A stretch of DNA of 64,000 nucleotides from Neelides folsomi (lineage: Eukaryota > Arthropoda > Collembola > Neelipleona > Neelidae), in the NCBI GenBank assembly GCA_034687125.1, contig JAQGBZ010000191.1, positions 56,449 through 120,448 of the forward strand, read 5' to 3'. Under the pieces are notes generated by a model. It was not told where the DNA came from and searched no databases. It worked only from the letters and a program-made list of their open reading frames with translations. Positions within the stretch are counted from its first letter, which is position 1; each line of letters opens with the position of its first letter. Of the stretch, positions 1-64,000 are shown piece after piece. A program made the position numbers and the translations under genes.

Positions 1-205
1 GCCCAGTCGGAGGCGATTGGGCAGATTCTCGGGAGATGGAAAGTGCGAGTGAGTTATTCAAGTTTCCTTCTTGGCATTGAGAATCGGCACAGTGTGTCAG
101 GGGCCGATCGCCCAGGCTTCAACTCAATCCAAGGAGAATTCTCGTCGTCATATGACTCTTCCACACTCCACACCTAACCATTTCACCAAACTAAACTCCA
201 CTTAC

Positions 206-916
206 TTATCCTTGAAGGCAAAGTTGAGCGCCTGAGTCGGAAAGTACCGGATAACATTAGCCATATTTCCTCGCCAGAAAGCCAAGAACCCTTGTTCTTT
301 TGGAATACGGGTGAAGCAGTCGACCATACCTGGAAATGAATGTGGAAATATGAATCCGACCCATTGTCTTCTCATAACTCATCCTGGATCATATACAAGC
401 CCCCGGCCACTATTCCCTCCATGCCCAGCTTCAATCAGAGGCCGGAATCTAATAGAGGTCAACCTAGGTCAGACTTCTATAAGAGGCCGGGGTCTTTATA
501 GGAGCCGGGTTTTGACTCGAGGGCGGGCCTCTGTCAAAGACCAGGCTTCCATAAGGGACCCGGCTTCTATAAACGGCCGGGATTCTTATGTTAGAGGCCC
601 GAGGTCTATATTATAAGTCGGCCGGCATCCATTGGGCCAGCCGGAGCCGGCCCTGCGGCCATCCTATTCCCAATCATATAAAATCCCCCGGGCCTTCAAT
701 TAAGCCCGGGTTTAGCCAAGGGTCAATTGGGTAAATTTCCAAGGGCTCACCTTTATAATGCTTATCTGGCGACATTTGTTTGTTAGCATGTTGGACTTGT
801 AGAAGTAACTTGACTCGCTCGATCGGTGCTACGGCCGTTTTTGAAATGGCAGCCGAAATACCGCCGGCGACGAAGTCTTTCATAAAAGACATTGGATCCG
901 CAAGTCCCTTCGACAT
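206..916 (-). CDS. ANT: ADP/ATP translocase (mitochondrial carrier family), 5' part of gene
   Basis: This encodes the N-terminal 96 residues of the mitochondrial inner-membrane ADP/ATP exchanger (SLC25A4/5/6 family). Coding exon 1 is 916-751 (55 codons plus 1 nt, donor GTGAGC). Exon 2 is 329-206 (acceptor TTCCAG, donor GTAAGT), and the codon split across the junction is restored. Exon 1 holds the first transmembrane helix with the carrier signature P-I-E-R-V-K (residues 31-36) and the family stretch [20 protein letters not shown]. Exon 2 carries the conserved RIPKEQG and [20 protein letters not shown] motifs. A full protein is about 300 residues; the remaining exons lie left of position 1, since 1-205 reads as intron. 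The start is the ATG at 916, which matches usual family N-termini. A GTGAGT donor at 1174 and an acceptor near 989 hint at an intron in the 5' UTR; that is inference. The gene is divergent from the DNase II gene. Confidence 0.95.
429..650. repeat. Degenerate GC-rich minisatellite in ANT intron 1
   Basis: About nine imperfect copies of a roughly 20-bp unit, approximately CTTCTATAAGAGGCCGGGG, lie in the 421-bp first intron of the translocase gene. Copies differ by substitutions and small spacers, and GGCC/CCGG cores recur throughout. The GC content contrasts with the AT-rich surroundings. Short ORFs across it are by-products of the repeat. Confidence 0.7.
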
Positions 917-1336
917 TTTGAAAGATTTTTTGAAGGAGGTTGGCCGAAATAAATGAGAACGGACCAGAGGTATTTGTCTGAGAAGCTTCTGGGTGGGAAG
1001 CGGATGGGAAAAGAACTTCTGGTCGATGGCGTAGAAACTCGTGGATCCAGCGGCTCCCTATGGTCGCAAGCGCACAGAAATAACCCACACAGACACGCCT
1101 TGGTCTAAGAGTTCGACAAGAAACCTCTCGAGGGCTCCCATCGTCAAAACCCAATGCAGGATCTAATTTACTCACCTTTACTCATTCCTGCGTTAGGGAC
1201 AGGTGTTCTCTGGAATTGTTCCTTAAAATTCATTAGCCAATTACTACCTATAGGTATATACTTGAATACACATACCGGTGTTTTAACATCACGACTCAAC
1301 CTCGGCTTTCCGGCTCAACATTTCCCTTGGGTTGAA
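917..1336. promoter_or_regulatory. Shared divergent promoter region of ANT and DNase II
   Basis: Only 420 bp separate the two start codons, which face away from each other, so both promoters and 5' UTRs must lie here unless upstream non-coding exons exist. A TATA-like TATATA occurs near 1254-1260, about 80 bp upstream of the DNase II ATG, on a plausible spacing for a transcription start near 1285. Its use is inferred, not shown. Confidence 0.5.
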
Positions 1337-3244
1337 ATGGAAAGATTTAGGCTTATGGGAAATGTGACATTTCTGGTTTTTCTTTTCTTTTTATTAATAA
1401 ATCTAAAAGAATGCGAGAGTCTTCAATGTAAAGACGAATACAACAAAAACGTGGACTGGTAATGTTGTTATTATGAGTGTAACGTGTCACACATTGTTTT
1501 GTCGATTTTATTTACATTTATTTTCTATGTATTCCTGTGTTTATAAGTTCCCGTTGTTGCTTAACAGGTTTTATGCCTACAAACTACCTAAAATTGAAGA
1601 GTCTGAGAAGGAGAGTTTAAAAAGAGGAGCTGGGTATTATTACTTTCTCCCGCAGTTCATCGAATGGAAGTTTTCTGAGAAAATGATAGACTCAAATGAG
1701 TCCATAATCGCCAACACGCTATCTTCACTCGCCGTTCACCAAGTTCAGTTTCAAACATTTGATCGTTAAAATGGAATTGATTATTTGTTAAAACATTTTA
1801 AAAGAGGTTTTAATTATGATGGGACATTTTATTGGACAATAGGTTGACAATTTGGCACATGTCTTTTACAATGACCAACCTCCCTCAGGGCCTTCAATAG
1901 CCAATAACGGTCATACCAAAGGGATCATAAAGGCAACCGCAGCTGGTGGATTTTGGCTCATGCACTCCCTTCCTCATTTCCCTATCATCTCCAACAGAAG
2001 CAGAAACGAGAATGAAAACTTTGGAGGATTTCCATATCCAAAAACCGGATACACTAATGGACAAATGTTCCTCTGCCTCACGCTCTCAATAGAAAAAATT
2101 GACAATATTGCGAACATTTTGATGATTACAAGACCACACGTCTTTGATCATTATATTCCAACGGCCCTTCAAAGCTCCCTACCAACCTTAAATAAGTTTA
2201 TAATGAAAAAACGGCCAAAGACTCAACCGTTTTTAATTACCAACTTGACTTGTGGAGCCCTAGATTTCCTCATTTTTGCAAAAGGACCAAAACTACAGAA
2301 AGGTGTTCATAATAATACATCAAAAAATATTTTACATGTAATACATAGTAGTAGATATGCATAAGTAGAGTATACCATACGTACTAATATACATAAAAAT
2401 ACATTAATATGCCTACTTAAGTAGGAAATTATCATTGATTTTCGTATTCTTCCAAATTCAAAGTATTGAGTTAGCAAACTAAATAAAAATTGAGTCATAT
2501 TACATTTATGTACTCTATAACTTATAATAGATTGAAAAGAGATAAAAACCGTGAGATGAAATTCTTCAAACTAAAGAGTTTGAGGTTGATTGGAATGAAG
2601 GAAAGACAGCTCAAATTTCTATTTTAGCAATACATAATACTTTAAGTAGTGCACTTCAAATAATGATAATCGGTTATTATTAAACTTCTATTAAAATTAA
2701 TTTGCTTTTTGTTTCGAATAAACTACAATAGGTATACCTATATATATATATATATGCATATATGACTACAATTTGAATATTAGATGATTTTAATAAAGTA
2801 TAATTAACTTTCATTTCAGAGATATACTCTGAAATAATAGCTCCAATTTTGAAGACTGGACTCAAAGTTCAAACTTGGTTAAACGGACCCGGTGCATTCC
2901 CATCAAACTGCTCCTCTAACTATAAAGTTATCAATATCGAGAAACAAAAATTTCCAAATGCACATTTCACGACGCATACTGATCATTCAAAATGGGCCGC
3001 TGGAGTTGACAGATCTTGGATATGCATTAGTGATTTAAACCGAATGGTTTGTTTAAATTTATAGTTTAAATGAGATTTAAATGTAATCACTATGATAATT
3101 CTTCATTTAAAATTTTATGCACTAATATTTAAATTTCAGGAACATCAAAAAATGCGTGGTGGAGCAGCTTTATGCACTGTTTCAAATAGGAACATTTGGA
3201 ATTCGTTTAGTCATTCTGTGGAAGAATCAATGCCATGTCCTTAA
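1337..3244 (+). CDS. DNASE2: Deoxyribonuclease II (acid lysosomal DNase)
   Basis: DNase II hydrolyses DNA at acid pH without metal ions, normally in lysosomes. Exons: 1337-1458, 1568-1742, 1843-2302, 2820-3046, 3140-3244, giving 362 aa (human enzyme 360 aa). Residues 1-28 form a signal peptide with a Leu/Phe-rich core. The mature N-terminus CKDEYNKNVDWFYAYKLPK is typical of the family. The catalytic histidines are conserved: H123 in NGHTKG, the HSLPH segment (140-144), and H308 in DHSKW. The LPSNC-like FPSNC and C-terminal RGGAALC motifs are also present. Introns are short (109, 100, 517 and 93 bp). The exon 2 donor is weak (CAA then GTTCAG) and was chosen because it keeps frame and family spacing; this is the least certain junction. 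An alternative start is M7 at 1355. Poly(A) signals AATAAA occur at 3365 and 3476. Confidence 0.93.
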
Positions 3245-6200
3245 ATGGTTTTGAAATAATTGACCACAAAGTTTTCTCAATTTTTTTGATTATATTCATA
3301 TTTGTGGATAGTTTAATTTATCTTCTAATTACTCTTATGATACTTGTTAAAATATGGACTGATAAATAAATAATGATGCGTCGTTTTTAAAAAGTTATAT
3401 AACGAGTTGAAACTCTTGATATTATGTGTTCCTTGATATTATAAAATAATTTGTATTAGTCTTATTATACCTCCAAATAAAAATGTATTAAAACAGACCA
3501 ATTCATATTATAAGTTCCATTCATAGATACATACTTTAAATACTTACTCTACATAGAACATTGCATTTTAGTGCCAATTTATTAATCATTAAATAAATAA
3601 ATCTCCTATATTTTGAAATAAATTCAACAATCTGTATATATATACCTTAAGTATTGCCGGTCGTGATACAGTGACTACAAATAATCACATTTTTTAAATC
3701 CAACGATTTAGTGAACAATTTATTTATTAAAATTAGATTCAAACAAAGCTAATTTATTATAACGACTGCATACGAGCACAAACATAAATTGTCACTTACG
3801 TGTGAAGAAACCTATGCAGATTTATTCGTAAGTACAGTACATATACTAAATATATAGCCCAATAAATTAGCAGAGTAAAATGGAAAAAAGGTACCTAGGA
3901 GGCCAGAGTGTAAACACATGAAAGTCTATATGATCCTAATTTATCTCAAGGTTCTTGAAGAGGAAAAAATTTGAAGAGAAAGGGGAAGATTTGGAAAGAG
4001 GATTTGTGAGAGCAATAAGAAGGTTTTTCAAATTTCATGTCATCCACGAAGTGAGCATTTTATTCCGGATGGTTTGTAAATTCTCTCTGTGGAGTTGACT
4101 TGAGGGGAATTAGGAAGGAAGCGGAAGGAGAGCATGGAAGTGGTAAAAGGAGAAGTATGTACATATAAATATAACTAGTACATCCATAGGACTATAATCG
4201 CCTTAACAGGGTGGGAGAATGAAGAGGGGAAAGTCTGTCCGATCACGACTCTTTCGCATTCTCAAAACAAACACACATACACACACGTACACACACACAT
4301 ATACACATGCACACACAACAGAAGTTTGGAGAACTGAGGGACTTGTAATTTATTGATGCTACTTTACATTATATCAATCCTCGGACAATGAAAGAGATTC
4401 GATATAACTAGCACTAATGGCTTGGCAATTATTGTAATTGAAGAGAATCAATTCCTCGATTTATCAAACACCTTCACTTTCCCATCCTAAATTACATTAG
4501 GCTCATTCAATGTCGTTAAATAAGAGCAGAGATAATTACATCTAACCATGGGTATAAGTTCGTTTGATAATAATGCTAATGACCAAATCATTCATTTGCA
4601 TACATTTAAAGAGTTAATAAACAATTCTTAACTTATTGATTCCCATCAAGCGCCAAGGAGTAAAATGTTCTAATAAGGTAAAGGCTTTAATGTAAGTTGT
4701 AGTAAGTTCAATAGTTTATATACAATAGGACAAATGTAGTAATAATAACATTGAAAGCAAAAGTTTAGTTCCTTAATATTAAATCTACTGAAGTAGCTTC
4801 CAAGGAGCAATGAAGTTTAATTGAAAAGTCAATTTTTTAAATTGATAAAAAGGTTTAATAATCAATTTGTGTCATGTTTTTGACGACGTTTCTCGAACAT
4901 TTTTTCCCTTTCTCTTATTGATTCTTCAAATGGATTGGAAGGTTAAGCGACGATTTCTTCCCACAAACTTGTCAGTTAATTCTCGTTTTCTCGTATAATT
5001 TAGCATATAGGGCTCATATTCATCGTTTGGTCAAGAGAACTTTCACTGAAGAAAAGAAATATTCCCATTTCAAAACGGACAATAAAATTTTATTGATTTA
5101 ACAAACATAGCTTGTCTATAGTAATAAATAAATTTCAAAATCTCAAACTTTATCATTATTTTCCATTTTATCATTCAGAAAGCTTTTCCAAAATTCGTGT
5201 ATGGAATTGCTAAGTATTTACATTTCGTTAGCGTCTGTATTTCTAAATATAACATGCAATAAATACTTAAAATCTATTTAATAGACTTTGAGTATTTAGT
5301 GAGTAACCGGATATCTGAGTAAGATGAGACATTTTTATGAATTCACTCGTCTAGTCATTTTAAATGATTTTTAACGAGAATCGTACGATCATCGCGCTAT
5401 GCATGTTATTGACCGTTATGCACGTGGTAATTATCACCACAAATTTAAGCAAGGAAAAGATTTAAGATAAGATACTTTTACTTTAATTCGACTCCTTAAT
5501 AAATACATATACTTAAATGGTTCTACATTATCTACATACTGAAACTAATACAATTACGATTCAATATGAACACAGTTATATTTTATACTTAAATGCAGAA
5601 GAGCAGAGGGTGATTGTGATTGGATAGAAATGAAATTCTTCTATTTTAATATTTTATGGTAAACCTGTTACTATTTGCACATATTTTTTAAATATTATTC
5701 ATTTTGCTCTTATGGATGAAGAATCTTCCCCATGCCACACTTAAAATTTGTTTCGTCGGGTTAAATTCTAAATATCCATTTTTTCATTTAATCTTTTTTA
5801 CTGGCTCTACTATTTATTACATTGGAAATTCAACACTTCATCTTACATACCATACATATGTACTATATATAGTATATATGTACTACATAGTATATGTATG
5901 TAAATATCGTTTTGACATGATGGAGCAGGGGCTTCAAAAATTCATCCTTTTGATTTCTCGAGCGTTAGCAGCCTTGGAAAATCTTCGAAATTAAACGAAC
6001 ACTTTTTCTCGTTGAAAACACATCAACAGAATTGTGAACATATTGTTGAAAGCTTGACCGTTGCACCCGATATTTTGTTACAATCTTACAATATCCTGCT
6101 TTATTAAATTCATCAACAAGTAATTACAGAATAACTAATTAAACACACTAAAATTTAATTGTTAATTTGATTAAGCGATATTCAAGATCAGAATGTTAAT

Positions 6201-7290
6201 AGCCAACATTATCCTGTACAAATTCGCTATAATGATGTATGTATTACCACAAGTCAAATATATTTTCGTGTATGTGTATGTACTCGTATATGTTAGCTAA
6301 GCATGTAATTGGATTAAAGCATAATAATACAATTTTTACAGTACGACCAAATCTAGACATACCCCAATTACTCTATATATGGTAGATATTATAGTGCATA
6401 AATACCTACAGATACATGCAAACAAATGTGTATGTATAAGTTTATAGAGTGTATACACATAACACACGTGTACATATTAAGAATTTAAAATATTCTAAAA
6501 TTATTATTACAATCCGATTAATGTGTGTTTACATTGTATAGACAAATAAGTATGTATAATATACGCAGACTATGTTATAACGTAATAAGTTAATATTGAG
6601 AAAATGTGACATACACCATAATTATAATCACTTCTTAAACCAAATAGTTTAAGAATACAATTGATATAATATAGTACATATATTAATATACATAATTTTT
6701 TAATAGAGACAATCTGATAATTGCGAAACTCCAGACCATTTATAGGATTAATTTTATGTTCTAGACTGTGGCATTATTTTAAAATTGATAAAAGATTAGA
6801 ATGCTAGTTAAACTTGTGGGAATGTCTGGAACAGAAATTAGATACGAGCAACTTTTAAAGATGCAAATGTGTTCAATATTAGCTAACGATAAGTAATATA
6901 AATATTATTTATTACCAACTTTATATTACACAAGAATAATTAAAAGTACCTTCAGTATTCGATTCATACATTTACTAACATAAGTATTATATAAATACTG
7001 TTCGCGTACTATAAACGTTACTATATATTAAAGTATTAGTTCTACATTAATGTTGATTTATTCTCATTAGAAAAATTAGGTAATGTTAAACGATGCTACG
7101 ACTCTTATTGTTAACCTTCCGACAGACAAATCTGTACTTGCATTCAATGAAAATGTTAATGTGTAAAATCCATCAAGCCTTTCTTTAAATATGAGCATGT
7201 AAATGCAACTTAATTGTATGATAGATGAAAAATTCTAAATTCCTTAATGTTATCATACTATTCGTATATGAATCTTGTTATATAGTTATA
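3245..7290. other. AT-rich intergenic stretch
   Basis: I see no supported gene between the DNase II stop and the fold-back element at 7292. The sequence holds the DNase II 3' flank, the CA-rich microsatellite, and purine-rich sequence near 3890-4160. Several AT palindromes such as the one near 5850-5900 are present. ORFs here are short and match no family I recognise. Confidence 0.6.
4264..4318. repeat. CA/TG-type microsatellite
   Basis: Interrupted (AC)n tract with AT and GT interruptions, about 55 bp long. Confidence 0.85.
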
Positions 7291-7291
7291 C

Positions 7292-7462
7292 CTATTCTCG
7301 GTCCAAGAACGAGCTGGACTTCGCGGGTGCCATTTTAAAAAATTAATTTATTTAGTTTGCTGTAGCGATTGCTGTAGCGAATACATCACTAAAGCAAACT
7401 AAATAAATTAATTTTTTAAAATGGCACCCGCGAAGTCCAGCTCGTTCGTGGATAGAGAATAG
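7292..7462. repeat. Fold-back element: 70-bp inverted arms around a 31-bp loop
   Basis: Arm 7292-7361 is the reverse complement of 7393-7462 with about 67 of 70 positions matching; the three mismatches are in the outer 15 bp. The inner 50 bp are identical, including a GC-rich core with CGCGGGTGCC. The loop region carries a direct repeat GCTGTAGCGA (7359-7368 and 7371-7380). The shape is that of a MITE or fold-back transposon. I could not find a convincing target-site duplication, so the family is unassigned. Confidence 0.85.
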
Positions 7463-10400
7463 TTTGAATATTTAGTCAAAGAGAATACACAATATTGTAT
7501 TGTACATTGTCTAAATACATACCCATGTATATGCAATATGTATTGGGTATCTAATGTTTAATGAGTCAACTATTAGGATACGACTTCACTTAAGCAAGTC
7601 ACCATTCCCAAACAATCCATAGATCCATATTAGCTATAGCCTAATATGGATCTAAAAAGTGATTTAAAATCAATCATATTTTGTGTTAAAATGCTCATTT
7701 TTACAATATTTGGTCGTTAAGAATTATTTAATTGATTTAATAGATAGGCATTTACTTGACGTTTGTGGAATGACTGATAGCAATCCGTCATAAGTTAATA
7801 AATTTCCATAAAGTAGTTTTTTGTCCTTTGCTTTTAAGAGAAAAAATCACTCATTGTCAATGTCAGCAAAACGACCATACATATTTAATGCAAACGTTCT
7901 CTCTAATGCTGAGATCTATACTTTCATTTTTATTAACTTCCAAAATGAACCATTTGAGAGCAAAGGTCAGAGTTTAAAATTTCATTGAAACTTGAATCTC
8001 ACATTTTACTGTCAAAGCTTGAATTTTACTAACTGCAATCTTTATGAAAGAATATCAATTTGATAAAAATGCATCCCATTTATTATGCTGTATTACTTGG
8101 CAAAATATAAATACATATTCTAAGATTTTATCTTATAACTCTGAACAGCATTAAGTAGTAATTAGAAGATTTTTTTATATTATTAGTACTTATTATATTA
8201 TTACAATATCTTTTGTGGATAAGCACACGGAAGGGCCTCGAGAAACATATCTGCCCATTAATGTATCTTGAGCACATAAGTTTGTATAAGCTGGGAAATA
8301 CGGCAGAGTGAGTATGATGATATGAAGAATGGTTTAAATTCCTTTTATTGTGAGAAGTTTGAAAGGACTTGGATGAATGAAGAGAAGTGATGAATGATGA
8401 ACATCTGATCCCGATTTACTACTCTTATTCAACATGAGCTTAATCTGTCTCGAATGCAAAGCTGAGAACATTGAGAAGGACGACGAAGACTCAACGAGGT
8501 TTAAACTGTTGAGACGGCAGAGCTCAATTTCAAAAGCAATTAAAATCCCTTTTGTGTGTGAGAAAGTGGTAAGATATGGCTCAAAGACCTGCACTTAAAA
8601 GACTCGCGTGGTTCCTCTTTGGAACCATAAATTCCCACTTGCCTCATTCAACAATGAATTCGCACACTTTTGGTGACCATGAACTCATTGACACTTACAA
8701 TTGTATGGGTGATTTTCCATGATTCATCCATAGATTACAATCTTATAAAATTAATTTAACTTCAATATTAAATACATACATACCCTATATTACCAAGCAG
8801 CGTACTAAAAGCTTTAAAAAAGAATACAAGCTTAACTATTTGTACATATTACATATTACATGGAATTCACATTAGTTATGTAATTAAATATATGGTATTG
8901 CATTTTATATTTTAGAGTATGGAAGTTATTCAGGAAAGTCGGAAGGTTTAAAATTAATCATGAATAAAAAATTAAAATTTACTATACAATTGTACATACC
9001 GCCCTTACCTGTATATAACTATCGAATACATAGAGTACCTATTAGTATTATATTAAATAATAATATGCTCATCATGGTCCTCAATGCCTTATGTCAGTGA
9101 TGAGTATATTTAAAGAAACACACACATTGTACATGGGTAATATGCACGTGGAAATACTTTAGCGAAAAGTAAGGGTGATTAAAAAAGGGAAGTGGCATAT
9201 GAGAGCATGTTTCTTATGGGTAAGAAAAGTTGACAGTTTCCTTGTTGTGCCCATCGGATGGGTAATTGTGTAAAGGTGAGGGTGTGGGGGCTGCATCTGT
9301 GGAGGAAGCGGCCAAGGATGATTTGTGCTGGAGAAGAGGCGGAAGTGAGGCTCTTAATAAGGGTGGAAGATGAAGTCCAGGTGAGTTCTGTAGAGCGAGA
9401 CCATTCACATAACAAAAAGAGCGTGGCTTACTCGGTGCCGTGTGCGGAAGACGCAGGTACGAGCCTCCACTTCCTTCCGACCTGACTTTTTATTTCCCTA
9501 CTGGAGCGAGTAGGACAATGTTGGGGCTGAGGCGGGAAATGGGGAGCGGTTGAGTAGGAAACACCTTGCAGGTATGTCACGGAAATCATCCCCTTCCGCG
9601 TCCATTCACTTAATTCCGGTCCTCCTCTGGACTCCCCTTTCGCCTTCCTTCTAATTACAGCCCTTGGGAGTGAGCATCTGGGCAACTGCCCGCCATTCCC
9701 TCCGAATTACCGAGATGAATTGGTAAGGCTGTAAAAATAGCTTTTCGCCGCCTCCTTCGAAGGTGTCTGGTCTTTGTCCCACGACGTCCCTTCGTCGCTA
9801 ATTGCCTCCTTGTTCAGACGGGTAATATTGGGGTCCGAAAGAGGTCCATTCACTCCTGCCCAAACATCTGAATAAAGAGGGGGAGTATTTGCCCACAAAA
9901 ACTGCTACACTTTCATTCCGTCATGTTATTTCATCCATCGTCTGATTATTTGCATCTTCACCTTGTGCCTCATGTTTGCCACCCAACGATACATACATAC
10001 CATACATATTGCATTCTTCATGTGGGTCATGTTGGGGAAGCTATTGGATGGAGTTGACCTCCAGTCCAAACTTTCTTCCGATTCTTGATCGCACTTGTCT
10101 GCGACGAGTGGTGGTCTACCAAGGATTGGTATTTGGCCAGACATGGAAGTGATTGATACATGGATGGGCAATCTGAGTGAGTTAGTGGAGCTGATTAAGC
10201 AATGCAATGCGGCGGACGGGCAGCAATAAATTAGTGGCGAAGGGATAATCCGGGGATTAAGGGGGAAGTTCTCGCGGTGAGGTGTGGGGTTGAATAGGGA
10301 TAGGATAATCGGTCATTGGTGGGTTGGTCTCATCCGGCTGATCCTCAGCCTCCTCGAGGGGAGAATGGAAATGCGGAGCTGCTCCGGCCCATGTCCTTAG

Positions 10401-10740
10401 TCGCGGTTCTCCTTGGGCCGGGTCATGTTGACTCCCGTGAGTGAGGCCTCAATGAGAGAAGAGCAGACCAGAGCGGCGCATTGATTGGGCGCAGGTGGGC
10501 AGGGGGCCCCTCACTGGCACGCTCCTCTGCAGTCATTTCCGGTGACAGGCATTTGAGTCGGCCAGTTGTGTGGCGCAAGGGGCCGGGATCACATCTCTCC
10601 GAGGAAAAGGCCGGGGTGGACTGAGAAGTGCCGGTCATGCCGGAGCCGTCGGTCCCGCGTGTTCCCCCGCCCCGCCCCCGCCGCCACACTTGAGACCCAT
10701 CCAGTGGTGGTGAGGAGGTTGCTGCCGCTATTTCCGCAAC
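7463..10740. other. Intergenic stretch upstream of NELL
   Basis: No supported gene. A near-perfect palindrome sits at 7621-7653 (arms reading AGATCCATATTAG). The sequence is AT-rich until about 9,180, then becomes markedly more GC-rich and pyrimidine/purine-biased up to the NELL start. This later part probably includes the NELL promoter and 5' UTR (for example the CG-rich 10,650-10,740). Short ORFs here show no family motifs. Confidence 0.55.
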
Positions 10741-13700
10741 ATGTTCTGCATCGCCCTCGTCCTCCTCCTACAGTGTCTCTTCGGCTCCTCGGGATACAGT
10801 TTCACAGGTAACAAATCCAAACATTCGTTCACCTGCATTCCCCCTCTGAGTCATCCCCGAGGTCGCCATTGAGCTCACAGGTGAACCGAGGCCCCAGTCC
10901 CCTCCCCAACAGTTGTCTCCACAGCCTCCCTCGAACCACTTTTTTCATGCAAAAGAGGGGCTGTGTGCCAATTGAGGCCCCACAACCACGGAGGCCCCTA
11001 TATCGATTTCCCAGATTCAAACCAATCAATTTCATATCGTCTTGCCCCACTCCGCGACAAAATCCCAAGGGGGAGCGAGGCCTAGTTCCGAGCTGGATCA
11101 TCCTGCTCCAATTAGCAGGCTTGTTAGCGGATGCCACAGCTCGCCGCGGTACATTGAAGAACGGCAACGGCACGTCGCCCCGTTGACAGCGTCAGGGAGG
11201 CATTGGGAGCCGAAAGGAATGAACAAACTCAATTATCTCTCAATGGAAACATTCAACACAACCATCATGATTACTCTTCCCAAATCCTCTGTTTCCTCCT
11301 TACACTCGCGAGGAAAGATCAACCGGAGACAGTGACAGCCAATACGCTCCAAACAATCAATGTCCCATTATGCGCATATACCCCTATTAAAGTTAAATCT
11401 ATTCCTAATGACGTGTCATTTCAGGAAAACCCGCGTTATCAACCCCATTGAGTGGTCTTTTCAATACAAACTTTATAATAGACATTTGATGGAAAAGTTT
11501 GGAAATGCCCAATAGTGCAAATCACAAAAGAGTCAATAATGTTCACCGTCGCATGTTCAACCCAAAGTTCCAATCAAAACTATTTTCCTAAATATTTAAA
11601 CGTCCCTTAATAACTTACCACACAATGGCATAATGACTTAATGTTCCTAATCATATGCTTAAATATAAATATTTTTCAAATTATTCTAATTTGGGTCTTT
11701 GGTTATTTTACCGCCCAAATCATCGGGACTTGCAATTTAATATTGGGGAAAAACTTGAGAGTTTTAACACTGCGAACTAAACATATCTCTCATTTCTGGT
11801 TATAGCGCTGTTCAATTTCAAGGTTAATTTCCACTTTTCAATTTATGGAAAAGTAAAAGTAAGAAGGAAGGGAAAGGTTTTTCCACTTCCATTCAACTTC
11901 TCTACTGTGAGTCTGTGAGGAATATGTGAGTGGTTAGAGAATGCTAACCAAGGTTTTCTTATATTGATGAAGGATTTGAATCATTTGAGCATATAAACCA
12001 CCAAATGAGCAAATTTGGTTATAAGACCAATAAACACATGCATTCCATTTGTCCATATATGAGGCATTAAGATAAGAAAAGCTCGATAGTGGTATGATTG
12101 TATGGTTTTATGTCGAGTTTTCGAGAGTATTGAAGAAAGTGCGAGAGAAGGGTGGCATATATAACTAATAGTTATATATTATAATTCGAGAGTTTAAAAC
12201 TCTTGCGTTCGGTTTTTCATTCCATTTAATGAGAAAAGTTTTTGAATTGAGAAACCAAATTGCCCGTGCCCCAGAAAAGTGAAATTATAGAGAGGAGAGA
12301 AAGACACAACAGACGGGTCATTTGTCGCAAAGCTGAGGGCAAAAATTCGGGATTCCTGGGTTGAGATAAGAAGCTGGTTGAAGGAGCACCTAAATATAGG
12401 AGAAATAATAACAGTGGTTCACCATTTCCCAATAGAAGTTGGACAGAATTCGTCATCAAGGAGGTTTGGCGCAAATAGGATCCGAGTTGAAATATTAAAT
12501 GTAAAATATTCATGATAATTCCGAGTGAGGTCGAATATTTATAGTAACGAGTTACTCGAAAGGGTAAAGTGGACGAGTTTGATCGAGAGGCATTCTCCGC
12601 CTTGATGTCTCATCTATTTGCCATCGGTATTAAACGGTTGGCCGGACTTTTGTCATTGTTCCTCTTAACAAGTGGGCGAGCTGATGAGGGATGCGATGTG
12701 GGCTAAGGGCGGCCCGCATGGGTGCCTGCATAATGTCTCAATGCCACGTGCCCTGTCTGACCCTCGGATGGAGAAGAAGTGGCCTTAGTTAAATGGGCGA
12801 GAAAATTCGATTCTTCCTCGGTCCTGGTGGTGAAAATCATCTATGAGAGATTTGCGACTGCGGTTTATTCTTAGATGAGTTTCCTGTAAAAAAAGACAGC
12901 AATTTTGTCGCGAGATAAATAACACGACTTTCCTCTCCACCACCTTCAGGATTGGATCCGCTCGCCCGTTCCACCCTATTTCAAGATAAGAGCCCGATCC
13001 GAGGCAATAAAGGCTTCTTATTGTGAGGGTAGATTTCAATGGCTGCATAACATCTGGAGTGATTTGGAGGCTCCACAGATTTGCATCCTGCAGTCTCGGT
13101 TGAGTCGGAGGAGCCAGCTGAGGAGTTTTCGCAAATCACGACATATTTGATCCCCGCTTGTGTAGCGACAATGTGGAGAGTGGTTCTTGTCTCCGGCCTC
13201 ACTCCATCACCTGGATCGGGGCCAAGACTCTGGATCTGTCTACATTTCGCTAAAAATTCAACTCGTGATTCCCCGAGCTGAGGCGACGAGTCTCCTCATC
13301 ACTCTCCCCATCCTCGGCCCATTCGAGAGCCCATAATATGCTAATTCCTCTCTTCGCGGTTACTGACTGCGTTGGGACTCGTAAGGAGAAGACGCACCCG
13401 CAGGAGTCCCGGCACTCAACAGCTTCCCAGACTCCCACATAAGCCCTTTAAAATGAGTCCACTCTCTCTCCCCCCTCGGCTACGCCTCATTGGATCGAGA
13501 TCGATTTTGTTTGGTCGATACCCGAATATCGTACCACTGCGAGACACATAAATTTGCCATTTATTACCGAGAGCAGAAATGTGTCAACTGGGTCTTCCAA
13601 TTAGCCACCACCCTCACCTTCCGTTGAGGCCGGAAGGGACGAGGAGTCAGAGAACTCGTCAAAAAATAGATGACTCGCGTCACCTAATTGAGGCTGGTCT

Positions 13701-16700
13701 GGCCGGAGAGGGTGCCCTTATCTCCTGGTTTTCCGGCATGATTTGTCGGCACACATTCGAGATCCACTCCAACGATTTCCAAATACAGATCAGAGCTAAT
13801 CTCTATCAAACCCTCTGTCAATATTGTCCCTCGAGAGTTTCAGGCCCACATTTCCTCCTCGGTCCATGTGTCATTGGAGGGGAACGTGCCCGATCCTCCC
13901 AGGTAGGCTCATATTCATAGACTTATTTATCTCGCGTAATCCACACTCGGCGAGTGTCACTCAGTTGTTCGGCAGACTTTTACGAGAGAGTCACATTCTC
14001 CTTCCTTAATACCAGACAAAGAATGTGTATCTGTGGGTCTGAGGGGAGTCACGGCACCACACTTTCCGCCTCTTCCACAAACCCAACACTCGCCGAGAGA
14101 CGAGGAGTTGGTGAGGTGAACCATTTGATCGATACCCTCTCGTGAATTAATTATGTGTGGGGAAGTCAAAGGACATTATTATGACCCGTCCTCACCTCCT
14201 TCTCTTTTCTCTGCTGCTTCTCCAAGGTTCAGAGACCCTTCACCCCCACGCCCCACTCACTCCCTATTTGTTACAGCGGGCGGCTCTGACTTCGTTCAAT
14301 TGGATCTCTTCGACAGTCTTCATTTGCATAACAGTACCTACAAAGGGATCAGCCTCGGCTCTGGCGCTCACCGACTCACTCCTGGAGTCATCTTCACAGG
14401 TAACATCTTCCATTTTCTATTTACCACTCTATTTTCAAATACCCAAATTTAAGATTTAATCAGTGAAATAATTCACTTCAAATGACCAAATAACTATAAT
14501 ACTTAAAGTTAGATATCTAGAGATATCTAAGATATCTAGAGATTCAATATTATGCAATACACTATTGTCAGTATTACACATAAATATGAATCCATATATT
14601 GCCCTTATTTGCATACGTTTATATAAATAAAACCATTTTATAAAGTTTTATTTATCCAAATGAATTAACTCAATAAATGGGGCAAATAAAACTTTTTGAT
14701 TAAAATAAATATATATTCATAGGTTGTTTATTTATGTTTGGATACAAAAATCATTCTCTGTCAGCATTTGAGAAAGAAAGCTAGTAAACACTTTTATGTA
14801 TTTAGGAAAAAACCCAAACTACAAATACTTATATTATGCACATACATTTTTAAAATCTAATACCTTTGTATTTATACAATAAATAACTATTTACTATAAT
14901 CTAGTAACATATAACTGCATAGTATTACATACACAGATACATATAAAATACAATATGTAGTAAATAGTATTTAACCTGGAGTCAAAACTCAGATACTCAT
15001 GCATGTATTCACAAACATTAATTTCTCAGATTTTTCCATTAAAAAATTTTGAAAAGGATAATAATTGTATTTTCACAGGTGACTACCGCGAGATGATGAT
15101 GAGAGGAGACTGGGTCGACAAGATTCGTTCAACGTTGGCTGAAATTGGAGCCAACGAGTTCACGATCTCCGCGAACGTGAAGCAGAACCCGAACAATGTC
15201 GGGACGCTGCTCGCCTTCTCAAGAGACCTTTTTAGGTACGACTTCCCTCAATGATTGAATTTTTTTAATGTAAAGTGTGTGTCCAGTGCATTAGAGATCC
15301 AGTCGAGTGGTCGGAAGAATGAGTTGCGAGTCATTTCTGGCTCGACGGTCGAAACATTCCCATTCCGGTTGGCAGACGGAAGTTGGCACCGCCTGGCCAT
15401 TTCCTTCTCCGCCTCGCAAGTGGATATCCTAGTCGACTGCTCGCTGACGTACAGGCGGGTTCTTAAGTTCGACCCAACCACTGCCATCTTCGATACTAGG
15501 AACTTGTCCATTTGGATTGGTCAAAAGACCAATTCACACTTTCTCTACCAGGTGAGAGGTTTCTAAATGGGAGGACCGACTCTTGACATACAGCAATTTG
15601 AATTTAGGGGATTATGCAAGACTTGCAACTCACATTCGGTCCATATGGCTATTTGTCACAATGTCCACTAGTCGACAGCCAATGTCCAACATGCAGGGAA
15701 TTCACTGCCTTAAAAATGTCCTACGCATCTCTAGAATCGCAAATCCGGGCCCTCACCGAAAGAGTAAGTTGGATCAATTTAATCGTTTAATAAATCCAAC
15801 AGATACAAATATACACATACATACATATCATAGATCTAACTCAATGTCAAAACTCTCATACCAATACATTTGCCATTTAAATATAAAGAACAAACCAATA
15901 ATTTACAATTTGCACCTTATATTTGATAGAAAAAATAAAAAAATATTATAGTACACTTTTAGAATCATAGCATAAAATAGTAAAGTTTATAAAAATGATC
16001 TTTTGGTGTTTAATGAAGCTAATGAGAGCAGAGGCGCGGCTCACTAACGTAGAAGAATGCGAATGTCAAAAGTCTTGCCGTGTCAATGAGACGTCCTTGT
16101 TCAGCGACGGCTATACATGGCATCAAAACTGTGAAATATGCACTTGCAAAGTAAGGAATCCTCCATTTAGCCTTTGGACCTAAGTTCAAATCCCCCGTTG
16201 TTTCAGAGAGGAATTGTCGAGTGTGTGAAGGAGCCGTGTCCCGAGCCCACATGCAAAAACCCCGAACCGAGCCCTGGAGAGTGCTGTCCGACGTGCCTGA
16301 GTAAATCCCTCAACTTCCCTTAGCTAATCCCGCTCACGTTCCCCTTCTCGCAGAGCAATGCTTTTTCCGGGGGAGGATCTACGACCATGGGGAGTCTGAA
16401 CCCATGAAGGAATGCGTTGACTGCTACTGTAAAGACGGGTCTATGAAGTGCGACCGCCGCGACCCAGACAAATGCCCGCCCCTCTCCTGCCCGCCTTCGG
16501 AGCAAATCGTGGTGCCCGGGGAGTGCTGCAAAGTCTGCCCAGGTGAGTCGCCGATGATCATCATCATTTTCATCATGTTCTCGACATCAACGCATGTTTG
16601 ATCTCCAGGGACGGACTTCTGCTCGAGCGAGGGGCGGAAATGCCATGCCAACGCGACGTGTGTGAATCTCCAGACCATGTTCGCGTGCCAGTGCAGGGCT

Positions 16701-19700
16701 GGCTTCAGCGGGGATGGGCTGAAGAGCTGCGAAGACATCGACGAGTGCGGGTCAGACCGCAACCACTGCGCCGAACACACCCGGTGCGTCAACGAGGACG
16801 GCGGTTACCGATGCGAGTGCGAGAAGGGCTTCAGGGCTTTCAACGCTTTCCAGTGCGTGGACGCTGACGAGTGCGGGGAAGGCGGGCACGAGTGCGACCC
16901 CGCGGCCCGGTGCGAAAACACCCAAGGCTCCTACGCCTGCATCTGCGGGGCCGGGTACTCTGGGAACGGCCTCAAGTGCTCACGTAAGCACAATCCCCAT
17001 CTCGCATGCCACTTTGTGTGGGAAAGGGCCAGCACACCAAGTTTGTGCTCATTTCCTTATCGCTCAGATATTCAGCGAACGCGTGTATTTTTGTAATGAG
17101 GAAGGCAGGAATGTGGTGAGCATAGGGAATAAATATGGAATGGTTTTTCTGTCTCAGCGATCTGCAACCGGAGTTGTGAGAACGGGGGTCTCTGCGTCGG
17201 GCCGAATGTGTGCTCGTGTCGGGCGGGGTGGACAGGCCCTTACTGTGAGACTGATGTGGACGAGTGTGGAGAAGATCCGCCAGCGGACTCCTCCGGCCCC
17301 CTCTGTCCCCCCGACGCCTTCTGTGTGAACAAACCCGGTTGGTACTTGTGCCAGTGCAGGGATGGATTCGTCGCCAAAACTGTTGAGAGTGGCCAGGCTC
17401 AGTGCCAAGGTATGCTCTCTATTTATTTTCCTTCCCAGTAAGACCCTTAACTGCACAAGGATCAACAAGGCCCAGACGCCCCTCAGACCAGACATAATGG
17501 ATAGATGAACGCCGACTTGGCTCGAATGTCACGTTTGCTCAACATTCCTCCTCGGATCCTCTATTTGCTTTAATTCCTCCTAATTTCCACAAAAGTACTT
17601 ATTGCCTCTCAAACTCTTCTCCTCCCTACAGACATTGACGAATGCGAAAAAGCCCCTTGTGGCCCGGAATTACAATGCTTTAACACTCACGGTTCCTATG
17701 AATGTCATTGCCGAAAAGGGAGTTCGGGAGAATGCTCTTCAGGTAAAACAGTTGCTCATTTACTCTCATCAATTCCATACTCAACATTATCAACCAGACC
17801 GCAATTAGGGATTAAACAATTCCCAATGTACTTAACATGTAGTTTTTACATAAATGATTCCCAATGTGCTGATGTCAAATTTCACATTTTCAGGTTGCAT
17901 TGAGGATGGAATTATTCATGCTCTTGGCTCAAATTGGTTTAGTCAAGAATGTCATATTTGTAATTGCACGTCCCCCGGGGTCGTGTCGTGCGTGGTCGTC
18001 GAGGGCGAAGGTTCCTGCCCCCATCTTTGCCCCTCCGACTCTGCAAATAGTGTTGAAGAGGACGCAGGGAGAAGGTGCTGCGCGTCTTGCGGCCAAAACT
18101 CCTCAACCTCAGCGAAAAGTGTTCAGAATAAAACTTGTCGCCACCAGAAATACCCTCAGTTGATCTATGAGTCAGGTAAATGCGAACATGGACGAGGTCC
18201 GGGATTGCTAATGAGTCTTTTCCAGGTGAGAAGTGGTACTACGATTGCAAGCTCTGCGAGTGCTTGGACGGAGAAGTGGATTGTTGGACCTATGAATGTC
18301 CGCCCCTCGACTGCCACAATCCTCAAGTACTGGAGGGCGAATGCTGTGCTCATTGCCCTCACGATGGGTCTTCGGACAACTGCCATTGGCACCGGAACAG
18401 TTCCTCTTCTGAGTGTCACATCATCGACAACCATATCACCGTGGAGTCGGGGGCCCGCGTCATCCTCCCACATAATAACTGCATTTCCTGCAAGTGCCAG
18501 GTAACGTCACTCCTGTCTCAATACCATCATATTTCCCACAAATACCTGAAGGTTTATTAAGAATTCGACACCGAGGAGAATGCCAAGTCCTCTGAAAATA
18601 TTCCACTTAATCCGATTAGATTAACATCTAACGCCTCCTGGGGTCTGGTAATATACACAAAATGAGTTACTCGGTCTATGACTTTGTGTGTACACGAACT
18701 CAATTTTTTATTATCTGATTGCTTGTTCTGACTTGGGATCAATTTATATATTAAGTTTACCCATCAGAATGTTGAATGCGATTTTTTGAAATAAGAATCG
18801 AATGTTTGCAAGTTGATTCAACTCAAATGTACTATATATAAATGTGCACATCAAACCCATTTGTTATGATAATGATAAAACCCTGATTTGGTGCTTATTT
18901 TTTTAGTGTGAATACTTTTCATTTTTCAACTTATTCATAAACATAGATGAGAAATTAACAATGAGGATGTATAATAGATAATTTAAGAATTTAACATGTT
19001 GACTAATCTCTCTGTTGTAACCCATTAACCTGAACAGGTGCCGCTCTGCGCTAAATTGGTGAGCAAAAATGATGGATTTTGTGTGCTTCGGTAATTGATT
19101 TTTAATTTTATCTCACGTTTCAACATTTGAGTTGCCATGTTCGAATGTTCCTATTTATATAAAATAATATATACTTTTGGGGGGGAGGGAGCTGGAGGGT
19201 CAGTCCAGAATTTCACCTAACTTTGAATCAAGGCTCTATGTGTATCTCTCTGTTACTCTCTTTTGTACTTCTATGAATATATCATTGTGTGTAAATTTCC
19301 CTGCACCCCTCACGCTATTCTCCATTCGGAGATAGAGATGAAAAGATCAGCGGTGATTCAATAATCAAATCCCCCTTTTGGTTTCTTTCCTTGTGCCTGC
19401 ATTCACACTCCGCTTCCTCACTGTATGAAGGGTGCACGAAAATCCCAAACTAACTTTCCACCAAATTCTTTATTTATTGGTCCTCTTATGTGTAAACTTC
19501 TTCAAAATTTGCATGAGGAATTTCTCACACATGGAATCGTGTTCATTTGCTATTACATGTTATTTCTTGCGGTGTTCCTACCAACGTACTTCCTCCTCTT
19601 TACACGGCTCAATGTCCAATTTAAGAGTAATAAATGAAGGGATTTAAGGTTGAACCGAATTCCTCAATGGCTTCATTGCACTTAATATGCATTAAGAAAT

Positions 19701-19888
19701 TCCTTCCTAAGATGAGCTAAACCTCGGAAAAATCCTCAATTGACTGACTGAGTGACGAAGGAAAATACCTCAAGAGATAAATAAACTCATTTTCTCCTCG
19801 TTTTAAGGATGGGGATCTCTGCTGCACTTATGACTATGACTGCGCTCGTGGATCTGACACTCCTCTCTTGACGTCTCGAGGCCAGTAG
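10741..19888 (+). CDS. NELL: NELL-type secreted multidomain protein (NELL1/NELL2 family)
   Basis: NELL proteins are secreted multimeric glycoproteins; vertebrate NELL2 is a ligand for Robo3. Fourteen coding exons: 10741-10807, 14277-14399, 15079-15235, 15287-15551, 15608-15763, 16019-16150, 16207-16300, 16354-16542, 16609-16983, 17158-17409, 17632-17742, 17894-18175, 18226-18500, 19808-19888. Phases agree and sum to 852 aa (human NELLs 810-816). Domains: signal peptide 1-19; thrombospondin-N/laminin-G-like 25-250; a short helical link; VWC about 275-332 and 333-395; EGF repeats about 396-641, including Ca-binding types starting DIDEC and DVDEC (three EGFs sit in the single 375-bp exon 9); VWC modules to the C-terminus, ending CTYDYDC plus a short tail. 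Most junctions from exon 7 to 12 are phase 1, as in shuffled EGF/VWC modules. Exon 6 starts at a non-pyrimidine acceptor (GAAG) and is the weakest boundary. AATAAA signals follow at 19988 and 20158. Confidence 0.95.
10808..14276 (+). other. NELL intron 1 (3.5 kb)
   Basis: This is by far the longest NELL intron. It separates the signal-peptide exon from the rest of the gene. Much of it (10,808-11,200 and 12,560-14,200) is as GC-rich as coding sequence but has no ORF with family motifs, so regulatory content is a reasonable guess. The two ORFs overlapping 14,153-14,459 are explained by exon 2 and its shadow frame. Confidence 0.6.
14511..14543. repeat. Short GATATC/TCTAGA palindromic tandem
   Basis: Three overlapping AGATATCT-type palindromes occur within 33 bp of NELL intron 2. 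No function is evident. Confidence 0.5.
18501..19807 (+). other. NELL intron 13 (1.3 kb)
   Basis: An intron that splits the last VWC module between CKCQ and DGDLCC. It contains a G-rich run near 19,180 and a 21-nt phase-0 segment at 19038-19058 bounded by AG and GTGAGC that could be an optional microexon. No other coding sequence was recognised. Confidence 0.6.
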
Positions 19889-21320
19889 GAGAAAAAGGCG
19901 GCTCGAGGAAGTTGTCAGCGTCTCCTGCTCAAGAGGGATCCTCAACTGAATCTGACAGCCCACGTCGGGTCGTACTACTACTATATAAATAAATAAATTA
20001 TATATATATAAAATATATATAACTATATATCCGAGTCTCGATCTTTTTCTTCAAGATTCGATTGTCAATACAATAATATGGAATCTGCAATCGAGATGTC
20101 TGTTTCTCGTTCCTCCCACTCCTACTACTAAATACATACGAAAAGACTAACCTTAAGAATAAAATATGAACATAACCATAACTTCAACTACTAAACATTA
20201 TGTTTAAATAATAAATATACATTATAAAACATTATACTATAAATGACTAAATCATTGTACGTGTAAACTAGATTATACTGTATTTAGGATACATTGAGTG
20301 ACTTTAAAGTATAACTCTAATCAAAGTTTACATTAATAATAAAGTAACAAATGTGACTACTTTATACAATTTAATGAAAACCAAATAACACATCTATTAT
20401 GTAATTTTAAGGTTAATCATAGTTCTTTGAGAGTGAAAGATGAAACAAGAACAATTAATTTATAAGCTAACAACTCCTCTTCCCCTGTATTAATTAACAA
20501 ATCAAAGGACTGGAATAATAATAATAACAATAATAATTAATAATAATAATATGTATGCAATATTCAGTTAAATAAACTGACCTACCATTCGTTTCATGAT
20601 TTTTGAGGAAATATTCAAATTTTCCTAAATATAATTGTTTCAAATATTTCTTGTTTACCTATATATGCATATAAATATTATGGAGCTGAAAAATTATACT
20701 AAATGTATATGTTAAAGCTGAATCATATGCCATGTATTAATACATATTTATAAATAATTTACATGCATGGTTAAATAAATTTATATGTAAAGTTTAAATC
20801 GAGTTTGAAAAAGTTTAAATGTCAAATATTTACTACTTTAAGGCAATTTGAGAAAATTTGAATAACTTAAAGGATGATCTTATAGGTCGACGAAGGGGAG
20901 CTCTAACATACAATTAGTGGGTTGGATGAGGACAAGTATTTGTGAAAAAATTTCTTAAGAGTATTGTACTCGATTGTTGTGTAGAGGAATTGTCATAAAA
21001 TATTGTTGTGTGCTCATTTTTCATATGGGCTCGATATTGCGTGAAACCTGACTCTTGTAGTTTGTAAATCTATCGTGAGAAAGTGAGAGAGAATAATTGT
21101 AATGAGAAATTTGATGAAGAAAACAATAAATTATTTCTAGTCCCATAGAATTAATAAATAATTTTCTCATCTCATATAACATAAATTCTACACAACACGA
21201 ATAGTCATAAAACATCGTTATTAAATAGTTAAATAAAATTCAATTAGATAACGAGTTTTTATCATTTATTCATTCTCGGGTTAAGGAAAAACAATAAAGT
21301 ATAGGGGTATATATTAATTC
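19889..21320. other. NELL 3' flank and AT-rich intergenic sequence
   Basis: Contains the NELL 3' UTR with AATAAA sites, a TA-rich microsatellite near 19,982-20,025, and an imperfect (AAT)n tract at about 20,511-20,551. I see no gene. Confidence 0.6.
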
Positions 21321-23510
21321 ACCGAAAGAATTTAATATTTTTACTGAAACTTTTAATATTTCTACCGAATGGAGATTTTATCGAAAACATTAAATAAATA
21401 TGCATAAATAAATTTATATAATATTTAAATAAACAAAATTTATTGATATATTTTAACAGTAATTCAACTGAATGTATAAATGTCTTAAAATGTAAAAATG
21501 TATAATCATTAAATCAGCTTATTAGTATAATCGTAGTAAAAATGTAAAAACAAAGTATTATGTAAGTATTATAATTTAACTTAATTGCTTATTGCTTAAC
21601 GAGGGCCTTTTTAGCTTTCGATGGACGACCCCGTTTTCAAAATTAATTTTTCAAAAAATATGGGCAAGTACATGTTGAATCCATCCAAGTTCCATTAAAT
21701 TCAACGTTTCACAGGAAACTTTGAGGTTTTCGGAACTATTCAAAAGTGCGCCAGGACGCATTAAAATGTTTCAGGTATTTATCAATATCAACATCCTTGA
21801 TTATCGGTTTATTTGAGAATGTGATGAAAATATATTTGAGTTTTTCACTATGACGTCAACATTGCTTTTTGGTATGCTTTTGTTAGCAAATTGAGACTCA
21901 GAAATGGGATTTATGAATATGCTTTGTTGTTCATATTGGCAGGGTTTCGCAAATATGACCATTCATTTAAAAAAATTTTTGCGACATGAAAAAACTCTCT
22001 TAACGGAAGCCGTTCTCTCAAAGTTCATCTTTTATGAGCCTATTCGTTGTTTCTAAAGCGTTGTTAGTACAAGGGGCATTCAAAACTTTTCCTTCGTACC
22101 AGCCGTCATTTTTCACAATATTCGCTGATAAAATAATCCATGAAATGTTTAGCCTTTTTTCCTTTCCCCATTTGTTTCGAAATAATTTCATTCCTGATTC
22201 AAAAGTTTTTCGCTCATAGAGAGTTGAATTAATTCGATGTCAATGAAAATTTCATCTTTTATTTCAATTGTAGTTTTGCTGTTATATTTCGAAGGACGTG
22301 CGCCCAACAATGAATGCGTTTGAAGCATTCTCTAAAAACAATTTTAAATGCACAAGTAATTTGATGTGCGCAATCCGCGATTAAAACTGTTGGCTTATAT
22401 ATATATGTAGCGGATTTTAAAGATTTAAATACAACTCGTCTTCAGTAGTTTCTCCATGAGTTATTGCCAGGCCAAAAGGGTGAAATGTTTTTGATTTGTA
22501 CGTCGCGTCAATATGAACAATGTCATTTTTTAATGACATTAGAAGAGGCATTTCGTTGTTATAAATATTCTGAATTCATTTTTGTGGTATTCGATGAGAT
22601 AATTAGAAATATAAGGCTCATCATCATCTGGAATAACTCTGTTTTCTTCGCATAAATTTTCGATTTGTCCCATTGTCAAAATCGGTTGACCCATTAATTC
22701 TCTGCGTACTTTTATCAGGCAATTGTTAATTTGAATTTTGCTTGGTTCCTCTAATCCCAATTCTCTCAAATTTCTTAATATTCCTTTGGGTTTTGTTATT
22801 CCTTGTTGGAATAATTCCTTGATTTTCTCCTTTACAATATTTGAAATTTCTATTTCCTTTATAGTTTGAAATACTTGAACAGTCTGGACATTATTGTTCA
22901 GTAATATGTATAATTTTGCTGGACAGTCTTTTACATATTTGCATCTATAGTGAATCTTTTCCTCTTCCGATGTTTGGTATTTTGTGTCGTAAACCCACAT
23001 TATCTCCTCTACAATCTTTAATTTAGCTAGTTTTAAAGATTGAAATTCTAAAGATTTAGTCCAGCAATGAATCCTTTTTATTTTCATCTTCTGAATCAGA
23101 AGTGTAATAACCCAAAGTAGCCATTTCTAATAAATTATAAAAAATATGATATGGCACACATTGGATTATACAATAAGAATAGAATAGAAATTTTACGAGA
23201 TAAAGATTTTAGTTATTACCTGAATAAGATAAGATTTTTAAAAAATGTAATTTCACAAGAATATCCATAAATTTATGACGCCGTCAGGGACGCAAATTCT
23301 TCGAAAATAAGGTAAGGTATTGTTTACTAGTAAACTATGTTTTTTAAATTCTAATCCGCTTAGTATATTTGGATTATGAATAAACATATTCAGGGTATTG
23401 GATTATTTAACTTTTTGGTATATTTAGGCATATTTATTTAATATTTTCGATAAAAGCTCCATTCGATAGAAATATTAAAAGTTTCGGTAAACAGATTAAA
23501 TTATTTTGGT
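21321..23510 (-). mobile_element. Decayed MULE (Mutator-like) DNA transposon with 90-bp TIRs
   Basis: Terminal inverted repeats lie at 21321-21410 and 23421-23510. They are equal in length, align without gaps and match over most positions, sharing for example GAAACTTTTAATATTTCT. Between them, on the minus strand, lies a broken MULE-type transposase, described separately. The 2.2-kb size fits a single-gene MULE. A 9-bp target duplication is expected for this family, but I found only a weak match (TATATATTA against GTTATATTA) and do not claim it. The element sits between NELL and Asterix. Confidence 0.8.
21600..23087 (-). pseudogene. MULE transposase with FLYWCH-like zinc finger, frameshifted
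   Basis: The 5' part (23087-22539, 182 aa open) has a FLYWCH-like region (WVYDTKY, then HYRCKYVKDCPAKLYI) that usually precedes MULE transposases. After it the reading continues in another frame with DATYKSKTFHPFGLAITHGE (about 22,446-22,510), which contains the expected first catalytic Asp at 22507-22509. Further frame changes and stops follow, then a C-terminal NNALETTNRLIKDE-like segment near 22,030-22,080. The copy cannot encode active transposase. Family assignment rests on motif pattern, not on a search. Confidence 0.75.
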
Positions 23511-24288
23511 AGTTATATTAGCATCCAATAAATATTTATTATCCTGACCTCTGGGCAAATTATTAATATCCATTCTTATGAATGCATTTACTTATTCTAC
23601 TTATAAGATGATAATAATAAATAATAAAATTTGAACAGTAAGGGATCTTATTTTCACCATAAAACATGTTTGATTATACTGACAATGAGAATGATAATTT
23701 CGATTTGAGAAATGGATTTCTTTACTCTTTCTGTTGTGAACCAATTTTTTTTAAATGAATACCTTAAAGATGATACGTCACCCTATATTTTTTATAACCA
23801 CTTTTAATTTCTTCTTTGTAACTCAATGAAAAGATTAGCCAAGGTGAAGTTTCCGTTAAACATTCTCGGAGATTTCAGTATAAGAATACAAAACTTGCAA
23901 AAATTTAAGGTCTTTCTATGCATGGTCCGATAACGTTTAACTGGAATACTATCCCTTGCGACGTTTTAGCTCAATTAAAAAAGAGGAGACTTCCACTCAC
24001 AATCACAATGTCTCAGACCAGCTTTTCGACAAGTTATTAAGGGAAACTTGAAAAGGCTATTTAAAATATAGAGAGATGCACCATCTTTAACTCGTTTAAA
24101 AATATAAACATAAAGATCAAATAAACTCATTTCTTAAATTTAATGTATCATCTCAGTACTGAATGCACTTCTTAATTATAACATAATATCAAATAAGGAT
24201 CATATATCTTGTGATATAAAGCAAAAACAGAGCAACGATTCTTACTCTAATTGAAAAATAATAATTTAAAAATGAATCAAAAATTATT

Positions 24289-25095
24289 TCATTGATTAAA
24301 TGGTAAAACCATCGGAGACGGATTCTGCAAGTAGGACATCACAACGGCGGATATTGAAAGCCTAATACAAAAAACAACTGTTAATATTTGAATCTGATAA
24401 TATCCGTAATATATGTTTATTAATGGGTAAAATTGCACTTAACATAGAGTAATATTGATTTGATAATAAGTTATAATTTTGACTTACATAAAACTACTGA
24501 AAATTTGCTTAGCATCGTCTTGAAGTCTCGACGAAGCGAATCCGATACAAGAACAATAAATTGCAATCCAAGCGCACCACTTCATCTAATGTTGAGTAAA
24601 GAAATACTATGAAATTAACTGCTGACGATTTTGAAGTGTCATTTGCAATGTGGGGCAAAACCGTCCCGATCGGGAAATTTACCGGTTCGGGATGCGGGAT
24701 CGGTACGGGAAACCCGATCCCGTATTATATTATATTAATATATATATATATATATATATCGAATATCCGTATTTAAAGTTTTAGTTAACTCACCCTCATC
24801 ATAAGACCAAACATGCTGAAAAGCATCCCAATCACACTCATATAGTCTGAAGTAAAATCTTCGAACATCACATTTGTCATTCTGAATCTGAGAATCAAAT
24901 CAATCAATGATTAAAAAGTTATTTTACTTATTAAACCGCTATAAGCTATAATCAGGTCAAAATGGAATTTTTAGAATGGAATGTTTAACCTTTAAACCTT
25001 AACTTAATATGATGTTAAATATATTAGACTTTTTACCTTTTGGCCCTACTGGGATTTTTTTGGTCTTTTTCTTTGGAATCACCTCCGCCGCTCAT
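24289..25095 (-). CDS. WDR83OS: Protein Asterix (WDR83OS/PAT10), PAT-complex subunit
   Basis: Asterix is a small ER membrane protein. With CCDC47 it forms the PAT complex, an intramembrane chaperone at the Sec61 translocon for multipass proteins. Exons on the minus strand: 25095-25037, 24887-24794, 24585-24488, 24361-24289. Phases close to 107 aa, against 106 aa in human. A polar N-terminus [14 protein letters not shown] is followed by the diagnostic [17 protein letters not shown]. Next come [20 protein letters not shown] and a C-terminal [16 protein letters not shown], giving about three hydrophobic segments. All donors and acceptors are GT-AG. The gene is divergent from BET1 and shares its 432-bp upstream region. 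Intron 2 holds a truncated hAT-like end. Confidence 0.95.
24646..24761. mobile_element. Probable truncated hAT-type transposon end
   Basis: Within Asterix intron 2, CAATGTGGGGCAAAAC resembles the start of Ac/Charlie-type hAT terminal repeats. It is followed by about 60 bp of unusually GC-rich CCCGATCGGG/CGGGATCGG repeats and then a (TA)n tract (about 24725-24759). I see no matching right end inside the intron, so this would be a solo or truncated end. Confidence 0.4.
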
Positions 25096-25527
25096 TGTGA
25101 AATAATTTACTTGGACTTACAATTTTAGTTAATTTTTGTTTTAAATACTATTTAAATTAAATTATTAGGCAATGTGGGTTTGAATATTAGAGAAAATTGT
25201 TCAGCCTATGACTCGCGAATACCTAAATCGTGAGAAAGAATGGGACAATATTTAAGCATGCGCCAATTAAAACTTTCTCATCTAATCTCAATTCTCGAGA
25301 TAAATAAGTTTTGTAAATATAATATGTAATCTAGATTAGTAGAATAGACATTTAAATTAATTATATATTCGACCCGATCTTTAAATTGTTACAATTTCAT
25401 ATTAAATATCAAAACTCGATTTTATTCCATAGAATTTGTGCGGAATTCTATCTTTAACATCTATCTGTCAATTTCAACTTTCTCATTTATTGATATTTCA
25501 ATTGAAACTTTTGATTAAACGCTCAAG
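25096..25527. promoter_or_regulatory. Shared divergent promoter region of Asterix and BET1
   Basis: 432 bp separate the two ATGs of head-to-head genes. No clear TATA box is seen. Both products act in the early secretory pathway, so co-expression from one region is plausible but unproven. Confidence 0.5.
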
Positions 25528-26142
25528 ATGTATCGAGGTCATTCAAGTAAGGGTTTATTCAAGTTAAAATGCCAATTTGATTTTTTTCAAATTTTGATTC
25601 ATTATGATTCCTTAAATATTTAGTTTTAATATAAGTTTTATTTTATTTTTAGGTTATTCTCAGGATTCTGCTATTGAAACGGAAAATGATCGCCTTACCG
25701 ATGAACTTAAAGGGAAAATCACATCACTCAAATCGGTATTGTTAACCATTCTAATTAAATATGAAAATGTTATAAGTGTTATATAAAGATCATAAATGTA
25801 TGGTATTTTTGAAATTTGTTAATTTTACTATTTACTATATTTTAGCTTTCAATTGATATTGGATCTGAGCTTAAAGGACAAAATAAGTTTCTTGGAGAAA
25901 TGGTTTGTTAATATCCCGTTCGTATACTGTAAACTTTTCATGATATTAATAAAGATTTAATATATTTACAATTAAATTTTTTTTAGGACGACGAATTTGA
26001 CGGTGCCGGTGGTTTTCTTGGAAAAGCTGTAAGCCAAGTGGCCAAGTTGGCAAAAGTGAAGCTTCACAAAAACATGTATCTGTACCTAATCCTCTTTTCA
26101 GCCTTCGTATTTTTCATCCTTTGGCTAATAATTAAGTTTTAA
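25528..26142 (+). CDS. BET1: BET1 homolog, ER-Golgi Qc-SNARE
   Basis: BET1 is a tail-anchored SNARE acting in vesicle fusion between ER and Golgi with syntaxin-5, membrin/GOSR2 and Sec22. Exons: 25528-25546, 25653-25735, 25846-25902, 25987-26142, closing to 104 aa (human 118). ETENDRLTDELKGKITSLKS starts the SNARE motif, continued by LSIDIGSELKGQNKFLGEMD, with Q46 at the zero layer. A linker with GGFLGKAVSQ and a C-terminal membrane anchor at residues 84-102 follow, leaving only two residues after it. The N-terminal leader is shorter than in vertebrates. Introns are 106, 110 and 84 bp. An AATAAA signal lies at 26449-26454. The gene is convergent with DSTYK. Confidence 0.95.
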
Positions 26143-26665
26143 CCAAAGCAATCCTCGAGATATTTAAATGCCAAATAAGCTTAATATATATTTTGTTTAT
26201 GGTTATAAATATGTATATGGATAAGGAAGGATTCATATTCAAGAATTAAAAAATACCACCCTATAACTACATATATTCCACTTGACGTATTATGATTTTA
26301 TTGATTAAATATTGAAAAATGAAATATAAAAGTCAACCAATCATTATTTATTTATTTATTTCATATATTGATTAGAATATTTATATAGAATTTATATACA
26401 TAGTTTCGATATATGTAGTATTTAACTTATACTTTTATTATATTGCAAAATAAAAGCTTTAGAAGTTAATCGAGATAAGAAAAAATGGTAAAAGTCATTG
26501 CATAAAATTATTAACTAATCGATTAAAAGTACATCAAATTTTCATATTTAAGTAGCTAAATATTTAGTACTATGCATGATTCTGAATAATATCAGTCTGG
26601 TTTATAATAAAAATATTTGTTTGTAATTACGGGCAAGGTCTTAGGTAAAATAAGGAGTTTGAACG
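26143..26665. other. Convergent 3' region between BET1 and DSTYK
   Basis: 523 bp of AT-rich sequence with a (TTTA)n stretch near 26,347. It must hold both 3' UTRs. No further gene is seen. Confidence 0.6.
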
Positions 26666-29600
26666 TTATTTAATTTGATATTCGATATTCAGGTATGGGC
26701 TAGCACCAATCAAGTCGCTCGTAACTTCCATCAAGGTTGGTTCTGAAAATGGGAATTTGAATTATTACGTTTTATTAACTATTGTTAGATAAATCAAGTA
26801 ATTATGATTTATTGATATTAGATAGAAATACTAAAAGACACTTCAGGAAAGTAAATCATTATATATAACTTTACTAATCCATGGTCCATAAGTTTGAAAG
26901 TTTGGGTTTTCATGAATAACTTTTTAATTAATCAACCAATTCATGTGAAATTTTGAATATGTGTTAATTGAATATGATATTCATTATACAAATAATAATA
27001 ATAATAATAATAAGCAAATAAATCTATATGTATATGTTATATAACTTTAAAGTTAGCATATTCAATGACACGCCAATCCGGGTTTTTTGAATTAATTGGC
27101 TCCAAATAATAAATTTCTTTGTGTACATATTTCATCTGTTAAAAGCGAGAAACAAACAAGGTAATTATCATAATTAATTAACTTTTACATATAAAAATAT
27201 TGATACATGAGCTGATATCCGCATAAAACAATTGAGTCATTAAAGATAACTCTTCTCAGAGAATGGGATAAATTCTCAATGGAGAGAATTCGCTCAGCGA
27301 TTGAAGATTGGCGACCTAGACTTAAGAAGTGCATCGAGGCTGAAGGAGCTACATTTGACAAATAATTTTTATAAACCTTTACATACGAATAGTCTTAATT
27401 ATATAAAATTTAATCTTATTTAATTGATTAAATTCCAAGTTATTTATGTAAACTCAAACTTTCAAACTTATGGACCATGGATTATATATATATATAACTA
27501 AATAAGTACCTTCTGGAACGCTTTCGAGCATTGTTGCGGAGTAATCTTGGGTTGATAATTTAAGATTTTCAAATCGGCTTTTAATGGTTTCGAGCGTGAT
27601 CTCAACAACTCCAAGTAAAGGTCTTTGACTTGGATCTCCGGCCCAACAAGATTCCATTAATCGCCAACATTCTTCATCAAAGTAAGGGAGTCTCTCTGGT
27701 CTGGTACCTTCAATAATCATTAAATTAAATGATCGTCTTTAATTGCTATTAATCCTTTAATTGAAAACATGAGTTAAAATCAAAGTTAACATCCACGTCA
27801 TTAATAAAGCTATTTAATTTACCTCGCCGTACGCTGGTCCAAAGATGTTCTTTGTTCTGACATTGTTCAAAGGCATGTGGAAGTTTGACTTTCCCAGCGC
27901 AGAGATACCAAAAGAGGATTCCAAAAGCGTAAACATCAACACTATTATCATATTGTCCAGAGAAAAGTTCCGGGCTCATGTGAATCGGCGTCCCAACTAT
28001 GCTTCCTGACATCATTGCTTCAGGCTTACAAAATCCTAAGTCGGTCAATTTGGCACGATAATTACAGTCCAACTACGAGAAAATTATATTGATTATACTC
28101 ATTATCACAAAGTTTAATTAGTTAAGAAAACTTAAATGGCCACTCAAAATTTCAATTCACATTAAGCGGTTATTACATATATTTTATTAATTATCTTTAT
28201 ATCCAGCAATATTTCTATTAAATATGATATGATATGCTTAAGATATGTACCTAATAAAATAACATAATAAATTAGACTTACCAAAATGTTTTTAAGTTTA
28301 ATATCACGATGCACAAGACCTTGAGAGTGTAAGTAACGAATGCCAGCTACAACGTCCAAGGCGATCTATTATAATATGGATTATTAAATAAGAGATAACT
28401 AATAAAAAGATTTAAAGTTAATTATCATCGTATTACTTTCCATTTAAACATTACCTGCAATCTTGAAAGCCAATGAACGCCCAACTTGAGAGCACAATAC
28501 AAATCCATCGAGAGTCGATCCATTAAAATAAGAACAGCAGGAATAGTACCTCCAGCATAACTGTGATCGATCACTGAACCTCGTACCCTTACAATTCTAT
28601 TATGTTCTGGAATACTCCTGGCATATTTAGAAATACAAGTGTTATAAAATAAAAATAAACAAGATATTTTAAAATTAACTTTTGAATAAAATTACATAGG
28701 TATGCAAAGTTACTGACACTGAGTGTTTTTATTTACCTCATATAATAAAATTCCATCGCGAGGTCATTCCAATCTGAAAAAATGAAATATTAATTTTATA
28801 AAATACCTACATAAGTAATTGGTTAACCATTATTACAGATTAGTATATTAGCTCTATATATTTCTGCAAGGTGAAAGAAAGTAAACTCACGTTTGTCATC
28901 AATTGGAACAACGGATTTAATGGCACAAGGAGCATGTCTTCCCCAAGAATCACAAGCGTAAACAACTCCATATTGTCCTCTACCAATTTCTCGTCCACAT
29001 TGTGGCATTCCTGAAGAATTTGCAATTAAAATTATGAATTAATCTGTAATTGTTGTGACAATTTGTTTTTTATTTAGTTTCAATCATTAGAAAGTGATTC
29101 TAACCGTATAATAGGCAGTCTGTGATGGAACTTGTTTCAAGTGCAAGTCTAGCAAGTCGAGGGGCATGAACTTTCCTGAGCCGAAAACCTTGCTCGCCCG
29201 TCTTCTCAAGTCTTTCGCTATGATGAAGCTCTAAATGTTTGAGTGCAGAAGAGAAAGACTCATGTGAAGTTCGGAGGCGATCTCTCAACTGTCCACACAC
29301 GCTTTTGGCGAGCCTCCATTGGCAAAGTGAATCGATCATGTCGGAGGCCACGACACGTCTCCAATTCCCATCCACAGAAGGAACTGAAACCCAAGGCATT
29401 GAATGCAAAAGTTGTTTCATCTTGTCATAAAGACCACGGAGAATTGACGAGGAATGGTGATTTGGAACTTCAACTTGATACGCAGCAGTCAAAATCTGCA
29501 AAATCCATACAAACTGTCATTGTTTAAACAATTCAATACACTGATTAAAAATATTCTCAAATATGCACAAATTAACATTTAAGACATTTAAATACCTTAA

Positions 29601-32372
29601 GCATTTGTATCAATATCAAAAAGTTAAATACCTGTTTAAGGGCTACACTAGCCAATGAATTCCCATCTTCAACGTCCCTACAATTCTTTTCAAGGCTGTT
29701 AATACATCTTTCAAGAGTTCCAAGGAATGTATCGTGGAGGCAGTAGACGGAGTCGATTAGCTTTTGGGCAATAATATTGTTCAGATCGAGCACAACAAGT
29801 TCACGAATTTCTTCCATGCATTGCACGACCAATTTTCCAGTTAAAGGCCCTTCCCAATTCTTTACAAAGGAATCTAAAATTTTAATAGAATGGCATTTAA
29901 TTATACTGTTAACAAAAATTCTATTTCGAATTTCAAAATATAAATTAAGATAGTAATAATTAAGCATGTACTTCTGAATTCGTGCATTTCAGCTTTTTGA
30001 AGAATATCTTCTCGACGTTCGGAAATAGTGGAAGCAATTAAGCTTCCCATTTCATCTTGCTTTTTTTCAGCAATTTTGATCAAACTATTAAATAATTCCG
30101 ATTCTTTCATTTTAGCATATTCGAGTCTCTTGGGCGTAATTTGCATTTCTCGGGCCATCTCAAATGCTGAGAGAATGAACATTTGAAGGCAGCTACAATG
30201 AATCTGAAAGAATACACAAATGTTGCATCACTATTTCAAGCAGCATTTAACGATATTTAACACATACAAATATAAGATACACATATTGGTACATATCTGT
30301 ACATAAAATATTACATAACATATTTTACTAAATAAATATTACACAAAATTGTAAACAAACTTACCTTGTGCAATTGGTTCGAAGCTGAAATGAGTTGAGA
30401 TTGTAAGTAGTTTCTGATGAAAGAAGCGATCTTCGGGAATTGATCAAGACATTGGATATATTCACTTCTCACGTGGAAAGACTTGATATCAGAGAGCTTA
30501 TCACTTTTCTTTTCGGTATAAATACCATTGTTAGACTCCCACAACAATCCTAATGAACATTTTATACGTTTATTACTCACTTAAATTCTTCAATATGTAA
30601 AAAATACAAATAAACGAAGATATCTGTTTGCTTAATCATTAAATATCATCCAATGCATTTAGCTTTAATATATGAACAAATAAACGAATAACTAGTAAAA
30701 TCTAAATTGTGGTCTGATTCAATAAAAAAACTATATTACACTGATAAATGGGCATTAACAACTTATGATTAAACAAGAAGAAAATTGGGACAAGCCACAA
30801 TTAAATATAAGTACTTTTGTTAATTTTAGAACTCCAAAGAAGCTAAAATACACAAAATGGACTTAAACCATATGTCTTTAACAATAAACTAGAAAAATAA
30901 ACTCTATAGTAAATAAAATATTTAACGTGGTCTCGTGATTGCCTATAGATTATACTATACATACTTAATCTAAACAAATTCTTATTAAAGATCTCTTACA
31001 TTTAGCTAATAAATGAAATAAGTAAATAAAAAGTTTATCAAAACCTTACCAAGTGATACAAGCTGCATAATTATAGCTGATTCCGACTTTGAGCTTTCTG
31101 ATTTCTTTGTTACGGGTTTTTTTCCAAGCTCTGGTTCAAGGGTAAAACTTAGCTCACCATGATTCATAAATTCGTTCATATCAACTTCAGTCATTCCAGA
31201 ATTGTCGTCGGGTGAAGGCATGTGAGTAAAAAATATTGGCAGTACAGGAGAAAGCGAACGAACTGTTTGAAGTTGGTGTATATCCTGAAATTCAATATTT
31301 TAAATAATTTTTAAAATTCGATATGTAAATATGAAAATTAGTATAGGAACACTTTATCCATTTCTTAATATTGAAATGCTAACCTCGGTAGAAAGAGCAT
31401 TTTCAGAAATTCCATAGATAAGAATAGGAGTGGTCGTTTCAAAAAGGTTTTTCATAATCTGAGTAAAATTTTCCCTGTTCCCAGTTGGTGGAACAATGAC
31501 TTGTACATTATCATTGAGCAGAGGATGATCTAATTGAATTTCGACAACAGCACAATCTTCTAATAAACCCTTTAAATGATATAATCCGAAATTAAAAATG
31601 GTCCAATTAGGAATTGAAATAATATTGATAGAATACTTATATTTAAAAATACCTCAAGCTCTCCTTCAGGTACAGCTAAATCAACACTTCGAATTCCCGA
31701 ATTCAGAGATTTCCAATGATTGTCATGAAGATGTTCGACCAACTCGTAGCTCGTTCCAAGAGTTAAAATTGACTATAATTAATAAAACAAATCAAAAAGT
31801 TAATTATGTACATTAAATGTCCCAATATATAACTAAATAGACGTTAAATTTATTTATGAAAAGATAAAGCATCTAAAAGTATTCAAGAAAAATGTACCTG
31901 TTTCTTTTTGCTATACTTGAATCGAATCATTCTCCATGATAAAGTGTCAGGGGATTCGAGAACGGGGAGATGAGTTTGTCCGAATAGCTCATTAGCTAAA
32001 ATGGCTTTGACTCGGCAATTCTGACCAAGAATGATGAGAGCAGGAGGACGGCCGATGAAATGTCTTTGTCTGTTCACTTCTTTTACCTTCCATTCCAAGC
32101 TTCTAACTGAATCTAAAAAGTGGGATCAAATATATATATTGCATAAAATTGAAACTAGGAATTTGTAATGTGCTAATGTGGAACCCAACAGGAATTGTAA
32201 ATTTTGTTTCAAATTGTGAATTATTGAATAATTGAAAGTATTTACCTTTTGGCACAACTCCACTGGAAGATATGTCATCTAAAGCTTTGAGTGTCTCCAA
32301 GTAGAGTCTTCGGAGTTGGGAAGTGTTGCAAGTGTAACGGCGGAATTCAGCCGGCAGCGTCACAATGCCCAT
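26666..32372 (-). CDS. DSTYK: Dual serine/threonine and tyrosine protein kinase DSTYK (RIP5/Dusty)
   Basis: DSTYK is a large cytoplasmic kinase linked in vertebrates to FGF/ERK signalling and cell-death control. Sixteen exons (high to low): 32372-32246, 32112-31898, 31772-31653, 31569-31384, 31284-31050, 30549-30365, 30203-29972, 29873-29632, 29495-29105, 29010-28891, 28773-28737, 28617-28455, 28365-28282, 28072-27823, 27707-27510, 26742-26666. Every phase agrees and the total is 953 aa (human 929). The long N-terminal region keeps family blocks such as [11 protein letters not shown] and [15 protein letters not shown]. Kinase domain: GRGQYGVVY (654-662), K676 in CAIKS, H-R-D 770-772, DLG 790-792 and SPE 812-814 (human has APE). 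Exon 16 adds about 23 residues beyond the usual kinase end; it is the least certain exon. The start used is the ATG at 32372. Confidence 0.95.
26877..27482 (+). mobile_element. Internally deleted mariner-type element in DSTYK intron 15
   Basis: Inverted ends at 26877-26923 and 27436-27482 match at 31 of the outer 32 positions (both begin ATCCATGGTCCATAAG) and extend to about 46 bp. Each end abuts a TA dinucleotide (26875-26876 and 27483-27484), the expected Tc1/mariner target duplication. The 606-bp interior retains the 3' tail of a transposase on the plus strand at about 27255-27365 ([13 protein letters not shown]... then [14 protein letters not shown] and a stop), opposite to DSTYK. The rest of the transposase is gone. 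Confidence 0.85.
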
Positions 32373-35300
32373 GGTAGACAAGCATGGAGAAAAGTGCTGA
32401 GCAAAGGCGAAGAGGTCGACGGCTGGGTTAGGACTAAACGAACCTTCTTCCTAGTTATAGGTATTATGACCACTTCTTCCTACTCATATCTGTCTGACCT
32501 AGAATCAACAAAGAAGATTACAAAGACGCCTTAACTATAGTATAATGCATACACACATGATAATAATATATTATGTCTAACAAATAAGCTACTGTTCCGA
32601 GGCTTTGACAAATGACCCTATATACTACAAAAAGATAAATAAATATGAATTTGAACTTACTCAATACTAATAGTATTTCCTATCCATACAATGTATGCAC
32701 TCTATTTATGAATAAGACGATGAAAATGCAGCTAGTTGAAGGCACATGGAGTTTACTCATTTCTTACAATTCTAAATACTCGTGGTTTAATGTACAAGAC
32801 TTCCTCACTTGCATTGTCGTGTACAAATAAAAGAACCATGAAATCGTATATGTGACTCTTTTGTATGCTCTATGATTGATAAATGGTCTTTGAATGCCAA
32901 TCGGGATATTGTTAGTTTTAACCAAATGTTGAAATATTATCTATCCATGGAGCCTTTTGTAACTTCTACGAAGACATAGATTAGACTTGTTAGACTCACC
33001 TCGTTGGTTCTGTAAATATGTTACTTGTTTGTGTGTATGCGTATTTGATATGGGGTTAATGAAATATATCTAAAATAATCAAATTCAAGTTGAAAGGTAT
33101 AGGCATCAAATTTAAAATGTCTATAAAAGTTAGTAAAAGGTATAACATTCAAGGAAATATAATACAGACATCTTTATAATACCAAGGGTCTTTATGGAGT
33201 TGACAAATTGACAATAAAAGCATATAAGAAACATCTGCATGACTACAATATACCATACACTTAAGATGAAGAAAACTTATCATGCAAAGGAATCTGTAGA
33301 ACAATTCCGTTTCTAAGAAAGGGCTTGGCCCGGATTCAAGGGAAAATTTTAACGATAAAAATCAGATGTAAATAATCTAATATTTAAAACAAAAATAAAT
33401 GGGAGGAATTTCGAAGAATTTACATGTGTTCATATTTACTAAGGTGCATGAGTGGACTTTTGTTATTGCTATTATGTTATTGATCATATTAGAACACATT
33501 TAATCTCTATCTGTAATGTATGAAATGTACCCTGTATATGTATTAGTACTACATGTGCTGTATAAAATAAATCTGATATAAAAAATATTTTACCATTTAG
33601 ATTTAAAATAACTCCACTTTTCAAATTAAGGGTAAGTGAAAAACAGTAAAAACATTTCTCTTTAAAAATTATGGGAAGGTATTTTAATAATTCAAAATAT
33701 TTCTTTTAATATGTGATGGATATTTTACAACGAGAGTTTATGTGTTGGGTGTACCCAATATCTGTAGAATGAAGCATTTCAACAAACCTAGTTGAACTCA
33801 TTGTTTTATCGTTCAGAGATAATCTGTCTCGACTCTTTCCGTCATTGGAATTGTTTTTTAAATATTTAATTTTATATGGCTATTCATTTGTCAATGTTAT
33901 GCTATCATTTTATAACTAAACTAACTTACAATGAGCAAAAGTCAAGAAAGGAAATAAGTTTGTATTTATAGCTGCGTGTATGTACTTTGTAAATAAAAAG
34001 TAAGTTCAAACGCATAAATATGTTTGACTGTAAATCAAAGGTTAATCGTGGGATTTATTTGTCTAAAAAACTTCTGCACTTATAATAAATTCATCCATTT
34101 TTACTCTCAATTCTTGTTATAAAACAAATTATTTTATTTTTAATGCAAGTAACAATAATAATAATATCAAAGACATCTAGTATTCTACATAATCATATAT
34201 TAAATGTATCCTATATGCTTAAGTAAAATCCGAATCGCATTATTCGATCCTTCAATTGTAAATTCCTCAATTGGCATTTAAATTATTTCAAAAGCGAATG
34301 TTAATTATTAGCAATTTGCGACGAATTTAATACATACGACCAGTCAATCTCATTTAATTGCAACTTATCTCTTATCTATATAAATGTTTAAAATATATAC
34401 TTATGTTATAAAATATGTTATTATTATAAATCATGTTACATGTATATGCCTACGTCAAAATCATGAAATATCATACATAATGTTAGCAATATGTACATAT
34501 ATATCTAACATAGGTATCATATATTATATCCATGGTCTCTGATATCCAAAATCAAAATAAACATACTATTTAGATTTGTCTGTAAAAATCAGAAAGAATT
34601 TGTTTTCGAAGTTGGTGACAAAGATATCATCATAATAAAATACCATATGTGTATTTGACATTTACTGTGATTACTGATGAAAAATATGTGCGTGAAAAAG
34701 ATTGAGTTGAAAGTGTCAATAGTATTACATAGTATGTCATAGTTTTATACTAAACTAATTAGGAATGCGCAATTAGTGTTAGTATTTATCACACTAATTG
34801 CGAAAATTTGCGAAAATTACAATATCGTTGTATCTAATAACAAAAGCAGAATATATGCACATTCTCTAAAGACCAAATCTTTGGATTATGCTCGCATAAT
34901 ATTAATTACAATGTATATGATATTATTTAGGTAATAACGTGTGTTACTTTATTACGATGTAGGTATGCAATAGTGGCAGTGACGTTAATGTCACCACCTA
35001 AATTTTATACCTAATAAATTTTGCAATATATTGCCAACCAAACTAATTGATATTGAAAAATTATCAGCAAAATATTTAACGCAATTGTCGTATATTTAAA
35101 AGATAGAATCCAATTTGACATTTTGCTCATTTTGGTGACTTGATTTGTCATACTTGTCAATTAATGTTTCATGGTAAAATGATATACATATATAAAAGTT
35201 ATTTTTTATATCTAGTGAAATCCGGAATAAGAAAGATACTCTTTTAAAGATTTTATGAATTACAAATCTTAATGTAATTAAAATATAACAAAAAATTATC

Positions 35301-38300
35301 GCCATATTAGTCATTAGTAGAAAGCTCAAGCAGGGAATTCTAACCAATTTACGCTATCATGTAATAATTAAACTAGTAATGGTCTCGAATAATTGTAATT
35401 CATTAAGTAAACGAAACATTTTAAAACGTTAATTTGTCAATTTTTCAGAAATATATAAAATCATTCATTTAATTAGTATATGAATAAACAAAGAATCATA
35501 ATATACCTCTTTGTTCGGTGAAGTCAAACGTGTTCTTCAATTCTTTCAATTAGAAAGGAAAAACTATATTTATTTCCCACGTTGACATTATTATATAGTA
35601 TATTAAATTTATTTATTTACAGTTTTTACTAATTTTCACTGTGTCAAATTAGAACCTAGATGTTTTTGTCACTAGAAAACAATGCAAGAGTTATGCAATG
35701 AAAATAATAATCATATTTATATAATTAAAATCCGTTTATACTCAAAATTCCCACCTTAGTAAAATCAAAATTTAGTTTCAAGTTAAGAGATAGTTTTCAA
35801 TAAGACAAATACTTTCAATAGGTCACTAGATGGGAAATTGCTTTGAATTGTTACATTTACAATTAATTTGCAATTATTTTAAAAGATCTTATGCTTAATA
35901 AAGACTTTCTGTTATGTTTTTAATTTTAATTAAAAAATTCATACTTTCAATTGCTGCATGATTGAAGCTGAGGAACACTTTAGATTCTCACAAAACACTG
36001 CAGAGGATAATATACACTTACTTAATGTTAATGTTAGTTAACATGAGACATTTAACACAAATTAGTTAAATAACCTTTCATAATACAATAAAACCATATT
36101 TGTAAGCATGCAAAATCTTTAAGCTTTTTAAGAAATTGAAACTATTATTTATTTTGTTGCAATCTGAGACAAGGAAAATACATTAGGTATATTCAATTTG
36201 TACAGACCTACATACATGATAGTTAAATGATAGTTGATATCAATATTCTATCAGTTGAATACTAGAATTATCTGGTATCAATTATTTAAAGTAGGCAATC
36301 GCAAATATACATTAACTTTTTGCAATTGAAAAAATTATCAATTTGTAAAGTTTAAACTACTTTTTATCTTTAAACGTACATGACTTGTATCCTCAGAAAT
36401 CACTATGTATTCGTAAATCACATATGAAAATAAATACAATATTAAATAAATGTTTGCCGGATCAAATTGTGACGGCCACTAAAAATAAATATTAATCCTT
36501 TAATACATCTTACTCACTAACTAATACATAAGTGGAAAATACATGTAAATTAACATCTGGAAAATGGTCTTAACTCAAGGAAGAATCCTCTTTTGTATTC
36601 TCCTCGCCAAGCTTTTAATTTGAATTGTTAAGTAGTGTCTATATTTATGGATGTAAGTAGTTATTTGAGTTTCATTGAACGCTCTGGTTAAAGAGGAAGT
36701 GCATTGAAAAAATATATAAATACGCATTCATTAACTGTGAGATTTGGCCGATATAGATATCTAAATAATATATAATGATATAAGGGCATTTAGTCGTCAA
36801 TGTAAATGTATAATGATATTTTATGTATCCCCATGTTGGGTGAACATCCTTCCTCGTCCGCTCTCCCATATCTCCCTTTTGAATTAATTTGAGAATGTTG
36901 GAGACATAAGGCTCTCGTCCTGATGTGGGAAGAGCAAAGTCTATTGCTCCCTCCGTCCATTCCAAATGCAAATTATCTGTAGAAGGAATATTCCCCGTTC
37001 GAGTCCATACACTTCCAACTTGTTATATCATCAGCTTGTGTTGGGCAAACAAAGTTTTGGTATACCAGCGAAAAGCACAAATACCTAGCTGAGATTGGTT
37101 TGAGTTTGCGGCTTCTGAGTAATAGTCTCAAAGAGAGGTTTAATGTTGGTTTCCAAAAGTTTGGTTATAGGCGGAGGGCCAATTGGTAGTTGCATGGGCG
37201 AAGAGGGTTGATTGAGAGCATTCATAAAATGATAAATAATAATTATCCGGTTCCCCTATTAATTAATTAGCGGCGGAATAGTAACAATTTCCTCCTACCC
37301 TCAACAATATCAATTCACTCAATTACATTTCTCGGGGGATGAAGAAAGCTTGACATGATGCATTTATTTTAATATTCTCCTTCCCCCTCACCAAGAGATC
37401 GGACAAGAATTATTATTTTGTTTGTCTTATGAACTTCACGGCCTTTGGCATTCCTTCATATTTACTGAAAAGGAATTTTTGAAAGGAATCCAAAATATTT
37501 ATTTGGTTTATTAGTAAATTATTATTTAATAAACTCTGTAGATTTCATATTACATTTAAATGAAGTTCAAATCATTTTTTAAACATGTTAATAAATTGAA
37601 ACCTAACACTTTCAATCATTGAATTTTCTCAAATCCTCATTTTCCACATGTTATCTCGTGTGCTTGATTATTTAAAGGTATGAGATTTTAAATTGGATTT
37701 ACTCAACCTTGAAGGAATAAATTAAAAAAAATTGGGCTGTGAGTAAGGGTTCATGAATATGGTTAATATTGTTAAAAAGTGTTTTCGGACTCTAATCGAA
37801 CCGAGTCATTGATGCAAGTGAGGAATTGGAAGCGGGTGGCAGGGGAAAGCCCGGAAAAGGTTTTCCGCTCTTGGGCATCCCATGAGACCTCTACGGAGTG
37901 AAGATATTAGTCGCAACTGGAAGGGGGACCCGAGAAAGTGGAAAAATATGAAAGGGGGGAAATGTGTGTTTCTCCAAGGATGTGTTGGGTTGACTTGAGA
38001 GTTCTCCCAACTCCATTTACGTCCCATGATTGATGAGTTAGGGTGGTAAGTATCAGAGAGTGAAGCCGTAATTACTCCTCACTCTCTCTTTCTTTCCTCC
38101 TAATGAATTACCAATTAAAAAAGGAGAACGGATAATTTTTCCCCAACTTACCCTAATCTCTCCGCATGAAATATCCAGGAGGATTCTAATTAGACTTCTC
38201 CGACTCTCCCCAACTCCTTTCAACTCATTTGCCCTCTCCTTTTCATGGACCAATTTTTCAAGTGGAAATTGGAAATCTCCGTGTTGCAGAAATCTTCTTA

Positions 38301-40929
38301 AGGACCTCGCGTTGGTTCGGGGTTTCTTGATTACAATTGCTTTCCTTCCTTGGAGAAAGAACATTTTGGAAATGAATGTTCACTTGGAAAGAATAATGTG
38401 TAAAAGCGAAGGTTGAGGTCCCTGAAGTTTGTATTAAACCATGCAGGGTATGTACATTGGGATGTCTGTGGAATAAATAAGGACCAAGACGGGCCATGAC
38501 TCTGCACTATCTTAAATTGGATCGTGGGTGAATATGGGGGCAATCTTCGAAATTGACCCGTGTGTGGAAGTAGAGGTCATTGAGGAGCGAGCGTAAGGAA
38601 CTCATTAGCTCGTCCCATGAGAGAAACCTCCTTCTCTCTCCATTAATATGATCGTAAAGGCATAGAATATCAATCGACGAGTTGAGGCATAAAATCGTAA
38701 TCGTCGGTAATTGTTCTGCGGCCCTTCATGAGCTCCACCCATGCAAGTGGGGGAACACACCGAGACGACAATTTCCCTTGTTGGAGAAGACGGAGGAGAC
38801 CGTGACGGATTGTGAGGAGCCTAATGGCCGAATCCAATCATCTCAAGGGGACCCTCACGAGGAAGACCCGAAAAACGGACATTTCCACTTCTCATCCTCC
38901 ATGTGGTCTCTGCTGCATGGAGGAGGCCAAGTGGAGCACCTTACACACCGCTTCGAATCAAAGTCCCACATTGTGGCTCTTCATCCCAATGAATAAGAGC
39001 AAAGGGAGAGGCTCGACGACTGCCAGCCCTTTTTGTTTAAATGAGAAAGAATTCCATTTTCCACCACTCTCCCACCTTCATTGTAATCAAATGCATCAAA
39101 AATTGCCTACAATACCTTTCTTCCCTTTTTTAGGGTTCTAAAGATGGGGCAAACTCGAGCTCTCCTGGAAAGCATCTTTTGTCATTTTCATCGACTTCCA
39201 TCCGCTCTCAATTAGTTCCTCTCCCCATTGTCTTCTTCTTCATGAGTCACGAAAAGCCAAAGTTCTTAAATATTATATACAATAAAACTTACTCACTCCA
39301 ATTATTTATACTTATCATTCCCTTTACATGCCTCTGACTCCTAATAAAAGAAAAAAGCTTAATAACAGAGGTAACAAAGAATCCACATTTAATTATATTA
39401 ATCAACTATATTATATTTACTGTACATATTTTTAAAATGGAACTGTATCATTAAGTACCATCTCCAACTGTACTCTTATTTTTCCTACATGTATGCTGTC
39501 ACTCGGAATCAAATCTAAATAAATTAATCAATTGACCCTATAAGTATTTATTATACTACATTTGTAACATTGGATATGTACAATATATTAATTCAATTAG
39601 TAAGTATTTCTAAAATTAATTTAAATTGAACATTGAGCCATATTAATTATTTCATACACGTCGTTATAAATAGGTAGTTGTTTCTATGAGACATTTGATA
39701 TATGATGATAAAAAATAAATATCAGATAAAGATTCTCATGTTCTCCTTGAGCAGAAACTTCTTGTAGCGTGGTTAATGTCAAATAAAAACCCAAACCGAG
39801 TTCTTTGTTCGGATTTAGTAATGATGAGAGAAGTAATGAGGATTTGCATCGCTCTGGTAGTTTTTACTGTTTTTTAAAAGGCGCCATTGTCTTGAGAGGT
39901 CGTAGACATGTCATGAGGAAACTATATGTCTCTCGTGAGTCAAAATTAGAGCCAATAAAAGAGTTTACAATTTTTTGTTCGTCTGTGAGACATTATTGTT
40001 CGTGAGAAGTTGGGCCAAGGGGCGAGTTTATTATTATTAAACGACCATCTCGGCCACTACAGGCCCTTGAGTGCCAAGGGGTTGTTGAGTGATGCAGGAG
40101 CAATGATGTGGAGATGGTGTGATGGAAAACAAGACATTACACCTAAACACTCATTCTTTTCCTCCTACCCTCAATGGAGAACAAAATGAGCCGGCATTTA
40201 CTTCTCAAGACCCTCGAGAGCGGAGAGGGAAATTTCTCCGGGCCAGAACGAGGCTCACATTCAGTTCACGTCCGAGGAAAACGATAATGTGCTCTCTTCG
40301 CCACTTTGGTCCCTCAAGACTGCTCTGGGTGTAGAAACCTCTTTCCCTCTCTATCACAATTTAATGGATGTGTATTTGTATCTCTGTGCATGTGTGTGGA
40401 TTGCGTAAGCATTTATGCGTCTGAGGCCGGTTGGCCAAAATGTGTTGTTCAACCCTTTGTGTGTGAGTGTGTTGGAACACAATACTTTGTAGGAAATCCG
40501 CTCCTCATTCTCCATCCTCAAAACTGGAGGGATGAAAGGAGATGTGTGAGCCACAATCCCATTGTGGGGAAAGAAGGAATCGCAGATGAAGACTCGTGAG
40601 GGCATTCAGAGCTTACAAAGGCCATTCGTGACTTTGTGTTAAATTGATAATAGGGTGAGAAATTGAAATTAATCGTCGTTTCTCTCCAATCCCCTCCCTC
40701 ACCACCCTTCACATTTTTCCCATTGAGGAACTTTCCTCACTCACCCTTAATAGTTTTTTAATTCAGAATCTATATCTGTAATCCGATGTTTGACTCCATT
40801 ACCTACAAATCCTGTCCAGTCAATTTCAGTTTAATTAAATCTCGATCTCTTGGTATAGCCATAGAATACCAAGTTCAGACTCCTAGAGCTATTACATAAA
40901 ATCTAATCCATGTCCAAGCTGGGAGTCTA
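32373..40929. other. Gene-poor stretch downstream of the DSTYK promoter
   Basis: 32,373 to about 32,600 should contain the DSTYK promoter and 5' UTR. After that I find no supported gene. 33,000-37,200 is strongly AT-rich, with a small hairpin at 34769-34801 (arms GCAATTAGTG). Islands of higher GC lie at roughly 37,780-39,250 and 39,980-40,760; their ORFs lack family motifs. Confidence 0.55.
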
Positions 40930-41855
40930 AAATGTTAGCGTAATACATAATAGGGTAAATACAAAATGGCGTAATTGTCTAGGCGTAATATTAATATGGC
41001 TTAAGTAAATAATGGCGTAATGTTAATATAGCTTAAGTATTTAATAGCTTAATATTAATATAGCGTAAGTATTTAATGGCTTAATATTAATATAACTTAT
41101 GTATTAAATGGCGTAGTATTATAATGGCGTAAGTATTTAATAGCTTTGGACTTTAATAACGTAAATATTTTATAGCCTAAATATTCACTGTATTTAATAG
41201 CGTATAGAATTATTTAGCGTACGTATTTTATAGCGTAAAATTCACATTCAAATTAATAATAATGATAAAGGTAAAACTTCATTTTCAACAATTTTAGATG
41301 ATTTACATCTTGCTAAACACGAACTATTGGATTGAATGCAAGGCTTATGAATTGTGGCTTTGTAATTGTAATCTTTACTATTATAAAGGTACCCTTCGTG
41401 AACTAATTGAATTCCCCTTCATATATTTATGAAGTTCTTGACCTCAACCTTTTCATGGTCAATAAATATCAGTTATATAAATAATAAATTAATATTATGG
41501 AAATTAGAGGGAATTTCTTTGTTTATTCTTATTTAACTTATTTAACTTCATTCATGTTTTCATGAATAAATACATTGGTTTAAAAGAGGCTTTAAATTTA
41601 TATAGAAAAGCTTACATTCAATGTTTAATATTTAGATAAGATACAAAGATACAATACAAAGACAAAGTTAAATAATTTACCTTCTTAAAATGCAATATAT
41701 AACGTTAATCTAAAACTTACGTTGCTTTAATATTAAGCTATAAAATATTTACGTCATTAAAGTTCAAAGCTATTAAATACTTAAGCTATAGCGCTATTAC
41801 GCCTAGACAATTACGCCATTTTGTATTTACCCTATTATGTATTACGCTAACATTT
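40930..41855. mobile_element. 926-bp DNA element with perfect 61-bp TIRs and subterminal GCGTAA/GCTTAA array
   Basis: 40930-40990 and 41795-41855 are exact reverse complements over 61 bp, starting AAATGTTAGCGTAATACATA, and both are flanked by TA (40928-40929 and 41856-41857). Inside the left TIR is a degenerate array of about ten copies of a unit near GCTTAAGTATTTAATAGC (about 40,990-41,230). The right side has a shorter version of the same sequence (41,700-41,795). The central 41,280-41,690 is unique and has no ORF. It is non-autonomous; the superfamily is not recognised. Confidence 0.85.
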
Positions 41856-43185
41856 TATGTTCCCTCCAAGCCAATGCATTGCACTACGTATAGCATTGTA
41901 CTAGATATATACATAGCACTACTTACTTTTAGTGTATGGACATGGAATTTACATTTAATATATGCACCTATGTAATGCTAACCTATGTCCTGATCGGATC
42001 TCGGATATGTACATATGTGTATATGAGATGTTCCATTTTGAGTCATCTGGTTCACGTCATTCTTCGAAGGGAGACTTTTGATGCACACAATGAATATTTG
42101 CCATTTGAAAGTAATCCTTTGAAATAATATTCAATTTCTCCGACTCCGTGAACATGTTTAATATTTCAATATGTATCTATTCCGAGTCCAGGAGGGTCTT
42201 TGATTTGACAAGGAAACGAGAGAGGGTTCCTTCTTGATCAAATAAAGATGCACTACGGAACGCTGTCATGCATAGAGAACGAGGAGGACGCATAGGGAGG
42301 GGATCCGCCAACAACTTCCACTTCACCCCAAATCGCATATTAATTGTCGAATAAATCCCATTTCTCTCCTCTCATCAGACTTGAGTTTAATCTCATTTCC
42401 AGCTTAATCAAAATCGCGACAACTCTCATCATCCTCCCATTAAAATCAATTTTGGCATTTCCATTTCTTCAATTCGTTTATCCTCTCCAAGGCGGTCGTG
42501 CCGGTTGAACAGAGGCAATTTGTCCAAAGCTCTCTTCAAACGGAGAAACTCCGAAGACGAGAGTTGGGAAAGAGAATTGGGATGGGAGAATCCCATCAGA
42601 GGCGAAAGGAGGAGTTTCATCATCGCTGATGGAGAAAGTATTTAATGGACAAGCAATGAAGCCGACTGTAAAATAATATTCGTAAAGATGAAGGCGGATG
42701 GATGAACTGCAATGCGACACTCGCAAGAGTAAACTCGTTACTTTGAACAACATTCCAATTAAATGCGGTCCAGATCTCAACATTGAATGACCCTCGAGCT
42801 AAGCTAATCTCCATTCGCCTTCCTCCCCGCCTCCGTCCGCCTTTATGAAATGAACAATTTAACCATCACCCACTCGCATCGTTCTTCCCGCAATATCTTT
42901 AATTGGCTCTTCGTCTACATTAATGACCATTTGTATGCCAGTTCCAGGCCCAAACTGTCCAGTTTCCCATTCTGGTCGGCCGAGGGGAGCTTCCCGTTTA
43001 AATGTCTCCTCCAGCCAAACACGTTATTTTTTTACAAATAAACATGCCCCAATTTGTTTCTTTTACGCCTTCCTTAAAAGAAAATACAGATTTAAGCTTT
43101 TAGACAAACACGACTTTATTGCAAGGAAAAGAAAAATGAGGGTATATTTCGCAGACATTTGACCCTTGCATTATATAGCCAAGTA
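41856..43185. other. Intergenic sequence
   Basis: A GC-raised island from about 42,130 to 43,060 has no convincing ORF or splice-bounded exon. Flanks are AT-rich. Nothing else is supported. Confidence 0.5.
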
Positions 43186-43643
43186 CACTGGACCTCGGTT
43201 AAGATCACCCCTCGGATAAAATCAGAGGGTCAGATTACTTTTCTTTCCATAATTTTTATAATCCTATTTTTATCAAATATGATAATTGGATTAATATTTT
43301 TTTAATCCAAATCTTATATATTATTCTATTTTATCCGACAATGCCTAAAATAAAAATCTCACTTTTTATATGACAAATTGAATATACTGATAGGTAAAGA
43401 TAGGTCAAAATATTTTCTCAAATTGATCAAAAGCGCCAAGAACATTATATTTTCCAATGAAATAAGACTAAAATTCAATATTCGCATATGTGTATACTAT
43501 AATTTGCACAATATGTGATTTGAATAAATTAATTTTCAATAATATTAATACCTACATGTGTAATTACATGACTTATATCAACCTCGGTTAAGATCACCAA
43601 AATTGATGTATCCCTTGAAGTTGATCTTATTCGAGGTCAAGTG
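43186..43643. mobile_element. Tigger/pogo-like MITE
   Basis: The left end CACTGGACCTCGGTTAAG and the right end (reverse complement CACTTGACCTCGAATAAG) match at 14 of 18 positions and are flanked by TA at 43184-43185 and 43644-43645. The CACT-GACCTCGG-type end resembles pogo/Tigger elements. A second copy of CCTCGGTTAAGATCACC near 43581 faces the right end, making an inner hairpin. There is no transposase ORF in its 458 bp. Confidence 0.65.
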
Positions 43644-43689
43644 TATGTGTGTATTTATGGAGTGAAATGAATTTATTACCTGCATATTA

Positions 43690-43853
43690 CCGAACTTATT
43701 CGAATAGTAGCCCGGGCTACTATTTAAATTTTGACCTCCGAGGGTGGGCTACTATTCGAGGTGGGCTACTATTTCTTTATTTGCCCCAGAGACTGGGCTA
43801 CTATTCGAGGCTAGGCTACTATTCGAGGTAGGCTACTATTCGAATAAGTTCGG
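43690..43853. mobile_element. 164-bp MITE with internal GGGCTACTATTCGAGG repeats
   Basis: Perfect 23-bp inverted ends, starting CCGAACTTATTCGAATAG, are flanked by TA on each side (43688-43689 and 43854-43855). The interior repeats the GGCTACTATTCGAGG end motif several times (about 43,744-43,842), so the element consists largely of copies of its own end. The open frame reading across it is a consequence of the repeat. Confidence 0.8.
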
Positions 43854-46650
43854 TATGTGAACTTTATTGGGGCAAATACTTTCTTGTTTTACCATCAAAA
43901 GAGAAATAATGAAACTTGGTATTTTCATGAAAATTTAAATGTTTACATTTATCGAAGGAGAGTTGAATGTTGGGTTGAAATAACAAGGTGTGTTGATGTT
44001 TTTAAATAAATACAAATAGTTTATAAACGCTTAAATTTGTATATTTACCATTGGTATAACGCCCAAATTAAGTCGCGAAGTAGAGAAGCGATTAAGTAAG
44101 AAATATGTAAGTGTTAAGCGTAAAGGATAATTGAAAACAATGAGCAAATCTTATCAACTCCAGTTAGGACCTCCATTTCATTTCAACTAACTATTATTAC
44201 ATAAGTACTTATAAATGGTGAGTGAAAAGTAAATGTCGCAAATGGAAATGAAAGGGCCCAGCAATTATTTAATAATCCTTTTGCTTCTTTAAACATTCTC
44301 CCTTTTCTCTCCTTTCTTTCAAATTGCTTTTTTACTAATTCAATTTTAAACACTGATACCTTAAGCTATTACTTATTTATATGTACCTACATATTAAATT
44401 GCTAATTAAAAATTTTTTGCATTGAATAAATAATACATTTGCTATACTTATATAAATTTTATATTCTAACTGTGAAAATCCCATTACCTATCCCAACCTG
44501 CAATAAGTTGGTTGGTGCTTTTAACTACATATAATTTTATGGTAAAAAATTTCATGATTATAATTTTTTAATTTTTTTTCAACCAAAGTTAATATGCATA
44601 TTATTAATATCGTATGGAGTGTACATAACATTTTATACCTTCCTAGTTAGTTACATACATGTATGTTTAGTACTTTATTACTGTTATCTTTTGTAGTTTT
44701 GTATCAAATAACATATTCTACATCTATCTGTATTTATGAAATTAGGAATGTTTTATGTATTGGATAAATGCAGAAAGATATGCTTCTTCTATATTATTAA
44801 CAATACGTTTTTATACAAAATAAACGTTTTTATTATTTAAAGCACTTAACACTAATATGCATGCCTATAACCATTATTTTTGTGTCTGTTTAGATTTCAT
44901 CTCATCCTTGTTTTGCCATTATAGAAGATTTATAAATTTTCAAACATAAGAACGAACATGAATATGTATGGTAAGCATGTATTTTCCTTGTGTTGTGTCC
45001 CACAGCTTGGATTGTTACGTTAGCACATATTTACAAAAGAGTATACGTAATATAGTATACGTGGTATACTCTCGATATGTAAACTACAGGCATGTTAATA
45101 ATAGTGCATACAGAAATGTGATGATGGGATCTATAGTATTAGTAAACGGCATTTGTTCTTTCGCTTAATAAGTATTTATAAAACCATAATATAAAAAAGA
45201 AGGGTGAGAGAACTTTTAATTTCTTGAAACGCTGGTCAAATATCTATGTTATAAGTGAAGTGCCATTTAAACCTGATGATGAGTTCAGTTTTTTGAAATG
45301 AGACTTTTCCCCTTTGTAATTTGAGATATTTTGAAAGGTCCAATTAAACTATGGAATTTGACTTTGCTGACTCCACAATGAAATTTCCCACTTTGGCTTA
45401 AACACGAATTTGAATGGCACTATAAAAGAAGAAGAGGGAAGAACAAGGTTATTGTTTCATGAATATTTGAGGCTGGATTCCAGAATTTCCTCCCAACACG
45501 CCTTTTTCCCCGACAAGTCTCGAGAGATTCTGTTTCAACCTCTCAACATGCCAAGTGTCCTTTCCCTTGGATTTGGTTTGGCAAATGGTCATTTCTTAGC
45601 AAAGTACAAGAGAACGGTCGAAGACTTCCTCATCAGATGGAAGGCAGGGAAGGATCTTAAGAGGGATGAATAGGAAGAAAGAAATGGAATTTCCACTTCA
45701 TTTCTAAAAGAAAATGAAGAATAAAGGTATACACAGGATGAAGTTTAAATTAAAAGGGCTTGAAAGTAAAAATCGATTACCGTCGTCCAAAGCATCATTT
45801 AAGCACAATGGTCCACGTTCATAAATGTAAGATGGTCTCAAGTGTGCATGTAAGTAGCAATAAGTGTCTGGGAAGGAAAGTCTGGTGATTTGTGTTTGCA
45901 GGAGAACTTGTCAACTCCTCCCTTTCAAGAGCCAAAGGAAATCGTAAATTGAAATTTGGGCTTGATTCTAACAAACTCTAAAATAAGGTAGTTTTACGAG
46001 AGAAAGACCGAGAGTCTCAAAACTTTGGCATTTTCTCAGTACATTTTACGGCCCTCACGGTTTAAATTTCTCATTAATGACTATGGAGAGGAAAATAAAG
46101 TGGAGAGAAACCCATTTTGAACCCAAGGATTCTTCCAATTCTCATGCTCTCCTCCTTCTCGAGAATTCAATGTAGTTTTTGACCTAAGGTCAACAAAGTT
46201 AATGAACCTTAAATATTTTTAAGTGTGTCGAGAGTTTGAATCTCCAAAGCACAGGGGGAAAAATAGCAAAGCATATGTTTGGAAATAGTTAAAAGGTTAA
46301 AATCAGGGATATTTGAGGCCTTATGTCTGTAGACACTTGTAAGTACTTCACTTAATGTCTAAAAAACCTCCGTGTTACCAAAACGAAATATAAACCAAGG
46401 AGTTTTCTTATCACTGCTAACTACAAACCTATATAAGCAAACCTAAGCATTTCCCTTTTTACTACACATAAATGGAATGATAAATTTTCTTATGTTAGTT
46501 GTCAAAATAACTGTAAGAACAAAGAAAACAATAATCAAGAGGTAAGAGGAACATAGGAAAGGCTAAATAGTTTTCTGGAGATTGCCAATTGGTGTTTTGA
46601 ATGAAGATGGGATTTGAAATAAGGTTAAGTAATAATTTAAAAATTTAACG
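43854..46650. other. Intergenic sequence
   Basis: AT-rich to about 45,250, then a GC-raised island (about 45,300-46,180). The 87-codon ORF at 45410-45673 on the plus strand has no recognisable motif and no coding support beyond its length. A small GAG...ATC segment after a good acceptor near 45,900 looks coincidental. Confidence 0.5.
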
Positions 46651-46654
46651 AGTC

Positions 46655-46701
46655 CGAAGGCCGAAGTTCGATTATAATTAATCGAACTTCGGCCTTTTCG
46701 G
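46655..46701. repeat. Strong hairpin with GGCCGAAGTTCGATT arms
   Basis: 17-bp perfect arms (46657-46673 and 46680-46696) reading AAGGCCGAAGTTCGATT, with one more A-T pair and a 4-nt loop. CCG/CGG continue outside with a 2-nt bulge. It lies about 50 bp beyond the 3' end of the neighbouring gag-like pseudogene and could be that element's terminus. Confidence 0.65.
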
Positions 46702-46746
46702 CCCATTCCTTTCATCAAATTCCCTTGAATGTTTTGAAGTGACAAA

Positions 46747-47670
46747 TCAGCATTGTGTCTCCTTTGAGAGAGATGACCATATCTCTTGATTAACCTTCGG
46801 CACAGCTAGCATTCGGCAAATGGCAGGGGTCTTTTGAAAATCCTTCTCAATCTGGTCCTTGCTGATCGCAGAGTCATTTAACTTGCCAAAACTCTTGGCA
46901 ATTGATTCGCTCAAATCTTCCCCAAACTCTTTGTCCTATTGACCTTGTAAAAGGATCTTTTACAAATTGGATTTTGATAATATTGTAAATGTCATCTGGC
47001 TTTTCTCGCTCTTCTTCCTCAAATCCTTCCTATGAATCATTTCCATACATTTCCGAATGGCTCGAAAGTTTTGTCAACGATGTTTGCATTAGTTTCAAAC
47101 AGACGGTTTGAATTGCGAGAGCCTCAGGAAGTTTCTCAAGAGCTTTTAACGAGTCAGCTACAAAATATATAAAATTTTGTAAGCCGTTGAATTGAATTAA
47201 AATTATTAAGGCTTCACTTACAATGAACCTTCATATTTTCAGTTATTTGAACCAACAAGATCTGAGTAGTTTTCTCATCAGAAACAACCGCAGCTGAATC
47301 CGGTAATTGATCTCGCTGCGTCTTGCCAAGCTTCTTTTACCGACCTCTGAATAAAAAGAATTATTTTTATTGGCAATTAAATTCATTGATCATGTCAATG
47401 ATTAGGGCTTTTAAATTAAATTATGAAAGACGCATCTATCATACGGGAGAAATTAAGTTTGGCCGCTCACAGCATGAGCGCCATCTCCCAGCCTTGAGCT
47501 TATCTTTCCTCGTAAGAATAAGTTACTTCGCAAAGACACTTTAAGCTCTTTTAATCAGATTTCCATCAACCACAGGAACATAAATTATTATTCTGTCATA
47601 TAATATATTATTACTCACCAAGTTGCCCTTGGCGCTGAAGACATCTTAAGTAAAAATCGGGTCTCAAGTC
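46747..47670 (-). pseudogene. Gag-like or repeat-encoded ORF, broken, with apparent introns
   Basis: Read from 47670 downward: ATG with MSSAPRATW and a GTGAGT donor; a second block (about 47,340-47,228) encoding LGKTQRDQLPDSAAVV and QILLVQITENMKVH with a GTAAGT donor; an intron of about 70 bp; then DSLKALEKLPEALAIQTVC and an acidic stretch. An in-frame TAG lies near 47,030 and a frameshift near 46,940. The C-terminal part reads KTPAICRMLAVPKVNQEIW, resembling short gag-like or DIRS-type repeat proteins as I remember them; that assignment is tentative. It is not functional as written, and I do not attempt to repair it. Confidence 0.45.
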
Positions 47671-48124
47671 GAATTCTTTCAGGAGCTATTTTATGCGTGC
47701 CAGTCGTGCTGCATCAAAAAGAACACTGGCGCAGGGAATAGTGTAAGGGACACTCGGCGGATAGGAGCAAAATACCTTTATTTAGATCTTTAAACGTGAT
47801 GTCAGTTGGTATGTATCTAAGAGCTACCTAACATATTCGTATAGTATCTATCCGCAGGGATGTAAGGTTATGAAGAGTAATTGAATGATACCTATACAGG
47901 GAGGTTCATTAGTCAGGGCCGGTGTTTAATTAGTCAGGAATTCTTTAATTTTTATTTATCTAATAATCAGCAATTATATGCCTAAAACATCTTAATAGGA
48001 TTTATCATAATGAGGTTCTTGTTATGTCATAGGGATTTAATTATTTACATTTGTAAAAGAGAAATAAACACTGAATTTTTTCTACTAATTCGCTTATCAC
48101 TTAATCTCTTTAAAAGTTTGAAAA

Positions 48125-49060
48125 ATGGAGTTTCGTAGAAATCTTGTTTTACAAAATACAATTGTGGAACAAAGAGTTGCTATTAAGTCATACTGGTCTC
48201 AAGGACTTCAACACACAAATCTGTGAATCTATGAGGCAGATTTATGTAGATTCAACAGTGAGCAACAAAACTGAGCAATTGAATGGTCAAATTCTCTTTG
48301 GGTCGAACTTCAATCAACACAATTAAATCGAACGGTCGTCCAAAAAGTGATTCAACACAAGATGTAGTGAATACAATTGAGGGATTAATAAAACAAGATC
48401 GCAAAATAGCCATCCGGACGCTTTCGAGGGAGACTGGAATTTCTCATGCAACTGTTCAGAGAATAATAAAAAAGGAGATTTTCGTCAAAAAAATCTGTCC
48501 AACATGGATTCCTCACAACCTTGATGAGAATCAAAAACAAAGGAGACATCAAATTTCGACCACCCTTTTGATTCGTTTTTATACAGAAGGTGAAGATCAA
48601 GTTTATATTCATTAATTCATTACAATACTTAGATATTTGAGTGAAAAATTGTTTAATAAATTAAAAAAATATTCTAAAATTTTTCTCGCGAAGCATCGTA
48701 ATATACGACGAGACATGGCTTTATTACTTCGAACCCGAAGACAAGAATCAAGGAATGGAATGGAGATGGAAAGGTGAAAAGGCCCCATTACTTGTGAAGA
48801 AGGATCGCTATGAGAGGAAGTTGATGCTTTCTATTTTTTGGAACTCGGAAGGGCCTTTAGTCATTCGCTTCATTCCGCGTGGCAAAACAATGAATGGTGA
48901 AAGGTACAGCACCACAGTCTGTTGCATGACAATGCTCGCCCACATACTTGTCAACTTGTAAGAAACACATTGGAAAATTTGGGTATCGAGACACTTCCTC
49001 ACCCGCCCTACTCTCCTGATCTTTCACCATGCGACTTTCTAATAGAACAGATACATAAAC
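48125..49060 (+). pseudogene. mariner DD34D transposase, frameshifted
   Basis: Pieces in order: an N-terminal part from ATG 48125 with stops; a helix-turn-helix segment (TLSRETGISHATVQRIIKKE, about 48,417-48,476); the first catalytic Asp in YDETWLYYF (48707-48709) followed by WKGEKAPLLVKKDRYERKLM; a frameshift; then the second Asp in HDNARPHT (48928-48930) and the third in YSPDLSPCDFL (49033-49035). The last two Asp codons are 105 nt apart in one frame, giving exactly 34 intervening residues, the mariner DD34D signature. Stops and frame changes make it inactive. Confidence 0.85.
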
Positions 49061-49380
49061 TATAATTCGGCAATTGAGCTCTATTTGCTTCAATGCAACG
49101 CTTCAAGCTGCAACTTTCCCTCGACTGCTCCACAAGTTTTCTGAACTTAGAAACCGGGATTTTCTCAAAGGCTTGAACGATGGCATCCATCAACTCACCA
49201 ATTGTCGATGGAGTAGACGTTATCCTTCACGTATACCAAAAAAATGTCCCATGATTGTAGATCAGTCGAACGAGGGGGCCATGCTAAGGGCCCACCTCTT
49301 CCTTAACCGACATTTAGTGGAGAAAAGAGAAAATCGTGTTTTCTCAAAGAAAAGTCATTGTCGTTTGTTAGTTACTTAAC
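49050..49380 (-). pseudogene. Second Tc1/mariner transposase C-terminal fragment, inverted
   Basis: On the minus strand, WPPRSTDLQSWDIFL and VYVKDNVYSIDNW (one stop), then ELMDAIVQAFEKIPVSKFRK and a poorly conserved tail, run from about 49,280 to 49,030. This matches the end of a Tc1/mariner-superfamily transposase (WPPRSPDL...DFFLWGYLK class), in opposite orientation to the neighbouring DD34D copy. It is degraded, with no start and several breaks. Confidence 0.6.
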
Positions 49381-50117
49381 CAAATCAGCTAATAATTTGA
49401 TACATAATAGCTAAATATATGTCTAATCAAGTCATCTTCTTTAAAGATCTAAGAAGATTGACTAAAAATCGGCCCTTACTAATGAACCACGCTATACATA
49501 TTATACTTAAATAATGCACTTCATGTATACCATACTACTGTAGATAATAAGTATGTATGGATGTCTTAAATTTCCTATATTGTTCGCTTTCAAATTCTAA
49601 CCTTACTCTTGGACCTTGTTGTTGGGTCGAGATCTACAGGAGGCGGTCGGAAGAGAATGATGATTCAATAAGGAAACCGACCAAGTTCCAATTTATCTAT
49701 GTGAAAATGTCATAACATGAGCATTGAGAGGAAATGCTCTTTGTCTTCACTCAACCTTTCCTCCCATCCCATCCTTTTATGTCAATTGTCCTCTCTTCTC
49801 AAGGTTCTCAATAGGAATTGTCACTTATTGTCCCCAACCATTTTTGAAACGATGAGAAATCACCCTGAACAGAAACCTATTCGAGCCCGTATTGCTATGC
49901 TGAAGAGAAAGTGAGTATGGAAAAATATATCGCACTTGTGAAAAGACTGGAAAAATCTTGGGATAGAAAAAGCCTCATCCAAGATGATATTCGTTTTACT
50001 TGAAAGAATAAACGCTTCATCAACTTTCCAGTTGGTACATAAAATGTAAGGTTGGAAAACCCTCTGTTCCTTCACTTCAATTCTTGGGAATAAAAAGAGG
50101 ATTATTCGGAGAATCCG

Positions 50118-50215
50118 GGTCGTGCAATACTTTGTTACACCCTAACACGACTCACAAAGGGATTTGAACCCGACCACAAAGGAGTGGTATTAGACGCAGG
50201 CCATACGAACGACGT
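50118..50215 (-). repeat. tRNA-derived SINE-like remnant
   Basis: On the minus strand, a Pol III B-box-like GGTTCAAATCC (50160-50170) follows an A-box-like TGGCCTGCGTC (50193-50203) at tRNA-like spacing. The T-stem pairs poorly and no complete cloverleaf folds by eye, so this is not called a tRNA gene. Downstream, GTCGTG and CACGAC form a further inverted pair. Confidence 0.4.
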
Positions 50216-50607
50216 GTAAATGAAACCAAATTGAAAAATTGAACTTAAAAAGTAGGAATGAGGGAGAATGAAAGGAGGAGATTTCGGATTTTACATAATA
50301 TTACTACATTCAGAACAAGTGGCGGCCGACTTTGTATTTTGTGGCTCTTTTACCCGACGAGATTGTGTGACCCTTCCAATTGCTCCTCTTAATCCCTTCG
50401 CTCGACCCGGTCCCCTCTCATTTCGGCCTCTTCAGTGCTGACTGACAAAAGTTGGTAATTAGAGACTCGTTATGCATGGATTTAGTCTCTACGCCAGATG
50501 GTTGTCTCACTTCGTTCGTTGATGTAATTATTGGCTTATTGGGGGGAAAGGATTGAAATTCAGAATGTGAATACGTTATTAGACTTATCCACTGCTGCAT
50601 ATCCTAC

Positions 50608-50751
50608 AATCAGCGTGATTTGATCAACAGGAGCTATTCTGACAGTCCCATCTTCCAGAAGACGAATATGCGGTTGGGTATAGGCCTGACCCCTCGCCCT
50701 CGCTTCCTGCACAATGAGGCCTAATGAAGATGGAATGAGGTCCATTTCCTC
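50608..50751 (-). CDS. Exon-like open segment, product unknown
   Basis: On the minus strand, 48 codons (EEMDLIPSSLGLIVQEARAR ... LLEDGTVRIAPVDQITLI) are bounded by an acceptor TCTCTAAG and a possible donor GTAGGA, phase 0 at both ends. The residue mix looks protein-like, but I recognise no family and found no neighbouring exons to join it to. It could equally be a chance ORF within a GC-raised island. Confidence 0.2.
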
Positions 50752-53700
50752 CTTAGAGACCAAAGAACTCCAAGTGGGAGATTGTCATGCAATTTGGGGA
50801 GAAGGGCCCCCTAAAGATGATTCACTTGGAGAGAGGACAGGTAGGCTTTGAGAGATCTCCGATGTCTCTAGAGAAGTAGATGAGGGAGAGAGAATGAAGG
50901 ATGATGATTTCCATTCCGGAAAGTTCCCTTACTCCCCCGAGGATCTCCTTGTGTTTATATACCTTCCATGTATTTATTTATATTATGCCTAACTTCATAA
51001 ATATATGTATCATATTTGAGCTTGATATTACCAGGATGCGTGTTAATATAACAGCACAAGATTTAAACTTTAGGCCTCATTTCTCTCCCCCTCATCGTAT
51101 CAAATCTATTGATAATATGAGTGAGCTCCGCGGATCTCAATTTATCTCTCCGCCCATACCGTATCAATCTCGTATGAATGAGCACTCTGTATGAATATCT
51201 CTCTCCAACAGGCGTTGGAGTTTCAGATCCATTGATTCGATCCTTAAGCTCCTTCTTCCAAAGGAAATTAGGGAGATTTTCTCCCCAATAACTCAATTTT
51301 AATAATTTATACCAATAATTTGAAGTAATGAAATTTAAAGAGTTTGGGCGGTCCAGGGGCCTCGAGCGGAACAGAAGCAATTGAAGTCATGGATATTTCC
51401 CACCAACGAGAAGAAGAAGGGTCCAGCCATCTTTTACTTTCCAAGGGACGACTTACATATTTGTAGTAAATTACTATTTAACTATCATGTGTACGGTTGT
51501 ACAAAAAGAATGCAAACCATGGGCACGTAAATTCCTTCATTGCGAGTGGAGCAGAAGGTCCAGAATTTCCTACAACTGTTAACTGTGCGGGGGAAAACCC
51601 AACTTGGAGTGATTCGTCTGCCTTGAAGTTTTTATTCCTATAGTGGACTTGATGTCATAGGGAACATTTCCTTTCACTGACCGTACAAAAGAACCTGAGT
51701 GAGTGGCCGACCTCTCAATAATCCCTCACCTCGCCGGTCAACCTCCAATTGTAGCCCAAACGCCTCAGAACCAAACCAAAGACTCCGATATAAAAGAGTG
51801 GGATAAAAAGGAATTCTGAGAATTGAAAATTCACACTTTTACCTAGAAATGAGTTTGTGAGAGTTGGGCTTACAATGAAATTCAATTAAGACTGGCGATT
51901 GTTTTCTCCTTTTAAGTTGATCAAACCATCAACAAAATGAGGATGTTGACGTAAAACTCGAAATGTGGAGTTGATCCAATAGAAATGTCCATTTGATTAT
52001 AGAAATAAATTAAGCGAATAATACCCTTATAAATAATAGTTATGTTCTTCAATATTCCCGATATAGCACGATGATAATAAATAGGATGATAACTACTTGT
52101 AGTTGTAAATCCCCATGTAGGAAGAAATAGGCTTTAAAACACAATCTGGAATTATGAAAGCTGTTGAAGTAGCTTTTTAAGTATTCTACCATATGATATC
52201 TATCATTGTGATTTGGTGATATATAAATTATTTTGTCATTTTGTACTCTTTACTATATTGCATCAATTGAGAGTTGTGTCGAGAGCTGTTTGAAGAGCAT
52301 GGTTTTAATTGAAAGGAAGGAAGAAAAGTCTGGAAACTCCTCAGAGATTTCCTCTCGAGAGAAGCGCCTCTGTCCCTTGTTTAAGAACCCTCCATCCACT
52401 TCCTCACGGACTCTGATTCGTATCGGAGAGGCGAACACGCCCTTGCCCATACGGGAATACTAATAGTCTTACCTTGACTCTGTCAAAGGATTCCCCTTCC
52501 TCTGGAAGACACATGGATGTGTGACGGCGACGAGGGTAGTTCTCACTAGGGGAAACAGCCGCTGCCAGTTTTATTAAATTTCCCTCTCTACCTCTCAATT
52601 AGACCCAGAGTCCGTTTTCAATTTACCACATATAATGACAATAACTCTGTATTTAGTTCCTCCACATGTTGAACAGACATTGTCAGAAATTGTTCACATC
52701 TACCTACTACACTTACATATTGCGTAAGATAAGTATAGGTAAGTAAGTAAATACAGGGAGTAGTAAACGGTGGTGTTTGGGAGAGAATGCATTTTCATAT
52801 TGTCCTTATTTGAAATTGGTAGGCAGAAAAAGGTCGACATGCGAGAAAGACTTGACGTGGAATCTAATTTTGAAAATAATTCATGTCTTCCACTCAAGAG
52901 TCGTGAACTCTGAGAATCTAGTATGCATCCCTTGAGGAAGGTGAGCGGTGTAGGGAGAGGTTATGAAGAGGGAGAGCGGAGACAGGATACTTTAACATTC
53001 AGTCAGCGGATAATTGCATGTGGAATCATTTTTGCAGACTTCTCAACGTTTGCCATCTTCGGCACTCTCACTCCAAAGACTTTTTAATCAAACATACTCT
53101 CTCCATCGTTCTGGGCTGTATGGAGATATGATCTCCCAGTGTCCATATCCACTTCCCCATTTTCCTTGCATTTATGTACTTGGAGCTAACGGAGTCCCGT
53201 TTTCCGACCCGAAAAATCCCCCTCACATTTCCGAATGAAAGGATGAATTATTAAAGGAGTGAGGAAGGGAGCTTCTTCGCGGGACCATGTGAAGAGGAGA
53301 GCAGTGAGGGATGAAAAGAGGACTCGGATCAGCTCGACCCGGACGAGGACAAGAGAGGGACTCCGAAGGGAACCTCGGCAGATCTCACGTCCCTTCTCAG
53401 GGAAGTCAGGTGGCTGTCGTATGTGTATTGAACAATCTTCCTCCATCTCCCCCTTTGGAAATGACATTTCTCAGTAGTGGGGCATGTGAAGGGGCGGAAT
53501 GGAGAGTTCTCCTCTCACAGGCCCCCTGCCTTCAGACCTTCGCCATCACCACAATTGATGCGGTCATTCTTTTTTTCATTTCATATACGCCTCTATATTG
53601 GCACCCCCACAATTTCGGCTTCCACGGATGATCTCAAGAAAAAAGACGAACCCTTACTAACCCCCAATGTTCCCTCTTCATTAAAACTGAAATGAGAAAA

Positions 53701-56700
53701 AAACTTCGGACTAATAATGCTGATATGAACCTACGTACCATACCTATAAATACACGCTAATGATATTGTATTTAATACATATCTGTATGTTCTTGTGATA
53801 CATATACATATAGTGCATGTTACACAACATAGGATAAATCTCTATTTCTTAAATACATCTTTCAAATACATAATTCCAACAATGATATTCCGAATTTCTC
53901 TTAAATATAAGTTAGGTATATTATATTAACAATAAAATATATGATATGTATCCTAATACTATTTATGTATACTATGGATGAATATGTATATAGTAGGTAT
54001 CAGTAGTTTAAAACTCTGCGTGTACTTTTAATTGGGAATTTAAAAAACCGCTTTTTTAATTCAACGGCCAAACTTAATTCGAAAGGGAATTATTATGACA
54101 GTTTAAAAAGGCCTTATGGTGAGGATAGTGGGTATAAGTAGACAGGCATTTATAGGTAGAGAATTAAAATGGGGAAGACTACAACAAGGCCCATTACCTT
54201 AGGATGAGAATAATGAGTGAAGAGGGGATAATTTTGAACGTGTAATATTAGACATGGAAGGAGTTCGTTGTGGCCTCCGACTTGAAAATGATCGTAACTT
54301 CATGAGAAGCCAATTAAGCTTGGGATGGGAAATGAAAGGGTTCGTTTGAGAATAGGAGGCAGGAGGGAATCATAATATATTTCACTCACATCCCTTATTT
54401 CTTCCCTTCTCGCAGGGGCATTAAAACCCCAGATTTTAAATTTTTCTAGATACTGGACCACAACGACACTTAATACTAACTATGGATTACATTAATCTTA
54501 TCAGTAAGTAGAAATTCTACAATCCATGTAAATTATAAGAAATATAGGGAAACTTTCACAATAATTAAAAATGACGACTGAATTGCATTCCTTACATCCT
54601 TACTATTGAAACAGAATTAAATATTCAGTGTCGTTGGGATTTGGATAAGGAGTCCTTTCCGCCCTTTAGAGCACACATTTATAAAATGTATTTGATCCCA
54701 AGGGACCAGAGGTATTGTGAGGGATTGGAGAATCCCCTTCCTACTAAATAACTCACCGATCTATGATTCATGCCTTCTTTCTTTTCACTCTTATCACCTT
54801 TCATTTGATACGGGGATCTTTTCAAACCCTCATTTTGCATTGTAAAGGAATTGACAATAAGAAGCCAAGAACCTTAGTACAAACTCTGTCATTAAATACC
54901 ATTTGCGGAGGTTAGTAAAATTATTTTAAATATTCCTTTGAGTCCGTTTGTTTAACAAAAAAGTGAGTTACAGGGAACTGTTGAGCCCCATGGAACTCTC
55001 ATTCCACTCCAAATTCTCAAGAACCCTCGTCCAAGTTCACTTGTGCTTTCTATATTATTTATTTCAATTATCTATTTTCACCTTTAAAGTGTAAGGGCCA
55101 TTGTTCTACCAATATACCTGATATACTTACCCTCAATTATAATGAGCATATGTCATTACATTTAACACAATTGGATTGCAGTCGAATAGGCGCTAACAAT
55201 TATATTGTACAAATAGCTTGTTTATAATTGAGGAACTGGTCATTAGTAACATAATTCGCTATAAGCTTCCATATAAAAGTTTAATGGTCGTGAAGAATTT
55301 TTATGACGGAAGCGATATATTATGTATATGATAGTTAGGATGATGGAGATGGCATAAAAAGTTATATAAATAAAGCTGTAACTTTCATCAGTCCCTGAGA
55401 TTTAATTGGTAAAATTCCCTCGAGACTTATGAGGGGTCAATCATCTACCTTAATCCAATTTGTAAGATCCCCGAGGTCTTTAATTTAAATTAAAGAATTA
55501 TTCCATATGTATTGCCAAGGAAAGAATTCATAAGATTATTTTTTTGCCTTTCCTTGCATTGTCGTTCGTTTAGTCTCGCCTAATATTCTTTTCTGATTTC
55601 ATTCCGAGATGGAAATTAAAGATTAATTTTTTGCTCCTCACATCCTCAGCTCAAAAGAGAATTTAAATTGAAAATTGTTGCTAATGTGAAGATTCGTTTG
55701 GTCGTATTTAAGATTTAAAAAATGCCCAACTAGCAACTACCAAAAGTATAAATTATTAATCCATTAATAAATCCCATCTGTAACGACATTCCGAATCATG
55801 GATGCTTGTGGTAAAAAAGTGGAAGTTTTTAAGGAAATGTATTTTTTGGAAATTTTGTAATTTATTAATTGTTAATTTTATTTTACGTATTTCCATTTTT
55901 GAATATAAAGTATAAGTTTGTCAATTTTATAGGTTATATTTAATTAAGATAACATATATCAATAACCTTATATCAAAATGCATTAAAAGTATACGTTTCA
56001 AAGTTTAGTCGTCATGTGGGTAGGTTATTAAATATTCATTATATGGAATAAAAAAATGGAAATTGTAGTAAATTAATAACTGTATGAGTAAATGTTGAAA
56101 AGAAAATGTGTTCATGATTCTCTCTTTAATCCCATTCATCTTCTCAAATGTAAATGATTAAAATGAAAAATGCACAAATACCAGTACGAAGAATAGTTTA
56201 TTATTGCTAAAAATTCAAGTCTTCACTAGTAATTATGAAGTTTTACTGTGAGTTCATATGTAAGAAGAAAGGGATAAATGCGAAAAGAACTCGACAGAAT
56301 CACCATAAGAGTGGAAGGTAAAAGGCCGTAAAGGGAATGAGTCATTTTATGGTGATTAAAAGAAGCTGTTTACTATTGCATGGTCCTAGTAATTGGATAG
56401 GAAAGATTTGTGAAGGGGGGAGCCTCAGTTGATTTCCCTTAATGCCCAACATCCGCTCAGGCTCAAGTGGGAGAACAGGTGGAGGGAGATAGCAAAAATC
56501 CTTTAAGATTCGAGGTTTCTAGGAGGGGCAGAGGAGCTGGAAGTCAACGGTCGTGGAGCATCTGGACATTCCAGTAATAATTCAGGCCTGAGATTAAAGG
56601 GGTAGTGATGGTGCAAAAAGGAAGGTGCTCTGGTCCGAGAGTAAATCCAAGAGCCTCGGAATAATCCTCTTCTGTCACGAGAGACTGGGGAGGACTCGGT

Positions 56701-59075
56701 TGGAAGATAAAGGTTGACCGGCAACAGGTTGCAGTCGGGGATATGGTGCGTATGCAGGTGGAGAGCCACGGGCTGGTCCGGAGCTCCACTTCCACCTCGC
56801 CCCACCTCATTTGACCACTTGTATAGTATTTGGAACACATTTCTCTCCTAAATTGCTACTGGCATCTCGGGAGACTGACAGCCCCAAACCTTTTCCCAAC
56901 GTGTGTTGGAGCCCAGTGTTGAGACCGAACCTTTTTTCCAACGCCTCGAGGAGGCTCCTCCGCCAAGGCCAGGGCTCTCAACCCTCCACTTGTTTCTGGA
57001 TCACGGACGGCGTTCCCTACCAGCCAACGGCCGCACATCCTTCCTCCATCAATTCCAATTCCAACTGACACAATACTCCTCATTTTCATAAATCCAAACC
57101 CCTCCATTATATTCATAACATAAACAACGAGCCGGCTTTGACGACTCTCACTCCCTTGTCGCTTATACTCACTTTTACCCTTCTCATCAAGTAGATGTAA
57201 TGTCGAAGAGGCCTCGCCGTTTTCTTTTCATCTCGGCCCTTCATCTTCCATTTATTCTTCAATTTTTCCAACAATAGATTTAAGAGGGATTCCATTTTTC
57301 AAATGCATAAATTCTCGTTGGAATTTCTTCTCGTGTGATCTTTTCCCTTTTATATAATTATATTATAAACATATTGCGTTCCTCTTATGTAATAATATTA
57401 TAGCGAATCATGTAAAGTTAATATGAAAATCATATCATGTTTATATCGGGATGGATTTGATTTATTTTTATATAACTTTTATATGTTTATAGGTCTATGT
57501 CATTTTGTAATATAAAACCACATCAAGCAATTTGTTGGAACTTGTAACATTATTATTCGAATTTACGGATGGAAATTAACCTTTAGATGAAATAAATAAG
57601 ATAAAATTCAAGTTATTGCTTAATATTAATATATAGCTATATGCATATAATTATGTATAAAGTTGGTATAAGTATAGGTAAATAGTTAATTTTTATAATT
57701 AATACATTATTTCATATGCAGACTTTTTATTAATGAATTACATTTCTCATACTACCATACATAATTGTAAGAATATATAAACTTCCTTCAGTAGTAATAA
57801 TAGTATAAAAGTAATAGGTAGGTATGTAAGATTATGATTCTCTTACATTAATGTTAGGAATAGTTTGATATTTAACTGTTTTCTTTTGAATTGCTAATTT
57901 GTAAATATAATAATATGAATAAAATATAGTATATTAAGCTCAATGGGAATAAATATATTAAGAATGTTTAGGACAAAGTTATAAAGAAATGTAATTAGAA
58001 ATTAGAATTACATTTGATTCATAACATTTTCTTTTTATATGCGTCATTTGTCTCTAACAATAATTCGAGTCAAATATGGAGTGTAATTGTATAGCAATGG
58101 AATAAAGAGGAATTGATGTTCTAATAAGAAAGGAGAGTCAGTTAGCTCCCGTTCCGCGTCTCATCTACTGCCCTTATAAGAGAAATATAAAAACGAATGA
58201 AACTTTAAGTCACCATGATGTCAACCTGAGGGGAGAGTGATGAATAAACGGATGTTCCGTCATCTCGCCAATTTGACTTACCTGATCCAATCTACCTGTG
58301 TGAGTTGTAGGAGGATCAGCCCCACCGATGTGCATCATTATTCACAACCAAAATTCTTCGACAATGAGTTGAGCTGAGAGTGAGTAATGTCAAGTAGGTA
58401 AATTGCAATTAGGAGTGGATGAGGAGAATCATCGAGGGACTGGCTTGAACACACGAAGAAGAAGAGCGTTCGTGTACTTTGCCCCGTTCCCCGCCATGCT
58501 TCTCATTCATTCCAACCAGTCCCTCTCGCCAGTCTGAAACCGACTGTTGAGCTGTACACATCTCCCTCAAACTCTCATCTCTTCCTCCCTTCCCAATTCT
58601 CAAAACTTCGGAATTCACCACTTCCTTCATTCCCCCCTCGTCCTCGACCGTTAAAATGTAAGTGGTGTTGGACAAAAGTGACCAAAGTGGAAAGTGTCAA
58701 ACATTTCGGCTATTAACTATTCCAAAAGGGTATTCAAATTACAGTTTAACACTTTTTGATCATCCACACTTCAAGTTCAAATCTTTCCAAAATAAATCGG
58801 TGAATCACAATTCTACTCATTAATTCCAACTTCGGCATTCATTTAAATATATTTAGAATCATCAAGTGACTCATTCCAAGTTCAAGACGCATCGAAAGTG
58901 AATTTTATAATTACTATACAATTATAGTTATGAGGTGAAACCGAGGAGTGAGAGACCTGAGACAAAGTGTTTTTCCTATATAATAAAATGATTAAACTTT
59001 TATAGTGAGAATTTGAAGCTTTCCGACTTTACATGTCTCTCGTTTTCCTACTCATCTGAGACCAAATTTCCCACG

Positions 59076-59142
59076 ATGGAGACGCATTTAAAAATCTTCG
59101 TGGGCTTTATGATATTGCTAGCGGCCACTGCTACCATTTCAG
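59076..59142 (+). CDS. Signal-peptide first exon of an unidentified secreted or membrane protein
   Basis: ATG at 59076 opens 22 codons, METHLKIFVGFMILLAATA then TIS, ending with one nucleotide before a good GTAACT donor (phase 1). It has a charged start, a 13-residue hydrophobic core and small residues near a likely cleavage site. The exon is 67 nt long and phase 1, the same architecture as NELL exon 1 in this window. Phase-1 introns after the signal peptide are common in extracellular modular proteins. No second exon was recognised before the right edge, so the gene would have a first intron of at least 4.8 kb. Confidence 0.5.
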
Positions 59143-59824
59143 GTAACTTTCATTAATTATTATTTTATTATCAAAATTTTTGCAATAACAGTTTACACTA
59201 TTTAACAATTTTCAAAATGTATGCATATTACCGATTAATAAAAAAGGAAAGACAAGGGAGATTCGTGTGTACTCTTTACGTATTTGTATCGGTTTACGAT
59301 TGTTCGCCGGCATTTTTCATTAATCTATTATAAAGGTTTTTCTCATTTATTCCTATTACTCTCGACCTGTGCATATTTATTTTCTGATTATTTGTGCAGA
59401 TAGTCCATGTGGGAATGTATATGTAGATGTGAGGCTGACGAGTCATTTTTATCTTCATCGTAAAAGCCCAGGTTGCTTATGAACTCCCTCCCCTTTCCTG
59501 TTGCCTGGATTGTGAAGGATAGCCAATGAGCAGTATCAAAAATCATTATCAGGGCGAAAAACGATAAGAAGGATTGACTTTGTGATAACTTTTTAGAATT
59601 GATATATCTAATATACAAATAAGTACATACAGATATTTTAAACTAGGTATGTATAATATGAGTCAAATCCATGAAGGGCCGTGTCCTGTTCTTTTAACTT
59701 GTGAGATATAAACCATATCGGGATATTGAGTACAAAATCCATATACCTAGGAATAGTAGTTATTCATAAGCGTACTGTGCCCTTAGATTAACGTAAATAA
59801 AAAGTACACCATGAAAATCATTTA

Positions 59825-59873
59825 ACTAATAGTTTACTAAATGAAAAATTCTTTTCATTTAATAAACTATTAG
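59825..59873. repeat. AT-rich hairpin
   Basis: Arms of about 21 bp around AAATTC, reading TAATAGTTTACTAAATGAAA and its reverse complement with one mismatch. Confidence 0.6.
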
Positions 59874-60044
59874 GTACTGTGACCACATTTAACCGCTTAA
59901 ACTCAAACCAATATTACTCCATTGTAAATGTAATCGGAATTTAATATTTGTGATGTGTGTACTGTTAAGTGAGTTGTTAATATTTTATAAATTTATAAGT
60001 AGAGATTTTCAGTGCATAATTTTTAGTTCTACCGGCACGGCAAA

Positions 60045-60073
60045 ATATATATAATATATATATATATATATAC
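60045..60073. repeat. TA microsatellite
   Basis: Nearly pure (TA)n tract of about 29 bp. Confidence 0.8.
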
Positions 60074-63000
60074 CTATAGGTACATATACCATACGACCAC
60101 CATACCTAACATTAAGTGTGTATTGTTAGAACATAGATATTACTTTCCAAATTAACTTTTCATTAAGTATAAACAATTCATTAGGAAATTAAATGACAAT
60201 CAATGTATCTGATTGACTACTATATAATGATGGACCTATTTATCCTTTCGTTGTAAACGAGGTATTTTGTGCAACATTGTTTTTCCCATTAGTCATTGTG
60301 TTGAACAGACAGGTTGGGAGTGTGTAAGTACAATTCATTCTATTTGTGCACCAGTGTATTGATACTTTTAACTGGTGAATAATGTCCCGAGAATGGGGCG
60401 GAAGACAAGGGATAGCCGACGCATTTTGTTGGATATTTTGAGCCAGGAGTGAGGGGATTTGGTGTGGGTGAATGGCCACTTACTTCTTGAGAATTATTCT
60501 CTGCCATAAACATGGGGATGATATTCTTGAACACTCGCTGATAATGTGGGCTGGTCGGGAACCATGAAATTGTGTCCTGTGTGAGAAAGGCTTCCGAGGT
60601 TGGGATTTATTTGGGGCCCTGCACAGCTCCGATTCTTACTCAAAAATTCTTTCGGAAAGGGCGAGGGAAAGGCTTAGGACGGAGATGGAAACCCTTCTCG
60701 CTTCCTCTTCCCCTGGATGGACGGAACGGCTGTTATTTCCTCTCTTCCATTTCCAGGATCCAGCTAAAGATATAATACTATGATCAAGGATTTACTTTTG
60801 CTTAACTTTTAAATCCATTCCAAATCTTGTAATTTTTTCTTCTCCCCTCTCTCCGAGTTCCTCGAAGGTTGGAGGTCTCTCAAGGGAAATGAAATCTTCA
60901 TCCACCCTGAATGGAAATTCCTTACCAAATTCACTATTTTCATCTCAAAGAGACCTTCAACGCCTTTTCCATATTCTTAATTCCGCTCGTAAATGATTTC
61001 CCTTCTAATTAAATTTTAAAATAATGGAAAAGGTGAAATGAGTTTTCCACCATCATGACAATTCCAGGACATTTGAAAGAAGGTAGTTAGGTATTTTAAA
61101 GAATACGAATTCTCCAAGGTTTGAAATTTAATTTACCGCGAGAATGCTGATGAATTATTTATTAAAACCTAAGTATGAACAGATCTTTTAGTCACACTTG
61201 GGTTATTTTGCTAACAGTTCATTAATGATTTACCATTTTGCCTGACTTTGACCTTTATATCGCTCGAGTAGGAACGGTTTGGAGTTAAGATTAGTTTTTA
61301 ATGAATTGATCTGATATCCGAGAGTGTCATAAAAATCTAGATCGTGCTGCACTGCATTGCAGATTGGCTCGAGAGCGGGGATGATAAAACAAATGTTGTT
61401 TCGTGGTTCAAGAGACCAACCTTATGCAATCTTTTTTACCATCATATGGATTTGGGTAGGAAATGCCAATTTCGCCCATCATATAAGAATGAAGTGACCA
61501 AGGGTGGATATTAGACGGAATAAGAAATATTTTTGAAAGATTGTACATACCTCGACTCTTTTAGCTATTAAATACGGAGCTATGAGTTTCGTGGCTCACC
61601 CGAGTTATCGTTATACTTATTTTATAATGCTCCGACCAGCTACAAATCCGAATGCTTATTATAGCCCTCTAACGTGGCAAGAAACACTTTTTTTCTCGCA
61701 CCCGGCACTTCTATCCTAGTTAGAACTCCGCGAGAATTTACAATATCTTTAATTATATGCCCCTAATCTTGTTAATGCTGTTATTCTAAGAATGCCTCAA
61801 ATCTCAAATTGCATTTTGACCTAACAATTATATTGTGAGGCTCGGGGGTATGTTTTGAAATATTGGATTGGCGTTTAGAAATTCATTAAAAGTAGAGGAA
61901 ATGGAGTGTTTATTCAATAGTAGGAAGAGGATTGGAATGGCTTAATCGCAATGGATTTCTGGAATTGAGTTCGACCTGGGAGGAATTTGAATATTCTTAA
62001 TCTCGGAGTATCCCTCCAGTGGAATTCCGCCCATTGTGGATGATACATATGGGTATCCTGAGCAAATAATTTTTCAATATCAAAGCCCCACCATTTTGTG
62101 TATCTGTTTATTAGTACAAAGAGATCCGTTCTTTGAAGGCGCTTCGGAAATCCTCATTTTGTGGCTCACACAAAATGTGAATCATCGAGGTATGATGAGG
62201 CCTGGTGAGGTAAGAGAGAAAATGTTCCTCTATCTGGTGGTTTTGTCCTCGCTGGATTTGAATATGCACGTTGCCGTTCCTCGTGACCCTTGTACTCTTC
62301 AATGTGAAGTCGAGAAACGTGGGGTTGTAAATGGGCTGCTGAGGGTCGATGACTGTTAGTGGGAGGCTTGGGAGGCAGGGATGGTTTTCCTTAAAACCAA
62401 CACCTGAGTTCTCTCAGACTCAAGCGCGACACTCCAAGAGCTCATTCCCTTTTACTATATAGAAGTCTCCTCGGGCGATCCTGCCTTGTCCACCCACTTT
62501 CATCATCATCCTCCTGCCCAGCATTCGAGGGCAGTCCAAAAAAACCCGAGGGACTCCGAGCACCAACAAATGTGTTGGTTGGAAGACCGGCGGAGGAAGT
62601 CATCGCAAACTCAAAAAGTCATACTTAAAGTCAAGCACCCAGTCCGTTAGCCAATTATGAGGTCTCCCTTCTTCCCTCCATTACTCACGTTTCCCACCTT
62701 TTCATCAATGCTCATTCCTTCGTGTAGAGAATGTACGGACATTGGCTCAAACAACTTTTCCATTACATAAGTATGTACATTAGCAAGTGCTTATATGTAT
62801 ACCAAGTCAGGATGTTAAATTTCCTCTTATAACTACTTGTATGATTGGTCACGGCATTTTTATTCCATGATTTCTTTATAATGTGATTAGTGGACCTTAA
62901 TTTCATAAATGCAAAATTACTAAATCAGAGACAATTCAAAGTAAATTCTAAGCAAATCCTTTATTTTCCCCATTATATTAATTATTTAAGCATGAGAAGA

Positions 63001-64000
63001 ATATGACGAAGCTAAGGGACTTAAGCAGGATTTTCAATTTCAATCAAGTAGAATCGTGGTATCATTATCATATTAGTTTATTGAGCTCCTATTAAGCCTC
63101 ATTTCTTATAATTAGAAAATGTGAAAGGAATCAAATATTATAATAACTTACTTAAGCGAAAAATAAGAAATGGGGCCATTTTGTACATATACAAATACAA
63201 TATATTTTATTCGATAAAGGAATTAATAAAATAATAATAAGTAAGAACCCATTTAGAACGAATCAGTTTTAAATATATTGGGTTTTAAAAACCCATGTAA
63301 TTATTTAAATAATTATCCTTTTAAATATTCAACCTTTTAATTAATATTAGGAATATGTATTCATTCTTAATTCAGAATGTAAGTTGTTTGTAGAGAGGTG
63401 AAATTAAATTAAACAGTGATATTTAAAGTGAAAGAAGTTGAAGGCTGTAAATGATGTTTTGAGACTATCTCGTTTCAAGTACATTACAATGTCGTTGCAA
63501 ATATTTCGGGTTTTATGAGGAGGAAAATGGATCCTGAATAAATAGGAATTCCTGAGTTGATACTTAGGGATTCTAAAGCAGGTCTCTTCAAAGAGCTCTC
63601 TCACTTAATAATCGTGAGCTTAGAGACGAAGTGAAGTGAATCAATTCATAAGATTCGCACGAAAAGGTATGAGGAGGCAAAGGATTCGAGGACAGACGGG
63701 TTAAGGACTTCCTATTAAGACGTGAATATTAAAGAGAGACTTAATGCTTCCTGGCTCTCACACTCTTGTATAGTTCCATGAGTAGGAATCTATTATAGTC
63801 AGTGAACGAGAAAGCGTGTGGTTCTCTTAAATGACGACGATCCGAAGGTTCGAATATCCCCAGCTACGCTTTGTCACTCCCACATTTAACACACAGCTCA
63901 ATGCGAATTGTTACATATGGGTCATCTTTGTGAAATGAGACATTGGGATTGGTCACGTGGTACTCGTCTAAAATGCATGGGATTTTCTTATAACACAAAA

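Follow-up and report, generated by a model that had tools for sequence, protein, structure and literature searches.

A probable Mutator-type Foldback family with unequal outer motifs and a variable 16-bp arm array in the collembolan Neelides folsomi

Tm1, a Mutator/Foldback family of root-knot nematodes described by Gross and Williamson, has composite arms in which a conserved motif is combined with variable short tandem units, most often of 14 bp (PMC3169594). According to the same account, its outer motifs of 7 bp lie outside the inverted repeat and differ between the two ends, its target-site duplication (TSD) is mostly 9 bp (8–10 bp) without a target consensus, and MITE-like copies make up the majority class, with a FLYWCH-MULE transposase found in a longer relative (PMC3169594). 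The Muta families of Aedes aegypti are reported to have TSDs of 8–9 bp without preference, and 12 of the 14 families have terminal inverted repeats (TIRs) of more than 100 bp, ten of those with subterminal tandem repeats of 9–15 bp; their derivatives vary in repeat number and have heterogeneous interiors, and Muta1, which is intact and active in yeast, was termed a type 2 Foldback element (PMC5225508). For Mutator-like elements (MULEs) in general, Dupeyron and colleagues give TSDs of 8–11 bp, and for the animal-hosted Phantom clade, some members of which carry a FLYWCH domain, TSDs of 8–10 bp where given and TIRs of 18–613 bp or none (PMC6446971). Tetris, a Foldback element of Drosophila virilis, carries a tandem array of units of about 220 bp inside its long TIR and has TSDs of 8–10 bp, and the description of it reports no autonomous copy (PMC4079207).

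The window analyzed here is a 64,000-bp stretch of the N. folsomi genome (G000:C191:56449-120448), and the assembly searched comprises 75.1 Mb in 840 contigs. One DNA search of this genome with the element found in the window returned 98 matching pieces on 26 contigs, corresponding to at least 24 family loci, among them the window copy and two loci (on C235 and C40) with scarcely more than a tip, and to two diverged relatives on C71 and C354. A sequence-only reading of the window had expected a multi-copy element, and its view of a mobile, non-autonomous element with an arm array changing in copy number proved correct. Both ends are present in 16 of the 24 family loci, and the TSD and tip counts given here omit the other eight, which have a single end, the second being absent or cut off where the contig stops. 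The genomic copies set the window element at 40921–41864 (944 bp). That reading had placed the ends at 40930 and 41855 and had named copies ending elsewhere as the result that would refute it; the similarity among the fetched copies extends 9 bp past these positions on each side. Because of this displacement the TSD was hidden and TA was mistaken for the target: the supposed TA flanks lie inside the element, and the duplication outside the true ends is 8 bp long, on which grounds Tc1/mariner and Stowaway elements, with their TA target, were rejected.

The left flank of the window copy (TCCAAGCT, 40913–40920, plus strand) and the right flank (TCCAAGCC, 41865–41872, plus strand) match at seven of eight positions, the 8-bp length having been established by flank comparison over the 16 two-ended copies. 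Fourteen of these have at most one mismatch between their flanks (eight perfect, six with one), L011 has two mismatches, and L014 has no TSD, with 6/8 positions mismatched. As a control, left and right flanks from different copies were paired, and none of 240 such pairs had one mismatch or fewer. The mean flank match over the 16 copies was 0.89 at a length of 8, compared to 0.20–0.34 at lengths of 4–7 and 9–13. The target of the family is an 8-bp duplication without an evident consensus.

A comparison of filled and empty sites had been proposed to define the target duplication; element-free paralogues were found for one copy, L012, while the TSD itself was set from the flanks of the 16 copies. 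The joined flanks of L012 match five paralogous places without the element over positions 1–271 of 271 at 87–94% identity, these places spanning 270–284 bases, and matches on C55 (1–270, 74%) and C102 (1–216, 88%) likewise cross the junction at base 102. These sites are known from match spans and not from letters, and the spans do not fix the exact junction base; L065, a distant paralogue whose letters were read, aligns across the junction at 73%. L012 was found to have inserted into a different dispersed repeat, in one of its two inverted arms, which are about 230 bp long; this repeat is seen at L065:1314-1539 and 2299-2526 and at other places matching the L012 flanks, and several contigs carry paired plus- and minus-strand matches of this host repeat a few hundred bases apart. 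Other copies are unusual in themselves. L014 (C279:78436-80039), which lacks a TSD, is 1604 bp long with additional interior and may have arisen by recombination between two copies. L022:2330-2990 (C363:6929-7589) is normal at its ends, with a TSD free of mismatches, but its interior is unlike that of other copies; parts of this interior recur in 16 additional rows, on 15 other contigs, at 68–91% identity, so that it holds another repeat. Facing tips with one mismatch each, 204 bp apart end to end at C132:102714-102917, perhaps represent a very short relative.

In the arms of the family, a tip is followed by a 16-bp array and then by a common inner anchor, on both sides. Self-comparison of the window copy identified an exact inverted repeat at 40928–40990 (plus strand) and 41795–41857 (minus strand); the perfect TIRs reported earlier are therefore real, with a length of 63 bp and not 61 bp. 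Outside it, comparison of the copies delimited the left outer motif GGGAGTCT (40921–40928, plus strand) and the right outer motif (41857–41864, minus strand), which reads GGGAACAT inward where the common family form is GGGAGCAT. The left subterminal array of 16/32-bp units, defined by TRF and arm measurement, occupies 40982–41185 (plus strand; TRF score 208 over 40982–41141). The anchor common to both arms, which forms the inner part of the long TIR, lies at 41139–41164 (plus strand) on the left and at 41749–41774 (minus strand) on the right, where a shortened, residual array occupies 41775–41794 (minus strand). No match to Rfam was found in the window, and a plasmid collection gave no match.

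Among the 16 copies, the anchor could be recognized in 13 left and 10 right arms, and in these its distance from the tip ranged over 138–218 bp on the left and 76–186 bp on the right. Fifteen of the 23 arm lengths equal 10 modulo 16 (Rayleigh P ~1e-5, for arms that are non-independent through common ancestry), and among periods of 10–23 the strongest periodicity in these related arms is 16. The comparison of array lengths suggested by the earlier reading thus gives 16-bp steps in both arms, and this ladder over 23 arms constitutes a variable tandem array of the Foldback type. The surplus of repeat units noted in the left arm of the window copy is genuine, with a tip-to-anchor distance of 218 bp on the left versus 90 bp on the right. 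Its left arm is the longest of the 13 measured, and a 32-bp stretch of it is half present in L009 and absent from the other 11 aligned copies. Its right arm is the second-shortest of ten, eight of the other nine measuring 106–186 bp. Since the left arm is the longest and the right one shortened, the asymmetry looks like a gain on the left together with a loss on the right, and the proposed one-sided expansion describes only half of it. No significant concerted evolution between the two arms was seen when all 16 copies were taken together (fraction 0.16); the value of 0.0056 in nine copies chosen afterwards as undamaged is a hint only.

The two ends of the family differ in their outermost bases. 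The left outer motif is found in 13 of the 16 two-ended copies, with single-base variants in three, and the common right motif is likewise found in 13, with GGGAACAT in two and GGGAGCGT in one. Within the outer 8 bp the two ends agree at five to six positions. At position 7, left and right differ in all 16 copies (C versus A, or G in L019), as they do in the distant relative L067; at position 6 they differ in 15 copies. This constant difference in the outer motif beside near-identical inner tips is the most interesting feature of the family. It is conceivable, and we offer it tentatively, that each end plays its own part in transposition and that the array provides tunable transposase-binding sites, with each arm shifting independently. 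If this were so, a single genome would hold a natural series relating array length to the success of a Foldback transposon.

The exactness of the TIRs had been taken to suggest recent activity. In an alignment of 13 copies (L019, L020 and L026 were too short to include), the mean pairwise identity was 0.963 and 0.969 for the two tips, 0.87–0.89 for the arrays and 0.745 for the interior, so the tips are common to subfamilies with diverged interiors. The interior of the window copy is 93–95% identical to that of five copies (a difference of 5–7%), 87% to L017, 80% to L014 and 51–69% to five others. As the tips are conserved across the family, the exact TIRs of the window copy do not date it; moreover, its TSD and its right outer motif each carry one change, the latter from the common form and shared with L020. 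The identical arm run is longer in L009, at 97 bp from position 9 compared to 62 bp in the window copy, and the TSD of L009 is perfect. A recent burst is unsupported, the tips having stayed conserved while the interiors diverged. No site with the family's own tips beside a transposase gene was found in this assembly, and present mobility is therefore unsupported as well.

The earlier finding that no transposase is present stands insofar as the window element contains no open reading frame of 120 aa or more, and is qualified by a short, decayed transposase remnant. A piece from the FLYWCH region of L067, a relative bearing the same type of ends, matches 8 of the 16 copies in reversed orientation, with scores of 25.8–29.6 bits in seven sister copies and 20.4 bits in the window copy (41263–41337, minus strand). 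Against 200 order-1 Markov resamples of L009, which reached 19.6 bits at best (median 13.1), the window remnant is barely above the control. The other eight copies have no remnant above the control, five scoring 12.7–14.6 bits and three giving no row. In addition, DNA just upstream of the FLYWCH-like frame of L067 matches six copies (E 3e-6 to 0.018); in the window copy, this second remnant (41492–41541, minus strand) is about 80% identical to L067 over 51 columns (E 1e-5, search of 16 copies). In L011, the matches to L067 keep one order and one strand, apart from one weak exception (E 0.06) on the other strand. Because both the FLYWCH region and the DNA upstream of it match L067, the interior of the family may most simply be read as what an internal deletion spared of a FLYWCH-MULE gene, namely its 5′ end. 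The start of the gene lies at the CCT-type end in L067 and at the CAT-type end in the window family, opposite relative to the outer motifs; an exchange of ends is the only explanation we can offer, and we cannot otherwise explain the reversal.

L067 itself (C71:191896-193949, 2054 bp) is bounded by the tips GGGAGCCTAAAAT and GGGAACATCAAAT and by a perfect TSD of 8 bp (ATAAATAA twice); it has 16-bp arrays and arm pieces that are 82–85% complementary, with decayed ORF pieces between the arms. A search of the genome with a 107-aa piece returned 19 rows, one of them the piece itself, and its best other match (C423:44230-44538, 46% identity, E 9e-22) overlaps a PF10551 (MULE) match that is over the cut-off (E 8.6e-13), in a 508-aa frame that also holds a FLYWCH match. 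L067 thus carries pieces homologous to a MULE/FLYWCH ORF, yet three of its ORF pieces gave no Pfam match themselves at E ≤0.1. Positions 424–553 of L067:3897-5950 match a FLYWCH-bearing place on C119. In the Phantom/Muta/Tm1 group, a FLYWCH zinc finger would be expected N-terminal to the MULE domain; of the 18 PF10551 places in the genome, six (C423, C16, C38, C284, C91 and C130) have a FLYWCH match immediately upstream, and in the window family no more than a remnant of that region is kept. The open frame at G000:C423:44191-45060, with its FLYWCH and MULE matches, possibly encodes an intact transposase. At G000:C476:30086-30946, a FLYWCH match is found about 0.5 kb from a PF21787 (P-type) match on the same strand.

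Proximity to potential transposase genes was assessed with a pattern built on tip sequences from L067, C354 and the window family; it gave 97 sites in the genome versus 32 when reversed, 58 of the former lying outside the window family. With C71 omitted, six of 40 loci that show MULE, FLYWCH or L067-like coding have an inward-facing tip-like site within 4 kb, against 0.12 expected. Of these six, C613, C710 and C80 had entered the locus list via L067 queries and C119 by FLYWCH while matching L067 too, so that the test favors L067-like elements, L067 having both fed the list and shaped the pattern. For PF10551 matches alone, a tip-like site within 4 kb was found at 2 of 18. The search for an autonomous relative advised in the earlier reading accordingly had a divided outcome: no copy with the exact tips of the family carries a MULE transposase, and L067, with the matching end type, holds decayed MULE pieces.

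The ends, the TSD and the transposase-bearing relative place the element with Mutator/Foldback transposons, where it had previously been thought to fit no superfamily. The 8-bp TSD falls within the MULE range, and the TIR is long, with 63 bp exact and arms that reach the anchor 76–218 bp from the tip. We consider it very probable that the window element is a non-autonomous, MITE-like Mutator Foldback element, derived by internal deletion from a FLYWCH-MULE of Phantom/Muta/Tm1-like type and mobilized by a MULE transposase acting in trans. The likeness to Phantom, Muta and Tm1 comes from the pairing of FLYWCH with MULE at related loci, not from a phylogeny. In the proposed mechanism, internal deletion of such an element would have given rise to the non-autonomous family; the MULE transposase would bind the tip, and probably also the 16-bp units of the array, cut the element out and paste it with an 8-bp stagger. 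Array length would change by replication slippage or unequal exchange, and the outer motifs may differ as left and right ends are read differently.

Other sources of mobility were weighed against this reading. Merlin elements have 8–9 bp TSDs and GG-rich tips, and the genome contains 18 matches to PF12762, so that a non-autonomous Merlin element moved by the resident IS1595-type transposases has to be considered. One of these loci, C617, has a tip-like site with two mismatches 3.5 kb away (0.05–0.06 expected, P ~0.05), but this is only 1 of 18 loci compared to 6 of 40 for the MULE set, and both the MULE-related coding of L067, which has the same end type, and the resemblance of the remnant to the FLYWCH region of L067 argue against Merlin, which we regard as improbable. 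The corresponding count for hAT is 1 of 19 (C544, two mismatches, 2.7 kb away; again 0.05–0.06 expected, P ~0.05), and the family tips begin with GGGAG, which is presumably not a hAT form. Foldback anatomy does occur with P-type transposase (PMC3169594), as would befit an element like Galileo, a P-type Foldback, and the genome has 19 PF05699 matches and six PF21787 rows at five loci; none of the five P-type loci, however, lies within 4 kb of a tip-like site in lists compared by eye. A hAT- or P-derived Foldback element is thus even less probable than Merlin, and hAT, Merlin and P-type mobilizers are disfavored, as they are linked weakly or not at all to tip-like sites.

The remaining readings are the least probable of all. 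An unclassified, recently active element with a TA target and an expanding left array, as first proposed, would accord with the exact 63-bp arms and the additional left units, but it is refuted on ends and target by the 8-bp TSD and the outer motifs, and the right arm is shortened too while the tips are conserved across diverged copies. An equally slight chance is given to a satellite-like or recombinational repeat that is not a transposon: the 16-bp units are in tandem and Foldback elements can seed satellites, as reported for Tetris (PMC4079207), but the copies have defined ends, TSDs (14 of 16 copies) and element-free sites on dispersed contigs.

A Mutator/Foldback element derived from a FLYWCH-MULE compares closely with Tm1, sharing composite arms with unequal unit numbers in one copy, end-specific short outer motifs, a lack of target consensus, predominantly MITE-like copies and a longer relative with FLYWCH-MULE coding, here L067 with its decayed pieces; its unit is 16 bp instead of 14 bp, its TSD 8 bp instead of mostly 9 bp, and its motif sequences differ (PMC3169594). 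Membership in Tm1 proper was rejected on the outer motifs (GGGAGTCT/GGGAGCAT versus CGGTTAA/CCTACCC) and the TSD length. Muta1 is likened here by its description and not by motif letters, and it is intact (PMC5225508), whereas no intact element that shares the tips of the present family was found. Tetris shares the long TIR and internal array, with far longer units (PMC4079207). The family appears to be a new one of a known kind, with ordinary anatomy, and a literature search by topic, not by sequence similarity, found no report on a family with these motifs. It would apparently extend the animal Mutator/Foldback families by one in which the ends are asymmetric and the array slips; its 16 two-ended copies allow array lengths and transposase remnants to be compared. 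No long-standing question is settled by this element alone; it illustrates that an inverted-repeat element that looks unclassifiable becomes placeable once its copies fix the true ends.

Elsewhere in the window, tandem repeats of 49 and 17 bp resembling GGCTACTATTCGAGGCTA were found at 43714–43843. Frames at 1852–2364 and 16662–18504 give matches that point to an animal, to DNase II (E 3e-34) and calcium-binding EGF (E 4e-22), and a weak VWC match in these frames is below the curated cut-off.
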